From an uncultured Clostridia bacterium (GTDB lineage: Bacteria; Bacillota; Clostridia; Oscillospirales; CAG-272): a stretch of DNA of 64,000 nucleotides. The DNA lies in assembly GCA_944391805.1 (NCBI GenBank), contig CALXUY010000049.1, positions 1 to 64,000 on the forward strand, read 5' to 3'. Shown in pieces: positions 1 to 64,000 of the stretch. The translations under genes were made by a program, and so were the position numbers. The notes beneath the pieces are model-generated. The model did not search any database. It worked only from the letters and a program-made list of their open reading frames with translations, and was not told where the DNA came from. Each line of letters opens with the position of its first letter. Within the stretch, counting starts at the first letter, position 1.

Positions 1-217
1 GAAACGGCTTTCGTCAGTTTGATGAAAGTTTTGATCAAACTTTTTCAAAAGTTTGCGGGGTGGAGGGCGCGAAGCCCTCCTCGACGCCCGCAGGCGGCGA
101 AATTTCCTTACCGGCGTCTCTTTTTGCAAACTTTTTCTCTGCGCCTACTTCTTGCAGAGAAAAAGTGGCTATGGCTTTTGTGCAATTTTTATTTGATGCG
201 CCTTTTGTCTACAACTT
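1..217. repeat. Right part of a dispersed MITE-like repeat (copy 1)
   Basis: The 49 bases at 13-61 recur at 24275-24323, and the right end (about 184-215, ending in GCCTTTTGTCTACAA) recurs at 24535-24565. The centre differs between copies. The left end lies outside the window. No transposase gene is present; the short frames that read through both copies are not credible proteins. Confidence 0.75.
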
Positions 218-380
218 GAGGAACTTTTTTGCAAAAAAGTTTCATCAAAAAACTTTGAGGCCATGTCGGGGACCTCGCTCTGTCGGCCGGCGGCTTGCGG
301 CCTTCGCGGCCGCCGGCACCGGGGAATGATCAATTTATGGCCCGCAAAGGGGGTTCCGCAGAAAAAATTCCCGCTATGTG

Positions 381-409
381 TTGACAAGCGCGGGAAATTG
401 TGGTATACT
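381..409 (+). promoter_or_regulatory. Sigma-A-type promoter of valS
   Basis: TTGACA at 381-386 and TATACT at 404-409 are separated by 17 bases. The promoter lies immediately upstream of the T-box leader. Confidence 0.85.
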
Positions 410-420
410 AATTCTGTATT

Positions 421-680
421 CAGAAACGCAGTGAAAAAGAGGAGTAGGTTTTCCGGAACGCGCAGAGAGGGGGCGGTTGGTGCGAGCCTCCGGGGAAGGG
501 AAGCCGAAGTGGCTTTTGAGCGGTGCGGGGGAAGGCCGGAGCTTCCGGAGGAGTAACCCGCAACGGTTCCGCCGTTATCGGAACAGAGGGTGCGGAGCGC
601 CGGGAGAGGCGCGCCGTAAAATCAGGTGGTACCGCGTGCTCCACGTCCTGATGAGGGATGTGGGGCTTTTATTTTTCAAC
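421..680 (+). promoter_or_regulatory. T-box leader of valS
   Basis: The leader contains the T-box core AGGTGGTACCGCG at about 624-636, a Stem I-like region with AGAGAG and GGTTGGTGCGAGCC, and a terminator helix at about 640-666 followed by a T-rich run. T-box RNAs sense uncharged tRNA; binding of tRNA-Val should stabilise the antiterminator and allow valS expression. A candidate Val specifier is GTG at 509-511, inside GAAGTGGC, but I could not fold Stem I to prove it. The class is clear from the T-box core and the downstream gene. Confidence 0.88.
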
Positions 681-699
681 GGTGATGCAGGAGGAAATT

Positions 700-3360
700 A
701 TGAACGGAAATTACGAGCTGCCGAAAACCTATCGCCCGGCAGATTTTGAGGATCGCATCTATCAGAGCTGGTGCGATAAGGGCTATTTCACGCCAAACCC
801 GGAAAACCGGGCGGAGCATTTTTCGGTGGTGATTCCGCCGCCGAACGTCACCGGGCAGCTCCACATGGGGCACGCGCTGGACGAAACCCTGCAGGATATT
901 CTCGTGCGCTACAAGCGGATGCAGGGCTATGACACGCTGTGGGTGCCGGGAACCGACCACGCCGGTATTGCCACTCAGATCAAGGTGGAGGAGCGCCTGC
1001 GCGAGGAGGAGGGGCTGACCCGCTATGACCTGGGGCGGGAGAAATTCCTCGAGCGGGTCTGGCAGTGGAAGGACAAGTACGAGGCGCGCATCACGGGGCA
1101 GCTCAAAAAGCTGGGCGCCTCCTGCGACTGGACCCGCCAGCGCTTCACCTTTGACGAGGGCTGCTCCCGGGCCGTGCGCGAGGTGTTTGTCAATCTCTAT
1201 GAAAAGGGACTGATCTATCGCGGCAACCGCATCATCAACTGGTGCCCGCACTGCCTCACGGCGCTCTCGGACACCGAGGTGATCTATTCCGAGCAGGCCG
1301 GCAGCTTCTGGCATGTGCGCTATCCGATCAAGGGAGAGGAGGGCGCGTATGTGGAGGTGGCCACCACCCGGCCCGAGACCATGTTCGGCGATACCGCGGT
1401 GGCGGTCAACCCGAACGATGAGAAGAACCGGCATCTCATTGGCAAAACCGTGATTTTGCCGATTGTGAACCGGGAGATTCCGGTCATCGGCGATGACTAC
1501 GTGGAAATCGGCTTCGGAACCGGATGCGTCAAGATCACTCCGGCGCATGACCCCAACGACTTTTTGGTCGGCCAGCGGCACAATCTGCCCATGATCAAGG
1601 TGATGAACGACGACGCCACCATCAACCGCTGGGGCGGCAAATACGAGGGGATGGACCGCTACGCCGCGCGGCGGGCGCTGGTGGCCGATCTGGAGGCAGA
1701 GGGGTATCTCGTCAGCGTGGAGCCGCACAGCCACAATGTGGGCACCTGCTACCGCTGCCACACCACCGTGGAGCCTCTGATCTCGGACCAATGGTTTGTC
1801 AGAATGGAGCCGCTGGCCGGTCCGGCACTCCGTGTGGTCCGGGAGGGGAAGGTCCGGTTTGAGCCTGAGCGCTTCTCCAAAATCTATATCAATTGGCTGG
1901 AAAACGTGCACGACTGGTGCATCTCCCGCCAGCTTTGGTGGGGGCACCGGATTCCCGCCTTCTATTGCCGGGACTGCGGCGAGATGACGGTCTCACGCGA
2001 GGACGTCAGGGTCTGCCCCAAATGCGGCAGCAGCCATGTCGAGCAGGACAGCGACGTGCTGGACACCTGGTTTTCCTCGGCGCTCTGGCCCTTCTCCACG
2101 CTCGGCTGGCCCGAAAAAACCGCCGACCTTGCCCGCTATTATCCCACCAGCGTGCTGGTGACCGGGTATGACATCATCTTCTTCTGGGTGGCCCGCATGA
2201 TCTTCTCGGGGCTGGAGCAGATGGGGGAGGTTCCGTTCCATACCGTCTTTATGCACGGCCTTGTGCGGGACGCGCAGGGGCGCAAAATGTCCAAATCGCT
2301 GGGCAACGGCATCGATCCGCTTGAGGTTATCGAACAATACGGCGCGGACGCGCTGCGCTTTGCGCTCTCCACCGGCAATTCCCCCGGAAACGACATGCGC
2401 TTTTCGGAGGAAAAGATGGAGGCCGCGCGCAATTTTGCGAACAAGCTCTGGAACGCTTCCCGCTTTGTCCGCATGAATCTGACCATTGCGCACGCGGAAC
2501 TGCCCGAGTCCGGGCGCCTTGCCGCGGAGGACCGATGGATTCTCACCGAGTACAACAAAACCGTGGCCTCGGTGGTCAGCGCGCTGGACAGCTTTGAGGT
2601 CGGCGTGGCGCTCTCGGCCATTTACGATTTTGTCTGGGATGTGTTCTGCGATTGGTATATCGAGCTGACCAAGAGCCGGCTTGCCGAAAAGGGAACCGAG
2701 GGCAATCTGACCGCCCAGAATGTGCTGTGCTGGGTGCTCACCGGCATCCTGCGCCTGCTGCACCCCTTTATGCCCTTCATCACCGAGGAGATCTACCAGG
2801 CGCTGCCGCACGATCCGGCGGTGGAAAGCATTATGATCGCCGAATATCCGAAGGCCGATGCGGCGCTGGATTTCTCCGAGGACGCACTCGCGTTTTCCCG
2901 CGTGATTACGGCCATCAGGGCCATTCGGATGCGCCGGAATGAGATGAACGTGCAGCCCTCCCGCCGGGCGAAGGTGTATCTGGAGACAAAGTATCCCGCC
3001 TCCTTCGGGCCGGCAACCCATGCGTTTTTTGTCCGGCTGGCGTCCGCCTCGGGCGTGGAGGTGGCCGAGCGCTTCTCACCCGAGGTGATCTCTGCCGATA
3101 ATGCCGTGCAGATCATCACCGATTCCGCCGCAATTTACCTGCCCATGGCGGATCTGGTGGATACCGAAAAGGAGCGTGCCCGCCTGCTGACCGAGGAGAA
3201 AAAGCTCTCGGATGAAATTGAGCGGCTGAACAAAAAGCTGGCCAACGAAGGGTTTGTTTCCAAGGCGCCGGCCGCGATTGTGGAGGGAGAACGCGCCAAG
3301 CTCGCCCGTTACTGTGAGAATCTCGAGGGGGTTCGCGCCGCGCTGGCCAAGCTGGGGTAA
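700..3360 (+). CDS. valS: Valine--tRNA ligase
   Basis: Class I aminoacyl-tRNA synthetase that charges tRNA-Val in the cytoplasm. The 886-residue product has the HIGH-type motif in [12 protein letters not shown] near residue 50, the long CP1 editing insertion, zinc-type Cys pairs (CRDCGEM, CPKCGSS) and the KMSKS loop ([10 protein letters not shown]). It ends with the tRNA-binding coiled coil typical of ValRS (residues about 820-886, [13 protein letters not shown]). The start at 700 is chosen because CAGGAGG lies at 688-694; an in-frame ATG at 658 lies inside the T-box terminator. It is transcribed alone behind a valine T-box, so valine starvation should raise expression. Length is normal for the family. 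Confidence 0.97.
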
Positions 3361-3422
3361 ACCGTTCCGCACCGGTGTTCCCGCCCGCCGCCAATGCTTC
3401 CATGCTTTCGCGGCCGATGTTC

Positions 3423-3460
3423 CAGTGTCCCCGCCGCCAAACGGCGGCGGGGACACTGGC
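3423..3460 (+). other. Perfect 17-bp hairpin downstream of valS
   Basis: Arms 3423-3439 and 3444-3460 are perfectly complementary around an AAAC loop. No T run follows. It may end the valS transcript in a non-canonical way. The rest of 3361-3733 shows no credible gene. Confidence 0.6.
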
Positions 3461-3733
3461 GGCCGAAAGGACAGCCGGCAGGCCCGGATCGCGGCAACCG
3501 GACGGAGCCGCGCGCGCAAATGATGACCACGGGGCAGCAATGGTTGTGTGCCCGTGGTTGGCGTCTGTGCGGGTGCACCTGTGGGGGGCTATCTATCCTT
3601 CATTGTGTGCAGGACGCCTGTGATTGGGCCGGAATGTCCCCCGGCGGTGCGAGGGAAACGGATGATTGACCGGTGGTAAGCCCTGCCGCTTGACCGGCGG
3701 GGAGAAAATTTTGCAAAAATTCCGAAATCACTC

Positions 3734-3762
3734 TTGACAGAACGCCCTTTTTGTATTATAAT
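3734..3762 (+). promoter_or_regulatory. Promoter of tRNA-Gly
   Basis: TTGACA at 3734-3739 and TATAAT at 3757-3762 are 17 bases apart, 14 bases before the tRNA. Confidence 0.85.
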
Positions 3763-3776
3763 ATAAGCGTTCCTAT

Positions 3777-3850
3777 GCAGATGTAACTCAATGGCAGAGT
3801 GTCCGCTTCCCAAGCCGAATACGCGGGTTCGATTCCCGTCATCTGCTCCA
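3777..3850 (+). tRNA. tRNA-Gly (anticodon CCC)
   Basis: A 74-base cloverleaf with acceptor stem GCAGATG/CATCTGC, D stem ACTC/GAGT, T loop TTCGATT and an encoded CCA. The anticodon loop TTCCCAA places CCC at 3809-3811, which reads GGG. The middle pair of the anticodon stem (3804/3816) is C-C, an unusual mismatch; all other stems pair well. Confidence 0.93.
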
Positions 3851-3922
3851 TTTCAGAGTCCGGTTTCATGGTCGTGGCAGAAGGATTGTCTTTTTTCCAC
3901 AATGAAAGTCGGGTACAGTAAA

Positions 3923-3957
3923 ACAGCAGACAGTGCGCATCTGTCTGCTGTTTTTTT
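3923..3957 (+). terminator. Terminator after tRNA-Gly
   Basis: Stem ACAGCAGACAG/CTGTCTGCTGT is followed by seven T. The complementary strand also leaves the stem with TTTT, so it can serve the minus-strand cdd1-like operon as well. Confidence 0.88.
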
Positions 3958-3977
3958 GAAATCGTTTTTCCTGTATG

Positions 3978-4031
3978 AACAGCCGTGAGCAAATCCCAGA
4001 GCGATGTCCGGGAGATCTGCTCACGGCTGTT
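3978..4031 (-). terminator. 14-bp perfect stem downstream of the cdd1-like gene
   Basis: Arms 3978-3991 and 4018-4031 are perfectly complementary with a 26-base loop. It sits just after the stop of the minus-strand gene. There is no strong T run on either strand, so its role as a terminator is tentative. Confidence 0.5.
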
Positions 4032-4042
4032 TTCGGCGTCTG

Positions 4043-4423
4043 TCAGTGCGAGCGCTTCATCCGGCAGGGACCGGGGGGCTGCTGCTCCCGATCTCCGTTG
4101 CTGCTGCATCCGCCGCAGGCGGACGGAAACCAGTCGCACCGGATACAGCTTTTGCCGCAGGGGGAGGGCTGCACATACTCATCCTTCCAGTACCACCAGC
4201 GGCATTTTTCCGGATCCGGCTGATCGGTGTTCACGAAGTACACCACGGCGCGCAGCAGGTAGAGCTGGCAGCGGTCCAGCACAAAGCCGCGCAGCGCGCA
4301 TTCCGCGGCGTACAGTTCTTCCGCCGGTATACCGCGCAGCGACTCCATTGTGGTGTACCCCATCGCAATCAGATCCGCCTCGGTGCGCTTGCCCACATTG
4401 GGAATCTGTTTCAGCTCGCTCAT
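4043..4423 (-). CDS. Cdd1-family helix-hairpin-helix protein
   Basis: A 126-residue protein whose N-terminal part (LKQIPNVGKRTEADLIAMGY, about residues 4-23) is a helix-hairpin-helix like that of Cdd1, a small protein first noted beside the C. difficile pathogenicity locus. The biochemical role of the family is not known; the motif suggests nucleic-acid binding. The C-terminal third is rich in Cys (CGKSCIRCDW, CGGCSS, GPC), which suggests a bound metal, though no standard site is clear. Its ATG overlaps the stop of the upstream CAT-like gene in an ATGA junction, so the two are probably translationally coupled. Confidence 0.75.
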   Translation of the reverse strand: MSELKQIPNVGKRTEADLIAMGYTTMESLRGIPAEELYAAECALRGFVLDRCQLYLLRAVVYFVNTDQPDPEKCRWWYWKDEYVQPSPCGKSCIRCDWFPSACGGCSSNGDREQQPPGPCRMKRSH

Positions 4424-4749
4424 AGCATCTCTCCGTTCATCTGGTTGATAAGCTGCTGTACCTTCTCAAAGAATTGCGAGAGGTGAAAGCCGTCCACCGT
4501 CACGTGGAGGATGTTCATGGTCAGCGGCATGCCCCAGTCGTAACGGAACTCCTCCTGCAGATTGACGGTTTTTGAAACCACCCACATCATGGTGGGGGAA
4601 AATTTCAGATTTTTCCGGTCAATCAGCTCCAGCAGAGGGGTCATGTCGATATCGACCGTCAGACTCATGACAATGCGCAGCCGGTCGATATCGTATCGGA
4701 ACAGCTCAGTGCGGTTCCGGACGCTCATATCGATTTCGGTGAAATTCAT
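4420..4749 (-). CDS. Internally deleted chloramphenicol-acetyltransferase-like protein
   Basis: Only 109 residues, against about 210 in CAT-family O-acetyltransferases. Residues 1-70 match the N-terminal part (FRYD...SLTVDIDMTPLLE, KFSPTMMWVVSKTVN, EEFRYDW), and residues 72-109 match the C-terminal part with the catalytic HxxxDG motif (HVTVDGFH). The central region of about 100 residues is missing while the frame is kept, with the join near DW/GMPL. It has a good ribosome site (AGGAGAA) and an ATGA overlap with the cdd1-like gene. It could be a stable deletion derivative that keeps its partner translated, or a non-functional remnant. Acetyltransferase activity is doubtful. Confidence 0.7.
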   Translation of the reverse strand: MNFTEIDMSVRNRTELFRYDIDRLRIVMSLTVDIDMTPLLELIDRKNLKFSPTMMWVVSKTVNLQEEFRYDWGMPLTMNILHVTVDGFHLSQFFEKVQQLINQMNGEML

Positions 4750-4800
4750 ACTGGATTCTCCTGTAGGTCGGATTGGCGGACGGCGTGCCGTTTGATCCCG

Positions 4801-6954
4801 TCACCGCTTTTTTTTGCCCGGCAGAATGCCGGAGGGCTTGCCGGTGCCGGACGGTCTTTGCAGCGGGCGGTTCCTGCGCGGCACCGACGACTGCTGTTTG
4901 GTTTGTCCGGCCTTCGGTGCGGCGCCCCGGGGGGAGGCGCTGTTGGTATCGCGTCCGGGTTTGCCGGACGGTGCGCCGCCGCGGCTGTTCCGGCGGGCAA
5001 CATCCCCGGACGATGAGCGGGAACGGCCGGTATCGTCCGACTGCTTTGCGGGATGATGCGTGCGTGCGCGGGAACGAACCGTGCCTGCCGACGGGGGCGT
5101 CGAACGGCGAGCCGCCGCATCGGTGTATGCTGTATTGGCGTGTGCCGCGGCCGGGCGGACAAGGCACTCTTTTCCGTACCCGATCAGATCCTCCCGGCCT
5201 GCTCTGACCAGCGCTTCCCGCACAAGAGCGGCGTTTTGCGGGCGGTTGTATTGCAGCAGCGCGCGCTGCAATTGCTTTTCGTGGTAGTCGGTCGCCACAT
5301 AGACCGGCTTCATGGTCAGCGGATGAATGCCTGTGTAATACATCACCGTGGAGGCTGTGCCCGGGGTTGGGTAAAAGTCCTGCACCTGCTCGGGCGCGTA
5401 GCCGTTGCGCTTCAGGTAAAGCGCCAGCTCCACCGCGTCCCGCAGTGTGGAGCCCGGATGGCTGGACATCAGATAAGGGACCAGATACTGCTCCTTACCC
5501 ACGCTCTCGGTGATGGCAAAAAAGCGTTTGCGGAAGCGCTCGTACACCTCAAACGGAGGCTTGCCCATGCACGAGAGCACATTGCGCGAACAGTGCTCCG
5601 GCGCAACCTTAAGCTGCCCGCTCACATTGTCCCGTACCAGCTTGCAAAAAAAGGAGTCGTCCGGGTCGAGCATCAGGTAGTCGAACCGGATGCCGCTGCG
5701 GATGAAAACCTTTTTCACACCCGGCAGTGCCTCCACGGCTTCGATCAGTTGCCGGTATTCGGTGTGATCCACCCGGAGATTGGGGCAGGGCGTGGGCGCG
5801 AGGCATTTGCGGTTGGAGCATACCCCGTGCGTGAGCTGATGCTCGCAGGCAGGCGCGCGGAAATTGGCCGTCGGTCCGCCGATGTCGTGGATGTAGCCCT
5901 TGAAATCCGGAAGCTGTGTGATCTTTCTCGCCTCCTCCACCACGCTTGCGATGCTGCGGGAGCGCACGGTTCTCCCCTGGTGAAAGGCCAGCGCGCAGAA
6001 ATTGCACCCACCGAAGCAGCCGCGGTTGTGCGTAACCGAAAAACGGACCTCCTCAATGCCGGGCACACCGCCGGCCGACGCGTAGGCTGGATGCCAGCTC
6101 CGCTGATAGGGCAGGGCATAAACGCGATCGAGCTCCTCCCGCTCGAGCGGGGGCATCGGCGGGTTCTGCACCAGCAGCCGGCGGTCGTAGCGCTCGCATA
6201 TGGCCTTCCCGTTGATGGCGTCCTGATTTCGGTATTGGATACCGAAGGCCTCGGCGTAGGCACGGCGGTCGGTTTTGAGCGTGTCGTAGTCAAAGGTGGC
6301 GGCCACCTCAAAATGCACCGGATCCTGCGGGTCGCAGAGATACACGGTCCCGCGTACGTCCCGGATTTTTTTGACCGGCACGCCGCGGTCGAGCAGGGCG
6401 GCCACGCGCAGCAGAATGTTCTCTCCCATGCCATAGGTCAGAAGATCGGCGCGGCTGTCCACCAGCACCGAGCGGCGCACCCGGTCGTCCCAGTAGTCGT
6501 AGTGTGCAAAGCGGCGCAGGGAGGCCTCCAGCCCCCCGAGAATGATCGGTACATCGCCGTATGCCTCCCGAATGCGATTGGAATAGACGATCACCGCGCG
6601 GTCGGGGCGCAGCCCCATCCGGCCGCCGGGGGAATAGTAATCATAGGAGCGCCTGCGCTTGGCCACCGTGTAGTGCGCGACCATGCTGTCAATGTTTCCG
6701 GAGGTGACCAGAAAGCCCAGCCGCGGCCGACCGTATTCCCGGAACGGCTCGCAGGAGCGGTAATCCGGCTGGGAAAGGATGGCCACGCGGTAGCCCGCAT
6801 CCTCCAGTACCCGCGAGATGATGGCCACGCCAAAGGAGGGGTGATCGACATAGGCGTCCCCGGTGACATATACAAAATCCGGCCGGTCCCAGCCCCGCGC
6901 CTCCATCTCGGCGCGGCAGAGCGGCAAAAACTGTGACGGTGGTGCTTGCTTCAT
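4801..6954 (-). CDS. YgiQ-family radical SAM protein
   Basis: The 717-residue product belongs to the YgiQ (UPF0313) radical SAM family. The cluster motif CFGGCNFC (Cx3Cx2C) lies near residue 315, after an N-terminal cobalamin-binding-like region (FVYVTGDAYVDHPSFGVAII). The substrate of the family is unknown. The start at 6954 follows AGGAGGA; a frame open to 7182 upstream is low-complexity and was rejected. The last 110 or so residues are a basic, Ser/Arg/Gly/Pro-rich tail ending in KKKR, probably disordered and perhaps RNA-binding. It is the first gene of a possible unit with the CAT-like and cdd1-like genes, 51 bases away. Confidence 0.9.
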   Translation of the reverse strand: MKQAPPSQFLPLCRAEMEARGWDRPDFVYVTGDAYVDHPSFGVAIISRVLEDAGYRVAILSQPDYRSCEPFREYGRPRLGFLVTSGNIDSMVAHYTVAKRRRSYDYYSPGGRMGLRPDRAVIVYSNRIREAYGDVPIILGGLEASLRRFAHYDYWDDRVRRSVLVDSRADLLTYGMGENILLRVAALLDRGVPVKKIRDVRGTVYLCDPQDPVHFEVAATFDYDTLKTDRRAYAEAFGIQYRNQDAINGKAICERYDRRLLVQNPPMPPLEREELDRVYALPYQRSWHPAYASAGGVPGIEEVRFSVTHNRGCFGGCNFCALAFHQGRTVRSRSIASVVEEARKITQLPDFKGYIHDIGGPTANFRAPACEHQLTHGVCSNRKCLAPTPCPNLRVDHTEYRQLIEAVEALPGVKKVFIRSGIRFDYLMLDPDDSFFCKLVRDNVSGQLKVAPEHCSRNVLSCMGKPPFEVYERFRKRFFAITESVGKEQYLVPYLMSSHPGSTLRDAVELALYLKRNGYAPEQVQDFYPTPGTASTVMYYTGIHPLTMKPVYVATDYHEKQLQRALLQYNRPQNAALVREALVRAGREDLIGYGKECLVRPAAAHANTAYTDAAARRSTPPSAGTVRSRARTHHPAKQSDDTGRSRSSSGDVARRNSRGGAPSGKPGRDTNSASPRGAAPKAGQTKQQSSVPRRNRPLQRPSGTGKPSGILPGKKKR

Positions 6955-7242
6955 CTGATCTTCCTCCTGTGTGGTTTGAGTGGGGAATGCGGTGCCTGCA
7001 CAAATCGGCTGTCCGGCACGAATGACCCGGTGGGGTGGGGATACAACGCGGCCGACGGCGCCGATTGGCACTGAACGGACAGTGGGCAGCGCCCGGTACC
7101 CGGCCTCACGCGCATGACGCGGTGTTGGGGCTGCCGATGCAATGCGTTGCCGCGCACGGGGGCGCGGGACAGCCGGCCGCATTCCGCGCAGCCATTCGTC
7201 GGTTGCTTCCGAGGGCTTGCACGGGGGCGCGTGGAGCCGGGG

Positions 7243-8022
7243 TCAGGAATCCTCCTCTCCGGTCTCGTTCTCGTATGCGCGGATGCCCTGCATGCCGGAT
7301 ACCGGCCGGAAGCCCGAAACCTCCCCCCGCTGCATGGCGCCGAAGATGCGGTAGCGCAGCCCTCGGTGCTCGCGCTCCATGCGGGCGAGAAGCTGCTTCA
7401 TCTCCTCCCGCTGGGTGTTGCCGTCGGCGGGGCAGGGCGAGGGGATCACCGGCAATTCCGCTTTGCCGGCAAAATAGCGGATGTCCTTTTCGGGCAGGTA
7501 GATCATCGGTCGGATCATCCGGATTCCGGTGCGGGTGAGATAAGAGACCGGGGAAAAACTGCCGATTCTCCCCTCAAAAAAAAGATTGAGCAGAAAGGTC
7601 TCCACTGCATCGTCAAAATGGTGGCCGAGCGCCGCAACGTTGCAGCCGAGCGATTTTGCGGCGTTATACAGTGCGCCGCGGCGCATCTTGGCGCAGAGCG
7701 AGCAGGGAGACGGCTCATGGCGGATGTCGAACACCACCCGGTAAATATCGGTGGGCAGCACGGTGTAGGGCACGTCCAGCTCGGCACAGAGCCGGCGGAT
7801 CGGGTCAAAATCCATTCCGCCCGGAAAGCCCATGTCAATGGTGACGGCCTGCAGCGTAAAGGGCACCGGGTAAAACCGGCGCAGCTCGGCCAGGGCGCAG
7901 AGCAGAGTGAGCGAATCCTTTCCGGCCGAAACGCCCACCGCCACCCGGTCGCCGGCCTCAAGCATCCGGTAGTCGTCCAGCGCCCGCCGGGTATAGCTGA
8001 GAATGCGTTTGATGTGTTGCAT
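7243..8022 (-). CDS. TtcA-like tRNA thiolation ATPase
   Basis: A 259-residue PP-loop ATPase. The PP-loop reads SAGKDS near residue 34, the iron-sulfur or sulfur-transfer Cys pair is CSLC at about residues 111-114, and a third Cys is in SPCPADG near residue 202, the same pattern as TtcA (2-thiocytidine at tRNA position 32). The family contains close relatives of unproved substrate, so a general tRNA 2-thiolation call is safest. The start at 8022 has GAGG six bases upstream; the longer frame to 8079 lacks a site. The 288 bases downstream, before the YgiQ gene, show no gene. Confidence 0.85.
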   Translation of the reverse strand: MQHIKRILSYTRRALDDYRMLEAGDRVAVGVSAGKDSLTLLCALAELRRFYPVPFTLQAVTIDMGFPGGMDFDPIRRLCAELDVPYTVLPTDIYRVVFDIRHEPSPCSLCAKMRRGALYNAAKSLGCNVAALGHHFDDAVETFLLNLFFEGRIGSFSPVSYLTRTGIRMIRPMIYLPEKDIRYFAGKAELPVIPSPCPADGNTQREEMKQLLARMEREHRGLRYRIFGAMQRGEVSGFRPVSGMQGIRAYENETGEEDS

Positions 8023-8109
8023 AGATACCTCAAAAAAACTGCGCCCGGGGAGCGCAAAGGCGTATTTCCGCCATAGCACCCCCGTGCGCAGTCCGCTCGT
8101 CAGATTGGG

Positions 8110-8319
8110 TTATTCAGCGGCCGGCTCCGCATCGGCGTCGGCAGCCTCTTCGGTGGCAGGAGCTTCCTCACAGGCCGCCGCATCGTCGACAATCGCTTCT
8201 TCTTTTTCCGCAGTCAGTTTTTTGATCTTTCTGATGTCCCCGACGATTTTTACAACCGCAACGACGCCCAGTGCGATGGCGGCAATTCCGAAAATCTGTT
8301 TCTTTTCCAGCTTTTTCAT
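8110..8319 (-). CDS. Small single-span membrane protein with acidic tail
   Basis: A 69-residue protein starting MKKLEKKQ behind GAAGGAGAA. Residues 9-25 (IFGIAAIALGVVAVVKI) form one membrane segment, followed by a basic stretch (RKIKKL) and a low-complexity Ala/Glu/Asp tail from about residue 40. I do not recognise a family. It lies between the methyltransferase and TtcA-like genes on the same strand and may be co-transcribed. No function is proposed. Confidence 0.7.
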   Translation of the reverse strand: MKKLEKKQIFGIAAIALGVVAVVKIVGDIRKIKKLTAEKEEAIVDDAAACEEAPATEEAADADAEPAAE

Positions 8320-8348
8320 GATGGATTCTCCTTCGTTTTTGATTTGTT

Positions 8349-9140
8349 TTATCTGTACTTTCCGGCGTCCGGAAAGGAACAGGTTTGGTAAATGGCCTCT
8401 GCCTGGGCAGTCAATGTCCGGCGGCTTTCGGCAGAGCTGCGTCTGTGGTAAAGCATCAGCGCGGGGAGCACCCGCAGGGAGGGGGCCGCGTCCTTCACGC
8501 ATTCGGTGAGCACCAGGCAGGGGGGCGAATCCGCATCGGAATGCACCATCACCATGCGTTTTGGCTCCAAACGGTTCGCGCGCATGGCTCCGAACAGGTC
8601 GGCAAGCCGTTCGGCACGGAACACGCAGGCAAAGCGGCCGCCGGTCCGCAGCAAACGGGAGGCAGCGGCACAGAAATCACGGATTCCGCCGCATACCTCG
8701 TGCCGGGCGATGTCCTTTTCGGCCGCTCGGTTCGGCATGCCGGAGTCAGCCTTCAGATACGGCGGGTTGGCGAACACCAGATTGACCTCGCCGCCGGGGT
8801 GGTCGGCCGTCAGGCGGCGAAGGTCGGCGTTGAGGACACGGATGCGGTCGCTGTAGCCGTTGAGTGCGGCGTTCCGCGCGGTCAGCTCGGCAAAGGACGG
8901 CTGCACCTCCACTGCCGTGACCGTGCGGAGCTTGTCCTTGGCACAGAGCAGCAGTGAAATAATGCCGCACCCGCTTCCCAGCTCCACCGCTTGGGCATAC
9001 GGCTGCGGGCGGATGAACGCGGCCAGCAGATATGCGTCGGTGCCGAAGGTCAGGCCGTGCCGCTTCTGAATCAGCCGGATCCGCTCGTTGACCTCATCCA
9101 GCCGCTCATCGGGGCGGAGAAATGGGGATGTGCTTCTCAT
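8349..9140 (-). CDS. YabB/TrmN6-like tRNA adenine methyltransferase
   Basis: A SAM-dependent methyltransferase of about 263 residues. It has the SAM-binding motif I AVELGSGCGIISLLL near residue 53 and the N6-adenine catalytic motif FANPPYLKA near residue 122. The family includes TrmN6, which methylates A37 of tRNA1(Val), and YabB of Bacillus. In Bacillus yabB sits in the holB-yaaT-yabA-yabB operon, and the order here (holB, ricT, ferredoxin, this gene) is the same except that yabA is replaced. The start is uncertain: 9140 has CAGGG ten bases upstream, while an ATG at 9164 has no obvious site. Confidence 0.82.
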   Translation of the reverse strand: MRSTSPFLRPDERLDEVNERIRLIQKRHGLTFGTDAYLLAAFIRPQPYAQAVELGSGCGIISLLLCAKDKLRTVTAVEVQPSFAELTARNAALNGYSDRIRVLNADLRRLTADHPGGEVNLVFANPPYLKADSGMPNRAAEKDIARHEVCGGIRDFCAAASRLLRTGGRFACVFRAERLADLFGAMRANRLEPKRMVMVHSDADSPPCLVLTECVKDAAPSLRVLPALMLYHRRSSAESRRTLTAQAEAIYQTCSFPDAGKYR

Positions 9141-9188
9141 ATCGGTTCGGCCCTGCCTGAACATCCGGAGTGCTCATGATATGACAGA

Positions 9189-9219
9189 GCGGAGCAGGCG
9201 GGTACCCTGCCTGCTCCGC
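9189..9219 (-). other. 11-bp perfect hairpin after the ferredoxin gene
   Basis: Arms 9189-9199 and 9209-9219 are complementary around a nine-base loop that itself contains GGGTACCC. It lies between the ferredoxin stop and the methyltransferase start, without a T run, so it may be an attenuating or mRNA-end-protecting element rather than a full terminator. Confidence 0.5.
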
Positions 9220-9242
9220 CCCTTGCGCATTTGGGTGATGTA

Positions 9243-9413
9243 TTATGCCTCTTCGGGCGCACCAACCGGACATACATCGGCGCAGGACCCACAGCTGATG
9301 CACTTGTCGGGGTCAATTTCATATTTTCCGTCTCCCTCGGCAATGGCTTCCACCGGGCAGGCCTCGGCACATGCGCCGCAGGAAACGCAGTCATCGGAAA
9401 TCTTGAATGCCAT
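9243..9413 (-). CDS. Small 2[4Fe-4S] ferredoxin
   Basis: A 56-residue clostridial-type ferredoxin. Two CxxCxxCxxxCP motifs are complete: CVSCGACAEACP (residues 9-20) and CISCGSCADVCP (residues 38-49), with the usual acidic composition. It carries electrons in the cytoplasm for anaerobic redox enzymes. The ATG at 9413 follows GAGGAGGAATCAGAC. It has its own promoter (9445-9472) and a hairpin after its stop, so it may be expressed apart from the flanking ricT and methyltransferase genes. Its position between them replaces the yabA slot seen in Bacillus. Confidence 0.95.
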   Translation of the reverse strand: MAFKISDDCVSCGACAEACPVEAIAEGDGKYEIDPDKCISCGSCADVCPVGAPEEA

Positions 9414-9444
9414 GTCTGATTCCTCCTCTTTATGTGATGCCTCT

Positions 9445-9472
9445 ATTGTATCATATTTTTCAGTTTTTGCAA
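9445..9472 (-). promoter_or_regulatory. Promoter of the ferredoxin gene
   Basis: On the minus strand TTGCAA (9472-9467) and TACAAT (9450-9445) are 16 bases apart, upstream of the ferredoxin ribosome site. Confidence 0.65.
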
Positions 9473-9539
9473 CTGTTTTTTGAAAAAAAATTTGATTTTT
9501 ACAAAAAATTCGAAAATCCGTTGGAAAAGGCGGACAAAA

Positions 9540-11084
9540 TCAGTTGTTTTTGTCAGCAACTTCCTGCCCGCGCCTGGCCAAAAGCGTGACCTCGTCTCTC
9601 GAATATTGCTTTGGCGTTGCGTCCGGCATGTTTTGTAGCACCACACGTACGGTTCCGGCCAGCGGATTGGTACTGATCACGGTTCCGATGCCGTCGGCTG
9701 TTTTCACGGTGGAGCCGTGCGGGGGTGTCAGCCGGATCTCCTCGGTATACATATCGGCCTCATAGCGCAGGCAGCACATAAGCCTGCCGCAGACCCCCGA
9801 TATTTTGGCCGAATTGAGCGCCAGATTCTGCTCCTTGGCCATTTTAATGGAGACCTGCACCACATCGGACAGGAAGGTCGCGCAGCAGAGCGGACGGCCG
9901 CAGGCGCCGAGCCCGCCCAGCATTTTTGCCTCGTCCCGGATGCCGATCTGCCGCAGCTCAATGCGGGTGCGGAAGACCGAGGCCAGATCCTTGACCAGCG
10001 CGCGGAAATCCACGCGGCCGTCGGAGGTGAAATAAAAGAGCAGCTGGCTGTTGTCAAAGGCATACTGCGCGTCTATCAGCTTCATATCCAACTGATGCAC
10101 ACGGATTTTTTCCTGGCAGATTGTCAGCGCTTCCTTTTCTTTTGCTCGGTTTTCGGCGTTGTGGGCAATGTCCTCCTCGGTTGCCACACGCAGAACCGGA
10201 CGGAGCGGAAGAACGACCTTGTCCCGGCTTACCATCCGGTTGCCGAAGCTGACCTCGCCGAATTCCGGCCCCCGCGCGGTCTCCACCACGGCGTACTCCC
10301 CATAGTGCAGCGAAATGCCCCGGGGGTCAAAGGAATAAACCTTGCCGATGGAACGAAAGCGGACGCCAACCACCTCCACCGTCTCTTCTGCCGGCGTTTC
10401 CGCGTCGGCAGACGGGGAGGGCAGGGCTGCGGCATCTGCCGTTGGAGCCATGGCCTCGCTGCCTTGGGCCGGTTCCGGCTCCGCGCCGGATTTTGGGGCG
10501 GCTTGGGCTGCGGGAATGCTGCCGTCGGCTGCCTGCAGTACAATTCTGGCGCGCAGGTCCTCCAGCGTCATCACATCGGCTTCGGTTGGCGTGCCGTAGA
10601 TGTCCTCCAGACCCCGTTTTGCCAAGCCATATCCGCCGCGCCGGGCTTTCTGATTCTCTTTGCGGCTCCGGCGTTCCCCGCCGCGTGCCGGTTCCTTCGC
10701 CTCGGGCTTTGGCTGCTTTCCCTTGCTCCGGTTCTTTCCGCCGGCACGGCGATTGGCCGGTTCATTCTCGCCCCGGCTGCCTCTGCGCCCCTCACCCGGC
10801 TCGTTGGCAGGGGCTCCGGATGTTTCCGGCCTGCCGCCGGGGGTACTTCCTGCTTCGGAGACTGTGCGGCCCTTACCGTTTTCGCCTCCCCAAGGGCGCT
10901 CCCGGCGGCGGTTGCGCTCATTCCCCTGCGCGCGGGGAGTCAGCCCGTCGGAGGCTTGGGCGTCGCCGTCAGCACTTCTCCCGCCCCCGCCGGGGCGGCT
11001 GCGGCGCCGTTTGGGGCGCTCGGTCCGCTCGCCTCCGGCAGCCTGTCCGGCGGCAGGACGGCGGTTTTTATCTTGTTCTTCCAT
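9540..11084 (-). CDS. ricT: PSP1-domain protein RicT (YaaT)
   Basis: A 514-residue protein with two parts. Residues 1 to about 240 are low-complexity, Arg/Gly/Pro/Ala-rich and probably disordered. The rest is a PSP1 domain as in RicT/YaaT, with the conserved Cys motifs CGRPLCC and CGRLMCCLRYE that in Bacillus RicAFT bind [4Fe-4S] clusters with RicA and RicF. That complex promotes sporulation, competence and mRNA maturation by RNase Y. Bacillus YaaT is about 275 residues, so the long N-terminal extension is the notable feature. It lies directly after holB (54-base gap), the arrangement conserved in Firmicutes. RicA and RicF are not in the window. Confidence 0.9.
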   Translation of the reverse strand: MEEQDKNRRPAAGQAAGGERTERPKRRRSRPGGGGRSADGDAQASDGLTPRAQGNERNRRRERPWGGENGKGRTVSEAGSTPGGRPETSGAPANEPGEGRRGSRGENEPANRRAGGKNRSKGKQPKPEAKEPARGGERRSRKENQKARRGGYGLAKRGLEDIYGTPTEADVMTLEDLRARIVLQAADGSIPAAQAAPKSGAEPEPAQGSEAMAPTADAAALPSPSADAETPAEETVEVVGVRFRSIGKVYSFDPRGISLHYGEYAVVETARGPEFGEVSFGNRMVSRDKVVLPLRPVLRVATEEDIAHNAENRAKEKEALTICQEKIRVHQLDMKLIDAQYAFDNSQLLFYFTSDGRVDFRALVKDLASVFRTRIELRQIGIRDEAKMLGGLGACGRPLCCATFLSDVVQVSIKMAKEQNLALNSAKISGVCGRLMCCLRYEADMYTEEIRLTPPHGSTVKTADGIGTVISTNPLAGTVRVVLQNMPDATPKQYSRDEVTLLARRGQEVADKNN

Positions 11085-11137
11085 ATGGTTATCCTGCTTT
11101 CTTTCTCGAATCGGGGAGCCGCATGGCTCTCACCCGG

Positions 11138-12175
11138 TTATGAAGGCAATAAGCCCGCGTCCACCGCAAGCCCGGTCAGGGTCAGGCGGACGTTTGCGTT
11201 CAGTGCCAGCCGGTCGGCTGCCGCTTGGATACCGTCGCACAGGCGCAGCAGCTCGGGCGCCGAAAACCGGCTGCAAAGCTCCGCCGCCTCTTCGTGGTCG
11301 GCAAAAAAGCAGAGCGGCGCACATTCGGTATACCGGCAGGCCAGCAGATCTCTGACGCAGAGCAATATGATATTGAGCTGTGCGGCAATCTCATCGCGCT
11401 TCTGCCCCATTGCGCCGAGAAAGCCCAGCACCGCGGCACTGTTGCGGTGTGCGGCGGCCAGCCGTACAAAGGTGCGGGCGGCATCCCGGCGCTCCAAAAT
11501 CGGTTTGCGCCGCTTGGGGTCGAGCAGCAGCCTGGCCCGTCCGATGCTGCCTCCGGCAGCGGCAATCAGCTCCCGCAGCTCCTCCGGGGCCTGCTGCTCC
11601 AGCGCCTTTGCAGCCGGTTCCGTGCGGAGCAGATGCTCCCGGATGCCATCCGGCGGAATCGGCTCAAGCCGCAGCGTGGGCGCGCGGCTGCGCACGGTCT
11701 CCAGCAAAGGCGCCGTGCTCTCGCAGAGCAGCAGAAAGCAGACATAGGGCGGAGGCTCCTCCAAGGTGAGCAGAAAAGCGTTCTGTGCCTGCACCGTCAT
11801 CAGATGCGCATCCTCAATCAGGTAGCATTTGCGGTCCAGCTCGTTGGGAGCGATGCACACGCCGGTGTGCATGAGCCGCACTGCCTCCACGCCGAGCGTT
11901 GCCTTGTCTCCTCGGGAAATCGGAATGACGTCCGGAGAATTGCCCGATAGAATTTTGCGGCAGGAGGCACACTCCATGCAGGGGAGCGGGAGACCGTCCA
12001 TGCCGCGGTTTTCACAGGCAAGCGCGGCGGCAATGCGCAGCGCCAGCATATGCTTGCCGAAGCCTTCCGCGCCTTCGATGATGTAAGCGTGCGAGAGCCT
12101 GTCCGCGCAAATGTCGTCCCGCAGGCGCTCCCGCAGAGCCTCATTTCCAACCATGTCCGCAAACGCCGGCTTCAT
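11138..12175 (-). CDS. holB: DNA polymerase III subunit delta prime
   Basis: Clamp-loader subunit of 345 residues, needed to load the sliding clamp during replication. It has an AAA+ fold with a degenerate Walker A (GAEGFGKH near residue 36), a zinc module (CMECASC plus an upstream Cys at about residue 54) and the sensor region LEEPP. Degenerate ATP binding is normal for delta prime. The ATG at 12175 follows AAGGAGGAG. It is the first gene of the minus-strand run and has a strong promoter at 12221-12249. Confidence 0.93.
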   Translation of the reverse strand: MKPAFADMVGNEALRERLRDDICADRLSHAYIIEGAEGFGKHMLALRIAAALACENRGMDGLPLPCMECASCRKILSGNSPDVIPISRGDKATLGVEAVRLMHTGVCIAPNELDRKCYLIEDAHLMTVQAQNAFLLTLEEPPPYVCFLLLCESTAPLLETVRSRAPTLRLEPIPPDGIREHLLRTEPAAKALEQQAPEELRELIAAAGGSIGRARLLLDPKRRKPILERRDAARTFVRLAAAHRNSAAVLGFLGAMGQKRDEIAAQLNIILLCVRDLLACRYTECAPLCFFADHEEAAELCSRFSAPELLRLCDGIQAAADRLALNANVRLTLTGLAVDAGLLPS

Positions 12176-12220
12176 CCGCTCTCCTCCTTTCCTAAGGTCC
12201 GCTGTACGGTGTTCCCCTTT

Positions 12221-12249
12221 ATTATATCAGTTTCTTGAGCGGTTGTCAA
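12221..12249 (-). promoter_or_regulatory. Promoter of the holB operon
   Basis: On the minus strand TTGACA (12249-12244) and TATAAT (12226-12221) are 17 bases apart. It diverges from the promoter of the DUF1858 gene. Confidence 0.82.
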
Positions 12250-12311
12250 GCTGACGCCGCGGCTTTCCGTGAAATCCATGCGTTTTTTTGCGGAAAAAAC
12301 GCCCGGACCGA

Positions 12312-12340
12312 TTGACAGAAGCGGCGGATTGGGGTATAAT
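12312..12340 (+). promoter_or_regulatory. Promoter of the DUF1858 gene
   Basis: TTGACA at 12312-12317 and TATAAT at 12335-12340 are 17 bases apart. Confidence 0.85.
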
Positions 12341-12395
12341 AAAGACGGATTCCCGATCGCGGGAATTGATTACACAGCATGAAAGGAGTTTTGCT

Positions 12396-12602
12396 ATGGT
12401 TGTCACCAAACAGTCGGTCATCGGCGATGTGCTCGATTACGAGCCCGAAACCGCGCAGTTCTTTTTCGCCATCGGAATGCACTGCCTCGGCTGCCCGGCC
12501 TCGAGAGGAGAGTCGATAGAGGACGCCTGCGCCGTGCACGGCACCGATGCGGATGCGCTGATCGCACAGATCAACAGCTTTCTGGACGGAAAGAAGAAAT
12601 AA
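12396..12602 (+). CDS. DUF1858 domain protein
   Basis: A 68-residue protein of the DUF1858 family, often found beside or fused to hybrid-cluster proteins and other anaerobic redox enzymes. It shows the family core IGDVLDYEPETAQFFFAIGMHCLGCPASRGESIEDA, given here only in part as GMHCLGCP (about residues 27-34), with a CxxC pair. The start at 12396 follows AAAGGAG. It has its own promoter and is followed by a hairpin at about 12637-12661, so it is probably monocistronic. Its biochemical role is not established. Confidence 0.88.
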   Translation: MVVTKQSVIGDVLDYEPETAQFFFAIGMHCLGCPASRGESIEDACAVHGTDADALIAQINSFLDGKKK

Positions 12603-12957
12603 TCGTGTTCGCAAAGGCTGCGGCGGAGCCGCGCCTCGGGCTGCTGTAAATGCGGCAGCCCGGGGGCATGGTCCGTTTTTTGCGGCGTTTGCCGGTTTTC
12701 TGAATCAGCGGGGCGGCAGGAGGCAATGATATGGCATGAACGCCGCTTGCCGGTGTGCCGGTCAGCCGGTGGGCGGACGGCACAGCCGGGACAGCCCTGC
12801 CTGCTTCCGTCTTTTACGGCGGGAGAATGTTGCCGGTACTGTATCCGCCCGGCTTTCATGCCCCGGCGGCCAACCGATTGCCGCCGGCAACAGATGTATT
12901 TACGGAGCCTGTCTCCGTTTTTTCATATCCGACAACACAAGGGAGAGGAGAGCTGCC
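12603..12957 (+). other. Intergenic region with two hairpins
   Basis: No credible gene is seen here. A hairpin near 12637-12661 (CGGGCTGC/GCAGCCCG) follows the DUF1858 gene, and a short terminator-like stem ACGGAG/CTCCGT with six T lies at 12902-12923, just before the trmK ribosome site. Confidence 0.55.
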
Positions 12958-13659
12958 ATGCAGAACGCCGAAAAGCAGCTGGGGGCGCGCCTGCGCAGCG
13001 CACTGCCGTATCTGACGCCGGGCGGCAGTCTTGCCGACATCGGTACCGATCATGCCTATCTGCCCATTGAGGCGGTCCGGGCGGGGATTTCCCGGCAGGC
13101 GCTTGCCTGCGATGTCCGCCGGGGACCGCTCGCGCGGGCGGAGGCGAACATCCGGGCGGCGGGACTGTCCGACCGGATCGGGCTGCTCTTGACCGACGGC
13201 CTGCATGGCGTGGAGCGCTTTTGCCCGGACGATGTGCTGGTGTTCGGCATGGGGGGCGAGCTGATTGTCCGTATTCTGTCCGAGGCGCCCTGGCTCCGGT
13301 CCGCATCGGTCGGGCTGATTCTGCAGCCCATGACCCGCGCCGGCTCCCTGCGGAGCTGGCTGCTGGCGTCCGGCTTTTCGATCCGCGGGGAAAGCCTGAC
13401 CTATGAAGATCAGTATTATCAGACCATTTATGCCCGATACGGAGGAGCGCGGGAGGAGCCATACGCCCCGGAGGAGCTGGAGCTTGGCAGATACATTCTC
13501 TCGGGCGGCTCACCGCTTCTGGCCGGTTATCTCGGGCAAAAGCTGGCGCAGCTGCAGGCCGTTATGGAAGGAAAGCGGAGGGGGCGCGCCGACACCGCCG
13601 CGGAGGAGGCGCTTGCCGGGGCACTGCGCCGGCGTCTGCGGCAGATCAGGGAGGAATAG
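12958..13659 (+). CDS. trmK: tRNA (adenine(22)-N1)-methyltransferase
   Basis: TrmK-family SAM methyltransferase of 233 residues, which makes m1A22 in bacterial tRNAs. The SAM site is ADIGTDHAYLPI near residue 24, and the family motif GMGGELI lies near residue 97. The C-terminal part is the usual helical extension. The ATG at 12958 follows GGGAGAGGAG. It is two bases upstream of the Nif3 gene, the pairing usual in Firmicutes where both follow sigA; sigA is not here. Confidence 0.92.
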   Translation: MQNAEKQLGARLRSALPYLTPGGSLADIGTDHAYLPIEAVRAGISRQALACDVRRGPLARAEANIRAAGLSDRIGLLLTDGLHGVERFCPDDVLVFGMGGELIVRILSEAPWLRSASVGLILQPMTRAGSLRSWLLASGFSIRGESLTYEDQYYQTIYARYGGAREEPYAPEELELGRYILSGGSPLLAGYLGQKLAQLQAVMEGKRRGRADTAAEEALAGALRRRLRQIREE

Positions 13660-13661
13660 GT

Positions 13662-14429
13662 ATGAAGGTCAGAGAGCTGTACGAAAAACTGGAGGAGAGA
13701 ATCCCGCGCACGCTGTCCTGCTCGTGGGATAACGACGGGCTGATGTGCTGTCCCGATCCGGAGGCCGAGGTGCGCAGGGTTCTTGTCGCATTGGACGTCA
13801 CGGCAGAAGTGGCAGAGACCGCGATTGCGGGGAGGTACGATGCGGTCGTCTCGCACCATCCGCTGGTGTTCCGTCCGCTCCGAGCGGTTGAACCGGGGGA
13901 CGCGGTGGCGAAAAAGGTGATCCGCCTGTTGTCGGCGGGCGTGAGCGTGATGAGCTTTCACACCCGCTTGGACGCGGTCTGCGGAGGCGTGAACGATACG
14001 CTGGCCGCCGCGCTCGGGCTTTCGGAGACGGTCCCGTTCGGGGAAAACGGCGAGAGCATCGGGCGGATCGGCATGCTGCCTGCGCCGGTAACGCTGGAGG
14101 ATTTTGCGCAGGCGGTCAGGCGCGCCACCGGGGCGCCGTATGTGCTGGCGTCCGATGCGGGCATTCCGGTGCGGCGTGTGGCTGTGCTGGGCGGCAGCGG
14201 CTCTGACGACGTACAGGCCGCCCGTGCGGCCGGAGCCGACACCTATCTGTCGGGCGAGCTGGCCTATCACCATCTCATCGACGCCCCCGAGCAGGGAATG
14301 AATCTGCTGGCGGCCGGGCATTTTCACACCGAAAATCCGGTTTGCGGGACGCTGCGGCGCATGATCGCGGAATTGGATGCGGATATCCGCATCGATCTGG
14401 CCGACAGCAATCACATCCGCGTGCTCTGA
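13662..14429 (+). CDS. Nif3-like dinuclear metal-centre protein
   Basis: A 255-residue member of the Nif3/YqfO family. Metal-ligand motifs are visible: VSHHPLVF near residue 65, FHTRLD near residue 100 and GHFHTE near residue 218. The family forms hexamers with two metals per subunit, and its substrate is debated (GTP cyclohydrolase I type 2 has been proposed and questioned). It follows trmK by two bases and is followed by a phosphatase gene 32 bases on. The longer Bacillus form has an inserted PII-like domain that is absent here. Confidence 0.92.
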   Translation: MKVRELYEKLEERIPRTLSCSWDNDGLMCCPDPEAEVRRVLVALDVTAEVAETAIAGRYDAVVSHHPLVFRPLRAVEPGDAVAKKVIRLLSAGVSVMSFHTRLDAVCGGVNDTLAAALGLSETVPFGENGESIGRIGMLPAPVTLEDFAQAVRRATGAPYVLASDAGIPVRRVAVLGGSGSDDVQAARAAGADTYLSGELAYHHLIDAPEQGMNLLAAGHFHTENPVCGTLRRMIAELDADIRIDLADSNHIRVL

Positions 14430-14461
14430 CACAAACTTCTGGAAAGGTTGGATGAAAAAAG

Positions 14462-15133
14462 ATGACCTATGTGGTTTCGGATCTGCACGGTGCTCTGGGC
14501 AAGTTCACCGCGCTGCTCAAAAAAATCAACTTCAGCGACGACGATGTGATGTACGTGCTGGGCGACGTTGTGGACTACGGGGAGGATTCGATGGAGCTGG
14601 TGGCCGACCTGAGCATGCGCGCCAATGTGTATCCCGTGGCGGGGGAGCATGATTTTCTCGCCGCCCGGATGCTTTCGGGCTTTGACCGGATGCTGAGCAG
14701 CGGCGCGGCGCCCGAGCCGGAATATATTGCCGAGATGACCGGATGGGTGAACGACGGCGGACAGGCCTCCCTCAACGGCTTCCGGGCGCTGAACGGGGAG
14801 CAGCGGGAGGGGGTTCTCGATTACCTGTGCGACATGGCGCTGTTTGAGGAGGCCGAGGTGGGGGGAAAAAGCTACCTCATGGTGCATGCCGGAATTGCCG
14901 GCTACAGCAAGGATCGGGATCTGGAGGACTACTGCCCCACGGACTTTTTCTCCGAGCCGCTCGACCCGAGCCGTGCGCTGATGGACGGAACCACCGTGAT
15001 TGTCGGGCATGTCCCCACAGCAAACGGGAAAATCACACGCGGTGTGGGGAGCATTTTTCTGGACTGCGGCGTGGCGTTCGGGGGCAGGCTCGGCTGTCTG
15101 TGTCTGGAGACCGGAGAGGAATTTTACGTCTGA
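14462..15133 (+). CDS. Metallophosphoesterase, PPP-like
   Basis: A 223-residue calcineurin-like phosphoesterase. It has VVSDLHG at residues 4-10, GDVVDYG at about residues 35-41 and later metal ligands in MVHAGIAG and VGHVPT. The motif normally read GNHD or GNHE is GEHD here (about residue 60), so the conserved Asn that binds metal and orients phosphate is a Glu. The fold resembles bacterial protein phosphatases and diadenosine tetraphosphatases; activity with this change is uncertain. Its stop overlaps the rlmD start (TGATG), so the two are coupled. Confidence 0.82.
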   Translation: MTYVVSDLHGALGKFTALLKKINFSDDDVMYVLGDVVDYGEDSMELVADLSMRANVYPVAGEHDFLAARMLSGFDRMLSSGAAPEPEYIAEMTGWVNDGGQASLNGFRALNGEQREGVLDYLCDMALFEEAEVGGKSYLMVHAGIAGYSKDRDLEDYCPTDFFSEPLDPSRALMDGTTVIVGHVPTANGKITRGVGSIFLDCGVAFGGRLGCLCLETGEEFYV

Positions 15134-16638
15134 TGCGGAAGAATGATGTGATTCGTCTGCAGGTGACCGATGTGAACAATCTCGGCTGCGGCGTGGGGCA
15201 TCTCCGGGATGCGGGAGAGAGAGAGGGGCAAACCGTGTTTGTGCGGGGCGGCGTGACCGGCGATGAGCTGGAGGCGCAGATCATCAAGCTGACAAAGAAC
15301 TATCTGGTTGCCAGGCCCGTGCGGCTGCTCTCCCCGTCTCCTCATCGGATTGCCGACGACTGCGGCGCGGCGGGCTGCGGCGGCTGCGCCTATCGCAGCA
15401 TGACCTATGCGCACGAGCTGGAGCTGAAGCGCGGCTATGTGCGGAATGCCTTCCGCAAGGCAGGGCTGGCGGAGGTGGAAGTGGAGCCTGTGCGCAGCGA
15501 CGGTCGGGTTTCCGGCTACCGGAACAAGGCGCAGTATCCGGTGGCGAGGAGCAGGGACGGGCGCACGCGCGCAGGGTTTTATGCCGGGGCCTCCCACAGG
15601 CTGATCCCGGCAGAGGATTGCCTGCTCCAGCCACGGCTGTTCGGCGAGGTGGTGCGCTTTCTCTGCGGCTTTGCCGACCGTCATCAAATTCCGGTATATG
15701 ACGAGGAAAGCGGAGAGGGCCTTTTGCGCCATATCTATCTGCGCATGGGGGAGCGGAGCGGAGAGCTGATGGTCTGTCTGGTGCTGACATCCGAGCGTCT
15801 GCCCGGTGAGACCGAGCTGGTCGGGGAGCTGACCGCTCGCTTTCCGCAGCTGCGGAGCCTGCTTGTCAATGTCAACCCGGAACGTACCAACGTGGTGCTG
15901 GGGGAGCGCTATCGCCTGCTTGCAGGCCGGGCGTGGATCGAGGACGAGCTCTGCGGGCTGCGGCTGCGCATTCCGCCGCAGGCCTTTTATCAGGTCAATC
16001 ACGGTGGCTGCGAGCTGCTGTACGGCTTGGCCAAGGAGCGTGCGGGGCTGACCGGGCGGGAGCTGCTGCTCGACCTGTATTGCGGAATCGGCAGCATCGG
16101 CCTTTCGATGGCAGACACCGCCGGGGAAGTGCTGGGAATGGAGATTGTGGAGGAGGCGGCGCGCTGCGCGGAGACGAACGCGGCGCGGAACGGCATTTCC
16201 AACGCTGCGTTTTTCTGCGGGGACGCATCCGACCCACAAGGCCTGCTTGAGCGGGCAAGCCGGGAGAGGGGCGACCTGTCCGGCGCGGTGGTTGTTCTGG
16301 ACCCGCCGCGCAAGGGCGCCACTCCCGAGCTGATCGACGGCATTGCAGCGCATGGCGTCCGGCGGGTGGTGTACGTCTCCTGCAATCCGGACACCCTCGC
16401 CCGCGACTGTGCCCGCTTTGCCTCTCACGGCTACCGCATCGGTACCGTCACGCCGGTAGACCTCTTTCCACGCACCGGGCACGTCGAAAGTGTTGTGTGT
16501 CTCTCACAAGAATCAATGAAAACAGCGATGCCGATTGTTTGCAGGCAGAGAATTCCAAAGTCACGCGGTCATTTTTTGTCAAGGTGCTGCCTGCATCACC
16601 AGTATACAAGGAGACTACATCATGGAAAAACTCTTTAA
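15133..16638 (+). CDS. 23S rRNA (uracil-5-)-methyltransferase RlmD-family
   Basis: A 501-residue RlmD/RumA-type enzyme that makes 5-methyluridine in RNA with SAM. It has an N-terminal TRAM-like domain, an iron-sulfur Cys set (CGAAGCGGCAYR), a SAM motif LLDLYCGIGSIGL near residue 312, DPPRKG near residue 393 and the catalytic Cys in VSCNPDTLARD. The product does not stop after the usual C-terminal FPRTGHVESVVCLS but continues for about 40 residues and ends 17 bases inside the permease gene. That tail resembles no domain. It may be harmless read-on after loss of the old stop. The exact rRNA target is inferred. Confidence 0.9.
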   Translation: MRKNDVIRLQVTDVNNLGCGVGHLRDAGEREGQTVFVRGGVTGDELEAQIIKLTKNYLVARPVRLLSPSPHRIADDCGAAGCGGCAYRSMTYAHELELKRGYVRNAFRKAGLAEVEVEPVRSDGRVSGYRNKAQYPVARSRDGRTRAGFYAGASHRLIPAEDCLLQPRLFGEVVRFLCGFADRHQIPVYDEESGEGLLRHIYLRMGERSGELMVCLVLTSERLPGETELVGELTARFPQLRSLLVNVNPERTNVVLGERYRLLAGRAWIEDELCGLRLRIPPQAFYQVNHGGCELLYGLAKERAGLTGRELLLDLYCGIGSIGLSMADTAGEVLGMEIVEEAARCAETNAARNGISNAAFFCGDASDPQGLLERASRERGDLSGAVVVLDPPRKGATPELIDGIAAHGVRRVVYVSCNPDTLARDCARFASHGYRIGTVTPVDLFPRTGHVESVVCLSQESMKTAMPIVCRQRIPKSRGHFLSRCCLHHQYTRRLHHGKTL

Positions 16639-17977
16639 ACTAAAGCAATACGGTACAACACCGGGACGTGAGGTCGTTGCGGGCCTGACTACATTTTTTG
16701 CCATGGCGTACATCATTGTTGTAAACCCTACGCTGCTGAGCCAGTCGGGAATGGAATGGGGCGCCGTATTCCTCGCGACCATTATCTCTTCCATCGTCGG
16801 GACGCTGATTATGGGATTGTTCGCAAACGTCCCGTATGCGCAGGCGCCGGGGATGGGACTGAACGCCTTCTTTGTTTATACCGTGTGCTTTGCGCTGGAG
16901 TTCACATGGCAGCAGGCGCTGTCCATGGTATTCATCTGCGGGCTGATGAACATTCTGATTACAGTGACAAAGATACGCAAATATATCATTGCCGCTATTC
17001 CGCGCAGCCTGCAGAATGCAATCGGAGGCGGAATCGGGATTTTTGTCGCGTACATCGGCCTGTTGAATGTCGGAATCATCGAGTTCAATTCCGGTGTTCC
17101 CGCGCTTGCGGCTTTGAACAAGCCTGCCTTCTGGCTCTTTCTGATCGGCCTTGTGCTGACGGTCGTTCTGCTGGCCTGCAAGGTCAAAGGGGCGATTCTG
17201 ATCGGTATTATTGCAACTACGCTGATCGGCATTCCGATGAAGGTAACCGTGACAACCGATACCGTCAGCTTTGTTGAGGCTTGCCGGCAGCTTCCACAGA
17301 CCTTTGGCGTGATCTTCACAAAGGCGGGGCTTGGTTCACTGTTTTCGGACAGCTCCAAAATCCCGCTTGTCCTTGTAACGGTCTTTTCATTTAGCCTGTC
17401 CGATACGTTTGAAACGATCGGCACTTTTATCGGAACCGGACGGCGGACGGGGATATTTGACGATGAGGATGAGAAAGTGATGGAGTCGGCTCCCGGCTTC
17501 CGGTCCAGAATGGACCGGGCGCTGTTTGCCGATTCCACGGCGACCTCCATCGGCGCCATATTCGGAACCTCCAATACCACAACCTATGTGGAGAGTGCTG
17601 CAGGTATCGGCGTTGGCGGACGCACCGGGCTGACCAGTGTGGTGGTATCCATCTGCTTTGCGATCAGCGCGTTTCTGGCGGCCTTTGTGAGCGCGATTCC
17701 GTTTGCGGCAACCGCTCCTGCGCTGGTTGTGATTGGCGTGATGATCATGTCTTCTTTCCGGGAGATCAACTGGGAGGATTTCAACGAGGCGATCCCCGCG
17801 TTTTTTGCTGGCGTATTCATGGCGATCTGCTACAGCATCTCCGACGGAATTGCCGCGGGCTTCATCTTCTATTGTATCATTAAGCTCTGCGAGCGAAAGC
17901 CAAAGGAAATTCATCCGATTATCTGGATCTCAACTGCGCTGTTTATTCTGAACTATATTATTTTTGCAATTCTATGA
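16622..17977 (+). CDS. NCS2/AzgA-family purine permease
   Basis: A 451-residue, multi-span membrane transporter of the AzgA/PbuG group (adenine, guanine or hypoxanthine uptake). Signature stretches include ANVPYAQAPGMGLNAFF near residue 62 and SVFSFSLSDTFETIGT-type sequence near residue 255 (read as FSLSDTFETIGTFIGTG), both in the substrate site of the family. The start at 16622 follows AAGGAGACT. It overlaps the rlmD end by 17 bases. No purine riboswitch was found in the 120 bases upstream. A long hairpin at 17990-18024 follows. Confidence 0.93.
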   Translation: MEKLFKLKQYGTTPGREVVAGLTTFFAMAYIIVVNPTLLSQSGMEWGAVFLATIISSIVGTLIMGLFANVPYAQAPGMGLNAFFVYTVCFALEFTWQQALSMVFICGLMNILITVTKIRKYIIAAIPRSLQNAIGGGIGIFVAYIGLLNVGIIEFNSGVPALAALNKPAFWLFLIGLVLTVVLLACKVKGAILIGIIATTLIGIPMKVTVTTDTVSFVEACRQLPQTFGVIFTKAGLGSLFSDSSKIPLVLVTVFSFSLSDTFETIGTFIGTGRRTGIFDDEDEKVMESAPGFRSRMDRALFADSTATSIGAIFGTSNTTTYVESAAGIGVGGRTGLTSVVVSICFAISAFLAAFVSAIPFAATAPALVVIGVMIMSSFREINWEDFNEAIPAFFAGVFMAICYSISDGIAAGFIFYCIIKLCERKPKEIHPIIWISTALFILNYIIFAIL

Positions 17978-17989
17978 TACGATAAAAAT

Positions 17990-18024
17990 TGGCGGGCAAA
18001 CCTCACCGTGAGGCTTGCCCGCCA
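17990..18024 (+). other. 16-bp hairpin after the purine permease gene
   Basis: Arms 17990-18005 and 18009-18024 pair with one mismatch around CCG. No T run follows on the plus strand; the minus strand has an AT-rich exit. Probable transcript end. Confidence 0.55.
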
Positions 18025-18166
18025 TGCTGCAACGGTGAATACCTTCGGGATGTGAGACGGAGAAACATAACTCTGGTGCCCCGTTATAGAGATGCAGCCA
18101 AATCCTGACCGGATATTGTTTTTATATGCAGCCAACCGAGCCGATGACCGGTTCTTTTTTTTGTTC

Positions 18167-18195
18167 TTGACAAGTACAGCTCGGGGTGATATAAT
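18167..18195 (+). promoter_or_regulatory. Promoter of the nucleotidyltransferase gene
   Basis: TTGACA at 18167-18172 and TATAAT at 18190-18195 are 17 bases apart, giving a leader of about 135 bases. Confidence 0.8.
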
Positions 18196-18334
18196 AAGGC
18201 AACCGATGTATTCATCACAATCTGATAAATTTCGCATGGAGACTGTAATTTTTTATTTCTTTTGCCTGAATTCTACGGCGGACCATCGCTGGGAAGGGCA
18301 TTCCACTGGGAAGGACATTGGAAAGGAGAGGACC

Positions 18335-19504
18335 ATGAATGAAAGAACCAGGAATATCCTGTTTGTGCTGCTCCGTGCGGCTGTGTGCGGCGATCCGCTT
18401 CCGGATGGCAGCGGGGAGCTGCTGACAGAGGAGGCGCTCCCGCCTCTGTACGAGCTTGCAAAAAGGCACGACATGGCGCATCTGATCGGCTATGTGCTGG
18501 CGGAGCAAGCCTTACTGGAACAGGACAATCCGTATTACGGAAAGTTTTATCAGCAGTACATGACGGCAATTTATCGGTACATGCAAATGAACAACGAGCT
18601 GGAACGACTTTGCGAAGCGCTGGAGCAGGCCGAACTTCCGTTTGTTCCGCTCAAGGGCTTTGTCCTGCGCCAATACTATCCGGAACCATGGATGCGGACA
18701 AGCTGTGATATCGATATTCTGGTTCATAAGCAGCAGTTGGAAAAGGCGAAGGCCTGTCTGGAGGAGCGGTTGTCCTATCAGATCACGGGCGAAACATCGC
18801 ATGACGTATCGTTTTTTTCGCCCGGCGGGGTACATGTGGAGCTTCACTATCAACTGATTGAGGAAAGACTTTCAAAAAAGTCGGCCCGGGTATTGGAAAA
18901 GATCTGGGCGGATGCTTTACCGAAGAGCGGATACCGGTATTGGCAGGAGATGAGCGACGCCATGTTTTATTTTTATCACATTGCCCATATGGCGAAGCAC
19001 TTTGAAAACGGCGGCTGCGGGATCCGGCCGTTTCTGGATCTGTGGATCCTTGAACACAATGTGACGCACGATGATCCATGCAGAAACGCGCTGATCAGCG
19101 AGGGCGGCTTGCTGACCTTTGCCAATGCTGCAAGACAGCTTGCGTCGGTGTGGTTTGAAAATGCGCCTCATGCCGGCATTACCGGCGAGATGGAGCAGTA
19201 TATCCTGTACGGAGGGGTGTACGGAACCGCAAAAACCCGAATTGCGGTTCAGCAGAACAAAAAGGGAGGGAAGCTCGGTTACATCCTGTCGCGAGCGTTT
19301 CTGCCGTACGATTCCATCAAGCGGCTATACCCGGTTTTGGAGAGGCACAAATGGCTGACGCCCTGGTGCGAGGTCAGACGCTGGTTCGGCTTGCTGCGGC
19401 GGGAAAAGGCGCAAAGAATGGTGCGGGAGCTGAGCACAAATCAGGCGCTTTCCAAACGGGATGTAGAGATCACTGCCAGAATGTTAAAGGAGCTGGAGCT
19501 GTAG
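18335..19504 (+). CDS. Nucleotidyltransferase-fold family protein
   Basis: A 389-residue protein of the group of putative nucleotidyltransferases often annotated NTP_transf_5. The nucleotide site is seen as PFVPLKGFVLRQYYPEPWMR-type sequence near residue 108 followed by SCDIDILV near residue 129, where the two Asp would bind metal. A conserved HVELHYQL lies near residue 168. Such proteins occur beside polysaccharide and peptide-modification genes, but the substrate is unknown. The ATG at 18335 follows AAAGGAGAGG. It stands alone behind its own promoter. Confidence 0.8.
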   Translation: MNERTRNILFVLLRAAVCGDPLPDGSGELLTEEALPPLYELAKRHDMAHLIGYVLAEQALLEQDNPYYGKFYQQYMTAIYRYMQMNNELERLCEALEQAELPFVPLKGFVLRQYYPEPWMRTSCDIDILVHKQQLEKAKACLEERLSYQITGETSHDVSFFSPGGVHVELHYQLIEERLSKKSARVLEKIWADALPKSGYRYWQEMSDAMFYFYHIAHMAKHFENGGCGIRPFLDLWILEHNVTHDDPCRNALISEGGLLTFANAARQLASVWFENAPHAGITGEMEQYILYGGVYGTAKTRIAVQQNKKGGKLGYILSRAFLPYDSIKRLYPVLERHKWLTPWCEVRRWFGLLRREKAQRMVRELSTNQALSKRDVEITARMLKELEL

Positions 19505-19538
19505 GCGGCGCGCAGGGAGGAGTCGGTATCCCGGCATT

Positions 19539-19772
19539 TTAAGGCAACACCGCGCGATTCACGAATCAAGCCAATTGACTGCACAACTTTTTGCATCTTT
19601 TCGCCGACAGGCTGAGGGCATGCACCAATCTCCTACAAGCGTAGCTTGTTGCAATCAGATCCACGATTGCCTGCTGTCAAAAATTCTTTCAGAATCGGGT
19701 TGCCCCACGAAAAATCTGACGTGCAGAGAGCCGAAGACGGCGCACAGTCAGAATTGTGCGGTGTTGCCTTAA
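19539..19772. mobile_element. MITE-like element, 234 bp, no transposase
   Basis: The ends form inverted repeats: GGCAACACCGCGCGATTC on the left (19543-19560) against GGCAACACCGCACAATTC read inward from the right (19751-19768), 16 of 18 identical, and the outermost bases TTAA close the palindrome. No open reading frame of substance lies inside. Size and structure fit a non-autonomous miniature element mobilised by a transposase elsewhere. Confidence 0.75.
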
Positions 19773-20447
19773 TATACCGCTCGCTTTTTAATTCCTGCCG
19801 CAATCGGAATGTCTGAGGCAGTTGACTGGCCTCCATGGAGTGGAAGGAGAGCCTGCTTTCGGTTGCGCAGGACGGCAGTCTTCGTCGCCCGCAGGGCAAT
19901 CAGAACTATGGCGAAAAGACCCTGTGGAGACAGACCGGAACCGACGGAATCCGGCAGCGTGCTGCTGTCAGCCCTCACACAGGAAAAGCCAGGCATCAGC
20001 TAAAGCTTACGACAAATGAAGACGACGGCTATTCTATGCATACGGTACTCTTGATATTTGGGCAAAAGCATGCTGATCCGTGCCACGACATACCTGACCG
20101 TCTCAATTCTGCGCTCCGAAATCGTTCGGGGCGCTTTTTTATTTTCAGATATCAGTGATGAGGCGGAAAGAAATGCGGTCAATTTACCTGACAGAGCGCG
20201 ATTAACCGAAGTCTTCCAGAGAAATCGGGAGGATTTTATGATTCATGTGTGCATTTCCGTTTTGCGATTTTTTCCATACAGTGTCTGCTTTTTTTATAGT
20301 CATAACATTTCGATTTTTCACTTCTTACGCCGCTTTTTCAAGGACAATGTCAAAAAGGATGCTTTTTCCTGATAAAAAGAGGGATAAAAATATGCTGAGT
20401 CACCAATAATAGGAGTAAACCAAACAATCTTACCATTGGAGGCTTTT
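19773..20447. other. Intergenic region without a confident gene
   Basis: Several short overlapping frames of 60-107 codons occur between 19809 and 20372, but they have no ribosome site, biased composition and no recognisable motif. A terminator lies at 20111-20140. The part 19830-20030 is GC-rich and looks unlike normal spacer; it may be a remnant of a second element. Confidence 0.5.
20111..20141 (+). terminator. Rho-independent terminator
   Basis: Stem GCGCTCCGAA/TTCGGGGCGC with loop ATCG is followed by six T. The transcript it ends is not clear. Confidence 0.75.
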
Positions 20448-21005
20448 ATGAAAGCAACAGGAATTGTCAGACGGATCGACGATCTGGGACGCGTGGTGAT
20501 TCCGAAGGAAATCAGAAGAACCATGCGTATCCGTGAAGGCGACCCGCTCGAAATTTATACCGACCGCGAAGGCGAAGTCATCTTCAAAAAATATTCTCCC
20601 ATCGGTGAGCTGACCTCGTTTGCCGCACAGTATGCGGAGACGCTCCATCGGGTATGCTCGCTTGCCGTGGTCATTTGCGACCGTGATGCCGTGATCGCCT
20701 GTGCCGGAGTCCCCCGAAAGGACTACGCCGACAAGGCGCTTTCCGCAGAGCTGGAGCACATTATGGAGGGCAGGAATCTTTATTTTCACCGCGACGGCAG
20801 CAACCCGGTTCCGGTGCTTGCCAACGGCGGCAGTTTTTATGTCAGCTGCGCAATGCCGATTCTGAGCGAGGGAGATATTGTGGGCTGCGTTGCGTCGGTG
20901 ACCGACCAGCCGCAGGATCCCCATCGCGAGCTTCCCGGCGGAGAGGTGGAAACCAAGCTCATTCTCACCGCTGCGGGCTTTCTGGGACGGCAGATTGAAG
21001 GGTAA
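20448..21005 (+). CDS. spoVT: Stage V sporulation protein T
   Basis: A 185-residue transcription regulator of late forespore genes. The N-terminal AbrB-type swapped-hairpin domain is clear (GIVRRIDDLGRVVIPKEIRR, residues 5-24), followed by a GAF-like domain from about residue 55 to the end. In Bacillus SpoVT is made in the forespore and tunes sigma-G genes. The start at 20448 has TTGGAGG upstream; a TTG at 20436 is less likely. It is followed by a good terminator at 21021-21057. Its presence is strong evidence for an endospore former. Confidence 0.95.
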   Translation: MKATGIVRRIDDLGRVVIPKEIRRTMRIREGDPLEIYTDREGEVIFKKYSPIGELTSFAAQYAETLHRVCSLAVVICDRDAVIACAGVPRKDYADKALSAELEHIMEGRNLYFHRDGSNPVPVLANGGSFYVSCAMPILSEGDIVGCVASVTDQPQDPHRELPGGEVETKLILTAAGFLGRQIEG

Positions 21006-21020
21006 GGAGAATATGGTTGA

Positions 21021-21057
21021 GGGAGAGGGCTTGTTGTAAAAGCCCCCTCCCGTTTTT
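21021..21057 (+). terminator. Terminator of spoVT
   Basis: Stem GGGAGAGGGCTT/AAGCCCCCTCCC, with one mismatch, is followed by GTTTTT. Confidence 0.85.
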
Positions 21058-21132
21058 CGTGCCTTCCCCGCAGAATGTTTCGGATCGAGCCTGCAGGCAT
21101 TTTTTAACCGTCATTGCCTTTTGCAGCAGTTT

Positions 21133-21175
21133 GGGGAGGAGAACCACTGAAAAACAGAGCCTCCTCCCCGTTTTC
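21133..21175 (+). other. Hairpin downstream of the small Cys-rich gene
   Basis: Arms GGGGAGGAG (21133-21141) and CTCCTCCCC (21161-21169) pair. The T-rich exit is on the plus strand, although the nearest gene it could end is on the minus strand. Confidence 0.45.
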
Positions 21176-21187
21176 TTACCGGATCAA

Positions 21188-21283
21188 TCAGCCGTTGCAG
21201 CAGCAGGTGAGCAGAATGGCGGCAAGGATGAGGAGCCATACCCAGTTATTGTCGAACAGTTGGCAGAAGCAGCTGGAATTCAT
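21188..21283 (-). CDS. 31-residue Cys-rich single-span peptide
   Basis: A tiny minus-strand frame begins at 21283 behind ACGGAGGAAC. It encodes MNSSCFCQLFDNNWVW followed by a hydrophobic span LLILAAILLT and the tail CCCNG. Five Cys in 31 residues and one membrane segment recall small Cys-rich peptides found in clostridial genomes, some linked to spores, but I do not recognise a named family. The strong ribosome site and clean hydrophobic design support coding. It lies between spoVT and the flavin reductase gene. Confidence 0.6.
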   Translation of the reverse strand: MNSSCFCQLFDNNWVWLLILAAILLTCCCNG

Positions 21284-21507
21284 AAATTTGTTCCTCCGTA
21301 TCAGATTTTGAAGGGTGAAGATCCCCTTCTGCTATCATATTATGTCGTATCCCGCGAAATGTGAGGACTTTTGTCAGAAATCTTTTGCTTTGAGGAACAC
21401 GGCATGGAGTCACGGATGCCGCGCATATCTGCAGAACGCATGCTCCCACTGACAGAGGTACATTCCGGAATTTCAAGTGGCGTTTGGCGCGAACCGGCTG
21501 CTGCCCC

Positions 21508-21536
21508 TTGACAATGTGTGGGAAATATGATATAAT
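21508..21536 (+). promoter_or_regulatory. Promoter of the flavin reductase-cysS-gtrA run
   Basis: TTGACA at 21508-21513 and TATAAT at 21531-21536 are 17 bases apart. Confidence 0.85.
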
Positions 21537-21576
21537 ACATAGAAGTATGAATTTGACTGAAAAGGAGCGCGGGAGC

Positions 21577-22242
21577 ATGGCGAAAATACAGTGGCAGGGC
21601 GGTGCGCTGCTGGCTCCGGTCCCTGTGGCCTTGGTGACATGCGCGGACGGGGAGCGGCAGAACGTGTTTACCGTTGCGTGGACCGGTATTGTCAACACTG
21701 CTCCGCCGAAAACCTATATTTCGGTGCGTCCTTCGCGGTGGTCGTATGAGCTGATCCGGCGCAGCGGTGTGTTTGCCATCAATCTCACCACGCAGAATCT
21801 GGTGCGCGCAGCCGATTACTGCGGGGTTCACACCGGCGCCAAGGTGAATAAGCTGGAGCGGTGCGGTCTTGCAACCGAGCCGGCAGTTGCAATCGCCTGT
21901 CCGATCCTTTCGGACAGTCCCCTTGCGCTCGAGTGCCGGGTGACCGATGTGATTCCGCTCGGTTCACATGAGATGTTTCTTGCCGACATTGTGGCGGTGG
22001 ACGTGGAGGATTCGCTGCTGGACGGCGCCGGAAAGCTGCATCTGGAGCGGGCTGGGCTGGCCGCATACGCGCACGGCGATTATTATGAGCTGGGGAAAAA
22101 GCTCGGCAGCTTCGGCTTTGCGGTATCCAAAAAGAAAAAACGCCCCCCGGCAGCTCCCGGCGCGCGGCAGAGCCGCCTGCGGGCGGAGTCTGCAAAGCCG
22201 CGCGCTCATCAGGAAGGCGGCAAGCCCCGCCGCAAGGGGTGA
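21577..22242 (+). CDS. Flavin reductase-like FMN-binding protein
   Basis: A 221-residue protein with a flavin reductase split-barrel domain in residues 1-175. Typical segments are PVPVALVTCAD, FTVAWTGIVNTAPPK and YISVRPSRWSYE. Such proteins bind FMN and pass electrons in anaerobes; the partner is unknown. Residues from about 188 form a very basic tail (SKKKKRPP...KPRRKG) that is probably disordered and unusual for the family. The ATG at 21577 follows GGAGC within AAAGGAGCGCGGGAGC; an in-frame ATG 30 bases upstream is possible. Confidence 0.85.
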   Translation: MAKIQWQGGALLAPVPVALVTCADGERQNVFTVAWTGIVNTAPPKTYISVRPSRWSYELIRRSGVFAINLTTQNLVRAADYCGVHTGAKVNKLERCGLATEPAVAIACPILSDSPLALECRVTDVIPLGSHEMFLADIVAVDVEDSLLDGAGKLHLERAGLAAYAHGDYYELGKKLGSFGFAVSKKKKRPPAAPGARQSRLRAESAKPRAHQEGGKPRRKG

Positions 22243-22311
22243 GGCCGCTCCGGGAAAGCCGATATGGCGTGCTCCCATGCAATCTCCCATTCGGAAAGGA
22301 TTTTGATTGAT

Positions 22312-23745
22312 ATGCAACTCTACAATTCGCTCACCCGAACCAAAGAGCCGTTTGTTCCGCACGAACCGGGCAAGGTCAGCATGTATACCTGCGGCCCTAC
22401 GGTTTACCACTATGCCCATATCGGCAATCTGCGTACCTATATCATGGAGGATGTGCTGGACCGCTACCTCCGTTATGCGGGCTATGACGTCAAACGGGTG
22501 ATGAACATCACCGATGTGGGACACCTGACCTCGGATGCTGACAGCGGCGAGGATAAGATGCTCAAGGGTGCCCGGCGGGAGCACAAAACCGTGATGGAGA
22601 TCGCAAAATTCTATACCGACTGCTTTTTTGACGACTGCAAAAAGCTCAACATCCGCCGGCCGGAGGTGGTGGAGCCTGCAACCGGCTGCATCGGCGATTT
22701 TATCCGGGTCATCTCGGGTTTGCTCGAAAAGGGCTACGCCTACGAGGCCGGAGGCAACATCTATTTTGACACCTCCAAGCTCAGGCAGTATTATGTCTTC
22801 CATAATTTTGAGGAGGAGGATCTGGCTGTCGGTGTGCGAGAGGGCGTGGAAGAGGACGGCAACAAGCGCAATAAAGCCGACTTTGTGCTGTGGTTCACCA
22901 AATCCAAGTTCGACGACCAGGAGCTGAAATGGGATAGCCCGTGGGGGCTGGGCTACCCGGGCTGGCACATCGAGTGCTCCTGTATCAGCATGAAGCATCT
23001 CGGGGAATATCTTGATATTCACTGCGGGGGTATTGACAACGCCTTTCCGCATCATACCAACGAAATCGCGCAGTCCGAGGCTTATCTCGGCCACCCGTGG
23101 TGCAAATATTGGTTCCATGTGCTGCACCTCAACACCACGTCGGGGAAGATGAGCAAATCCAAAGGGGAGTTTCTCACACTGTCGCTGCTCGCGTCCAAGG
23201 GATATGAGCCGATGGTCTATCGCCTGTTCTGCCTGCAATCGCATTACCGCAAGGCGCTGGTATTTTCCTATGAGAATATGGAGAATGCCAAAACCGCCTA
23301 CCGCAAGCTGGCGGCCAGAATTGCGGCGCTGCGGCCGGAGGGAGAGATTGACCGCGCGGTATTTGAGGAGCAGCGCGCAGGCTTTGCAAGAGCGCTGGAC
23401 AATGACCTGAACACCTCGCTGGCCGTAACCGCTCTGTACGATGCCCTCAAGGCTCCGACGAACGACGCCACCAAGCTGGCGCTGATCCGGGACTATGAGC
23501 AGGTGCTGTGCCTGAACCTGACGGAGGCTGCGCAGAAACTCCGGGAGGAGACCGAAGCGCCGGCGGCGGATGCCGCGTTCACACAGAAAATCGAGGAGAT
23601 GATCGCTGCCCGTGCCGATGCCAAAAAGGCGAGGAATTATGCGGAGGCAGACCGCATCCGTGCCGAGCTGTCGGCTATGGGTGTGACGCTGATTGACACC
23701 AGGGAGGGGACCACCTACCGCATGGAAGGGCAGGGCAACGTATGA
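22312..23745 (+). CDS. cysS: Cysteine--tRNA ligase
   Basis: Class I synthetase of 477 residues that charges tRNA-Cys. It has the zinc Cys in MYTCGPTVY (near residue 27), HIGN (HIGH motif) near residue 37, the zinc-site segment GWHIECSCIS near residue 220 and KMSKSKG near residue 281. The ATG at 22312 follows GGAAAGGA. Its stop overlaps the gtrA start (ATGA), so the two are coupled. Confidence 0.97.
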   Translation: MQLYNSLTRTKEPFVPHEPGKVSMYTCGPTVYHYAHIGNLRTYIMEDVLDRYLRYAGYDVKRVMNITDVGHLTSDADSGEDKMLKGARREHKTVMEIAKFYTDCFFDDCKKLNIRRPEVVEPATGCIGDFIRVISGLLEKGYAYEAGGNIYFDTSKLRQYYVFHNFEEEDLAVGVREGVEEDGNKRNKADFVLWFTKSKFDDQELKWDSPWGLGYPGWHIECSCISMKHLGEYLDIHCGGIDNAFPHHTNEIAQSEAYLGHPWCKYWFHVLHLNTTSGKMSKSKGEFLTLSLLASKGYEPMVYRLFCLQSHYRKALVFSYENMENAKTAYRKLAARIAALRPEGEIDRAVFEEQRAGFARALDNDLNTSLAVTALYDALKAPTNDATKLALIRDYEQVLCLNLTEAAQKLREETEAPAADAAFTQKIEEMIAARADAKKARNYAEADRIRAELSAMGVTLIDTREGTTYRMEGQGNV

Positions 23746-24203
23746 TCGCGGCGTTCAAAAGGCTGTTCGGCTGGTTTGATGCGCGATTCGGAAAATACCG
23801 CGAGCAGATTCTCTATCTCATCTTCGGCGGACTGACAACTCTCATTGATTGGGCCATCAGCTTTGCGCTTTACCGTTTTTGGATCGACGCCACAAACGCT
23901 CCCGATGCGATGGTGCACGTGGCCGATGTCATCGCATGGGTGGCTGCCGTACTGTTTGCCTATGTCACCAACCGCCTCTGGGTGTTTGAAAGCCGCAAGC
24001 ATGGCTTTTTGCCGGTGGTCGGCGAGCTGGTCACCTTTGCCGGCGGCCGGGTCGTCACGCTGCTGATTCAGGAGGCCATCATCTTCCTGTTTGTCACTTG
24101 GCTGGGGCTGAACAAGTATCTGTTCCGCATCATCGCGGCGGTGCTGGTGATCATCCTCAATTATGTGTTCAGCAAGCTGTTTGTGTTCCGCAAGAAATCG
24201 TAA
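23742..24203 (+). CDS. GtrA-family membrane protein
   Basis: A 153-residue protein with four predicted membrane spans (near residues 20-40, 58-80, 92-116, 122-145). The segment LIFGGLTTLIDWAISF and the region FAYVTNRLWVF are typical of GtrA proteins, which are thought to move or flip polyprenyl-linked sugars for cell-wall or polysaccharide glycosylation. Coupling to cysS by ATGA overlap suggests shared transcription rather than shared function. Confidence 0.9.
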   Translation: MIAAFKRLFGWFDARFGKYREQILYLIFGGLTTLIDWAISFALYRFWIDATNAPDAMVHVADVIAWVAAVLFAYVTNRLWVFESRKHGFLPVVGELVTFAGGRVVTLLIQEAIIFLFVTWLGLNKYLFRIIAAVLVIILNYVFSKLFVFRKKS

Positions 24204-24221
24204 AAAAACCGGCGGCGGAAG

Positions 24222-24246
24222 ACCGGAGCAGAAGCTCTGCTTCGGT
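24222..24246. repeat. 25-bp hairpin repeat, left copy
   Basis: The 25 bases here recur exactly at 24570-24594. Each copy folds as a short stem (AGCAGA/TCTGCT plus ACCG/CGGT). The two copies bracket the MITE-like element. It may be the gtrA transcript end duplicated around an insertion. Confidence 0.75.
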
Positions 24247-24569
24247 CAGACTGTAGACCAAAGCAAGGGCTTTTGTCAGTTTGATGAAAGTTTTGATCAA
24301 ACTTTTTCAAAAGTTTGCGGGGTCAAGGGCGAGTAGCCCTTGTCGCCCTCCGCAGAGGGCGAAATTCCCCTATACGGCGGCGAACTCGCGAAGCGATTCG
24401 CGGATTTGCTTGCAAATCCTTTTCTTATTTGAGCAAACTCTGCGAAAGCAGATTTGCGGCAGAGCAACGCGAAGCCTTTGCTTCTTTCTTTGCGCCTACA
24501 CGCTCAAAGAAAAAGCGGACGAACGCTTTTGTGCAATCTTAATTTGATGCGCCTTTTGTCTACAACCTG
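24247..24569. mobile_element. MITE-like repeat (copy 2), about 320 bp
   Basis: The ends are inverted: TGTAGACCAAAGC (24252-24264) on the left and, read inward from the right, TTGTAGACAAAAGGC (24565-24551). Interior segments 24275-24323 and 24535-24565 match the repeat at the window start. No transposase or convincing gene is inside. A non-autonomous dispersed element is the best reading. Confidence 0.7.
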
Positions 24570-24594
24570 ACCGGAGCAGAAGCTCTGCTTCGGT
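24570..24594. repeat. 25-bp hairpin repeat, right copy
   Basis: Exact copy of 24222-24246, here followed by TTTCC. See the left copy. Confidence 0.75.
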
Positions 24595-24703
24595 TTTCCA
24601 CCGAATTTTCAGTGTTCACCGCATGATTTTGCTCTCCGGCGGATGTTTTGCGCATAAAAAGGCATGTTTGCAATAAAAATATAGAAAATTTTTTCAAAAA
24701 GGG

Positions 24704-24732
24704 TTGCAAATGCGAAAAAATTGTGATATACT
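24704..24732 (+). promoter_or_regulatory. Promoter of the rimP-nusA-infB operon
   Basis: TTGCAA at 24704-24709 and TATACT at 24727-24732 are 17 bases apart. About 110 bases of leader precede rimP. Confidence 0.75.
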
Positions 24733-24841
24733 ATTGTATGGTAGCATTGTAAGAGAGTGAGGGAGTGGGTTTCTGGGAACCCGCTCTTAATTTTTGGGAA
24801 TCTCCGATTGTGAATTTTTTGGGAACAGGAGCGATCCGCGT

Positions 24842-25330
24842 ATGAAAAAAAACAGTGGAAATGTGGCGTCTGTGGTCAGACGGCTGGCCGAGCCGATTGC
24901 CGAAGAGCTGGGCTATGAGCTGTGGGATGTGGAGTTTGTGAAGGAAGGGGCAGACCATTGCCTGCGCATCACCATCGACAGCCCCGAGGGCATCACCATT
25001 GACGACTGCGAGCGGATGCATCGTGCCATCGACCCGGTTCTGGACGAGGCCGATCCGATTGAGAGCTCCTACCGGCTGGAGGTCTCCTCTCCCGGCATCG
25101 AGCGGGAGCTGAAAACCGACTGGCACATTGCAGCCTGCGAGGGTTGGGACGTGGAGCTGCGGCTCTATGCGCCGGTGGACGGAGCCAAGAGCTATGCGGG
25201 CGTGCTGCTGCCCCTCGGGGAGGACGGTTCGGTTCGCATCTGCTGTGCGCCGGACGGAAGCGAGCGCAGCTTTCCGCGCGCGGCGGTGGCCTCTTTGCGC
25301 ACCCGCTACAGTTTTGACGACGAGGAATGA
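24842..25330 (+). CDS. rimP: Ribosome maturation factor RimP
   Basis: A 162-residue protein needed for 30S subunit maturation. The conserved opening LAEPIAEELGYELWDVEF, the segment DCERMHRAIDPVLDE and the core SYRLEVSSPGIERELKT (near residue 78) identify the family, followed by the C-terminal SH3-like domain. The ATG at 24842 follows ACAGGAGCG. It is the first gene of the conserved nusA operon. Confidence 0.95.
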   Translation: MKKNSGNVASVVRRLAEPIAEELGYELWDVEFVKEGADHCLRITIDSPEGITIDDCERMHRAIDPVLDEADPIESSYRLEVSSPGIERELKTDWHIAACEGWDVELRLYAPVDGAKSYAGVLLPLGEDGSVRICCAPDGSERSFPRAAVASLRTRYSFDDEE

Positions 25331-25364
25331 CAGGAAGGTACATCAGAAAGGATAACAGATAGGA

Positions 25365-26420
25365 ATGAACGCAGAATTTTTTGCTGCCCTCGAGCTGCTG
25401 GAAAAGGAAAAGGGAATCCCCGCGGATTATATGATTGAAAAAATTGAAGCCGCGCTGATTTCGGCCTATAAAAAGGAATACGGAAACACCAATGTCCGCG
25501 TGCTGATTGATCCGGCGAAAAAGGATGTGCGCCTGTATCAGCAGAAGGAGGTGGTGGAGGAGGTGGAAAACCCCGAAACCCAGATCTCTCTGGCCGACGC
25601 GCGTGCCATTGCCAAAAAGTATACCGTGGGCAGCATTGTGGAAACCGAGGTGAAAACCAAGAACTTCCGCCGGCTGAGCGCGGCGGCTGCAAAATCGGTC
25701 ATCATTCAGGGCATCCGCGAGGGGGAGCGCCGGGCGATGCAGGAGGCCTATGAAACCAAGCACGAGGAGATCATCACGGCCACTGTCAGCAAGGTTGACC
25801 CGGAAACCGGGAATGTGGTTCTGGATACCGGAACCAGCCGCGCGGTGCTGCTGCGCTCCGAGCAGATTCCCGGGGAGACCTTTCATGTCGACGACAAAAT
25901 CAAGGTATTCGTCATGGAGGTCAACAAGGAGAGCCGCGGACCGATTGTTACGCTCTCCCGCGCGCATGCCGGGCTGGTTCGCCGGATGTTCGAGCTGGAA
26001 ATCCCCGAAATTGCCGAGGGAATTGTGCTGGTAAAGGGGGTCTCGCGCGAGGCGGGGTCGCGCACCAAGATCTCGGTGATGTCCCGTGACCCGGATGTGG
26101 ATCCGGTGGGAGCCTGCATCGGCAGTCACGGCTCCCGCATCTCGGCCATCGTGGAGGAGCTGCGCGGAGAAAAGGTGGACATTGTGAAGTACAGCGACCA
26201 GATGGAGGAGTATGTGGCCGCCGCACTGGCGCCGGCCGCGGTCCGGTCGGTTACCATGACCGGGGAGCGCTCCTGCCGGGTGCGGGTGGATCCCGACCAG
26301 CTCTCGCTTGCCATTGGCAAGGAGGGGCAGAACGCCCGTCTTGCAGCGCGCCTGACCGGCTGCAAGATCGATATCAAGGCCGACGACGATGATCTGCCGG
26401 ACATCGGTACGGACGATTAA
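25365..26420 (+). CDS. nusA: Transcription termination/antitermination protein NusA
   Basis: A 351-residue NusA that binds RNA polymerase and nascent RNA to control pausing and termination. Domains are the N-terminal polymerase-binding part (residues 1-125), S1 (about 130-200, including GTSRAVLLRSEQIPGE) and two KH domains (GACIGSHGSRI near residue 245 and LAIGKEGQNARLAARLTG near 310). The C-terminal acidic repeats of proteobacteria are absent, as usual in Firmicutes. Confidence 0.96.
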   Translation: MNAEFFAALELLEKEKGIPADYMIEKIEAALISAYKKEYGNTNVRVLIDPAKKDVRLYQQKEVVEEVENPETQISLADARAIAKKYTVGSIVETEVKTKNFRRLSAAAAKSVIIQGIREGERRAMQEAYETKHEEIITATVSKVDPETGNVVLDTGTSRAVLLRSEQIPGETFHVDDKIKVFVMEVNKESRGPIVTLSRAHAGLVRRMFELEIPEIAEGIVLVKGVSREAGSRTKISVMSRDPDVDPVGACIGSHGSRISAIVEELRGEKVDIVKYSDQMEEYVAAALAPAAVRSVTMTGERSCRVRVDPDQLSLAIGKEGQNARLAARLTGCKIDIKADDDDLPDIGTDD

Positions 26421-26435
26421 AACCGATTGGCAGCT

Positions 26436-26714
26436 ATGGAGAAGAAAGCGAGAAAAATTCCCATGCGGCAGTGCATGGGGTGCAACGAACACAAACCGAA
26501 GGCAGAGCTGCTGCGGGTGGTCCGGAGTCCGGACGGGGCGGTTTCGCTCGACTTCACCGGAAAAAAATCCGGGAGAGGCGCGTACATCTGCCGGGAGGTC
26601 AAGTGCCTGCAGCGCGCACGCAAAAGCCGCCGTCTGGAGCGGGTTCTGGAGTGCAGCATTCCGGACGAGGTATACGACGCAATGGAACAGGAGCTGAACG
26701 ACTGTGCCGGATGA
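26436..26714 (+). CDS. rnpM: RNase P modulator RnpM (YlxR)
   Basis: A 92-residue protein of the YlxR/DUF448 family. It shows the motif RQCMGCNEHKPKAELLRVV (residues 11-29) and SGRGAYICRE, the conserved RNA-binding face. In Bacillus the family member RnpM binds RNase P RNA and modulates its activity. The start is set at ATG 26436; a TTG at 26427 is possible, and neither has a strong ribosome site, which suggests coupling to nusA. It overlaps the next gene if that starts at GTG 26704. Confidence 0.92.
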   Translation: MEKKARKIPMRQCMGCNEHKPKAELLRVVRSPDGAVSLDFTGKKSGRGAYICREVKCLQRARKSRRLERVLECSIPDEVYDAMEQELNDCAG

Positions 26715-27042
26715 GCGGGGAGCCGAGCGGACAATGAAGGCGCTCGGGCTGTGCGCCAAGGCCGGACGACTGATCTGCGGCACGGCGTTGATCTGCGAGG
26801 CGCTCCGGGGACGGCACAAGCCGCTGCTGGTGCTGGAGGCGGCCGACAATTCGGAAAACACCGCCAAGCGCCTGCGGGACCGCTGCAATTTTTACGGGGT
26901 TCCCTTGGTCCGCCTGAGGGTGAGCGGGGAGCTGCTGGCCGGGGCGGTCGGCAGAACCGGCAGAGTGGCGGCCGCCGCCGTGACCGATGCGCAGCTTTGC
27001 CGGTTGGTGCAGGGTACATTGGAACAGGAACACAATTTGTGA
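26704..27042 (+). CDS. L7Ae/YlxQ-family RNA-binding protein
   Basis: Up to 112 residues of the L7Ae/L30e fold, as in YlxQ of the nusA-infB operon, which binds kink-turn RNA. Visible family features are [22 protein letters not shown] near the start (here quoted as [11 protein letters not shown]) and [13 protein letters not shown]. It may start at GTG 26704, overlapping rnpM, or at ATG 26734. Position between rnpM and infB is conserved in Firmicutes. Confidence 0.88.
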
Positions 27043-27085
27043 TGACCGGGGAGTCTGCGGCTCCCGCGGAAAATCAGGAGGGTAT

Positions 27086-30000
27086 ATGGCTGACAGCAAA
27101 ACACAATTCAAACTCAACAAACTTGCAAAGGATCTGGGGCTGAAAAGCAAGGATCTGACCGATATTCTGGCCAGGCACGGCAGAGAGGCCACGGTCCAGA
27201 AAACACTGGAGCCGGTGGAATTCGACATTCTGTTCGATTCGCTGACCCGCGATCACCAGATCGACGATATCGAGGCCTATCTGAAAGGGGAAACCTGTAT
27301 TCCCTCCAAAAAGAAGCCCGCCAAGGCAAAGGAGGCGGCCTCCAAAACAGAGAAATCCGCCAAGGAGGCAGCTCCGGCCGAGACCGCCGCAGAGCCGCCC
27401 CGCGCACAGGAGGCGGCAAAGGCTGCGGAGCCTGCCAAGGCTGCCGGGCAGCCCGGAGCATCAGCATCCCCCGCGCCAAAGGCCGGAGCCGGCGCAGGCA
27501 CAGGCAACGCGAACAAGACCGCTGCGGTCAAGCCGGAGGGGAAGGCCGAAGGAAAAGCAGACGGCAGGGAGGCAAGTAAGCCCGAGGCCGCAAAGGCGAA
27601 GCAGGAAAAGCCTGCATCGCCTGCAAAGCCGTCGGCACAGCCGGTCAGGAGCGATGCACCCAAGGCGCCGGCACGCGCCGCCGAGACAGCCAAGCCCGCA
27701 GAAAAGGGAGAAGCCGCCAGAGCAGGCGCACCTGCCAATCAGCCCGCAGGGAAGCCCGAAGCGCGTCCGGCCGCTCCCTCCGAGCCTGCCGCACGCACGG
27801 CTCAGGAGAACAGAAGCAGTGTTGGAACCCGTCCGCAGAACGGTGTTCCGCAGAATCATAAACCCGCGGCCGGCGCCGGCGCGGGAACACGCCAGCCCGG
27901 CCAAGCCCATCCGCAGAGCGGAGCCGCCCGCCCCGGTACTGCCGGCAGTCAGCCAGGGGGCTATCCGTCCCGTCCGCAGGCAGGAGCCGCGATGCGTCAG
28001 CCGGGGAGCGGCGCTCCGGGGGCCGGAGCGCGTCCGTCGGCCGGTGCAGCCGCAGCAGGTTCGGGTGCTTACGGCTCCCGCGCGTCCGGCGGCGCGCAGG
28101 GACAGGGGGGCTTTGGGAACCGTCCGCAGAACGGCTCCCGCACCGGTGGTCCCGGCTTTGGAGGCGGCCGCCAGCAGGGCGGCAGTCAGAGCCGTTCCGG
28201 TCAGAACCGGGGCGGACAGCGCTTTGACCGCGATAAGGGGGACTACATTCCGAGTGCCCCGCGCGAAACCTTCAAGGCGCAGCCGATCGTGCGCGGCGCC
28301 AGCACAAACGTCAACCCGGACGGCACACTCAAGGGGCCGCGCGTGGTGGATACCAAGGGCTCCGGCGCAGTCGATCTTTCCAAATATGACGAGCGCCTCG
28401 AGAGCTTTACCTCCGACCGCGTGAACAACCTGCGCGGCGGAAACCAGCGGCTCAAAAAGCCGGCGGGGCAGCAGAGCGGCGGCAGAGGGCAGGCCGGAAG
28501 AGGCGGCAAAAAGGGCCGTCAGTCCGGGGCCATGCAGGCGCCTGTGGTCAAGCGCCCCACCAGCGTGGAGCTTCCCGATGAAATTTCGGTCGGCCAGTTG
28601 GCTTCCCGCCTCAAGGTGACTGCCGCGGAGGTGGTCAAAAAGCTGATTACCATGGGCATGATGGTCACGGTCAATCAGATCATCGAATATGACTATGCTG
28701 CGCTGGTGGCCGAGGAGTTCGGCGTGACCCCGTCGCATGAGGTGGTGGTGAGCATTGAGGACCGCCTGTTTGACGAGGCCGAGGATACCGCCGAGCAGTT
28801 GGTGGAACGGGCGCCGGTCGTCTGCGTAATGGGGCACGTCGACCACGGCAAAACCTCGATTCTGGACGCCATCCGCCATACCAATGTCACCGCGGGCGAG
28901 GCCGGCGGCATCACCCAGCACATTGGCGCATACCGCGTCAAGGTCAAGGGACGGGACATTACCTTCCTCGACACGCCGGGCCACGAGGCCTTTACCGCCA
29001 TGCGCGCGAGAGGCGCGATGGCGACCGACATCGCCATTCTGGTGGTGGCGGCCGATGACGGTGTGATGCCCCAGACGGTTGAGGCCATCAACCATGCAAA
29101 GGCGGCAGGAATTGACATTGTGGTTGCCATCAACAAAATGGATAAGCCGGGCGCAAACCCCGACAATATCAAGCAGGAGCTGACCAAATACGATCTGGTG
29201 CCCGAGGAGTGGGGCGGAGATGTGATCTGCGTTCCGGTTTCGGCACTGAACGGAGAGGGAATCGACGATCTGCTCGAGAGCGTGCTGCTGGTGGCGGATA
29301 TGAAGGAGCTGAAGGCCAACCCGAACCGCCGCGCCAAGGGAATTGTCATCGAGGCAAAGCTGGATAAGGGACGCGGGCCGGTTGCCACCGTTCTGGTGCA
29401 GAACGGAACGCTGCACAACGGCGACATCATCATCGCGGGAGCCGCAGTGGGACATGTGCGCTCAATGACCGACGATCAGGGCAGGCGCCTGAAGGATGCC
29501 GGCCCCTCGGTGCCGGTGGAAATTACGGGGCTTGCCGAGGTTCCCTCCACGGGAGATGAATTCCAGGCGGTTGAGGACGAGAGAATGGCCAGAACACTGG
29601 CCGATCAGCGCCGGGATAAGGCAAAGGAGGAAAACTTCCGCGCCAACGCCAGAGCCAGCCTCAACGATCTGTTCGCTCAGATTTCGGACGGGGTCAAGAA
29701 CCTCAATATCATTGTCAAGGCCGATGTCGGCGGATCGGTGGAGGCAGTCAAGCAGTCGCTCGAGAAGCTCTCGAACGATGAGGTCAAGGTGCGCATCATC
29801 CATGCGGCAGCCGGCGGCATCACCGAGGGAGACGTCACCTTTGCGGCGGCTTCGGACGCCATCATCGTCGGCTTCAACGTGCGCCCGGATAAGGCGGCGC
29901 TGGATTCGGCCGAGCGGCAGAATGTGGAAATCCGCACCTACCGCGTCATTTACGAGTGCATTGAGGAGATTCAGGCGGCCATGAAGGGAATGCTGGCTCC

Positions 30001-30304
30001 CAAGTTCCGGGAGGACCTGCTGGGACACGCCGAGGTGCGCCAGACCATTCATGTGCCCAATGTGGGAACCATCGCGGGCTGCTACGTGCAGGACGGCAAA
30101 ATCACACGGCAGTCCCAGATCCGCGTGCTGCGTGACAGTGTGGTCATCTTTGAGGATCGCATTTCCTCGCTGCGGCGCTTTAAGGACGATGTCAGAGAGG
30201 TCAACAGCGGCTATGAGTGCGGCGTGGGACTGGAAAAGTTCAACGACATCAAGGTCGGCGACGTGCTCGAGGCCTTTGTAATGGAGCAGATTCAGCCGGA
30301 ATGA
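27086..30304 (+). CDS. infB: Translation initiation factor IF-2
   Basis: GTPase of 1072 residues that places initiator tRNA on the ribosome. A short IF2_N module occupies residues 1-50. A long, probably disordered region follows to about residue 490: first Ala/Lys/Glu/Pro-rich, then Gly/Arg/Gln/Ser-rich. The second IF2_N module ([20 protein letters not shown]) is near residue 505, and the G domain has [17 protein letters not shown] and NKMDKPG. Domains II-IV follow. It is longer than Bacillus IF-2 (about 716) because of the linker. The ATG at 27086 follows CAGGAGGG. rbfA, the usual next gene, is not downstream. Confidence 0.97.
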
Positions 30305-30374
30305 CCCTCCGGCCGGGAGAGGGCGCGGCGTGCCCGCGCCTCCCCCAGGGACGAAAACCGAAAGGACTGATATC

Positions 30375-30821
30375 ATGCATCATGAAAAATCCTGCGGTGC
30401 CCTTGTTCTGCGCAGGAGTGCGGAGGACGGGAAGCCGTATATTCTGATGATCCGCCACAAGCACGGCGGGCATCGCTCCTTTCCGAAGGGACATATGGAG
30501 AAGGGAGAAACCGAATATATGACCGCGATCCGGGAGGTGTTTGAGGAAACCTCGGTGCAGATCCGCGTGTTTTCGGATTTTCGCAGAACGGTACACTACA
30601 GTCCCATGCCGGGTGTACACAAGGAGGTTGTTTATTTTCTGACCGAAACCACACAGGAGAATATTTCTCCGCGTGAGGGAGAAATCGCGCAGGTGGAATG
30701 GGTGCCGCTGGAGCAGGCCGAGTCCGTGCTGACACATGAGAACGACAAAACGGTTCTGCGCGCTGCCATCCGCAAGCTGCGCAAGAGCGGATTTTTGCCC
30801 CCAACCGGAACAGATCGCTGA
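30375..30821 (+). CDS. Nudix hydrolase
   Basis: A 148-residue Nudix protein. The Nudix box is seen as GHMEKGETEYMTAIREVFEE plus TSV (residues about 39-61), fitting Gx5Ex7REUxEExGU except that the last Gly is Ser. The catalytic Glu residues are kept. The opening MHHEKSCGALVLRR and the segment HGGHRSFPKGHMEKGE resemble diadenosine polyphosphate hydrolases, but the substrate is not proved. It lies 70 bases after infB, where rbfA is often found, and upstream of the SpoVM-like gene. Confidence 0.88.
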   Translation: MHHEKSCGALVLRRSAEDGKPYILMIRHKHGGHRSFPKGHMEKGETEYMTAIREVFEETSVQIRVFSDFRRTVHYSPMPGVHKEVVYFLTETTQENISPREGEIAQVEWVPLEQAESVLTHENDKTVLRAAIRKLRKSGFLPPTGTDR

Positions 30822-30880
30822 CCGGCTGCATATGATGTAGCAGGGGAATGCAAATCTTCTGACACGGGAGGGAAGGTCCG

Positions 30881-30976
30881 ATGAAAATGATCGTATGGAA
30901 GGCGCCTGCGTTTTTGTCTCCGATTCTGCGAAAGCTCTTTTCGGGCAATCGCAGAAAAAAGCAAACCAAAACATAA
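30881..30976 (+). CDS. spoVM: SpoVM-like spore morphogenesis peptide
   Basis: A 31-residue frame, MKMIVWKAPAFLSPILRKLF followed by SGNRRKKQTKT, behind GGGAGGGAAGG. Aligned without gaps to Bacillus SpoVM (26 residues) it shares Met1, Lys2, Lys7, Pro9, Phe11, Leu12, Ile15, Arg17 and Arg24. Pro9 is the residue known to be essential for SpoVM to recognise membrane curvature on the forespore and anchor the SpoIVA coat basement layer. The amphipathic helix and basic tail fit. The tail is about five residues longer. Regulation by sigma-E is known in Bacillus; I could not see a clear sigma-E site here. The gene is short enough to be missed by normal annotation. Confidence 0.82.
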   Translation: MKMIVWKAPAFLSPILRKLFSGNRRKKQTKT

Positions 30977-31024
30977 CCAATCCCAAATCAACATAAACAT
31001 ACACAAAAGAAAGGAAGTTGCAAC

Positions 31025-31267
31025 ATGAAGTACAGAATTCGCCTGGACACCATGTCGGATGTCAACAAGTTTGTCAAGATCGCCACCAAGTACCCCGGAA
31101 AGATTATGCTCAGCGACGGTGAGAATTTCACGGTCAGCGGCAAATCCCTGCTTGGCGCCATGTATACCATGGAGTGGGATCAGGTTTTCTGCGAGTCGGA
31201 AACCGAAATCTACCGTCTGATCAAGGACTTTATCGTTGACGAGTCCGACCCCAATATCGAGGAGTAA
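31025..31267 (+). CDS. HPr-like protein lacking the active-site histidine
   Basis: An 80-residue protein with the HPr fold pattern: FVKIATKYPGKIMLSDGE, VSGKSLLGAMYTMEWDQ and a final helix. The phosphorylatable His15 region of true HPr (HxRPA) is replaced by LDTMSDVNKF, so it cannot act in the PTS in the usual way. The Ser46 region is approximately GKSLLG. Similar His-less HPr-like proteins occur in Clostridia with no known role. It follows the SpoVM-like gene by 48 bases and ends at a strong bidirectional terminator. Confidence 0.78.
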   Translation: MKYRIRLDTMSDVNKFVKIATKYPGKIMLSDGENFTVSGKSLLGAMYTMEWDQVFCESETEIYRLIKDFIVDESDPNIEE

Positions 31268-31281
31268 AAAATTCGATGAAA

Positions 31282-31320
31282 GCGCCCGGCAGCCGTTTTG
31301 CGGCTGCCGGGCGCTTATTC
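31282..31320 (+). terminator. Bidirectional terminator
   Basis: A perfect 14-bp stem GCGCCCGGCAGCCG/CGGCTGCCGGGCGC with loop TTTTG. The plus exit is TTATTC; the minus exit is TTTCATCGAATTTTTT. It separates the HPr-like gene from the convergent MATE gene. Confidence 0.85.
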
Positions 31321-31369
31321 GCTTCTTTGATCAGATGAGAGATGGACAGTATGTGCTTTTGAGCGGCAG

Positions 31370-32842
31370 TCAGGTTTGCCGATGCTCCTTGATCAGGCCG
31401 GCTGCCGGGCGCAGTGCGTTCTGGTCCCCGGGCAGAGCTGCGGCATCCGAGAGACCGCAGCCGGCAAGGCTGTCAGCCGTTCCGGCACTGTGCTTTCGGA
31501 TGAACAGGCAGAACAGCGTGATTGCGGCAAGGCAGCAGAGGACGTCGGCAATCGGGGTGGCACACACAATCCCGTAAATCGGGAAGACGGCATTCAGCGC
31601 AAACATCAGCGGAATGTCCAGCAGTCCCTTCCGCAGCAGCGCGAGAATGAGGGATTTGAAGCTCTGTCCGGTCGCTTGGAAAAAGGAGATCACCATATAC
31701 GCGCAGGCCGAAAAGGGAGCGCCGACGCACAGAATCCGCAGGAAGGTCTCTCCATAGTCATGCGAGGCCGAACCGCTCTGAATGAACAGCCCGATCAGCT
31801 CTTTGCTGAACAACAGGCAAGCCGCCATGCAGACACAGGAAACGGCAACCGACATCCCGGCAGAGAGATAAACGGTGTGACGCATACGTTTTTTGTTTCC
31901 GGCGGCATAATTGTAGCCGATGAGCGGCAGCACGCCCTGGGCCATGCCTCTGACAATGCAGTGCGCCAGCATATTCACCTTTTTGGCAACTCCGATGCCG
32001 GCCTGCATGGCGGTTCCGGCGGCTGACATCAGGTTGTCGAGCACCGTATAGGAGATGTTTTCACACAGCGTCATCAGGCAGGCGGGAATGCCGGTCAGAA
32101 TGACGTCCCGTGGGATGCGCGCGCGGAACATCTCTTTGCCGGGACGCAGACGGATCACCAGTTGCCCACGGCTGCGCAGAAGAATGACCCCGAAGTACCC
32201 CAGCGCGCACACGTTGGAAAGCATGGTGGCAATGGCGGCGCCGAGCACCTCCTGCCCGGACGGGAGAATGACAAACATGAACAGAGGATCCAGCGCGATG
32301 TTCAACAGCCCGCCGACCGCAATGCCAATGCTGGCCTGCATCGAGCGCCCTTCCGCCCGAACCAGATGCGAGAGCAGGGTGTTCAGTGAAGTCGCGGCCC
32401 CGCCGATTACCACGGTGACCATCATATAGGCACATGCGCTCCGGTGAACCTCCGGGTTGGCGCCGCCCAGCAGATTGACAAAGGGATCCAGCAGTAGCCA
32501 GGCGCCAATCGAATATACCAGAGTTACCGCAAGACATCCCCAAAAGGCAAAGCCGGAGGCCAGACGTGCCCGTTTGCGGTCCTGCTGCCCCATCGCGCGG
32601 GAGATAACGCTGGCACCTCCGATACCGAACAGATTGGAGATCGCCGATAAAAACATAAACGCCGGCATACAAACCGTTACGGCGGCAATCATGGCGTCGC
32701 TGCCGGTCAGCCCCACAAAAAAGGTATCGGCCATATTGTATACGACCAAAATGATCTGTCCGATGACAGAGGGAAACGCCAGACGGACGATGGCGTTGAA
32801 TACAGGGCTGTTTTCAAACAGCTCCTTTTCATTGGTTTTCAT
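31370..32842 (-). CDS. MATE-family efflux transporter
   Basis: A 490-residue protein with about 12 membrane segments. The opening PVFNAIVRLAFPSVIGQII and VYNMADTFFVGL are typical of Na+- or H+-coupled MATE drug or metabolite exporters. The ATG at 32842 has GGAGG eleven bases upstream inside the end of the LysR gene, with which it overlaps by 14 bases. It is therefore the last gene of a minus-strand unit with the LysR regulator, which probably controls it. Confidence 0.92.
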   Translation of the reverse strand: MKTNEKELFENSPVFNAIVRLAFPSVIGQIILVVYNMADTFFVGLTGSDAMIAAVTVCMPAFMFLSAISNLFGIGGASVISRAMGQQDRKRARLASGFAFWGCLAVTLVYSIGAWLLLDPFVNLLGGANPEVHRSACAYMMVTVVIGGAATSLNTLLSHLVRAEGRSMQASIGIAVGGLLNIALDPLFMFVILPSGQEVLGAAIATMLSNVCALGYFGVILLRSRGQLVIRLRPGKEMFRARIPRDVILTGIPACLMTLCENISYTVLDNLMSAAGTAMQAGIGVAKKVNMLAHCIVRGMAQGVLPLIGYNYAAGNKKRMRHTVYLSAGMSVAVSCVCMAACLLFSKELIGLFIQSGSASHDYGETFLRILCVGAPFSACAYMVISFFQATGQSFKSLILALLRKGLLDIPLMFALNAVFPIYGIVCATPIADVLCCLAAITLFCLFIRKHSAGTADSLAGCGLSDAAALPGDQNALRPAAGLIKEHRQT

Positions 32843-33803
32843 GTGTATGTAATCCTCCATGTTCTGTTTCTTTGATTTCTGCCTGACCTTCCGGTGATTC
32901 CCGCATGATTTCCGCATAGCACTGCTGAATGTCCCGGAGTAGAGTCTCCTGATGGAAATCCTTGCGGTAAAGCAGTTGAATTTTGCGCACCATGTTCATC
33001 CCATCCAGCGGCACAGTGCAGATTTTGCCCGCCGCGGCCGCTTTCCTGCAGGCCTTGCTGGAGAGCACCGATAGCCCGTAACGGCTTGCCACCAGCTTTT
33101 GAATGGTGGCAATGCTGTCAACCTCCATCATCACGTGGAATTGCTCCATTGACAGCCCGGCGCTTTTCAGCTTTGCTTCAAGCAGGCAGCGTGTGCCGGA
33201 GCCGGGCGGCTTGAGAATCAAAGGCTCCTTCTGCAATTCCTTCACGGTGATCATGCCTTTTTTCGCGTAGCTGCTGTCCGGAGGGACCGCTACGGTCAGA
33301 AAATCGGTATCCAGCAGAATGCTGTTGCAGTCCTCACAGGGGCAATCCCCTTCCGCCACCGCCAGATCAATGGCAAGGCTTTTGAGCATGGTGCAAAGTT
33401 CGGCTGCCGGTCCGGTATTCACCGTGATCTGGAGGGCGGGGGAGCGCTCGGCATATCTCGTCAGAACCGTGGAGAGCGCAAAGCTCTCGGCGCTGGGGGT
33501 AACGCCCACAACCAGGTGCCGGAGCCGTTGACGGGAGCGGTCAATTTCTTCCTCCATGCGCCGGCACAGCGACTGAATCTGCTTGATATATTTGATGACG
33601 GTTTCACATTCCGGCGTGGGAACCAGCCTTCTGTCGCCTTTGCGGAACAGCGTGATATTCAGCTCCCGTTCAATGGAATGAATCTGCTGTGCCACTGCGG
33701 AGGGGGTTAATGCAAGACATGTGCCCGCGGCGGAAAAGCTCCCCAGCCGGTAAACCTCGGGCAGGGAAAGGTATCGTTGATCATATCGGATGCGTTCTGT
33801 CAT
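32829..33803 (-). CDS. LysR-family transcription regulator (next to MATE)
   Basis: A 324-residue LysR protein. The winged helix-turn-helix lies in residues 10-70 (FSAAGTCLALTPSAVAQQIH), followed by a type 2 periplasmic-binding-protein-like effector domain. It is a clear paralogue of the divergent LysR at 34189 (shared AxGVTxxAES, LLDTDxLxxAV, SGTRxLxxA patterns). It overlaps MATE downstream and a small frame upstream (ATGA). It probably senses a small molecule that the MATE pump exports. Confidence 0.93.
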   Translation of the reverse strand: MTERIRYDQRYLSLPEVYRLGSFSAAGTCLALTPSAVAQQIHSIERELNITLFRKGDRRLVPTPECETVIKYIKQIQSLCRRMEEEIDRSRQRLRHLVVGVTPSAESFALSTVLTRYAERSPALQITVNTGPAAELCTMLKSLAIDLAVAEGDCPCEDCNSILLDTDFLTVAVPPDSSYAKKGMITVKELQKEPLILKPPGSGTRCLLEAKLKSAGLSMEQFHVMMEVDSIATIQKLVASRYGLSVLSSKACRKAAAAGKICTVPLDGMNMVRKIQLLYRKDFHQETLLRDIQQCYAEIMRESPEGQAEIKETEHGGLHTHENQ

Positions 33804-34072
33804 GGCTTATGCTCCCTCTCTGGCGTGGTCACTCTTTCGTCAGGCGAAGAATCAGCCGAATCGGCGGATGCTTGCGCCTGCTGCATTTGTTCCGGTTCCG
33901 GCGGCGCCTGCTCCCGTTGCGATGGACTTGCTTTGCCCTGTGAGGTGTCTTTTGGGGCGGGAGAGGTGGGGGCTGCCGGCATTTCCGTGGCGCGCGGGGT
34001 ATACATCCTCAATGCCGCCTGCATCGGCAGACTGGCGGAATATAGAAAAAATGATTGATGATATTCCGGCAT
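33800..34072 (-). CDS. Small Pro/Gln/Ser-rich protein upstream of lysR
   Basis: A 90-residue frame with a fair start (AAGGGGGAAAACGAG before ATG 34072) and a four-base ATGA overlap with the LysR start. Residues 1-32 are mixed (MPEYHQSFFLYSASLPMQAA), and the rest is low-complexity Pro/Ala/Ser/Gln/Glu. I recognise no family. The overlap suggests coupled translation, perhaps as a leader for the LysR gene, but a second frame in this region (to 34133) means the call is uncertain. Confidence 0.45.
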   Translation of the reverse strand: MPEYHQSFFLYSASLPMQAALRMYTPRATEMPAAPTSPAPKDTSQGKASPSQREQAPPEPEQMQQAQASADSADSSPDERVTTPEREHKP

Positions 34073-34113
34073 TCTCGTTTTCCCCCTTGCTTTTTATCCG
34101 CGAATATAGTATA

Positions 34114-34141
34114 ATTATAATCATCAAGCGCATAATGTCAA
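34114..34141 (-). promoter_or_regulatory. Promoter of the LysR-MATE unit
   Basis: On the minus strand TTGACA (34141-34136) and TATAAT (34119-34114) are 16 bases apart, in the divergent gap before the second LysR gene. Confidence 0.75.
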
Positions 34142-34188
34142 ATTATATTTTGATGTATCCCTATAAAAAAATATAATGAGGTGACGAG

Positions 34189-35088
34189 ATGGTAGATACA
34201 AAGGTGTATACCCTGCTGAAGGTTTATGAGTGCGGCAGCTTTGTTGCGGCGGCCAAACAGTTGTGTATCACGCAGCCGGCGGTCAGCCAGCACATCAAGG
34301 CATTGGAGGATGAGCTGAATGTCCGGCTGTTTGAGCGGAATACCGGCAAGCTGGTGGTCACAAAACAAGGGGAAGAGGTGATACAATGCGCCAAAAAAAT
34401 GGTCGGACTTTATCACAGCCTCCGGCAGGGGTTGAGCGACAGCAAACGGATGCTGACACACCTGACCGTGGGCGTGACACACACGGCGGAGAGCAATCCG
34501 ATTGCCGAGGCGCTTGCTAAATATTGTTCCCAAAATCCCAATATTAATATAAAAATGATTACAAATATTATAAGTAATCTTTATACCATGCTCAAGACCT
34601 ACGAGATCGATCTTGCCATTGTGGAGGGGAGAATTTCCGATCCCAAAATCCGCTATCTGCTGCTGGATACCGATTATCTGGTGCTGGCGGTCTCCCCGGG
34701 GCATCCCTTTGCCAAAAAGAGCATGGTCACGCTGAATGAGCTGAAAAAGGAGCGTATGATCCTTCGCCTGCCGGATTCCGGCACCCGGAACCTGTTTGTC
34801 GCGCATCTGGAGAGCAACAATATGAGCATCAACGATTTCAATGTCATCCTCGAGGTGGACAACATGGCAACCATCAAGGATCTGATCCGGCGGGATTTCG
34901 GCGTGTCCATTCTTGCCAAAAGCGTATGTCTGGATGAGCTGAAAAAGGGGAAAATCGTGGCGCTCCCTGTGGAAAATCTGAGTATGATGCGGGAAATCAA
35001 TATCGCCTATCACGTGGATTTCACGCATTTTGACATTCTGCGCGAGATTGTCAGAAGCTACAATGAAACGCTGCGTTCCTATCGATAA
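34189..35088 (+). CDS. LysR-family transcription regulator (divergent paralogue)
   Basis: A 299-residue LysR regulator. The DNA-binding part is residues 1-62 (FVAAAKQLCITQPAVSQHIK), followed by an effector domain (GVTHTAESNPIAEALAKYC, LPDSGTRNLFVAHLE). It is paralogous to the minus-strand LysR, from which it diverges with a 116-base gap to the small frame. Which genes it controls is not visible; the shared intergenic region suggests cross-regulation of the MATE unit. Start at ATG 34189 after GAGGTGACGAG. Confidence 0.93.
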   Translation: MVDTKVYTLLKVYECGSFVAAAKQLCITQPAVSQHIKALEDELNVRLFERNTGKLVVTKQGEEVIQCAKKMVGLYHSLRQGLSDSKRMLTHLTVGVTHTAESNPIAEALAKYCSQNPNINIKMITNIISNLYTMLKTYEIDLAIVEGRISDPKIRYLLLDTDYLVLAVSPGHPFAKKSMVTLNELKKERMILRLPDSGTRNLFVAHLESNNMSINDFNVILEVDNMATIKDLIRRDFGVSILAKSVCLDELKKGKIVALPVENLSMMREINIAYHVDFTHFDILREIVRSYNETLRSYR

Positions 35089-35180
35089 GAGCGGCAGGCC
35101 GGCGGTGTGTTCCGGCCGGACTGCGAACCGGCATCCGGCAATGAATTTTCAAAATTTGGAACGAAATTTTTCGATACATC

Positions 35181-35209
35181 TTGATTTTTCGGATAAAATA
35201 TATTACAAT
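35181..35209 (+). promoter_or_regulatory. Promoter of pfkA
   Basis: TTGATT at 35181-35186 and TACAAT at 35204-35209 are 17 bases apart. Confidence 0.65.
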
Positions 35210-35250
35210 AGTACTCATCAGATTTTGAAAACAATAGGAAGGCTTTAAAA

Positions 35251-36327
35251 ATGGCAAAATTTAGGAAAATTGGCGTTCTGACGTCGGGCGGAGATGCGCC
35301 GGGAATGAATGCCTGCATCAAGGCGGTGGTCAATAAGGCGCACTCCATGGGAATTGAAGTGGTCGGAATTGTCGGCGGTTATGCCGGCCTGATCGACGGG
35401 AATCTGAAGCCCCTGACCATGAAAGAGGTGAACACGGTGGTGGGAAGCAGCGGAACCCTCCTCTATTCCAGCCGCTGCCCCGAGTTCAAAACAGAGGAGG
35501 GGATGGCGACTGCGGTGGAGGCCTGCCGCAAAAACCACATTGACGCGCTGGTTTGCATCGGCGGGGACGGAACTTTTCGCGGCGCCACCGACATGACCTT
35601 CCGCGGCTTTCCTTCCATTGGCTTGCCCGGAACCATTGACAACGACATCACCGCCTCGGATTACACCATCGGTCTGGATACTGCCATCAACACCACCGTG
35701 CAGATGATCGACTGCCTGCGCAACACCTGCGAGTCGCACGCGCGGCTCAATGTTGTGGAGGTAATGGGCAGGGATTGCGGGCAGATCGCTCTGTATGCCG
35801 CCATCGCCTCGGGTGCGGTTGCGGTGGCAATTCCCGAGGTTCCGTTTGACGAAGCCGGTTGCCTCGAAAAGATTCGCACCCTGCGCGAAAAGGGAAAGAG
35901 AAGCATGATTGTGGTGGTTTCCGAGGGGATGCGCAATGCGGACGGCACCCCGTATTCCGAAACGCTGGCCGAAAAGATTCAGGCCGAGACCGGTGTAGAG
36001 ACCAAATTTGCCCGCTTGGCGCATGTTGTGCGGGGCGGCATTCCAACGGCGCGCGACCGTGTCACTGCCTCTGAAATGGGCGCCAAAGCGGTGGAGCTGC
36101 TGGTGGAGGGCAAGAGCAATCTGGTGATGTGCGAGCTGGACGGCAAGGTGGTGCCGATGGATATTGCCTTTGCGCTGATTGCCGACCGGATGTATAAAAA
36201 CAAGCTCAAGCACGGAGATCTGGATGCATTTACCCCCGAACAGCTAAAGGACATGCAGGCCCTGTGCGAAAAGCGGAGGGAGGAAATCCGGAACCTCTGC
36301 GCCATCGCGGCGGACGTGGCATATTGA
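35251..36327 (+). CDS. pfkA: 6-phosphofructokinase, ATP-type
   Basis: A 358-residue phosphofructokinase that commits glucose to glycolysis. Motifs are TSGGDAPGMNA near residue 11, IGGDGTFRGA near residue 108 and PGTIDNDI near residue 130. Gly in GGDGT and PGTIDND points to ATP as donor, since PPi enzymes have GGDD and PKTIDND. It is about 35 residues longer than the Bacillus enzyme at the C terminus. The ATG follows AGGAAGG. It is monocistronic behind its own promoter. Confidence 0.95.
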   Translation: MAKFRKIGVLTSGGDAPGMNACIKAVVNKAHSMGIEVVGIVGGYAGLIDGNLKPLTMKEVNTVVGSSGTLLYSSRCPEFKTEEGMATAVEACRKNHIDALVCIGGDGTFRGATDMTFRGFPSIGLPGTIDNDITASDYTIGLDTAINTTVQMIDCLRNTCESHARLNVVEVMGRDCGQIALYAAIASGAVAVAIPEVPFDEAGCLEKIRTLREKGKRSMIVVVSEGMRNADGTPYSETLAEKIQAETGVETKFARLAHVVRGGIPTARDRVTASEMGAKAVELLVEGKSNLVMCELDGKVVPMDIAFALIADRMYKNKLKHGDLDAFTPEQLKDMQALCEKRREEIRNLCAIAADVAY

Positions 36328-36393
36328 GCCGAATTTTGCCGATATTTTGGCATAGGCACCACAACTGAAAATTTGAGTTGTGAACAAGCATGG

Positions 36394-36450
36394 GAACCAC
36401 AGCGCCCCCACAGAACAGACGACAGTCATTCTGTGGGGGCGCTGTGGTTC
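36394..36450 (+). other. Perfect 22-bp hairpin after pfkA
   Basis: Arms 36394-36415 and 36429-36450 are perfectly complementary with a 13-base loop. No T run follows. The stem is the longest uninterrupted one in the window. The rest of 36328-36560 holds no gene. Confidence 0.65.
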
Positions 36451-36560
36451 GCCCGGCAGGGATGGCGGCAGACGATGGCAGGTATTTCAGCCGGATTCGG
36501 CGATTTTTGGGACAATCGGATGAATGTGCGGTTTTTTCGGCAGGATCTGAAAAAGATGAA

Positions 36561-36589
36561 TTGACAAATCCTGCAGTGCGCAGTATAAT
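36561..36589 (+). promoter_or_regulatory. Promoter of the aminopeptidase gene
   Basis: TTGACA at 36561-36566 and TATAAT at 36584-36589 are 17 bases apart. Confidence 0.85.
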
Positions 36590-36625
36590 AAATAGGACAA
36601 CGACATACGCAGGAAAGGATTTGCC

Positions 36626-37858
36626 ATGAAAAAAACGATTCTGAAACAATATGCGCGCCTGATTGCCGCAGAGGGGGGCAAGGTGCAGAAGGGGCAGGAT
36701 GTGATGATTCGGGCCTCGGTAGAGCAGCCCGAGTTTGTACGGATGGTTGCAGAGGAGTGCTACCGGTGCGGCGCCCGCCGGGTGACGGTGGACTGGGAAT
36801 ATCAGCCCCTCTCCAAGCTCCATCTGAAGGCCTGCTCGCTCGCCACACTCTCCCAGGTCCCGCCGTGGGAGCTTGCCCGGCTGGAGTATCAGGTGGATCA
36901 GCTCCCGGTTCGGATTTATCTCGAATCCGACGATCCGGACGGGCTGCGGGGGATCAATCAGACCAAAAATACCAAAGCGTCACAGGCGCGCTACAAGGTC
37001 ATCAAGCCCTACCGCGATGCGATGGAAAACAAATACCAGTGGTGCATTGCCGCGGTTCCGGGGGCGGCATGGGCCAAAAAGGTCTTTCCGGGTGAGAGCC
37101 GCGCACGCGCGGTGGAAAAGCTGTGGGAGAAGATTCTGTATACCTCCCGCGTCAGTGAGGGGAACGACCCGGTGGAGGCGTGGGAGGCGCACAACCGCGA
37201 TCTGGCGGCGCGCTGTGCGCACCTGAACGGCTTGCAGCTGGCGTCTCTCGAATACCGCTCCTCCAACGGAACCGATCTGCGGGTTGGGCTGATTTCGGAC
37301 GCACTGTTCATGGGAGGCTGCGAGCAGGTGCTGGGGAGGGATGTGTTCTTCAATCCGAACATCCCCACCGAGGAGGTCTTCACCTCTCCGCAAAAGGGGG
37401 CCGCCGAGGGGATTGTGTATTCCTCCAAGCCGCTTTCCTATCGCGGGGAGCTGATCGAAAACTTCTCTGTGCGCTTTGAGAACGGCCGGGCCGTGGAGGT
37501 GCATGCCGAAAAGGGGGAGGCGCTGCTGCGGGAGATGCTTGCAATGGACGAGGGCGCGGCATATCTCGGCGAGTGTGCGCTGGTGCCATTTGAAAGCCCG
37601 GTCAACCAGTCCGGCGTGCTGTTTTACAACACCCTGTTCGATGAAAACGCCGCCTGCCATCTGGCACTGGGGCACGGCTTTACCAATGTCCTGCGGAATT
37701 TTGAGCAATACACCCTGCAGGAGTGCTATGAGAAGGGAATCAACGAATCCATGATTCACGTCGATTTCATGATTGGTACAAGGGATCTGTCCATCACCGG
37801 CGTCACGCGGGATGGCAGCCGGGTGCCGGTCTTTGAGAACGGCACATGGGCGTTCTGA
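36626..37858 (+). CDS. M29-family aminopeptidase
   Basis: A 410-residue metallopeptidase of the thermophilic aminopeptidase (M29, AmpS/PepS) family, which removes N-terminal residues in the cytoplasm. Metal-site features include GVLFYNTLFDENAACHLALG near residue 330 (with Glu and His ligands) and the late DFMIGTRDLSITGV. The start has AGGAAAGG upstream. It is followed 14 bases on by the peptidase T gene, and the pair probably forms a peptide-use operon. Confidence 0.92.
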   Translation: MKKTILKQYARLIAAEGGKVQKGQDVMIRASVEQPEFVRMVAEECYRCGARRVTVDWEYQPLSKLHLKACSLATLSQVPPWELARLEYQVDQLPVRIYLESDDPDGLRGINQTKNTKASQARYKVIKPYRDAMENKYQWCIAAVPGAAWAKKVFPGESRARAVEKLWEKILYTSRVSEGNDPVEAWEAHNRDLAARCAHLNGLQLASLEYRSSNGTDLRVGLISDALFMGGCEQVLGRDVFFNPNIPTEEVFTSPQKGAAEGIVYSSKPLSYRGELIENFSVRFENGRAVEVHAEKGEALLREMLAMDEGAAYLGECALVPFESPVNQSGVLFYNTLFDENAACHLALGHGFTNVLRNFEQYTLQECYEKGINESMIHVDFMIGTRDLSITGVTRDGSRVPVFENGTWAF

Positions 37859-37872
37859 ACGGAGGAGCAGAG

Positions 37873-39078
37873 ATGGATGTGACAGAGCGCTTTTTGAAAT
37901 ACGTTTCCTATGATACCCGTTCGGATGAGCATGCGGAGTGCTTCCCGAGCACGCCGGGGCAGCGGGTGCTGGGGCAGGCTCTGGCGGAGGAGATGAAGGC
38001 ACTGGGGCTTGCGGATGTGCGGATGGACGAAAACGGCTATGTGTTCGGCTGGCTGCCCGCCACACCGGGATATGAAAACCGGCCGGTGCTGGGCTTTCTC
38101 GCACATATGGATACCTCCCCGGATGTCAGCGGAGCCGGTGTCAGGCCGCAGACGGTGACGTATGAAGGCGGGGATATCCGGCTGGCAAACGGGGCGGTGA
38201 TTTCGGCAGAGGCGTTTCCGAGCCTTTCGCGCTATGTCGGGCAGCGGCTCATTGTCACCGATGGCAGCACGCTGCTGGGGGCCGACGACAAGGCCGGCAT
38301 TGCCGAAATTCTCTCGGCCTGCGCCTATCTGGCCGAACACCCCGAGCTGCCTCACGGCAGGCTGGCCGTCGGCTTTACGCCGGATGAGGAGATCGGCTGC
38401 GGAACCGACCGCTTTGACGTAAAGGCCTTCGGCGCGGATGCGGCGTATACGGTGGACGGAGGTGAGCTGGGAGAGATCGAATACGAAAATTTCAACGCCG
38501 CCTCTGCAACCCTGACGGTTCATGGGGTTAATATCCATCCGGGCAGCGCCAAGAACCGTATGAAAAACGCCGTTCTGATGGCAAATGAGTGGATTTCGAG
38601 ACTCCCTGCGGCAGAAACGCCGGCGCATACCGAGGGCTACGAGGGCTTTTACCATGTGCACGGAATAGAGGGGAACGAGAGTCTGGCCACGGCTTCGATG
38701 CTGATCCGGGATCACGACCGTGCATCCTTTGAGGCGCGCAAGGCGTTTCTGGCGGGTCTGACCGCTTTTGAAAACCGTATTTGGGGAGACGGCTGTTTTG
38801 TTCTGGAGATCAGGGACAGCTATTACAACATGAAGGAGAAAATCCTTCCGCACATGGAGCTGATTGAAAACGCCAAGGCCGCCATGCGGCAGGCGGGGGT
38901 GGAGCCGGTCGTGGTTCCGATCCGCGGAGGAACCGACGGCGCCAGACTCTCCTACATGGGGCTGCCCTGTCCGAATCTCTGCACCGGCGGCGCCAATTTT
39001 CACGGCATTCACGAGTTCATTCCGGTGGAGTCGATGGAGGCCATGGTGCGTGTGCTGGTCAATCTGATGAAGGCGTGA
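37873..39078 (+). CDS. pepT: Peptidase T (tripeptidase)
   Basis: A 402-residue M20-family aminotripeptidase. Zinc ligands are visible in GFLAHMDTSPD (near residue 77), LLGADDKAGIAEI (near 137), TPDEEIGCGTD (near 172) and the Asp in AAYTVDGGELGE; the late His is in NLCTGGANFHG. It completes breakdown of peptides with the M29 aminopeptidase upstream. The ATG at 37873 follows GGAGGAGCAGAG. A long hairpin follows at 39145. Confidence 0.94.
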   Translation: MDVTERFLKYVSYDTRSDEHAECFPSTPGQRVLGQALAEEMKALGLADVRMDENGYVFGWLPATPGYENRPVLGFLAHMDTSPDVSGAGVRPQTVTYEGGDIRLANGAVISAEAFPSLSRYVGQRLIVTDGSTLLGADDKAGIAEILSACAYLAEHPELPHGRLAVGFTPDEEIGCGTDRFDVKAFGADAAYTVDGGELGEIEYENFNAASATLTVHGVNIHPGSAKNRMKNAVLMANEWISRLPAAETPAHTEGYEGFYHVHGIEGNESLATASMLIRDHDRASFEARKAFLAGLTAFENRIWGDGCFVLEIRDSYYNMKEKILPHMELIENAKAAMRQAGVEPVVVPIRGGTDGARLSYMGLPCPNLCTGGANFHGIHEFIPVESMEAMVRVLVNLMKA

Positions 39079-39144
39079 GCAGGGCAACGGCCTGTGCCCC
39101 GATACAGACTTGTGTACGGCGTCCGGATGCCGATGTGATAACAG

Positions 39145-39183
39145 GTCTGCGGCCTGCACCAAGGATTGGTGCAGGCCGCAGAC
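39145..39183 (+). other. Perfect 16-bp hairpin after pepT
   Basis: Arms 39145-39160 and 39168-39183 are perfectly complementary around AAGGATT, without a T run. Probable 3' end element of the peptidase operon. Confidence 0.6.
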
Positions 39184-39213
39184 GCATGATCAGATATATA
39201 CATCAACAAAAAC

Positions 39214-39243
39214 AAAAAACCTCCCCGGATATTTCCGAGGAGG
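39214..39243 (-). terminator. Terminator of tRNA-Thr
   Basis: On the minus strand CCTCCTCGGA/TCCGGGGAGG is followed by TTTTTT, just after the tRNA. Confidence 0.85.
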
Positions 39244-39245
39244 GA

Positions 39246-39321
39246 TGGAGCTGGTAATCAGAATCGAACTGATGACCTCGTCATTACCAATGACGTGCTC
39301 TACCGACTGAGCCATACCAGC
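39246..39321 (-). tRNA. tRNA-Thr (anticodon GGT)
   Basis: A 76-base minus-strand cloverleaf with acceptor stem GCTGGTA/TACCAGC, D stem GCTC/GAGC, anticodon stem CGTCA/TGACG and T stem ATCAG/CTGAT. The loop TTGGTAA places GGT at 39298-39296, reading ACC. CCA is encoded. It has its own promoter (39339-39367) and terminator. Confidence 0.97.
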
Positions 39322-39338
39322 AGCCGCTCGACTTTGAT

Positions 39339-39367
39339 ATTATATCAAATTTTGTTTGGCTTGTCAA
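39339..39367 (-). promoter_or_regulatory. Promoter of tRNA-Thr
   Basis: On the minus strand TTGACA (39367-39362) and TATAAT (39344-39339) are 17 bases apart. Confidence 0.88.
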
Positions 39368-39480
39368 TAGCTTTTTGAAAAAAATTGCAGGAATTTGAGA
39401 AAATTTTGTCTGCCTCCGAGGCTCCCGCATGCGCAATTGTTCCAGCTTGCCGCAGCTTTGCCGCTTTTTTTGCAAAAGCA

Positions 39481-39509
39481 TTGATTTTTGACGCAAACTG
39501 TGTTATGAT
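39481..39509 (+). promoter_or_regulatory. Promoter of the membrane-protein gene
   Basis: TTGATT at 39481-39486 and TATGAT at 39504-39509 are 17 bases apart. Confidence 0.6.
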
Positions 39510-39560
39510 AAAGAAAAAATCCCAAATACAATGGGGCAAATGAAACACGGAAGGTTGCTT

Positions 39561-40337
39561 ATGACAGAGTTGATTGCAAAACGACAGTTTTCGCCGATGT
39601 ACATCTGGCTGGATCTCGCCTTTCTGGCGGTGCTCGCAGCGCTGCTGATTTACCGCAAAAAATATGCCACGGTCATTGTCGGGCTGTTGGCGGGCGTGCT
39701 GTATATGCTGGTCGATTACGGCATTTTTCATCTCGTGTGCCATTCCCGCAGCATCGAAGGCGGTTCACTGTTCTGGGTTCTGCTGTGGATGTCGATGAGC
39801 TATGGATTTACCAATTTCGTCTGGATCTGGCTGTGGCTCTCCAAGGACCGGCATCTGTTTGAGTGGTCCCTGCTGATCCTGCTGTGGTGGTTCTGCTGCC
39901 CGATGCTCGCGAACACCTTTGGCGGAGACACCGGGCAGATCACCATTCAGCGCACCACCGGCGAATACCATGGCTATATGGCGCTGATCCTGTTTGTCGG
40001 TTATCTCGGCCTGATCGGATACAACCTGCTGCAAAAGCAGCGCTGCCGCCGGGTGCAGCTCCCGTGGCTGCTTGCCATCGGCATTCTGGTGCAGTTCGGA
40101 TGGGAGGCGGGGCTGCTGCTCGGCGGTGTGCGCAGTGCCGGCTTCGGCTTTATCGATCAGCTCCGCCCGCTGATCATCAACTCCTTGCTGGAAACCAATC
40201 TCGGGATGCCGTATATCTACCTGATTTTCATCGCTTATACCGCCAGCTTCACCGAGCAGCTCGGCCGCCGGAGCACCAGGCTGACCATGGTGCAGCGGAT
40301 TGAGGAGAATCACCGCGAGAGGGTGCGTGAATTCTGA
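39561..40337 (+). CDS. Polytopic membrane protein of unknown function
   Basis: A 258-residue protein with about seven membrane segments (near residues 15-31, 36-56, 70-92, 99-117, 138-156, 166-190, 210-232). Trp-rich stretches such as WIWLWLSKDR and LLILLWWFCC stand out. I do not recognise the family. The start at 39561 follows GGAAGG; a longer start at 39531 is less likely. It stands alone between tRNA-Thr and the rhamnose genes. No function is proposed. Confidence 0.8.
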   Translation: MTELIAKRQFSPMYIWLDLAFLAVLAALLIYRKKYATVIVGLLAGVLYMLVDYGIFHLVCHSRSIEGGSLFWVLLWMSMSYGFTNFVWIWLWLSKDRHLFEWSLLILLWWFCCPMLANTFGGDTGQITIQRTTGEYHGYMALILFVGYLGLIGYNLLQKQRCRRVQLPWLLAIGILVQFGWEAGLLLGGVRSAGFGFIDQLRPLIINSLLETNLGMPYIYLIFIAYTASFTEQLGRRSTRLTMVQRIEENHRERVREF

Positions 40338-40614
40338 AAAACACATGGGATGAGAGGATCGGGAAATTGTGTTCATTTTCTGGAACCTCAGAAGAGCGTT
40401 TGACTGTACTATGTGTATTGTGAATCGGTGTGTATCAATCTCTGGCAACGGTGGAATACTATGGTCATTGGCCGATGTGGAGCTGCGGCGATGTGCAATG
40501 CAACTTAAATTTAATATTAAGAGGATTCGACAGAATTTGCATTCTGAAAGATTCCGTGCGATCGATTTTTTTCGCAGTTTTGGCTTAACATTTCTGGAAA
40601 TCACGTAAAAACAA
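40338..40614 (+). other. Intergenic region, no gene seen
   Basis: AT-rich spacer with scattered stops. I see no coding pattern or structured RNA before the rfb promoter. Confidence 0.6.
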
Positions 40615-40643
40615 TTGACAAATCCCTTGATTTGTGATATGAT
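40615..40643 (+). promoter_or_regulatory. Promoter of the rhamnose operon
   Basis: TTGACA at 40615-40620 and TATGAT at 40638-40643 are 17 bases apart. The leader is about 190 bases, AT-rich, with no recognised riboswitch. Confidence 0.78.
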
Positions 40644-40839
40644 ATTGAAAAAACATAAAAGATGCAACGTATTGCATCACAAAGTGTTTTTCTCAAAATT
40701 GCGGAAGATTGCATGTAAAAATCGGCCGCTGAAAATATTTTATATTTGTATATACTGCACAATCATCTGGCCGGAGATGAACCGATTTCACCATCCCATC
40801 CAACCGGCAAACAGCAATTCATGAACGGAGGGAACAAGG

Positions 40840-41709
40840 ATGCGGATATTGGTAACCGGCGCTAAAGGGCAGCTGGGAAGCGACCTGATACGGGAGCTGA
40901 CCGGGCGCGGAGATGACGCCGTGGGTGTGGACGTGGAGGAGATGGACATCACCGACGCGGAGGCGGTCGCACGTGTTTTGCAGGAGGTGCATCCGGATGC
41001 GGTGATTCACTGCGCCGCATGGACCGCGGTTGATGCGGCCGAGGAGCCGGAAAACCGGGAGACCGTGCGCCGTGTCAACGCGGTTGGCACCGAAAACATT
41101 GCTCGTGTGTGCCGGGAGCTGGACTGCAAAATGATGTATATCTCCACCGATTATGTGTTCAGCGGAGAGGGAAGCCAGCCATGGGAGCCGGACTGCCGGA
41201 ATTATGCGCCGCTGAACGTTTACGGGCAAACCAAGCTCGAGGGCGAGCTGGCGGTCAGCGGACTGCTGAACCGTTATTTTATTGTTCGCATTGCATGGGT
41301 GTTCGGCCTGAACGGGGGCAACTTTATCAAAACCATGCTGCGGCTGGGACAAACGCACGAGAGTCTGCGCGTGGTGAAGGATCAGATCGGAACTCCCACC
41401 TACACGAAGGACTTGGCACGCCTGCTGGCCGATATGATTGTCACCGACCGCTACGGCTATTATCACGCCACCAACGAGGGCGGTTATATCTCGTGGGCAG
41501 ACTTTGCAGCCGAAATTTTCCGTCAGGCCGGCATGTCCACCAAGGTCGTTCCGGTCACAACCGCCGAGTACGGGATGTCCAAGGCAAAACGCCCCTTTAA
41601 CAGCAGGCTGGACAAGCATAAACTGACCGAAAACGGCTTTGTTCCTCTGCCCGATTGGAGGGACGCGCTGACAAGATATCTCAAAGAATTGGAGAATGGA
41701 AAAGCATAA
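40840..41709 (+). CDS. rfbD: dTDP-4-dehydrorhamnose reductase
   Basis: A 289-residue extended short-chain dehydrogenase, the last step of dTDP-L-rhamnose synthesis. NAD(P) site GAKGQLGSDL is at residues 7-16, STDYVFSGEG near residue 103 and the YxxxK pair in NVYGQTKLEGE near residue 127. The start follows GGAGGGAAC. Its stop overlaps the rfbC start. With rfbC and rfbB it supplies rhamnose for cell-surface polysaccharide. Confidence 0.96.
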   Translation: MRILVTGAKGQLGSDLIRELTGRGDDAVGVDVEEMDITDAEAVARVLQEVHPDAVIHCAAWTAVDAAEEPENRETVRRVNAVGTENIARVCRELDCKMMYISTDYVFSGEGSQPWEPDCRNYAPLNVYGQTKLEGELAVSGLLNRYFIVRIAWVFGLNGGNFIKTMLRLGQTHESLRVVKDQIGTPTYTKDLARLLADMIVTDRYGYYHATNEGGYISWADFAAEIFRQAGMSTKVVPVTTAEYGMSKAKRPFNSRLDKHKLTENGFVPLPDWRDALTRYLKELENGKA

Positions 41710-42260
41710 TGGGACAGATTCAGGTAACCCGGTTGGAAATTGAGGGGCTTTGTGTGATTGAGCCGGCAGTGCATGGCGATGAGCGCGGATATTTTATGGA
41801 GACCTACAATCAGCGGGATATGCACGAGGCAGGATTGGACATGGTGTTTGTGCAGGACAATCAATCCATGTCGCGCAAGGGCGTTCTGCGCGGACTGCAT
41901 TATCAGAAGCAGCATCCGCAGGGCAAGCTGGTGCGTGTGCTCTCCGGCGTGGTGTTTGACGTGGCGGTGGATTTGCGCCGCGGGTCGCGGACCTTTGGCA
42001 AATGGTACGGCATTGAGCTGAGCGCCGAGAACAAGAAGCAGTTTTATATTCCAGAGGGCTTTGCGCATGGCTTTCTTGTGCGCTCCGAAACCGCCGAGTT
42101 CTGCTATAAGGTAACCGATTTTTACCATCCCGGCGACGAGGGAGGTCTGATGTGGAACGACCCCGATATCGGAATCGACTGGGGAGATGTAAGCAATGTG
42201 ATTCTGAGCGAAAAAGACCGGAAGCATCCCGGGCTGCGGGATCTTGTCGCTCTGCTTTGA
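41709..42260 (+). CDS. rfbC: dTDP-4-dehydrorhamnose 3,5-epimerase
   Basis: A 183-residue RmlC-type cupin. Signature segments are DERGYFMETYN, VLRGLHYQ (catalytic His near residue 62), VFDVAVDLRRGS and FYIPEGFAHGFLV. It converts dTDP-4-keto-6-deoxyglucose to the rhamno form. The ATG shares bases with the rfbD stop, so the two are coupled. Confidence 0.96.
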   Translation: MGQIQVTRLEIEGLCVIEPAVHGDERGYFMETYNQRDMHEAGLDMVFVQDNQSMSRKGVLRGLHYQKQHPQGKLVRVLSGVVFDVAVDLRRGSRTFGKWYGIELSAENKKQFYIPEGFAHGFLVRSETAEFCYKVTDFYHPGDEGGLMWNDPDIGIDWGDVSNVILSEKDRKHPGLRDLVALL

Positions 42261-42276
42261 CATGGGAGGAAAACGG

Positions 42277-43305
42277 ATGATGAAAAAGACCATTCTTGTG
42301 ACCGGAGGCGCCGGCTTCATCGGCTCCAATTTTGTGTATCATGAGCTGAGTGCGCACCCCGAGGATCGCATTGTCTGCGTGGACTGCCTGACCTATGCCG
42401 GCAATCTCTCCACGCTTGAGGAAGCGCTGAAGCATCCGAACTTCCGTTTCTGCAAAACCAACATCTGCGACCGGGAGGGAATTTACCGGATTTTCGAGGA
42501 GGAGAAGCCGGACATTGTCGTCAACTTTGCGGCCGAGAGCCATGTGGACCGGTCGATTGAAAACCCGGAGGTGTTCCTCCAGACCAATATTCTGGGCACA
42601 CAGGTGATGATGGACGCCTGCCGGAAGTATGGCATTGAGCGCTATCACCAGGTTTCCACCGACGAGGTTTACGGAGACCTGCCGCTGGACCGTCCCGATC
42701 TGTTTTTCACCGAAGAGACCCCGATTCACACGAGCAGCCCGTACAGTGCCTCCAAGGCGAGCGCCGATCTGCTGGTGCTGGCATATCACCGGACCTACGG
42801 CCTGCCGGTTACCATCAGCCGCTGCTCCAACAACTACGGTCCCTATCATTTTCCGGAAAAGCTGATCCCCCTGATGATTGCCAACGCCCTGAACGACAAG
42901 CCCCTGCCGGTATACGGCAAGGGGGAGAACGTGCGGGACTGGCTGTATGTGGAGGATCACTGCAAGGCCATCGATCTGATTGTCCGCCGGGGAAAGGTCG
43001 GCGAGGTTTACAACGTGGGCGGACACAACGAGATGGCAAATATCGATATTGTCAGGCTCATCTGCAAAAAGCTCGGCAAGCCAGAATCGCTGATCCGCTT
43101 TGTTGCCGACCGCAAGGGGCATGATATGCGCTATGCCATCGACCCTACCAAAATTCACAACGAGCTTGGCTGGCTTCCGGAAACCAAATTTGCAGACGGA
43201 ATTGACAAAACCATCCAATGGTATCTTTCGCACAGGGAGTGGTGGGAGACCATCCTGTCGGGCGAATATCGTAACTATTACGAGAAGATGTATGCGAACC
43301 GCTGA
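42277..43305 (+). CDS. rfbB: dTDP-glucose 4,6-dehydratase
   Basis: A 342-residue RmlB-type enzyme. NAD site VTGGAGFIGSNF is near residue 8, catalytic STDEVYGDLP near residue 127 and YSASKASADLL near residue 156. It makes the 4-keto-6-deoxy intermediate for rfbC and rfbD. The start follows GGGAGGAAAACGG; ATG 42280 is an alternative. The partner rfbA (thymidylyltransferase) is not in the window. Confidence 0.96.
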   Translation: MMKKTILVTGGAGFIGSNFVYHELSAHPEDRIVCVDCLTYAGNLSTLEEALKHPNFRFCKTNICDREGIYRIFEEEKPDIVVNFAAESHVDRSIENPEVFLQTNILGTQVMMDACRKYGIERYHQVSTDEVYGDLPLDRPDLFFTEETPIHTSSPYSASKASADLLVLAYHRTYGLPVTISRCSNNYGPYHFPEKLIPLMIANALNDKPLPVYGKGENVRDWLYVEDHCKAIDLIVRRGKVGEVYNVGGHNEMANIDIVRLICKKLGKPESLIRFVADRKGHDMRYAIDPTKIHNELGWLPETKFADGIDKTIQWYLSHREWWETILSGEYRNYYEKMYANR

Positions 43306-43350
43306 TACGGCTCGTCATGCTGAATGACCGTGCAACGAGGGGAGAAGATC

Positions 43351-45264
43351 ATGAAAATCAGTTTGAAAAATGTGCTTCTCATCGGCTTTGATGTCATTTG
43401 TTTCTGCGTCATTGATATCCTGTACTATTTCATATCCCGTTTTGCGTCGTACAGCATTCCCATGGATGATGTGCTGCAGTATGCGGCGAATTCAGCGACC
43501 CTGCTGTTGATGATCTTTGCGTTTCGCCTTCTGCTTGGCGTGTATTCCACCGTTTGGCGGTATACCAGCACATCCTCCTATTTCCGCCTGATTCTGGCGG
43601 ATATGTTCGGCGGCATTGCCGCCATGGTGTGCTCCCGGTTGTTTGGAATCTACCCGGGCATCTGGTTCTTCGTCACTGTGGCGGCGCTCGGTGCGCTTGC
43701 CGCGCAGTCGGCCAGATATTGCTATCGGCTCCTGTATAAGCGCAAGCAGTGCTGTTGTCAGGCGGAGCCGCACGCGGCCCAGGTGCGGGTGGCCATTGTG
43801 GGGGCCGGTCAGCTCGGCGCCTTCCTTGCAAACGAGCTGCGCTCCAATCCCAAATCGCACTACCGGCCGGTTTGCTTTATTGATACCGATAGGAGCAAGA
43901 TTCGCGGCAACGTTGTGGGGCTGCAGGTTTACCCGGAGGAAGATGTGCCCGATCTGATCGCGGCACAGAACATCAGCGATGTCATCATCGCGATATCCAG
44001 ACTCAGCAGTGACGAAATGGAAAAATTATATCACCAATATGAAAATTACGGCTGTCAGGTGAAGATTTACGACAGCCCGATCCGCGACGGAATGAGCATG
44101 GACGACGGCAGCGAAAAGCGCCGTGTCGTGCGGGAATTTCAGATCGAGGATCTGCTGTTCCGCAAGCCGCTCTCCATCACCGACTGGGAATCGCTGGAGT
44201 TTTACCGGAATCAAGTGGTGCTGGTGACCGGCGGGGGCGGCTCGATTGGCAGCGAGCTGTGCCGGCAGATTGCCAAATGCAGGCCCAAACAGCTCATTAT
44301 TCTGGATATTTATGAGAATAATGCATACGATATCCAGCAAGAGCTTTTGAGCCAGTACGGCGACGAGCTGAATTTGAGTGTTGTCATTGGCTCGGTGCGC
44401 GACAGACAACGGTTGGACTGTGTATTCCGCACCTACCGGCCGGATATTGTATTCCATGCCGCCGCGCATAAGCATGTGCCGCTGATGGAGGATTCCGGCT
44501 CCGAGGCAGTCAAAAACAACGTGCTGGGTACATACAACACCGCTGACATGGCGGAAAAATACGGCGCCGGGAAATTTATCCTGATTTCTACCGACAAGGC
44601 CGTGAACCCCACCAATATCATGGGGGCCTCGAAGCGGATGTGCGAGATGATTGTGCAGTGTCGGACAGACAGCAAAACCTCCTTTGCTGCGGTTCGCTTC
44701 GGAAATGTGCTCGGTTCCAACGGCTCGGTGATTCCGCTGTTCAAAAAGCAGATTGCCGCCGGAGGCCCGGTAACAATCACCGATAAACGGATCATCCGCT
44801 ATTTCATGACCATACCGGAGGCCAGTCAGCTCGTGATGCAGGCCGGCGCCATGGCAAAAAGAGGGGAGCTGTTTGTGCTGGATATGGGCAACCCGGTCCA
44901 GATCTATGAGCTCGCCAAAAATATGATCAAGCTCTCGGGCTTTACGCCGGAGGTGGATATACAGATCAAGGAGGTCGGCCTCCGCCCGGGCGAAAAGCTG
45001 TATGAGGAGCTGCTGATGAAATCCGAGACCATGAGCACCACGCCGAACAAGATGATTTTCATCGAAAAGGATACTCCGTTGAGCCGGTCGCAGATTGAAC
45101 AAAAGCTCGTGCTGCTGAAGCAGGCGATAGCGGACGATGAAAGAAACGGCAATGCGGAGGCCATCAAGGCCGCTTTTAAGCTAACGGTTTCCACCTATTG
45201 CGATCCTGAAACGGTGAACGGTAAGGTGAACCCCTCCGAAGGACAGGGACTCGCGATTGTGTGA
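43351..45264 (+). CDS. FlaA1/CapD-type membrane nucleotide-sugar dehydratase
   Basis: A 637-residue protein of the large FlaA1/WbpM/PglF class. Residues 1-125 hold about four membrane spans, 145-265 a Rossmann domain (VAIVGAGQLGAFLANEL) and 290 onward the dehydratase domain (VTGGGGSIGSELCRQI). The active site reads STDKAVNPTNIMGASKR, with Met in place of the usual Tyr, as in the C6-dehydratase SMK class. It probably makes a UDP-4-keto-6-deoxy-HexNAc precursor for surface glycan. It follows rfbB by 45 bases and ends at a terminator. Confidence 0.92.
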   Translation: MKISLKNVLLIGFDVICFCVIDILYYFISRFASYSIPMDDVLQYAANSATLLLMIFAFRLLLGVYSTVWRYTSTSSYFRLILADMFGGIAAMVCSRLFGIYPGIWFFVTVAALGALAAQSARYCYRLLYKRKQCCCQAEPHAAQVRVAIVGAGQLGAFLANELRSNPKSHYRPVCFIDTDRSKIRGNVVGLQVYPEEDVPDLIAAQNISDVIIAISRLSSDEMEKLYHQYENYGCQVKIYDSPIRDGMSMDDGSEKRRVVREFQIEDLLFRKPLSITDWESLEFYRNQVVLVTGGGGSIGSELCRQIAKCRPKQLIILDIYENNAYDIQQELLSQYGDELNLSVVIGSVRDRQRLDCVFRTYRPDIVFHAAAHKHVPLMEDSGSEAVKNNVLGTYNTADMAEKYGAGKFILISTDKAVNPTNIMGASKRMCEMIVQCRTDSKTSFAAVRFGNVLGSNGSVIPLFKKQIAAGGPVTITDKRIIRYFMTIPEASQLVMQAGAMAKRGELFVLDMGNPVQIYELAKNMIKLSGFTPEVDIQIKEVGLRPGEKLYEELLMKSETMSTTPNKMIFIEKDTPLSRSQIEQKLVLLKQAIADDERNGNAEAIKAAFKLTVSTYCDPETVNGKVNPSEGQGLAIV

Positions 45265-45392
45265 AATTGTCTTATCTGCATTTCTGGTGGAAATGCTTCA
45301 AAAGCAGACAGAATATATGGGGAGCATTGTCGAAGGTTGTTCCTGAACCTGACAGGGGAAAGACGCCGACATGCTGCAAGGCAGAGCACCGG

Positions 45393-45444
45393 AACGGGCT
45401 GCCGCGGATACACAGAAGGGTGTATGAGCGACAGCCCGTTTTTG
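45393..45444 (+). terminator. Terminator of the rhamnose operon
   Basis: Outer stem AACGGGCTG/CAGCCCGTT, with a smaller inner hairpin, is followed by TTTTG. Confidence 0.75.
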
Positions 45445-45493
45445 TTGTTTCAATCAAACGCGGATCGGTATTTCCGCTTGCCGATGACCGCGT

Positions 45494-46645
45494 TCATCCA
45501 ATCGGCGATTCCGGCAAAAGCCCAAGCCCCTCGTATACCAGATTGCGGATCAGTGGGTGCAGCACGTGGTAGGCATAGTTGCAGCCACGGACGTGCATGG
45601 CAAAATAGAGTGCCAGTCGGTTTTTGCGGTCAATCATAGCAAATGCACCGGCCGCGCCGTCCCAGCCGAACTCCCCGACCGGGGATAGCGAGAGTGAGTA
45701 AACCGGATTCATATGCACCCTGCCGCACAGTCCCCAACCGTATCCGTAAAGCCGGGTGGTTACAAAATCGCGCAGTGCGGCAGGGCAGAGGCGATTGACC
45801 TCCATCTGCGCAATGCTTTCGGGGCGGAGCAGACGGACGCCGTTTTTGGAGGTGCCTCCGCAGGCCAGCGCGGATACAAACCGCATGTAGTCGTCCACGC
45901 TGCTGAACAACCCGCCGCCGCCCGAATCATAACGCGGTGTAAGCTGATCCTCGTTGTCCGATGGGATCAGGCGGGAGGTCCCGGTGCCGGAATCGTAGCG
46001 GTACGATGCGCAGATGCGGGAGATTTGCTCCGGAGTGGGGTGAAAGCCGGTGTCGGTCATGCCGAGCGGTTCAAAAATATGCGTCTTGAGGTAGTCGGAA
46101 AGGCGCATTCCGCTGACAACCTCCACAACCGCCCCCAGTACATCGTGGCAGAGGCTGTAACGGTAATGAGTTCCGGGCTCAAAGCGCAGAGGCATCCGTG
46201 CCATCGCGCTTACAATCTCCAGTGTTCCTGCGCCGGGGACAGCCGCTGCCTCCCGCACTGCCGGATGATCCAAATCATAGGTCATTCCGCCGGTCATTGT
46301 GAACAGATGGAGAATGGTCATGGGCGTGCGGCAGGGCGAGATCGTCTGATCGGGGTTCCGAACCGTCAGCTCGCCAAAGGCGGGAAGGTAGCGTGAAACC
46401 GGATCGTCCAGCGAGAGCTTACCCTGTTCGATCAGTTGCATGGCAGCAGTACAGGTGATCAGCTTGCTGGCCGAAAAGATCCAGTATAGATCATCGGGCG
46501 AAACAGGCTTGGTTTTCTGCTCGTCGGAAAATCCGGCTGCACGCCGGAAAACCTGCTCCCCGTCGATGGTAACCGCCAGATCGCAGGTGGGAATTCCACG
46601 TTGCGGCATGGAGTCAATCAGTTGTTCGAGTCTGGAAAATTGCAT
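45494..46645 (-). CDS. Beta-lactamase-fold serine hydrolase
   Basis: A 383-residue class C-type serine hydrolase. The catalytic SxxK is SASKLITC near residue 61, the Tyr motif is YRYSLCHD near residue 161 and a late GWDGAAG replaces the KTG-like box. Such enzymes include esterases and D-Ala-D-Ala peptidases; no signal peptide is present, so it is cytoplasmic. The start at 46645 follows GGAGGCC. A good promoter lies at 46691-46719. Substrate unknown. Confidence 0.88.
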   Translation of the reverse strand: MQFSRLEQLIDSMPQRGIPTCDLAVTIDGEQVFRRAAGFSDEQKTKPVSPDDLYWIFSASKLITCTAAMQLIEQGKLSLDDPVSRYLPAFGELTVRNPDQTISPCRTPMTILHLFTMTGGMTYDLDHPAVREAAAVPGAGTLEIVSAMARMPLRFEPGTHYRYSLCHDVLGAVVEVVSGMRLSDYLKTHIFEPLGMTDTGFHPTPEQISRICASYRYDSGTGTSRLIPSDNEDQLTPRYDSGGGGLFSSVDDYMRFVSALACGGTSKNGVRLLRPESIAQMEVNRLCPAALRDFVTTRLYGYGWGLCGRVHMNPVYSLSLSPVGEFGWDGAAGAFAMIDRKNRLALYFAMHVRGCNYAYHVLHPLIRNLVYEGLGLLPESPIG

Positions 46646-46690
46646 GGTATTGGCCTCCGTTGGCCGGGCAGTGCCCGGTTGATGTAAAAA

Positions 46691-46719
46691 ATAATACCAT
46701 ATTTGCACGCGGTTGTCAA
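46691..46719 (-). promoter_or_regulatory. Promoter of the serine hydrolase gene
   Basis: On the minus strand TTGACA (46719-46714) and TATTAT (46696-46691) are 17 bases apart. Confidence 0.75.
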
Positions 46720-46809
46720 GCGCTTTGGAGGAATTGGGATCGGATAGCGTCGGCATTTTGATGGAATATGCAGCAATTCATACAAAATTAGATAACCGAC
46801 AAATTATGG

Positions 46810-46838
46810 TTGTATTTTTCCGGCGGACGTGGTATAAT
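46810..46838 (+). promoter_or_regulatory. Promoter of the lipoprotein gene
   Basis: TTGTAT at 46810-46815 and TATAAT at 46833-46838 are 17 bases apart. Confidence 0.7.
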
Positions 46839-46893
46839 GATGGTACCTGTTCGGAGCCTGACAGGATTTTAAGACAAAAAGGAGATTTCTGCA

Positions 46894-47391
46894 ATGAAAA
46901 AATGGCTGTTGTTTTGTCTGTCCCTGCTGCTTGTTGTGACGGTTACGGGGTGCGGGATGTTCAGCGATCCGAAAACCGCGGATCCGAAGGACTTTACCCT
47001 CGAGGGATTGACCATCACTCTGACCGATGCCTTCCGCAATTTGGGGGTTGAGGGCGCCACCGGCGGATACCAGTCAAAGGACTGCGCTTTGTTTTTGATC
47101 AAGGAACCGTTCGACTTACTGGAAAACGGGGATGAGCTGACGCTGGAGGAATACGTCGAGCGGGTAAAGACCAAAAACGGCATTGATGTGGAGATCAAAA
47201 CCGAGGAAAATCTGACCTACTTTGAGCGCACCGCATCGGCGGATGGAGTCGAGTTTGGTTATTACAGCGTGATGTATCGGGCTCCGGATGCTTTCTGGCT
47301 GCTGCAATTCACCTGTGAGAAAAAGGATTATGAGGAGTACCGCCCCTATTTTGTCAACTGGGCGAAAAGCGTCACCTTTGATGCGGCGTAA
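46894..47391 (+). CDS. Small lipoprotein of unknown function
   Basis: A 165-residue lipoprotein with signal MKKWLLFCLSLLLVVTVTGC and a lipobox Cys at residue 20. The mature part (EGLTITLTDAFRNL, VEIKTEENLTYFERTAS, FTCEKKDYEEYRPYFVNWAKSV) looks like a single compact beta-rich domain such as those seen in many clostridial lipoproteins, but I cannot name it. It has its own promoter and a symmetrical terminator at 47406-47442. Confidence 0.85.
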   Translation: MKKWLLFCLSLLLVVTVTGCGMFSDPKTADPKDFTLEGLTITLTDAFRNLGVEGATGGYQSKDCALFLIKEPFDLLENGDELTLEEYVERVKTKNGIDVEIKTEENLTYFERTASADGVEFGYYSVMYRAPDAFWLLQFTCEKKDYEEYRPYFVNWAKSVTFDAA

Positions 47392-47405
47392 TTTATCATA
47401 TTCTC

Positions 47406-47442
47406 AAAAGCCGGCCATGCGGAACCCGCACGGCCGGCTTTT
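47406..47442 (+). terminator. Symmetrical terminator after the lipoprotein gene
   Basis: Stem AAAAGCCGGCC.../...GGCCGGCTTTT, extended inward by GCGG/CCGC, works on both strands. Confidence 0.8.
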
Positions 47443-47515
47443 GGTATGCAATGCAAAGCCGCGCGTCGCATTTCCTGTGCATTGCGTGAGGCTCAAAAAA
47501 CAGATCCTTCCGGTA

Positions 47516-47554
47516 CAAGAGCCGCCTGACCGGTTTTCGGTCAGGCGGCTCTTG
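47516..47554. other. Perfect 16-bp hairpin in the intergenic region
   Basis: Arms 47516-47531 and 47539-47554 are perfectly complementary around GGTTTTC. No T run follows. It lies between convergent genes; the rest of 47443-47730 has no gene. Confidence 0.6.
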
Positions 47555-47730
47555 TGAATTTGACACAAATGATTGTGCAAAATGCTTAAAAATAGAATGA
47601 TGACAATTATATAAAAATCGAATTCAACCAAATTTTTGAGCTGAATATCTAACAATAATCCCCCTTATATCGCAAAATAGGAGGTTGTTTTTCCAAAGGC
47701 GGAAATGGTACAATATAGGGGCGTAGAGCG

Positions 47731-48606
47731 CTACAGAATCGGCTGCCTGCGCGACGTTTTCCGGAATTCGGAGGGGGACATTTTCAGCTTGTTCTTAAAC
47801 AACCGGCGGAAAAACTTGACGTCGTTGTAGCCGCAGGCCTCGGAGATTTCATCCACGCTTTTCCGCGTGTTGATCAGCAGATCGCAGGCATGGGCCAATC
47901 GGATGTTCTGCAGATATTTGCTGAACGGAATGCCCAGTGTTTGTGTAAACAGTGAGGACAGATAGGACTGGGTGTAGCCCAGCTCAGCACTGATTTCCTT
48001 GAGCCGGATGCTGTGCATAAAATTCTGTCCCACGTATTCCAGCAGGCGGTTCAGGGTCTGGTCGGTGATCACCGTGTCGTTCACGTTCTTGTAGATTTTC
48101 CGCAGTGTCAGAATGATCAGCTCAATCAGGCAGCAGCGCAGCAGCTCGGAATATTTTGGCTCCTGCTGTGTATATTCCCGCAGCATTTTGTGAAACAGCG
48201 TGAGAACCTCTCCGCTTTCGTCGTGATAGATGACGCCGGTGGGCGGAGCCTGCAGGTTGAAATAGCTACAGTTGATGCTGGCGTGGGCAACCAGATCGGG
48301 GAATCCGCGGCAGCCCTTGAGAGACGCGTCGATGAACTCCGGCTTGAACAGGATGTTGATGACCTCAAATCCGCCGGTATTGGTGCTGTCGTGAGAAAAT
48401 CTGTGCGCCTCGTTATAATCAATCGCAAAATAATCGCCCTTCCGAACCGTTACGGTGGTGTGATTGAAGTAGTGAATGGCGCTCCCCTTGGAAATATACG
48501 CAATTTCCAGGAAATTGTGCCGGTGATAGGCATTGTGATCCACATCCGAGCGCTGAACCGAAATCGGCTCACTGTTCACAAACAAAGCGGAAGCTGTTTC
48601 TGACAT
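47731..48606 (-). CDS. AraC-family regulator of cassette A
   Basis: A 291-residue AraC regulator. The N-terminal half is a cupin-type sensor (HRHNFLEIAYISKGSAIHYF, VRKGDYFAIDY near residue 55), and the C-terminal 100 residues contain two helix-turn-helix motifs (IRLKEISAELGYTQSYLSSL and VDEISEACGYNDVKFFRRLF). It diverges from the secreted-protein run at 48722 and probably activates it in response to a sugar. Start at 48606 behind AAGGAGG. Confidence 0.94.
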   Translation of the reverse strand: MSETASALFVNSEPISVQRSDVDHNAYHRHNFLEIAYISKGSAIHYFNHTTVTVRKGDYFAIDYNEAHRFSHDSTNTGGFEVINILFKPEFIDASLKGCRGFPDLVAHASINCSYFNLQAPPTGVIYHDESGEVLTLFHKMLREYTQQEPKYSELLRCCLIELIILTLRKIYKNVNDTVITDQTLNRLLEYVGQNFMHSIRLKEISAELGYTQSYLSSLFTQTLGIPFSKYLQNIRLAHACDLLINTRKSVDEISEACGYNDVKFFRRLFKNKLKMSPSEFRKTSRRQPIL

Positions 48607-48635
48607 GGCGGTACCTCCTTGTGGCTGATGCTTTT

Positions 48636-48664
48636 ATTGTATCACGCACAGACAAAAATGTCAA
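48636..48664 (-). promoter_or_regulatory. Promoter of the cassette A AraC gene
   Basis: On the minus strand TTGACA (48664-48659) and TACAAT (48641-48636) are 17 bases apart. No equally good plus-strand promoter was found for the facing gene, consistent with activator dependence. Confidence 0.78.
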
Positions 48665-48721
48665 CCGATAAAATACATCCGAAGCCATACAAAAAATCTG
48701 AAAACCGAAAAGGAGAAGCAA

Positions 48722-50587
48722 ATGAAGGCACACAAACGCAGGCTTTGCCGCATCACGGCGGCGCTGTTGGTCATTCTGACACTTTTTTCGGCATCCTGCC
48801 GGAATCCGCCCGGCCCAACCGACCCGGACATCACAGGCGCCGCGGACAGCTCCGGCAGCACGAGCGGCGAAGCCGAAAACACAACAACACCAGAAGACGA
48901 GGAGAAAAAACCGCCAATGAACATTGAAAACTATGGCATCATCGATTATCAGGCCGGAGAGGGGCTGCTTTACAACGGCATCCGGCTCCCGGAGGACTGG
49001 CCGCCGAAGGACGTGGACCCCATGACCGACGAGGTTGTCACCGTGCCCTATCTGCTGTCGGCAGAGGAGGGAGGCTACCGCCCGGAGGTCATCGACATCA
49101 CGGTCGGTCGGCAGCTTTTTGTGGACAATTTTCTGATTGCATCCACCGATCTGAACACGGTTTACCACACAGCGGAGAAGTACGAGGGCAATCCGATCCT
49201 TTCCCCGGCAACCACGGATGAGCTGCGCGGGGACTGGGGCGTGGGGCTGAGCGCCGGCGGCGTCTGGTATGATATGCAGGATCAGAAATACAAGATGTGG
49301 TATGACATCGCCTTCAACTGGGGGCTTGGCTATGCCGAAAGCGACGACGGCATTCACTGGACCCGTGTCAACTGCACCGTGGACGGCAACAACGTGCTGT
49401 TTGACAATGTGCTCAAAAACGGCACCTGCTCGGTGTTTATCGATTATGAGGCCGATCCGTCCGAAAAATACAAGCTGTTCATGCAGTCCTTCAACAACCA
49501 TGAGGACAGCCTGAACGATGGCGTTGACCGCTGGGTCCCCGCCAACTCCAAGGATGAGAACAACTATGCACACACGCTCTACACCTCGGCGGACGGCATC
49601 CATTGGACGCAGGTGGGCGGCTACTCGGACGGCGTGTGCGGCGACGCGACCACCGCGTTTTACAATGCCTTTACGCACAAGTGGGTCAACAGCCTGCGCA
49701 CCTATGCCGATACCTATTATCAGGGGCAGGTGAGAACCGGGCGGGTGCGCTACTATGCCGAGCACGATTCCTTCCTTGGGCTTCTGAAGTGGACGGTGGA
49801 GCAGGCGGTGTTCTGGCTGAAGTGCGATTCGGCCGATCCGGTGGATCCGGCCTCCGGCGTGGCCCCGCAGATGTACAACTTCAATGCCATTGCTTATGAG
49901 AGCATCATGTTCGGCGCATGGCAGATTTGGCGGGGGCCGGAAAACAACATTGTGGTGGAAAGCGGCAACCCGAAAATCACCGAAATCATCGCTTCCTACA
50001 GCCGCGACGGTTTCTATTTTGACCGTCCCGACCGCACGCCCTTTATCAGCGCCTCCCGCACCGACGGGACGTGGGATAAGGGCTATGTGTTCTGCTCCCC
50101 CGGCGCGCTGATTGTGCACGACGATGAAATTTACATCTATTACAGCGCCTTCAGCGGCTATAAGGGCAACGAAAAGTGCGGGCACGGCAACCAGCAGATC
50201 GGGCTGGCGGTGATCCGCCGGGACGGATTTGCCTCGATGGAGGGCAAGGGCGAGCTGCTCACAAGAGCGCTGACCGTCAACAACGATAAAAAGTACCTGT
50301 TTGTCAACATCGACGCGCCCGAGGGCAGCTTCCGGGCGGAGATTCTCGACGCCGATGGCAACGTGGTGGAGGGCTTTTCAATGGCCGACTGCGTGGCGGT
50401 GGGGGGCGACGACACGAGAAAAATGATCACATGGAAGAACGGCCGCGACCTGAGCTTCCTCAACGGCACCGAGTTCCGGATCCGCTTTTCGATGGAGGAG
50501 GAAGGGAAGTTTTATGCCTTCTGGCTCAGCAACAGCGAAAACGGCGAGTCCGGCGGTGCGGTCGGCGCGGGGTATGTCTCCCAGTGA
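48722..50587 (+). CDS. Beta-propeller lipoprotein, glycoside-hydrolase-like
   Basis: A 621-residue lipoprotein with lipobox FSASC (Cys26) and a Ser/Thr/Glu-rich linker to about residue 65. The body has repeated ESDDGIHWTRV and TSADGIHWTQV segments (near residues 208 and 288) and the pattern NPILSPAT, as in five-bladed propeller families related to GH32/GH43 and sialidases. The last 100 residues look like a beta sandwich. It probably binds or cuts an extracellular glycan. No catalytic set could be assigned with certainty. It starts cassette A; RBS AAAGGAGAAG. Confidence 0.75.
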   Translation: MKAHKRRLCRITAALLVILTLFSASCRNPPGPTDPDITGAADSSGSTSGEAENTTTPEDEEKKPPMNIENYGIIDYQAGEGLLYNGIRLPEDWPPKDVDPMTDEVVTVPYLLSAEEGGYRPEVIDITVGRQLFVDNFLIASTDLNTVYHTAEKYEGNPILSPATTDELRGDWGVGLSAGGVWYDMQDQKYKMWYDIAFNWGLGYAESDDGIHWTRVNCTVDGNNVLFDNVLKNGTCSVFIDYEADPSEKYKLFMQSFNNHEDSLNDGVDRWVPANSKDENNYAHTLYTSADGIHWTQVGGYSDGVCGDATTAFYNAFTHKWVNSLRTYADTYYQGQVRTGRVRYYAEHDSFLGLLKWTVEQAVFWLKCDSADPVDPASGVAPQMYNFNAIAYESIMFGAWQIWRGPENNIVVESGNPKITEIIASYSRDGFYFDRPDRTPFISASRTDGTWDKGYVFCSPGALIVHDDEIYIYYSAFSGYKGNEKCGHGNQQIGLAVIRRDGFASMEGKGELLTRALTVNNDKKYLFVNIDAPEGSFRAEILDADGNVVEGFSMADCVAVGGDDTRKMITWKNGRDLSFLNGTEFRIRFSMEEEGKFYAFWLSNSENGESGGAVGAGYVSQ

Positions 50588-50726
50588 CCCGAAGCACCCG
50601 GAACGGGCGGCTCTGCCTGTTCCCACGGCGGGGGCCTGCAGGTTTTGACGCAGGCTCCTGCCATCATCCCAGTCCGCACGGGCTGCGGCCCGCGAAAAAT
50701 AAAAACAGAAAAGGAGAACAAAGCAA

Positions 50727-52373
50727 ATGAAACGGTTTCTGTGTGTGCTGCTCACCCTGGGAGTTGCGCTCGGTATGCTTTCGGTGCTTCCGGCAACGGC
50801 CGAGACCGGAACGCTGGATGAGTACCTGATTGCCCATTGGGACTTTTCGGGTGACAACCCGCTGGCCGACAAGGCGCCGGCCGGCAGCACGTCCGACACA
50901 ATGCGGTTATATGGCGCGGCGTCGGCAGCGAACGGAGCTGCGACGGTTCCGGATTGGGCAAACGGCGGCTCCGAGCATTATCTGTATGTCGAGAATTCGG
51001 CTGACCTGCTGCGCACAGCCGAGGACCGGACCATCTTCATTGTGTTCCGCTCCGACAAGGGGGATTTCGCCAACGACGACAAGACCGATTCGATTGAGCT
51101 GGCCGGGCAGAACGGCGCGCTTCGTGTCGGCATTGATCAGAATAACAAGCTCTTCGGCTCCACCAATTCTCATACAATGGGCGAGAACTGGTGCGATACC
51201 ACCGGAATGACCGGCTTTGCCGCCAACACGTGGACCACAGTTGCCATCAGCTATGACAAGAATGCCGATGGTACCTTTTCCGTGACCACCTGTTTCCGGG
51301 TGGGTGATGGGGAATGGATCACCACCACCGTATCCAAAACCGATGCGGCGCAGACATGGGTGCAGGACGACAGCGACGAAGGGCAAAGCGATCCGCTTTC
51401 TCTGGTGTTCGGCAGAAGAACCTATACCGCAGCCTCTACTTGGGGTGGAAATCTGACCTTTGACGACATCCGAATTTACAACCGCGCGCTCAGTGCGGAC
51501 GAGGTAAAGTCCATTGCGGTGAGCGACCCGGAAAGCGACATTTCATCGGCAGGTCACAGCCTCACGCTGTCGGGCGAGGTGGGGGTCAACTTTTTCCTGC
51601 GCTGCCCGGCATATCTGCAGGGCGGGGAGGCCGTGGTCACGGTGACACGGGGCGAGGAGGTGCTGCTCACGTCCGGTTTTACCGACGGGGCACGCTCGCA
51701 GATTGTCAGCGGCGCGTATCAGTTTACCGCTCCGGTTGCCGCTAAGGAGATGACCGACGCGCTGACACTGACCGTGCGACTGGGGGAACAAACGCTTTAC
51801 AGCGAGACCTACAGCGTGCAGCAATACGGCGCTTATGTGCTTGCCAATGCCGGGCAGTTCAGCACAGAGACCGTGGCGCTGGTTCGCGCGCTGTTGAATT
51901 ACGGCGCATATGCGCAGCTCTATTTTGATTACCGTACCGACGCGCTGGCCAACGCGGGCTGCGCGGATACGCCGGCCGAGGTCGACGCCGGCGCGATCGG
52001 CGCAGAGCTGTCCGTGAACGGAAGCGTGAGCGGACTGACCTGCGAGGGCGCGACGCTGGTGCTCGATTCCAAAACCGCCGTTGTGTTCCGGCTGAAGCTG
52101 GATGCCGGCGCGAATCCGGAGGCTTACAGCATCACGGGCGGCGCCTGCACGCGGCAGGGGGACGTTCTGTATGTGCAGACCGAGGGCCTCTGCGCGCAGA
52201 GCCTGAATGACCCGCAGCTCCTTACCGTGGAGAAGGACGGAGAGACGCTGACGGTTTCCTATGCTCCGATGACTTATCTGAAGCATATGATCACAAACGA
52301 CAGCAGCGCACCGGATCTGCTGCTCCGGGCACTGTATGCCTACCATGCTGCGGCAACGGCTTACCTTGCATGA
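50727..52373 (+). CDS. Secreted LamG-like protein
   Basis: A 548-residue secreted protein with a type I signal (ATA at residues 23-25, then cleavage). Residues 30-265 are LamG/concanavalin A-like (LIAHWDFSGDNPLADKAP, WTTVAISYDKN, FDDIRIYNRALSADEV). The C-terminal half has a domain (HSLTLSGEVGVNFFLRCP; YGAYVLANAGQFSTE; RALLNYGAYAQLYF) that recurs in secreted proteins of ruminococcal bacteria, function unknown. It is likely to bind glycan. A related protein begins at 63588. Confidence 0.85.
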   Translation: MKRFLCVLLTLGVALGMLSVLPATAETGTLDEYLIAHWDFSGDNPLADKAPAGSTSDTMRLYGAASAANGAATVPDWANGGSEHYLYVENSADLLRTAEDRTIFIVFRSDKGDFANDDKTDSIELAGQNGALRVGIDQNNKLFGSTNSHTMGENWCDTTGMTGFAANTWTTVAISYDKNADGTFSVTTCFRVGDGEWITTTVSKTDAAQTWVQDDSDEGQSDPLSLVFGRRTYTAASTWGGNLTFDDIRIYNRALSADEVKSIAVSDPESDISSAGHSLTLSGEVGVNFFLRCPAYLQGGEAVVTVTRGEEVLLTSGFTDGARSQIVSGAYQFTAPVAAKEMTDALTLTVRLGEQTLYSETYSVQQYGAYVLANAGQFSTETVALVRALLNYGAYAQLYFDYRTDALANAGCADTPAEVDAGAIGAELSVNGSVSGLTCEGATLVLDSKTAVVFRLKLDAGANPEAYSITGGACTRQGDVLYVQTEGLCAQSLNDPQLLTVEKDGETLTVSYAPMTYLKHMITNDSSAPDLLLRALYAYHAAATAYLA

Positions 52374-52389
52374 GAGGGGGAGAGAAGCA

Positions 52390-52512
52390 ATGAAGCAGGC
52401 GTATGCATATCAGGCACCTGAGGCAATTTTGGTTTTGTTTGACAGAGAGGATCTCCTCACCACCTCCGGACTGCCGGAGGACTGCATGGACGAGTGGCAC
52501 ATCTTCCGCTGA
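52390..52512 (+). CDS. 40-residue peptide of cassette A
   Basis: A short frame with a strong ribosome site (GAGGGGGAGAGAAG) encodes MKQAYAYQAPEAILVLFDRE followed by DLLTTSGLPEDCMDEWHIFR. It has no signal peptide. The pattern Y-x-x-P-E-x-x-x-x-x-F-x-x-x-D-x-x-T-x-S matches short peptides I recall from other Clostridia, usually unnamed. It is 16 bases after the LamG-like gene. A secreted-peptide or modified-peptide role is speculative. Confidence 0.6.
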   Translation: MKQAYAYQAPEAILVLFDREDLLTTSGLPEDCMDEWHIFR

Positions 52513-52591
52513 CGCAGCGGAAGAGTTGAGCCAGGCACCGGACACAGCCGGCGCCTGCCATGCCCGATTCATTTACAGTTGATAAGCAACC

Positions 52592-52613
52592 GCTCCGGTG
52601 AGTTCGCCGGAGC
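52592..52613 (+). other. Small hairpin before the solute-binding gene
   Basis: GCTCCGG/CCGGAGC with an eight-base loop, just upstream of the ribosome site. Confidence 0.4.
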
Positions 52614-52634
52614 CACAGACGAAAGGAGAAAAAT

Positions 52635-54146
52635 ATGAAAGCAAAGCTGCTCGCTGTACTGCTCGCCGCGCTGCTGCTCCTGCCCCTGATTGCAGGCTGC
52701 CACAGCGAAGAATCGCCGGGGGAGGACAGTCAATCGCCGGATGTGACCGACACGTCCGCCGCGGACACCGGCAGCGATCCCACGGCTCCGGAGCGGACAT
52801 TTGACGACCTGCCGGACGCGGATCTGGAGGATCGCGTCATCAAGGTCCTGACCCGGGATGAGGCAAGCACGGTGCTCTGGAGGCCGATCGACTGGGTCTG
52901 CAACACGGTTGACGCAAACAGCACCGAAATCAACCGCGCGGTATTCGAGCGCAACAAGCGGGTGGAGGAACGGTATCACTGCACCTTCGCGCAGGTGATG
53001 GACGACAACTATCTTGCAATGGCAACCGCGGCGTATATGGGAAATACCGAGGATTACGACATCATTGTCATGCCCATCATTCACCAGATCAACTCGATGG
53101 CTGCAAACGGCTATTACATGGATCTTGCCACGCTCGACAACATCCGCCTCGACGACCCGTGGTGGGATGCGAATACCAACGATTCGCTCTCTCTGCTCGG
53201 CAGATATTATACGCTCTGCGGGGATGTGAACATTGTCGACAATCTTGCCACCTGGTGCACGGTGTTCAACAAGAGCATTGCCGCCGATTATGGAGAAGTG
53301 GGCGACCTGTACGAAGCAGCGTATGCCGGGGATTGGACGCTTGAAAAAATGTATTCCGACGCGCGTCTGGTTGCCAACGAGGATATCGGCATGTGGGGTA
53401 TTATCAACGAGGCCGAGGCCTCCTATGCGTTTCTGGCGTCGGCCGGCATGTTTACCTTTGTCAAGGATCAGGACGGCGTCCCCGAGAACAACATCACCCG
53501 CCCCAGCTTCACCAACGTGATGCTGGATATTTACAACTGGATGGCCGACGATTCGATTCAGGTATTCGGCGACCCCGACATCGGTGTGGGATGGGGTGTG
53601 AACTACGATATTTTTGCCAAGCAGGATTCGGGGCTGTACCTGCTCTGTACCCTTTCCACCATCATCGGCCCGCAGTTTGCCGAGACCACATCTCCCTATG
53701 GCATTCTGCCCATCCCCAAATATTCGTCGGAGCAGGAGAACTACGTCAGCACCTTCCAGGCAGGCAATGCCACCGGCGCCTCGATTCTGGTCAACCACAG
53801 TGATGCCGAGGAGATTGCGCTGGTGCTCTCAGCCATGAGCGCCGCCTCGGTGGACACCCTCACCCCGGCATACTACGAGACCACGCTCGAGCAGCGGGCA
53901 GGACAAATGGAGGATCCGGATGCGCTCGAAATGCTCAAAGTCATTTTCGGCAACCGCGTCATCGACATCGGCATTGTCATGTCGGGCAGCGCGCGAACCG
54001 TTTTGATCGATACGATCAAGAATCGGGAGAATTTCTCCTTCACCTCGCTGCGCGGGCAGCACATCAGCAAGATGAACGAGGATCTGGACCGCGTGATCAA
54101 AGCCATTCAGAACGATTTCAAGCCAACCGAGGAATCGGAATCCTGA
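52635..54146 (+). CDS. Orphan extracellular solute-binding lipoprotein
   Basis: A 503-residue lipoprotein (lipobox LIAGC, Cys22) of the ABC sugar-binding (family 1) type: NKRVEERYHCTF, YDIIVMPIIHQINSMAANGY, FNKSIAADYG and WTLEKMYSDA patterns. The low-complexity linker runs from residue 24 to about 55. No permease or ATPase gene lies beside it, so it must use a transporter encoded elsewhere or have another role. RBS AAAGGAG. Confidence 0.88.
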   Translation: MKAKLLAVLLAALLLLPLIAGCHSEESPGEDSQSPDVTDTSAADTGSDPTAPERTFDDLPDADLEDRVIKVLTRDEASTVLWRPIDWVCNTVDANSTEINRAVFERNKRVEERYHCTFAQVMDDNYLAMATAAYMGNTEDYDIIVMPIIHQINSMAANGYYMDLATLDNIRLDDPWWDANTNDSLSLLGRYYTLCGDVNIVDNLATWCTVFNKSIAADYGEVGDLYEAAYAGDWTLEKMYSDARLVANEDIGMWGIINEAEASYAFLASAGMFTFVKDQDGVPENNITRPSFTNVMLDIYNWMADDSIQVFGDPDIGVGWGVNYDIFAKQDSGLYLLCTLSTIIGPQFAETTSPYGILPIPKYSSEQENYVSTFQAGNATGASILVNHSDAEEIALVLSAMSAASVDTLTPAYYETTLEQRAGQMEDPDALEMLKVIFGNRVIDIGIVMSGSARTVLIDTIKNRENFSFTSLRGQHISKMNEDLDRVIKAIQNDFKPTEESES

Positions 54147-54170
54147 AAAGCGGGGGAATACAGCGAGGAT

Positions 54171-54998
54171 ATGTCAGCCATCCGCAACCAGATCATACCG
54201 ATTGAGGTGCGCACGCCGGGAGCCGGGGACTTTGTCCCCACGGTCACGGCCTATCTGCCCGAGGGCGGGGAGCTGCCGCGGCCTGCGGTCGTTATCTTCT
54301 CAGGGGGCGCCTACAAGGTGGTATCACAGTATGAGGCGGCCCCCACTGCGCGCAAATATGTCGACCGGGGCTTTGCGGCCTTCACCGTGAGCTATAGCTG
54401 TATGCCGGCCACCTTTCCGCAGAGCCTGTGCGAGGGGCTCTGGACCGTGCGCTATGTGCGGGAGCACGCGGCCGAATGGGGAGTGGATCCCGGCAACATC
54501 ACCGCCATGGGTTTTTCGGCAGGCGGGCACCTGGCCGCCTGCATGGGTACGCTGTGGGAGAGGCCGGAGCTGGAGGATTTCCTTGGAGCCGGGCGTGAGG
54601 ACTGCCGCCCGGACCGGCTGGTGCTCTGCTATCCGGTGCTCTCCAACGAAGGAGAGTATCACCGCGAGTCCTTTCTGAACCTGCTGGGGCAGCGGAGAGC
54701 GGAGGATGAGACGCTGCGCCGGTTGACCTGTCCGGAGCACCATGTCGGCCCGCGCACGCCGCCCGTATTTCTCTGGCACGGCTTTGCGGATACGGCGGTG
54801 CCGGTCATCGGCAGCATCCGCTTTGCCGAGGCGCTGGCCGCGCACGGTGTGTATACCGAGTTTCACCTGTATCCCTTCGCCGGACACGGCGGCGGACTGA
54901 ACCGCGGAACCGATCAGGGCGAGTGGTCGGATAAGGCGGAACGCTTTATGCGGGACGAACGCCTGCGTGGCATGGGGCGTCTGCCGGACGCCGACTGA
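54171..54998 (+). CDS. Alpha/beta hydrolase, carbohydrate-esterase-like
   Basis: A 275-residue hydrolase of the BD-FAE/acetylxylan esterase-like group. The nucleophile motif is GFSAGGH near residue 118, the oxyanion segment is FSGGAY near residue 45, Asp is in WHGFADTAVP near residue 205 and His in FAGHGGG. No signal peptide is present, so it acts in the cytoplasm on imported, acylated sugar fragments. It follows the solute-binding gene by 24 bases. Confidence 0.85.
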   Translation: MSAIRNQIIPIEVRTPGAGDFVPTVTAYLPEGGELPRPAVVIFSGGAYKVVSQYEAAPTARKYVDRGFAAFTVSYSCMPATFPQSLCEGLWTVRYVREHAAEWGVDPGNITAMGFSAGGHLAACMGTLWERPELEDFLGAGREDCRPDRLVLCYPVLSNEGEYHRESFLNLLGQRRAEDETLRRLTCPEHHVGPRTPPVFLWHGFADTAVPVIGSIRFAEALAAHGVYTEFHLYPFAGHGGGLNRGTDQGEWSDKAERFMRDERLRGMGRLPDAD

Positions 54999-55140
54999 CG
55001 GAAGATTTCCCTATACGGCGGCGTACACATGGAGTTTTCGGCAGAGAACGGGTGAGCCGACGGGCAAAGCGCTTTTCGATTTGCGCCCGCAGCCTTTTTG
55101 CGGCTTTGCCGCAAGCTCCGCTATATTCTAAAAATCATGT
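54999..55140. other. Intergenic stretch with a repeat-like fragment
   Basis: CCTATACGGCGGCG at about 55011-55024 matches a piece of the MITE-like repeat at 24369-24382. The rest shows no gene; a short GC-rich stem lies near 55085-55125. Confidence 0.35.
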
Positions 55141-55186
55141 TTACAATCGGTTTTCACAAACAGATATGGAAAGGAAGGTTCATCCA

Positions 55187-55510
55187 ATGGTCATCCGTAT
55201 GAAGCAAATGCGTGCGGCAGCGCTGCTTCTCGGTCTGTTGTTTGCCGTCACATGCCTGTCGTCCTGTGTGAACGGTCAGGGGGATGGCAGCGGCACTGCG
55301 CGTGCGGAGGGAAATCTGTACGGGGCGGAAGCGGAACCGCTCTCCTCAGCCGATCCGCCGGAAGCCTCCGGCGGGGAAGAGGAGCCGGCCGACCGGCCGG
55401 AATCTGCCACTGGGCAGGAGCCGACAGAAACCCCGGAGCCGGATGTACCCGACCCGGATGCTCCCGCCCCATCGGACAATACGCCAATTGAGCTTCCGGT
55501 TGTCCCGTGA
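55187..55510 (+). CDS. Small low-complexity lipoprotein
   Basis: A 107-residue lipoprotein (lipobox LSSC, Cys27). The mature 80 residues are Pro/Glu/Asp/Ser-rich and look disordered, like a stalk or linker without a globular domain (EASGGEEEPADRPESATGQ). It may be a truncated surface protein. RBS AAAGGAAGG. A 14-bp stem at 55527-55559 follows. Confidence 0.7.
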   Translation: MVIRMKQMRAAALLLGLLFAVTCLSSCVNGQGDGSGTARAEGNLYGAEAEPLSSADPPEASGGEEEPADRPESATGQEPTETPEPDVPDPDAPAPSDNTPIELPVVP

Positions 55511-55526
55511 AGCAATAAAGCGGATG

Positions 55527-55559
55527 CAGCCACATCACGGCAAAACCGTGGTGTGGCTG
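55527..55559 (+). terminator. Terminator after the small lipoprotein
   Basis: Stem CAGCCACATCACGG/CCGTGGTGTGGCTG around CAAAA, followed by TATCTGTTTCTT. Confidence 0.6.
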
Positions 55560-55727
55560 TATCTGTTTCTTACTTATACAACAAATTCATAAGGCAGATG
55601 TCTTTGTTTGGGTCTGAACGCCTCCCAAATGGGAGGGGAGGACTGTTGTGTAAAGTGCAATCCGAGATTACGTGAGAACTGTTTTTCCGTGACAAAAAAA
55701 TTTTCTGAAAAAATTTCGTTGAAACTA

Positions 55728-55756
55728 TTGACATTACAACAAAAGTGTGCTATAAT
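55728..55756 (+). promoter_or_regulatory. Promoter of the SnoaL-macrodomain-sirtuin unit
   Basis: TTGACA at 55728-55733 and TATAAT at 55751-55756 are 17 bases apart. Confidence 0.88.
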
Positions 55757-55782
55757 CTCGTTGTAATCAAAAACATTACAAC
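55732..55782. promoter_or_regulatory. Candidate operator: ATTACAAC repeats around the -10
   Basis: CATTACAAC overlaps the -35 at its left end, GTTGTAATC lies just after the -10 in inverted orientation, and a further CATTACAAC follows near 55771-55779. This arrangement would let a dimeric repressor block the promoter. The protein is unknown. Confidence 0.6.
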
Positions 55783-55803
55783 AAAAAAACGAAGGAGAAA
55801 ACC

Positions 55804-56595
55804 ATGAAATCGGAAAACAGGAAGACGGAGAATATTCGGAAGGCAGAGGAGCTGATTCAGTGCTTTGCCACGGGGGACGTGAAAAAGGCAAGATCGCTGC
55901 TGGCGGATGGGTATATTCAGCACAATCTCGCATATGCGACCGGTGCGGAAGCCTTCTGCGATTCGGTGGCATATCTCGGGAGCGCGCCGGTCCGGACAAC
56001 CGTGAATACGGTTCGCGCATTTGCGGATGGCGACAAGGTTTTCCTGCACACGGTTTATAATTTTGCAGGGGCAGGGGAGCAGGTCGCGTTTGATATTTTC
56101 CGCTTTGAGAACGGGTTGATTGCCGAGCATTGGGATAATCTTGCGCCAAAGGCGGATTGCAATCCTTCCGGCAGAACCCAGATCGACGGACAGACCGAGG
56201 CAAAAGACCTCGAAAAAACAGAGGAGAACCGCGAGCTTGTCAAACACTTTCTCTATGACGTCATGCAGGGGAAGAACCCGCAGAAAACCCCGGATTATTT
56301 TGAGGGCGACAGGTACTTGCAGCACAACACCGGTATTGCAGATGGTCTCTCCGGGCTGGGCGCGGCGCTGGAGGCAATGGGAAAAGCCGGCATTGCCATG
56401 ATCTATGACCGGGTGCATCAGGTGCTGGCGTGCGGAGATATGGTGCTCGCGGTGTCCGAGGGGACCTTTGGCGGCAAGCCCACCGCCTATTATGATCTGT
56501 GGCGTGTGGAAAACGGCAAAATTGCCGAGCATTGGGATGTGATGGAGACCATTGCCGATCCGTCCGCATGGGCAAACAGCAACGGGAAATTCTGA
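55804..56595 (+). CDS. Tandem SnoaL/NTF2-like protein
   Basis: A 263-residue protein with two SnoaL-like domains (about residues 10-125 and 135-260). Both end in the same pattern: RFENGLIAEHWDNL and RVENGKIAEHWDVM, and both contain QHN (YIQHNLAYATG and YLQHNTGIADG). Such domains form a small-molecule pocket; the fusion of two may form a pseudo-dimer. Substrate unknown. It is the first gene behind the ATTACAAC promoter and lies 119 bases before the macrodomain gene. RBS GAAGGAG. Confidence 0.88.
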   Translation: MKSENRKTENIRKAEELIQCFATGDVKKARSLLADGYIQHNLAYATGAEAFCDSVAYLGSAPVRTTVNTVRAFADGDKVFLHTVYNFAGAGEQVAFDIFRFENGLIAEHWDNLAPKADCNPSGRTQIDGQTEAKDLEKTEENRELVKHFLYDVMQGKNPQKTPDYFEGDRYLQHNTGIADGLSGLGAALEAMGKAGIAMIYDRVHQVLACGDMVLAVSEGTFGGKPTAYYDLWRVENGKIAEHWDVMETIADPSAWANSNGKF

Positions 56596-56714
56596 TGAGG
56601 ACAGGAAAAGCGGGGGAAACCGGATTCCTGCACGCCGTACGGAACGGTACCGGTTGTGCATTGCGGAAACCGCCCCCGCCAAACCCGTTGATAGCGAAAA
56701 TCGGAGGTCAGAAA

Positions 56715-57488
56715 ATGAATCAAACCGAGAGAAGAGCTTATCTGATTGAAAAGCTGCTGGATGAAAATCCGGACGCGCGTTTTGCCGTGGATCTGCGGCA
56801 GGAGCCGCGCCGGGTGCTGCGGTCGCTGTTGAATGTGCGCCCGCCGATGCCGGCAGATCCGGAGTTTTTGCAGGTGCAGGACGCCTATCTGCAGGAGGAG
56901 CTGTGCCGCAAGGGAATCACCGATGTTGGTTCGCTCACGCCGGCCGAACCGGGTATTTACCTGTGGAAGGGGGACATCACCACGCTGCGCTGCGACGGAA
57001 TTGTCAATGCGGCGAATGACCGTCTGCTGGGCTGCTTCTGTCCCTGCCATGGCTGCATCGACAATGCCATCCACACATTTGCCGGTGTGCAGCTCCGTCT
57101 GGCTTGCGCGGAGCTGATGGCGGAGCAGGGGGGCCGGGAGCCGACGGGGCAGGCGAAAATCACAGAGGCCTACAATCTTCCCTGCCGGTATGTGCTGCAC
57201 ACCGTCGGTCCGATCGTGAACGGCCCCTTGACCGATCGGCACCGCGCGGCGCTGGCCGGCTGTTATCGCTCCTGCCTGCAGCTGGCCGACCGGCACGGTC
57301 TGCAAAGCATCGCGTTCTGCTGCATTTCCACAGGGGAGTTTCATTTTCCGAACCGGGAGGCAGCGGTCATCGCGGTGGAAACGGTCCGGGCATACAGGAG
57401 AGAAACGGCAAGCGGCATGCAGGTGATATTCGATGTGTTCGGGGAGAAGGATGATGAAATATACGCGGAATTACTCGGAGCAGATTGA
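56715..57488 (+). CDS. Zinc-type macrodomain ADP-ribosyl hydrolase
   Basis: A 257-residue protein. An N-terminal helical part (residues 1-80) precedes a macrodomain with DGIVNAANDRLLGCFCPCHG, the HGCIDNAIH zinc/loop region near residue 118, ITEAYNLPCRYVLHTVGP and CCISTGEFHFPN. The extra His/Cys-rich loop is the mark of zinc macrodomains coded next to class M sirtuins, which remove ADP-ribose from protein. The start at 56715 follows GGAGGTC. Its 3' end overlaps the sirtuin start by 38 bases, a tight link. Confidence 0.9.
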   Translation: MNQTERRAYLIEKLLDENPDARFAVDLRQEPRRVLRSLLNVRPPMPADPEFLQVQDAYLQEELCRKGITDVGSLTPAEPGIYLWKGDITTLRCDGIVNAANDRLLGCFCPCHGCIDNAIHTFAGVQLRLACAELMAEQGGREPTGQAKITEAYNLPCRYVLHTVGPIVNGPLTDRHRAALAGCYRSCLQLADRHGLQSIAFCCISTGEFHFPNREAAVIAVETVRAYRRETASGMQVIFDVFGEKDDEIYAELLGAD

Positions 57489-58329
57489 TCGGATCCGGCT
57501 GGCGCTGCGGAATGCCGAGGCGGTTGTCATCGGTGCCGGAGCCGGGCTTTCCACATCCGCGGGCTATGTCTATGCCGGAACGAGATTTCATGAGAACTTC
57601 CGGGATTTTGAGGAGAAATACGGCTTTCACGATATGTATTCCGGTGGCTTTTATCCCTATGCCTCCCTGGAGGAATACTGGGCGTATTGGTCGAGATATG
57701 TGTGCCTCAACCGATACCTGCCGCCTCCCAAGCCGGTTTACGGCGAGCTGCTCCGGCTGGTGCGAAACAGGGACTATTTTGTGCTGACCACCAACGTGGA
57801 CCATTGCTTTCAGCGCGCCGGCTTTGACAAGGCGCGGTTGTTCTATACCCAGGGAGATTACGGCCTGTTTCAGTGCTCGGTTCCGTGTCATCACCAAACC
57901 TATGACAACGAGGAACAGATCCGGAGAATGGTGGCCGAACAAAAGGATATGAAAATTCCCTCCGATCTGATCCCGTATTGCCCGCGGTGCGGAAAACCGA
58001 TGACGATGAATCTGCGCGCCGACGATACCTTTGTGCAGGACCGGGGATGGGAGGAGGCAAGCCGGCGCTACCGTGCGTTCCTGCGGCGCTTTGAGGGGAG
58101 GCGCATTCTGTTTTTGGAGCTTGGCGTGGGCGGCAATACGCCTGTGATCATCAAATATCCGTTCTGGCGCATGACCATGCAGAACAGGAATGCCGTTTAT
58201 GTCTGCATCAATGCCGGGGAGGCGGTTTGCCCGCATGAGATCGAGGGGCAGTCGGTCTGCGTCAACGAGGATATCGGCGCCGTGCTCGGCGCGCTGCTGC
58301 AGGGCGGAGCGGATGCGGCGGCGGATTGA
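57451..58329 (+). CDS. Class M sirtuin (SirTM-like ADP-ribosyltransferase)
   Basis: A 293-residue Sir2-family protein. NAD-site motif VVIGAGAGLSTSAGY is near residue 31, TTNVDHCFQRAGFD near residue 110, a zinc pair CPRCGKP plus another Cys pair (QCSVPCHH) and LELGVGGNTP near residue 222. The canonical His-Gly catalytic motif of deacetylases is replaced by TQGDYG, as in class M sirtuins, which ADP-ribosylate a lipoyl carrier protein (GcvH-L) rather than deacetylate. That carrier and LplA2 are missing here. Start at ATG 57451 (or 57454) after GGGGAGAAGG, within the macrodomain gene end. Confidence 0.9.
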   Translation: MMKYTRNYSEQIDRIRLALRNAEAVVIGAGAGLSTSAGYVYAGTRFHENFRDFEEKYGFHDMYSGGFYPYASLEEYWAYWSRYVCLNRYLPPPKPVYGELLRLVRNRDYFVLTTNVDHCFQRAGFDKARLFYTQGDYGLFQCSVPCHHQTYDNEEQIRRMVAEQKDMKIPSDLIPYCPRCGKPMTMNLRADDTFVQDRGWEEASRRYRAFLRRFEGRRILFLELGVGGNTPVIIKYPFWRMTMQNRNAVYVCINAGEAVCPHEIEGQSVCVNEDIGAVLGALLQGGADAAAD

Positions 58330-58482
58330 GGCGGAGGGGGCAGACAGAAATCCCTACGCGGAGGATTGCGGTGCAGCAGAGAAGGGGAGCGGATCGGCCA
58401 TTTCAAACGGGAAGGGCTGCGGTGCGGCTCCCCCGACTGCATATGACGGGCGGATGGGATTACATGATCCCGATTCGATTGG

Positions 58483-58513
58483 AAGGAGGTATTCAGGCGA
58501 TACCTCCTTTTTG
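58483..58513 (+). terminator. Terminator of the sirtuin unit
   Basis: Stem AAGGAGGTAT/ATACCTCCTT with loop TCAGGCG, followed by TTT. The preceding 58330-58482 has no gene. Confidence 0.65.
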
Positions 58514-58529
58514 ATGTATGGCGTGCCGT

Positions 58530-59462
58530 TTATTCCTTGTTCTGCAGCTTTGTTCCGTTGATTTTGCGGAATTTGGTCGGGGTGATACCGGTGTGCTTGG
58601 AAAAATAGCGATTGAAATAAAATTCGTCGCTGAAGCCCAGCCGCTCGCTGATTTCACGCAGGGATACATTTTCGGAGAGCAGAATTTTTTTAATCAACTG
58701 GCATCGGCGCTCCTGAATGTATTCAAACACGCTTTTGCCTTCAAACTGTTCAAAAATTCTTCCCAACTGCCGTGCGCTCAGGTGCACATATTTGGCCACA
58801 TCGGCGGTTTTGATGTTGGAAGCCACATTGTCCTCGATGAATTGCTTGGCGCGGATACAGCGGATATCAGTGACCCCATTTTGTATCGGATCGTAGGGGC
58901 GGTAAAGCTGATTGCGGACTTGGTCGCATACGTGAATAATCAGTCCGAACACATCGTTCCGGATGACATACGGTGTGTATGCCGAGGTTTGCCTGGCATG
59001 GACGCAGATATGCGAGATGGTTGACAGAATACAGTCATCCAGCCTTCCGCAGAACGGATTGACAAGCGCCAGCGTATCCGCAGTTGTGCGGGACAACGGG
59101 TTGTTCGGGTTGGCTATGATGTCAAAAGAGAGCGAAAGCCGTACAAGCTCCTTGGATACCGCCTCCTGCGTGTGGCTCAGGCCTGCCGGAATCAGGATAA
59201 ATTCGCCCCCGCAGGCGGTCAGCAGGTGCTCGTTCACCCGGTATGAGGCTTCCCCCTCTAAAATAAAATGAATTTCCACAAAGGAATGCGTGTGTGGCTT
59301 GAAAAAGAATGTGGAGGGATCGTTGCCGAAAATGTGTGACTGAAACCAGTAAATATCGATTTCAAACGGATCGGAAATACTGGGAATCCGTATGTGATCC
59401 AATGCGCGCAGCCCCTCGGTATCCGTATTTCTGCCCTTTTCAAGATAACGTGTCGTTTCCAT
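58530..59462 (-). CDS. AraC-family regulator of cassette B
   Basis: A 310-residue AraC regulator. The N-terminal part is a cupin-type sensor (HTHSFVEIHFILEGEASYRV, CGGEFILIPAGLSHTQEA), and the C-terminal part has both helix-turn-helix segments (TADVAKYVHLSARQLGRIF and LREISERLGFSDEFYFNRYF). It faces the secreted-protein run at 59733, the same geometry as in cassette A. Its promoter (59551-59579) and that of the facing gene lie in a 270-base AT-rich gap. It probably controls cassette B. Confidence 0.94.
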   Translation of the reverse strand: METTRYLEKGRNTDTEGLRALDHIRIPSISDPFEIDIYWFQSHIFGNDPSTFFFKPHTHSFVEIHFILEGEASYRVNEHLLTACGGEFILIPAGLSHTQEAVSKELVRLSLSFDIIANPNNPLSRTTADTLALVNPFCGRLDDCILSTISHICVHARQTSAYTPYVIRNDVFGLIIHVCDQVRNQLYRPYDPIQNGVTDIRCIRAKQFIEDNVASNIKTADVAKYVHLSARQLGRIFEQFEGKSVFEYIQERRCQLIKKILLSENVSLREISERLGFSDEFYFNRYFSKHTGITPTKFRKINGTKLQNKE

Positions 59463-59550
59463 TTTGTATGCTTTTTCCTTTTTCTCTGGTTTGCCTGTTT
59501 TGACTATGGTTTTTCAAATCATGAAATATTGTCGCCATTGTTTTATTTAG

Positions 59551-59579
59551 ATTATATAGTATACTTGTGTTTTTGTCAA
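59551..59579 (-). promoter_or_regulatory. Promoter of the cassette B AraC gene
   Basis: On the minus strand TTGACA (59579-59574) and TATAAT (59556-59551) are 17 bases apart. Confidence 0.75.
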
Positions 59580-59631
59580 TATTTTAGCATGGAAATGTCA
59601 ATAAAACACAAAAAATCGTCTTGATGATACA

Positions 59632-59659
59632 TTGACAATACACGGAAAATATTATAAAA
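59632..59659 (+). promoter_or_regulatory. Promoter of cassette B
   Basis: TTGACA at 59632-59637 and TATAAA at 59654-59659 are 16 bases apart, about 70 bases before the ribosome site. Confidence 0.7.
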
Positions 59660-59732
59660 TATTCAACACAATTCACAGATTGGCAAAAAAATTGAGAGAG
59701 AAATATTTGCAGATTGACAGGAGAATATCAAG

Positions 59733-62321
59733 GTGAAAATGAAAAAACAAAGTGCCCTTTGCCGTCATATTGCTGTTTTATTGTTGTTTGGATGTCTGCT
59801 TTTGACGGCATGCGGGGAAAAACATCCACCGGGGGACATCACGCTCACCGGTACCGGGGATGAGAGCGGCGGCGAGGCGCCGCCCGCGTCGGAGGGGTTG
59901 CCGATTGTGCTGGATGGAAAGAGCGACTATGTCATTATCTGCAATTTTCAGGATACACTGGGCAAAAATTTTGCCAACGATTTCTGGCAGCTCATTTACG
60001 ATGTGTATGGCGTGTCGCTGAATATCAAAAGCCAGTCCTCCGCATATGAAAAGGAGATCATTGTGGGGGATACCGACCGTTCCGCCAGCGCCGCTGTCCA
60101 GGCGCAGATGCAGGACTCCTCCGATTTTGCCGTGTGTGCGGTGGAGGATGATCTGGTGCTCCGTGCCACCGATGCGGCAGCCTACGAGCGGCTGCTGTTG
60201 GCTGTTCGCGACAGAGTGCTTCCCCATCCGACCGGGCAGAGCTTCCTGTTTTCGCCCACCCAGAATCTTGTTGCCAGTATGAACCCGAATCTGAATTTTG
60301 AAGGGAATCCGTTACAGATGCTGATCAATGGAAGCAGTGAGTATACCATCGTTTACCCAAAGGATGATATCAATGCCTTGGCGCTTGCCGATCATCTGAA
60401 GGACTATATCAAAGAATCCTTGGGGGTGTCCCTGCCGGTCAAGGACGACAGCTCCGAATATGCGCACGAAATTTTCATCGGCGCCGAGGGCAGCCGGCGG
60501 GTGGTGCAGGGCGCCAAGCGGAAGCTGGCGTCCGAGCAGGATTTTGCCCTGTGGTTTGAGGAGGATGATATCGCCATTGCCGCCACCGATAACAAAATGT
60601 ATGTGCTGGCGATGCTCAAGCTGATGGAGCTGTGCGCCGACGGTCTGCAGAATGACGGAAGCGTGGTGCTGCACGAAGCCGATCGGTATGTGTTCAGCCT
60701 GAACGGCAGAGCGTTTGCGTACGACGCCGCCGAGTACTGCCGGCGTTACCAGGCCATTTACGGCACCTACAGCAGTTATCACGAGGATAAGCTCTATAAT
60801 ACCTCCTGGCTTCCGGCCGAGGCCAAGGATGACCAAAGACTGGTGGAGGCCCTGATTGCGCGCATGGGCAGCAGCGCGGCTCTTTCGGTCGGCTCCTCGA
60901 GCGTGCTGTATGACGGTTTCGTGCGCAAGCTGGATCCGGCGGATTACAGTCGGGCGGCAAAGCTGCTGGATGGCGACATCTGGATTCCGCAGGAGTTTGC
61001 TTTGCAGTATTTCGGAGAGCAGCCGGAGGCGGATGCGGAGGGCTATGTGAATGTCAGCGCCTATTGCCGCGCCTCTGAAGGATACTCCCTGTTTTATGAC
61101 GCCGGAAGCGGAATTGCCGTCATCACTCCGGCACAGGTGGCGTCCTTTGCCGACGCTGCCGGGAGCGATGGCAAATACACCAATGCGCAATACATCGAAC
61201 GGATGCGGGAATTTTTCCATTCCGCGGTGATTCCGGAACCGGGAAACAACACCGAGCAAAGCCGCGTCGTAGTGGAATATATCGAGTATCCGCAGTATGT
61301 GCTGGATTTTCATACCGAGGAGTATTACACCACCTATTCGCCCAGCATTGTGGTTGTGCAGGAGAGCGACAGAAGCGTGTATTATGTTTCCTATGAAATC
61401 AGTCTGGTCTGCGATTATGAGGAGCTGGACGTGAACACCGTGGTGAAAAAAAGCGTGGACGGCGGACTGACCTGGGAAACGGTGGTGGAAGCAATTCCCG
61501 ATCTGCGCTGGTCGTCGATCTTTGAAAACAAGGGTGTGATTTATCTGCTGGGAAGCAGCCTGCGGAATGGCGATGCGGTCATCATTCAGATAGAGGAAAA
61601 CGGCGGGTATCGCAAGCAGATCCTCTTTCCGGATGCGCAGATCCGCGGGGGTACCGCTCCGGGAAGCGTGCTGCACGCAAACGGCCGCATCTATAAAGCC
61701 TATCACACCGCCGCCATCAGCGCACCGGAGGATGCGGATCTGATGCTGCCGGCGAGCTGGACGCTTTCCAACCGCACGAACGCCTCCGATCTGGCCCCCA
61801 ACGGAGGGGAGGGTAGCATGGTACAGGGAAAGGACGGACAGATTTATCAGGTCATGCATACCAACGAAACGCAGAGCGCCTATGTTCTGAAGCTGTCTGC
61901 CGACGGCACGACCTTCACGCCCTTCCTGCCCGAAACCAACAATATTGTGGAGTTTCCCACCTGCATATCCAAGTCCAGCGTTCTGTACGACGCGGTCTCC
62001 GGCAAGTATCTGTCGCTGACCAATATCTGCAATACGCAGAATGTGCGTCAGCGCAATGTGCTGGCGCTGGTATGCTCCGACGACCTGATCACATGGGAAG
62101 TTGCCGATTACATCCTGGTGGAGCGGGAACTGATCAACCCGTTGTATTCCACCACCGCGCATGCCTTTCAGTATACCGATTTTCAGATTGACGGGGATGA
62201 CATTGTTATGGTGGTTCGGGAGGCCAGCGGCTATGCCAACACCTATCACGACGGCAATTATACCACGTTTTACCGGATTTCCAATTTCCGTTCGCTGCTG
62301 CCTGTAGCGGAGGCGTCATGA
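59733..62321 (+). CDS. Large lipoprotein with two GH67N-like domains and a BNR propeller
   Basis: An 862-residue lipoprotein (lipobox LTAC, Cys27). Two similar domains follow, residues about 60-165 and 195-320, each with YxI...LxxxYGVSL or LGVSLPV and EIIVGDTDRS or EIFIGAEGSR, as in the N-terminal domain of alpha-glucuronidases and related glycosidases. The C-terminal 350 residues have an Asp-box (SVDGGLTWETV near residue 575) of a sialidase-like propeller. It probably handles a surface glycan. GTG 59733 is chosen after ACAGGAG; ATG 59739 is possible. Its stop overlaps the next gene (ATGA). Confidence 0.82.
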   Translation: MKMKKQSALCRHIAVLLLFGCLLLTACGEKHPPGDITLTGTGDESGGEAPPASEGLPIVLDGKSDYVIICNFQDTLGKNFANDFWQLIYDVYGVSLNIKSQSSAYEKEIIVGDTDRSASAAVQAQMQDSSDFAVCAVEDDLVLRATDAAAYERLLLAVRDRVLPHPTGQSFLFSPTQNLVASMNPNLNFEGNPLQMLINGSSEYTIVYPKDDINALALADHLKDYIKESLGVSLPVKDDSSEYAHEIFIGAEGSRRVVQGAKRKLASEQDFALWFEEDDIAIAATDNKMYVLAMLKLMELCADGLQNDGSVVLHEADRYVFSLNGRAFAYDAAEYCRRYQAIYGTYSSYHEDKLYNTSWLPAEAKDDQRLVEALIARMGSSAALSVGSSSVLYDGFVRKLDPADYSRAAKLLDGDIWIPQEFALQYFGEQPEADAEGYVNVSAYCRASEGYSLFYDAGSGIAVITPAQVASFADAAGSDGKYTNAQYIERMREFFHSAVIPEPGNNTEQSRVVVEYIEYPQYVLDFHTEEYYTTYSPSIVVVQESDRSVYYVSYEISLVCDYEELDVNTVVKKSVDGGLTWETVVEAIPDLRWSSIFENKGVIYLLGSSLRNGDAVIIQIEENGGYRKQILFPDAQIRGGTAPGSVLHANGRIYKAYHTAAISAPEDADLMLPASWTLSNRTNASDLAPNGGEGSMVQGKDGQIYQVMHTNETQSAYVLKLSADGTTFTPFLPETNNIVEFPTCISKSSVLYDAVSGKYLSLTNICNTQNVRQRNVLALVCSDDLITWEVADYILVERELINPLYSTTAHAFQYTDFQIDGDDIVMVVREASGYANTYHDGNYTTFYRISNFRSLLPVAEAS

Positions 62322-63535
62322 AAAAACAGATCGGAATATGGCTGCTTCTGCTTGCCGGCCTGCTGACCGGGTGCGCTTCCGGCACTGCCCCCGAAGCGCT
62401 CACACAGGCGACAGCCCCGCATTCCGCAGATTCCTCCGGACAGTCTACGGCTGCTGCCGAGGATCCCTGCACAGGCTTGCAATCGGTCCGTGTCAACGGT
62501 GTGGATATCGGCCAGTTTTCAATTGTGTATGCAACCGAGTTTACCCGGGAAAATTGCTGGGAGGACTACCGTGCTGCCGCGTGTGAGCTGGCAGATGCGC
62601 TGAGGAAGCTGGCCGGTGTGGAGCTGCCGGTTTTGCCGGATACCGCCGAGGCACAGCCGCACGAAATTCTGCTTGGCATTGCCTACCGGGCCGAATGCAG
62701 CGTTTACTACGAACCGGAGAAGGAATTGAAGCCTGACGAATTCCGTGCAGAATATGCAAACGGAAAAATTCTGTTGGGAGGCGATTGCATGGGCAGCGTT
62801 GCCGCGGCCTGTAATGCTTTTGTGCGGCATCTGGCAGAAACCGCCGTCGATGGGACGGCAGAGCTTTCCGAAACCTTTTCCCTGACCGGTGAGCGGCATA
62901 TCAGGCGGATTGTATGCGTAGGCGACAGCATTACGCAGGGGGTGGGGGCCGAAGACGAGGCGTCCGGCTCTTATCCCGCCTATCTGCAGCAGGCACTCGG
63001 CAGCGGGTATGATGTGGTCAATCTCGGCAAGGGCGGGGCCACCATGTGCAGTGTGTCGGACGCCCTGTATGTCGGCCGCTCGTACATTACACAAAGCGGA
63101 TATTATGAGCGGCTGCTGGAGCTTGCCGGGCAAACCGATGTGGTTTTGATCATGCTCGGCTCGAACGACGGCTCATGGACCGATTCGGTCAATGCGCTGC
63201 TGCAGGACCGTCCAGAGGAATTTCAGACCGATTTCCGGCTGAATCTGACGCTGATGGTGCGGGAGCTGCGGAAGCGGAATCCTGAAATTCGGATCTGGCT
63301 GTTCAACGCTCCGGTCTGTTTCGGCGCGCGGGAACAGAACTTTGAGAATTACATACGTCCATTTCAGAAGGCAATGGCCGACGAGCTGGAGCTGGAATGG
63401 TATGATATGTATGGCTTTACAAAGGCCAACCTGCCGCAGAGCACCTGCTTTTCGGACGGGATTCACCCCAATTCCGCGGGGTATCGGAAAATCGGAGAGG
63501 AGGTTGCGCGTCTGCTGTCAGAATCTTTCCAGTGA
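62318..63535 (+). CDS. SGNH-hydrolase lipoprotein
   Basis: A 405-residue lipoprotein (lipobox LTGC, Cys19). Residues 55-190 hold one more domain like the two upstream (AACELADALRKLAGVELPVL, PHEILLGIAY). From residue 200 comes a GDSL/SGNH esterase with all four blocks: VCVGDSITQG (Ser), GKGGAT (Gly), GSNDGS (Asn) and FSDGIHPNSAG (Asp, His). It is likely a glycan deacetylase or esterase at the cell surface. The start overlaps the propeller gene by four bases. Confidence 0.9.
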   Translation: MKKQIGIWLLLLAGLLTGCASGTAPEALTQATAPHSADSSGQSTAAAEDPCTGLQSVRVNGVDIGQFSIVYATEFTRENCWEDYRAAACELADALRKLAGVELPVLPDTAEAQPHEILLGIAYRAECSVYYEPEKELKPDEFRAEYANGKILLGGDCMGSVAAACNAFVRHLAETAVDGTAELSETFSLTGERHIRRIVCVGDSITQGVGAEDEASGSYPAYLQQALGSGYDVVNLGKGGATMCSVSDALYVGRSYITQSGYYERLLELAGQTDVVLIMLGSNDGSWTDSVNALLQDRPEEFQTDFRLNLTLMVRELRKRNPEIRIWLFNAPVCFGAREQNFENYIRPFQKAMADELELEWYDMYGFTKANLPQSTCFSDGIHPNSAGYRKIGEEVARLLSESFQ

Positions 63536-63587
63536 GGTATGAAAGAGGCAAGGAACAACTCAACAAAAATCAAAAGGAGGGTAAGGG

Positions 63588-64000
63588 ATGAAACGTTTTT
63601 TCACAATCACGCTGATCGCCTGCATTCTGGCATCGGTGTTTCCGCTTGGACTTGGCGCGGCCGAGGCGAACCGGGATATTGAGCAGAATCTGGTTGTCCA
63701 TTATGATTTTGATGGCACCGATGAAGAATATCTCAAAAACAAAGCCGAAAATTCCCTGGCGGAGCAGCTACTGGCCGGCACAGAACAGGATGACCTGACC
63801 GGCGATCTTTATGTCAAATCCGACGAGGGCTTCCTCCGGGATGCCGAGGCCGGAACGCTTACCGGCACCGAAAAAACCGATTCGGTGTATATTCATCAGG
63901 CCTTGGCCGAACAGGTGGTGCGTGGCGAATATACCATTTTCACCCGCTTCAAGCTGAACGGAGTGGAGGAGGGGAGTGCCACCAACTACTATGCCGTTGC
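63588..64000 (+). CDS. Start of a secreted LamG-like protein (partial)
   Basis: The first 137 residues of a gene cut by the window end. It has a signal peptide (MKRFFTITLIACILASVFPL, ending near AAEA) and then NLVVHYDFDGTDEEYLKNKAE and GEYTIFTRFKLNG, the same layout as LIAHWDFSGDNPLADKAP in the protein at 50727. A LamG-like, glycan-binding domain is likely. RBS AAAAGGAGGG. Confidence 0.8.
   Translation, partial: MKRFFTITLIACILASVFPLGLGAAEANRDIEQNLVVHYDFDGTDEEYLKNKAENSLAEQLLAGTEQDDLTGDLYVKSDEGFLRDAEAGTLTGTEKTDSVYIHQALAEQVVRGEYTIFTRFKLNGVEEGSATNYYAV

Follow-up and report, generated by a model that had tools for sequence, protein, structure and literature searches.

The element located at 24247-24569 of the window (the whole stretch of DNA analysed in this work, positions 1-64000 of contig C49 in a 3.0-Mb draft genome of 101 contigs) is very probably a MITE of the IS1182 type, which takes terminators or other palindromes as its target, leaves a duplication with a length determined by the hairpin and would be mobilised in trans by a DDE transposase of the IS1182 family. 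Insertion of this MITE usually leaves one complete hairpin on each side; the length of the target duplication is therefore not constant but equals that of the hairpin (13-43 bp). Whole hairpins are likewise duplicated by intact IS1182-family elements whose ends are of the same kind.

The window element and its family

The full copy (24247-24569, forward strand; 323 bp with the outermost C and G counted) was delimited by blastn against its own genome and by its conserved ends. The left terminal inverted repeat, CAGACTGTAGACCAAAG (24247-24263, forward strand), corresponds to the consensus of the IS1182 relatives, CAGACTGTAGACAAAG, with one inserted base; the right one, which reads CAGGTTGTAGACAAAAG as reverse complement (24553-24569, reverse strand), differs from the same consensus by 2 substitutions and one inserted base, and belongs to the end type of a decayed IS1182 element at C5:94991. 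No transposase is coded in these 323 bp. The element lies between a gene for a GtrA-like membrane protein (PF04138; 23742-24203, forward strand), whose terminator was hit, and rimP (PF02576; 24842-25330, forward strand), both assigned by open reading frame and domain match. The terminator hairpin is present twice: its left copy (24222-24246, forward strand) starts 18 bases past the GtrA-like stop codon, and its right copy (24570-24594, forward strand), which ends in a run of T and is followed by TTTCC, is identical to the left one (25 of 25 bases, or 26 bp counting the preceding G at 24221/24569). This hairpin is unique to the locus: its 23-base core, with up to 3 mismatches allowed, was found only at these two places genome-wide (0 places for the reversed control pattern), and the 25-bp hairpin does not occur in the genome without the element. 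A chance match of a common terminator was ruled out, the 25-mer being unique in the genome.

A second copy, at the start of the window (1-218, forward strand), is cut off on its 5' side, window base 1 being also the first base of contig C49. Its right end, GTCTACAACTTG (207-218; 3'-type end at C49:217), adjoins the hairpin AGGAACTTTTTTGCAAAAAAGTTTC (219-243, forward strand), and two blocks are common to this copy and the one at 24247-24569 (86% over 108 bp and 83% over 87 bp). The first-pass annotation had described the imperfect inverted ends, the two identical 25-base hairpins bracketing the element and the two blocks common with the repeat at the window start; all of these were confirmed, their coordinates included. 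A T-box leader (Rfam RF00230, 111 bits) was located at 422-653, downstream of the truncated copy, which therefore sits just upstream of a tRNA-sensing leader.

The 373-nt stretch made up of the element and its hairpins is located between genes and folds far better than shuffled sequences (z −11.3), features that might suit a structured RNA or a regulatory repeat of the 3'-UTR and not a transposable element. Such an origin is, however, extremely improbable: Rfam searched at the gathering score gave only the T-box and two tRNAs in the 64-kb window, leaving the element unmatched; the ends match those of IS1182 elements; target duplications are present; and the inverted ends and duplicated hairpins largely explain the fold.

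The MITE belongs to a family which is not limited to the two copies of the window, since dozens of copies with consistent ends were present. Own-genome blastn with the window element gave 64 matches, several of them end to end and many split in two pieces because the middle of the element varies. The 11-base end motif GTCTACARYCT occurred in 125 exact copies, against 4 for the reversed motif. Forty-two complete copies spanned 232-503 bp with constant ends: some 50 positions at the start and some 85 at the end were common to nearly all of them, while blocks in the middle came and went. The idea of a family with variable cargo, put forward from the two window copies, thus stood only in part: the centre is indeed variable, but what varies is the presence or absence of internal blocks, and no carried gene was seen among the complete copies compared. 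Many copies were located at contig ends, as expected of a repeat that breaks short-read assembly. Related blocks were detected in 37 of the 118 genomes searched, its own included (E ≤ 1e-5). IS1182-type ends, short length, lack of a transposase, many copies and target duplication, the attributes of an IS1182-derived MITE, were all found.

A 67-bp mini-element (L080, G000:C41:3254-3320) with little beyond its inverted ends, AGACTGTAGAAAAAAGCGTCCA ... GGACGCGTTTTGTCTACAGCCT, was also observed beside a hairpin, and related ends were present at C37:31634 and C55:5064. It is a second, shorter type of MITE with the same termini.

Whole-hairpin duplication at the MITE copies

Other copies of the element were bracketed by hairpins of their own, different from that of the window. 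The flanks of 71 left-type (5'-type) and 60 right-type (3'-type) ends were compared, in a set based on the end-motif matches listed (100 of 125). A local-alignment score of at least 13 was reached by 33 of 43 own flank pairs and by 21 of 4217 non-own pairs, some of the latter being real partners split by a contig break (C38/C78, C57/C13 and C77/C15). One of the 43 own pairs was a mis-pairing across a nested insertion; hence, mapping the ends and looking for target duplications, as suggested in the first-pass annotation, showed duplication in 33 of 42 real copies. The strict end pattern left a further duplicated copy (C34:3481, score 18) outside the 42, and the complete copies in the loci of relatives that were examined were duplicated too (3 of 3).

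The duplicated stretch at the 33 copies measured 13-43 bp (median 27), was perfect in 13 of them, and adjoined the element on both sides, mostly within 1-2 bases. Thirty of the 33 duplications were palindromic, compared with 11 of 132 shifted windows of equal length, and hairpins scoring no lower than the 99th percentile for 4000 random positions were present at 48 of the 71 5'-type ends and at 38 of the 60 3'-type ends. A clear A or T tract at the foot of the hairpin was observed in only 11 of the 33, so that not all the duplicated MITE hairpins can be counted as terminators; a palindrome, rather than a working terminator, may suffice as target. The tracts gave no orientation call: of A before the left hairpin and T after the right one, T was higher in 8 of the 33 copies and A in 20, and an orientation test based on open reading frames admits spurious antisense frames.

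The proposal that the window element was inserted into a terminator-like hairpin, or next to one, and duplicated it is supported by nested and orthologous empty sites. The copy at C8:30474-30708 lies within another copy and interrupts a hairpin internal to it, 20 bp of which now stand on both sides; the homologous copies on C28 and C70 are uninterrupted at the same place and hold a single hairpin. In the relative G034, a comparison covering 1.06 Mb (about half of that genome) gave 10 distinct orthologous loci (11 rows for 43 copies), and the element was present in none of them. At C8:42498, GTTTCCGGTTTCCGGAAATC was found on both sides of the element and once at the orthologous empty site of G034. 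The own locus of the window element also lacks the element in G034 and has one terminator there; its sequence is different, so that the single hairpin preceding insertion is not shown letter by letter at this locus.

Duplication was absent in 9 of the 42 complete copies, most of them having two different hairpins. The element at C59:8886-9119 sits between two hairpins, neither of them duplicated. In its G034 partner (L256, G034:C12), two unrelated hairpins are directly adjacent, which indicates that insertion beside hairpins without duplication also occurs, as a second mode. Such copies, and the IS1182-family relatives that likewise lack the duplication (see below), may stem from recombination of one copy with another, from errors of assembly or from insertion between two neighbouring hairpins.

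The copy at C59:8886, flanked by two different hairpins that lie side by side in G034, is what would be expected if elements were generally inserted between pre-existing hairpins, and some mismatched flanks whose partner hairpin is found at another copy (C62/C31, C47/C10) fit repeated recombination between copies, the identity of hairpins then being due to secondary gene conversion. As an account of the family, either process is very unlikely: neither yields locus-specific identical pairs as a rule, the nested insertion has a single hairpin in the uninterrupted homologues, and perfect pairs were found at 32 IS1182-family elements from many genera (see below). Simple recombination between copies was dropped as a general cause.

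Transposase and IS1182-family relatives

The search for a transposase with matching ends, also called for in the first-pass annotation, led to the IS1182 family and to a decayed frame on contig C5. The end at C5:94991, GAGGTTGTAGACAAAAA, is of the MITE type, and behind it lies the broken reading frame of an IS1182-family transposase (PF05598, 6.5e-19; IS1182 model NF033551, 1.4e-36 for a 115-residue fragment, which is below the whole-protein cut-off). This broken frame was the only transposase fragment with the MITE end type found in the genome; the draft, 94% complete, may lack an intact one. No TGTAGAC end was found near the PF13751 matches at C10 and C21. Another IS1182-type transposase, with the end CAGTCTGTCGAAAAAG, was observed at contig ends (the tail of C23, L132, and the head of C78, L134), and the C23 element adjoins a perfect hairpin, CCCCGACATCAACAATGTTGATGTCGGGG.

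An intact relative at 62% identity (L125, in genome G068; L166 is the same place) matches the IS1182 model far more strongly (NF033551, 1.6e-140). L125 has the ends CAGACTGAAGACAAAG and is flanked by two different hairpins. Its reading frame (L125:523-2010) belongs to the IS1182 family, with 469 bits against the NF033551 cut-off of 270, a score that applies to this frame alone, the 80 loci described below being chosen by tblastn similarity to L125.

These 80 loci, out of 195 relatives found, came from a scan of one genome per species. In 50 of them both ends and their flanks could be read, a contig end truncated another 17, and the remaining 13 had no end match on one side. Two of these 13, L173 with two different hairpins and L208 with the same hairpin twice, do have their ends and dropped out through the placement of the search window. 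A perfect direct repeat of a whole hairpin (20-36 bp) was found in 32 of the 50, with Butyrivibrio, Eubacterium ruminantium, Fenollaria, Vagococcus, Secundilactobacillus and Streptococcus records among them; only 3 of 2450 non-own flank pairs reached the score. All 32 duplications were palindromic (11 of 128 shifted windows), and 31 had an A or T tract at the foot, as expected of intrinsic terminators. The other 18 were not duplicated, most of them having two different hairpins, a count that includes at least 2 loci with doubtful ends (L183 and L231). Loci at contig ends gave partner pairs within one genome (L192/L193, L204/L205 and L206/L207).

The high proportion of whole hairpins bears on another possible mechanism, stem-loop replacement, in which the hairpin is recognised but deleted, and those flanking the elements are leftovers or secondary duplications. 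IS1272, of the same family, is described as targeting hairpins without sequence specificity and without duplication (PMC5678879, PMC4923244), and some copies in this work also lacked one. For the MITE, this process nevertheless has very little chance of being the right one, since two whole hairpins were kept in 33 of the 42 copies and in 32 of the 50 relatives, the empty sites hold one hairpin, and the nested insertion contradicts it.

Proposed mechanism and comparison with known systems

The following mechanism is proposed from sequence comparisons for the duplication of hairpins by the MITE. An IS1182-family DDE transposase would recognise the common ends CAGACTGTAGAC(M)AAAG and mobilise the MITE in trans. 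The MITE inserts at intrinsic terminators and other short palindromes. The transposase would target an extruded cruciform (or hairpin) and join the two 3' ends of the transposon to the paired hairpins at their two 5' feet, which would lie together at the four-way junction whatever the length of the stem; gap repair would then copy the whole hairpin. Insertions of this kind would probably be mild, as each neighbouring transcript, once past the element, would find beyond it a complete hairpin that has kept its own U-tract. Whether a whole branch of IS1182-type transposases behaves in this way seems to us an evenly balanced question: its members would read the shape of DNA (the four-way junction formed when a terminator is extruded as a cruciform) and not its sequence, join both ends at the 5' feet and leave a duplication set by the palindrome, and the terminators kept on the far side would make nearly harmless landing sites available genome-wide.

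DDE elements normally give short target duplications of nearly constant length, which reports the spacing of the two strand-transfer sites. Here the length tracks the target palindrome (13-43 bp), an indication that a structure is targeted and one that opens the cruciform model to direct tests. Paired hairpins are also a handle for annotation: they mark insertions, divergence from one copy of the hairpin to the other may date these, and contigs can be joined by them across collapsed element copies. Near-identical hairpins at broken copies predict three such joins, between the ends of C38 and C78, between the ends of C57 and C13, and between the end of C77 and the start of C15. The doubled terminators beside such elements should affect transcript 3' ends in many Clostridia.

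The element resembles MITEs in general in being short, with inverted ends, no transposase, many copies and a target duplication, but the length of the duplication is variable here and set by the target palindrome. It resembles the IS1182 family in its ends (CAGACTGTAGACAAAG), in its palindrome or terminator targets and in the duplication of whole hairpins, seen in 32 of 50 relatives, and differs from it in having only 323 bp and no transposase. ISfinder reportedly lists duplications of 0-60 bp for IS1182, which may mean that whole-hairpin duplication has been noted there. In the literature searched, neither whole-hairpin duplication as the usual outcome nor a MITE family showing it many times, with empty sites, was found, only a drawn pathway.

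Hairpin targeting by IS1182-type elements is already known. The reports on IS1272 and TnSha1, IS1182-family elements of staphylococci, describe a hairpin target, often a terminator, with no primary sequence specificity (PMC4923244, PMC5678879), in which IS1272 replaces the hairpin without duplication (PMC5678879) and TnSha1 deletes part of it (PMC4923244). The target is thus alike, but the hairpin that is replaced or partly deleted in those accounts is duplicated whole here, and the removal of the hairpin without duplication that characterises IS1272-type stem-loop replacement was not the outcome found in this work. The closest precedent in the literature searched is 'pathway b' of the IS1272 model (Wan et al. 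2017, Fig. 13; PMC5678879), where whole-hairpin duplication is drawn as a possible pathway; the scheme is the same as that proposed here, and what is a drawn possibility there was seen many times in sequence, with empty sites, in this work.

Follow-up and report, generated by a model that had tools for sequence, protein, structure and literature searches.

SpoVM is a very small spore-coat protein marking the surface of the forespore. It is rarely recognised in genome annotation, and whether distant versions of it occur in clostridia where searches have failed was left as an open question (Galperin et al. 2012, PMC3533761). Pro9 is the only fully conserved residue of the peptide and, in Bacillus subtilis, Ile6 interacts genetically with Gly486 of SpoIVA (PMC5607322). 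In the case of Clostridioides difficile, Ile6 is retained in SpoVM and the gene stays near rpmB; the cell can largely do without spoVM, and Asn replaces Gly486 of SpoIVA (PMC5607322). Here we describe a small gene found in a stretch of 64,000 nucleotides (hereafter the window), which is very probably spoVM, from an uncultured Clostridium of the Oscillospiraceae type that forms endospores. It would be a gene of a known kind, in the form of a diverged member new to the family and sitting at a new locus, whose function in the spore coat is suggested by what is known of the family.

A conserved 31-codon gene

A previous sequence-only reading had proposed an uncalled 31-residue frame with a strong ribosome site. 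Its coordinates, length and ribosome-binding site agree with those obtained here, since the ATG at 30881 and the stop ending at 30976 delimit exactly the frame as first described. This frame and its neighbours are as follows:

30375..30821, + strand: Nudix hydrolase gene (Pfam NUDIX, 4.7e-20), an upstream neighbour kept in the genus
30866..30876, + strand: purine-rich ribosome-binding site, GGGAGGGAAGG; relatives are also purine-rich before the start
30881..30976, + strand: spoVM (31 codons), encoding the peptide MKMIVWKAPAFLSPILRKLFSGNRRKKQTKT, very probably a diverged SpoVM
31025..31267, + strand: gene for a His-less HPr-like protein of 80 aa, 48 nt 3′ of spoVM

The corresponding loci of relatives, the named ones of which are uncultured gut Oscillospiraceae/Clostridia MAGs, were located at the genus level through the HPr-like gene and without reference to SpoVM, giving 27 loci with the window included. 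A short frame with the same amino-acid pattern lies 24-54 nt 5′ of the HPr-like start in 27/27 of them, starting with ATG, GTG or TTG and encoding peptides of 26-38 aa (31 aa in the window copy), and no stop codons interrupt it in any of the 27 loci. Residues M1, K2, P9, L12 and P14 are invariant, V5 is present in 26/27 peptides and W6 in 25/27, and position 7 is always K or R (27/27); both Pro9 and the basic tail, whose conservation had been put forward as a check, are retained. The bias towards synonymous substitutions anticipated by the same reading was also found, with pN<pS in 351/351 pairs (mean pN 0.254, mean pS 0.755), which come from related sequences and hence are not independent, the direction being uniform. 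Differences at codon positions 1, 2 and 3 amount to 2519, 1080 and 3931, the third position being the commonest. Purifying selection acts on the 31-residue frame, which is a real conserved gene.

Homology to SpoVM

The only NCBIfam match to the window peptide is the SpoVM_broad model, NF033436 (E=0.0051, 16.8 bits). The score falls short of the curated cut-off of 31 bits, so that the NCBI curated model would not call the gene; this cut-off serves annotation and does not describe the biology of the SpoVM family, and SpoVM genes at the rsgA/thiN site in the same order are likewise below it (26.3 bits in G044, 17.3 in G036). Across the 3.0-Mb genome, the window locus is the only match to the model (whole-genome E-value 0.105), and 12/27 genus peptides match it, the best at 6.2e-6. 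Weak matches elsewhere in other genomes of the genus fall inside long frames and were taken as chance. Pfam gave no match to the window peptide, nor did phage records to the spoVM region, and neither the peptide nor the genus profile matched any sequence in the PDB, the short length of the peptide limiting every single-sequence test.

A profile of the genus was built from the 27 peptides, chosen by position and by a loose KxxxW/I-K/R-x-P pattern. It matches the window peptide at E=8.8e-18, the profile containing the window sequence itself, and 102/197 genomes of the order at E<=0.001. Genes above the NF033436 cut-off are found by this profile (G040, 1.4e-8; G039, 5.7e-7; G042, 6.3e-7); the SpoVM genes of G040, G039, G042 and G057 all exceed that cut-off, and both models reach the same loci in other families (G040, G039, G042, G057, G044, G041, G059, G043, G045, G038 and others). 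Because the profile searches are reciprocal, the genus peptides are tied to accepted SpoVM genes, which is the outcome that a SpoVM profile search in related genomes had been expected to give. The presence of a better SpoVM elsewhere in the genome, which had been named as a ground for refutation, was discarded by NF033436 and by the genus profile, whose next match (E=0.08) lies inside a 406-codon frame.

Ungapped alignment to B. subtilis SpoVM (26 aa) shows 9/26 identical positions and reproduces the nine identities listed by the earlier reading (Met1, Lys2, Lys7, Pro9, Phe11, Leu12, Ile15, Arg17 and Arg24), whereas shuffled window peptides gave a mean of 3.1 identities, reaching nine or more in 20/20,000 cases. 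A single-sequence AlphaFold model of moderate confidence (mean pLDDT 72) predicts irregular residues 1-9 followed by a helix at 10-28, an irregular N-terminus with a helix after Pro9 being a likeness to the B. subtilis peptide. The helical moments are also similar (0.468 for the window peptide versus 0.460 for B. subtilis SpoVM), a value that about 10% of their own shuffles reach in either case. With regard to membership of the family, the Met-Lys start and Pro9 are present in 27/27 genus peptides. Differences from B. subtilis SpoVM are Trp6 for Ile6, Pro14 for Gly14 and a longer basic tail in the 31-aa window peptide, together with the sub-cut-off score, the locus and the −35 element described below. 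Ile6, the SpoIVA contact of B. subtilis, is a common residue, neither universal nor defining; it is replaced by Trp6 in 25/27 genus peptides, and Trp6 also occurs in the SpoVM of G042, G036 and G044. The C. difficile peptide is alike in its clostridial origin, its Pro9 and the presence of the partner SpoIVA, but differs in keeping Ile6 and its rpmB neighbourhood.

Trp6, the new locus and the sub-cut-off score count against SpoVM and, with Pro14, speak for an alternative in which another amphipathic mother-cell micropeptide took over the site-marking role of SpoVM and came to resemble it by convergence. Such a replacement is improbable in view of the unbroken series of intermediates found in the order: the G042 peptide, MKVVVWRSPKFFSAILRKIF, carries Trp6 and is over the SpoVM cut-off, and the G036 peptide, MKIVLWRSPALLSPLLRRMF, shares an xPxLRRxF-type helix with those of G153 and G113, the G036 and G153 genes being at the thiN site. 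As judged by their sequences, G042, G036 and similar intermediates connect the genus with the usual SpoVM of clostridia. The reciprocity of the profiles and a genome with no other SpoVM also argue against convergence. The SpoVM identity originally proposed for the frame stands on its sole NCBIfam match, the reciprocal profiles, its conservation and the lack of a second SpoVM in the genome.

Relocation of the gene

Upstream of the window spoVM there is a nusA-ylxR-L7Ae-like-infB array (named from translations) followed by the Nudix gene. The setting previously regarded as unusual, next to a nusA-infB operon and between Nudix and His-less HPr-like genes, is confirmed in its layout. The usual rsgA-thiN-spoVM(-rpmB) order, frequent although not defining, is absent, and the order here is infB-Nudix-spoVM-HPr-like. 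Wherever it was found in the genus, spoVM follows the Nudix gene, precedes the HPr-like gene, or does both, and the thiN loci fetched from this genus have no rsgA beside them. In contrast, thiN and/or rsgA adjoin spoVM in G036 and G153, from two other genera of the same family, as well as in G044, G040, G058, G050, G049 and G059; the SpoVM peptides of the first five (G036, G153, G044, G040 and G058) are found by the same profiles or by the SpoVM model. The simplest reading would be that spoVM moved together with its promoter from rsgA-thiN to infB-Nudix in the ancestor of the genus. Transcription of the infB operon may also run on into spoVM.

Since the frame is short and ends up 24-54 nt ahead of the HPr-like gene in 27 loci, it could also encode a leader peptide or have a regulatory role for that gene. 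However, conservation extends to the amino-acid sequence and is not limited to the frame being present; moreover, two genomes beyond the 27 loci (G003 and G010) keep the frame behind the Nudix gene with the HPr-like gene missing, which largely refutes this explanation, and the homologues of G036 and G153 adjoin thiN and have no HPr-like gene in their vicinity. A leader function is therefore very improbable. A chance frame with a chance resemblance, in line with the single-sequence whole-genome E-value of only 0.105, is practically ruled out, being refuted by the 27/27 conservation with pN<pS in all pairs and opposed by the genus-profile match, although that profile includes the window sequence.

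A putative promoter of the mother-cell type

Two putative promoter elements precede the spoVM gene:

30808..30811, + strand: −35-like element GAAC (consensus GMAM), 17 nt 5′ of CATA and overlapping the last Nudix codons
30828..30836, + strand: putative −10 element of the mother-cell (sigma-E/sigma-K) type, GCATATGAT; genus consensus, GCATATACT

The motif CATAnnnT occurs 5′ of spoVM in 27/27 genus loci (2.3 in shuffles, 2 in the reversed sequence). Longer versions in these upstream regions are GCATAnnnT (25/27 versus 0.5 expected) and GCATA[TC]nCT (22/27 versus 0.08). The motif lies 36-64 nt before the spoVM start, in a sequence otherwise little conserved, with the GMAM element about 17 nt 5′ of it; the window copy, GCATATGAT, fits less well than the genus consensus. 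The same CATAnnnT element is found before sigK and before the thiN-site spoVM of G036 and G153, and because of the latter the promoter is assigned to spoVM and not to its new neighbourhood. A sigma-A promoter was considered and rejected: TATACT resembles a −10 box, but it has an invariant preceding CA and C at the fifth place, and no TTGACA is present.

The promoters of spoIVA and spoIIIAA in this genus (L079, L157 and homologues) show GTTCTA with CATATAnT, a combination taken as the sigma-E class. The sigK gene shows GCAA with CATATAnT, in the same layout as the spoVM promoter. From these motifs, the putative spoVM promoter has a −10 of the mother-cell type and a −35 resembling the one of sigK and not the one of spoIVA/spoIIIAA, and may depend on sigma-K, or on sigma-E aided by an activator, for instance SpoIIID. 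Possibly, there are two classes of mother-cell promoter, spoIVA/spoIIIAA and spoVM/sigK, differing at the −35. A search of the own genome with the promoter pattern gave 15 matches versus 4 in the reversed control, mostly inside genes and too noisy to define a regulon; among them are sigK and the genes that follow L125 and L126. In those two loci, GMAM-N-GCATAnnCT precedes SpoIIIAH-like and N-acetylmuramoyl-L-alanine amidase-like genes (L126, G000:C28:55548; L125, G000:C21:1876), the names coming from the appearance of the sequences, not from a family scan.

The HPr-like neighbour

The protein encoded after spoVM scores 13 bits against PTS-HPr (cut-off, 23), and the active-site His is absent in 27/27 genus homologues. 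All 27 copies carry an invariant GKSLLGAMYT, aligned to the HPr Ser46 region. Beyond the genus, only weak homologues were seen (35-43% identity, in G035, G036 and G052). In G003 (L223) and G010 (L225), infB-Nudix-spoVM is kept and no HPr-like gene follows spoVM. G025 has two spoVM-HPr-like pairs (C59:11134 and C81:9537) with different sequences, which could be due to duplication or to a mixed assembly. A further element lies downstream in the window:

31282..31314, + strand: perfect 14-bp G+C-rich inverted repeat, GCGCCCGGCAGCCG/CGGCTGCCGGGCGC, probable terminator of the spoVM-HPr-like unit

The terminator scan did not report this repeat, probably owing to its short T tract. Position and the probable shared terminator link the two genes, which are probably co-transcribed. 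It is rather unlikely that spoVM and the His-less HPr-like gene form one mother-cell unit in which a protein of the HPr family works in coat or cortex assembly. If this were true, the HPr-like protein might, for example, link metabolic state to SpoVM/SpoIVA function.

Sporulation context and possible role

As in B. subtilis, the diverged SpoVM occurs in the context of a spore-former with SpoIVA and with a mother-cell-type promoter motif. The same genome encodes SpoIVA (695.8 bits), sigma-E, sigma-K and SpoIIIAA. At the SpoIVA position corresponding to B. subtilis Gly486, every relative with a readable end has glycine, unlike the Asn of C. difficile. A 92% complete genome with neither SpoIVA nor SpoVM (G028) was discarded as a non-sporulating control; it carries sigma-E and sigma-K, and assembly gaps may explain the absence.

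The peptide would be an amphipathic membrane peptide with a flexible N-terminus, a kink at Pro9, a helix starting at residue 10 and a tail rich in basic residues. Its synthesis would probably take place in the mother cell, driven by a promoter of its own of the sigma-E/sigma-K type. By analogy with known SpoVM, from which the time of its expression, its binding to the membrane and to SpoIVA and its role in the coat are extrapolated, it may bind the convex outer forespore membrane and there recruit or anchor the SpoIVA ATPase, so that the base layer of the coat would form at the right surface.

For one lineage, the answer to the question of the distant clostridial versions is that a diverged SpoVM is very probably present, at a new place. 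Among 60 genomes, many more are recognised as carrying the SpoVM family by the genus profile (43 at E<=0.001, 26 of which supplied the profile) than by the NCBI cut-off (5). Moreover, the natural Trp6 variants offer material for testing the contact between SpoVM and SpoIVA.
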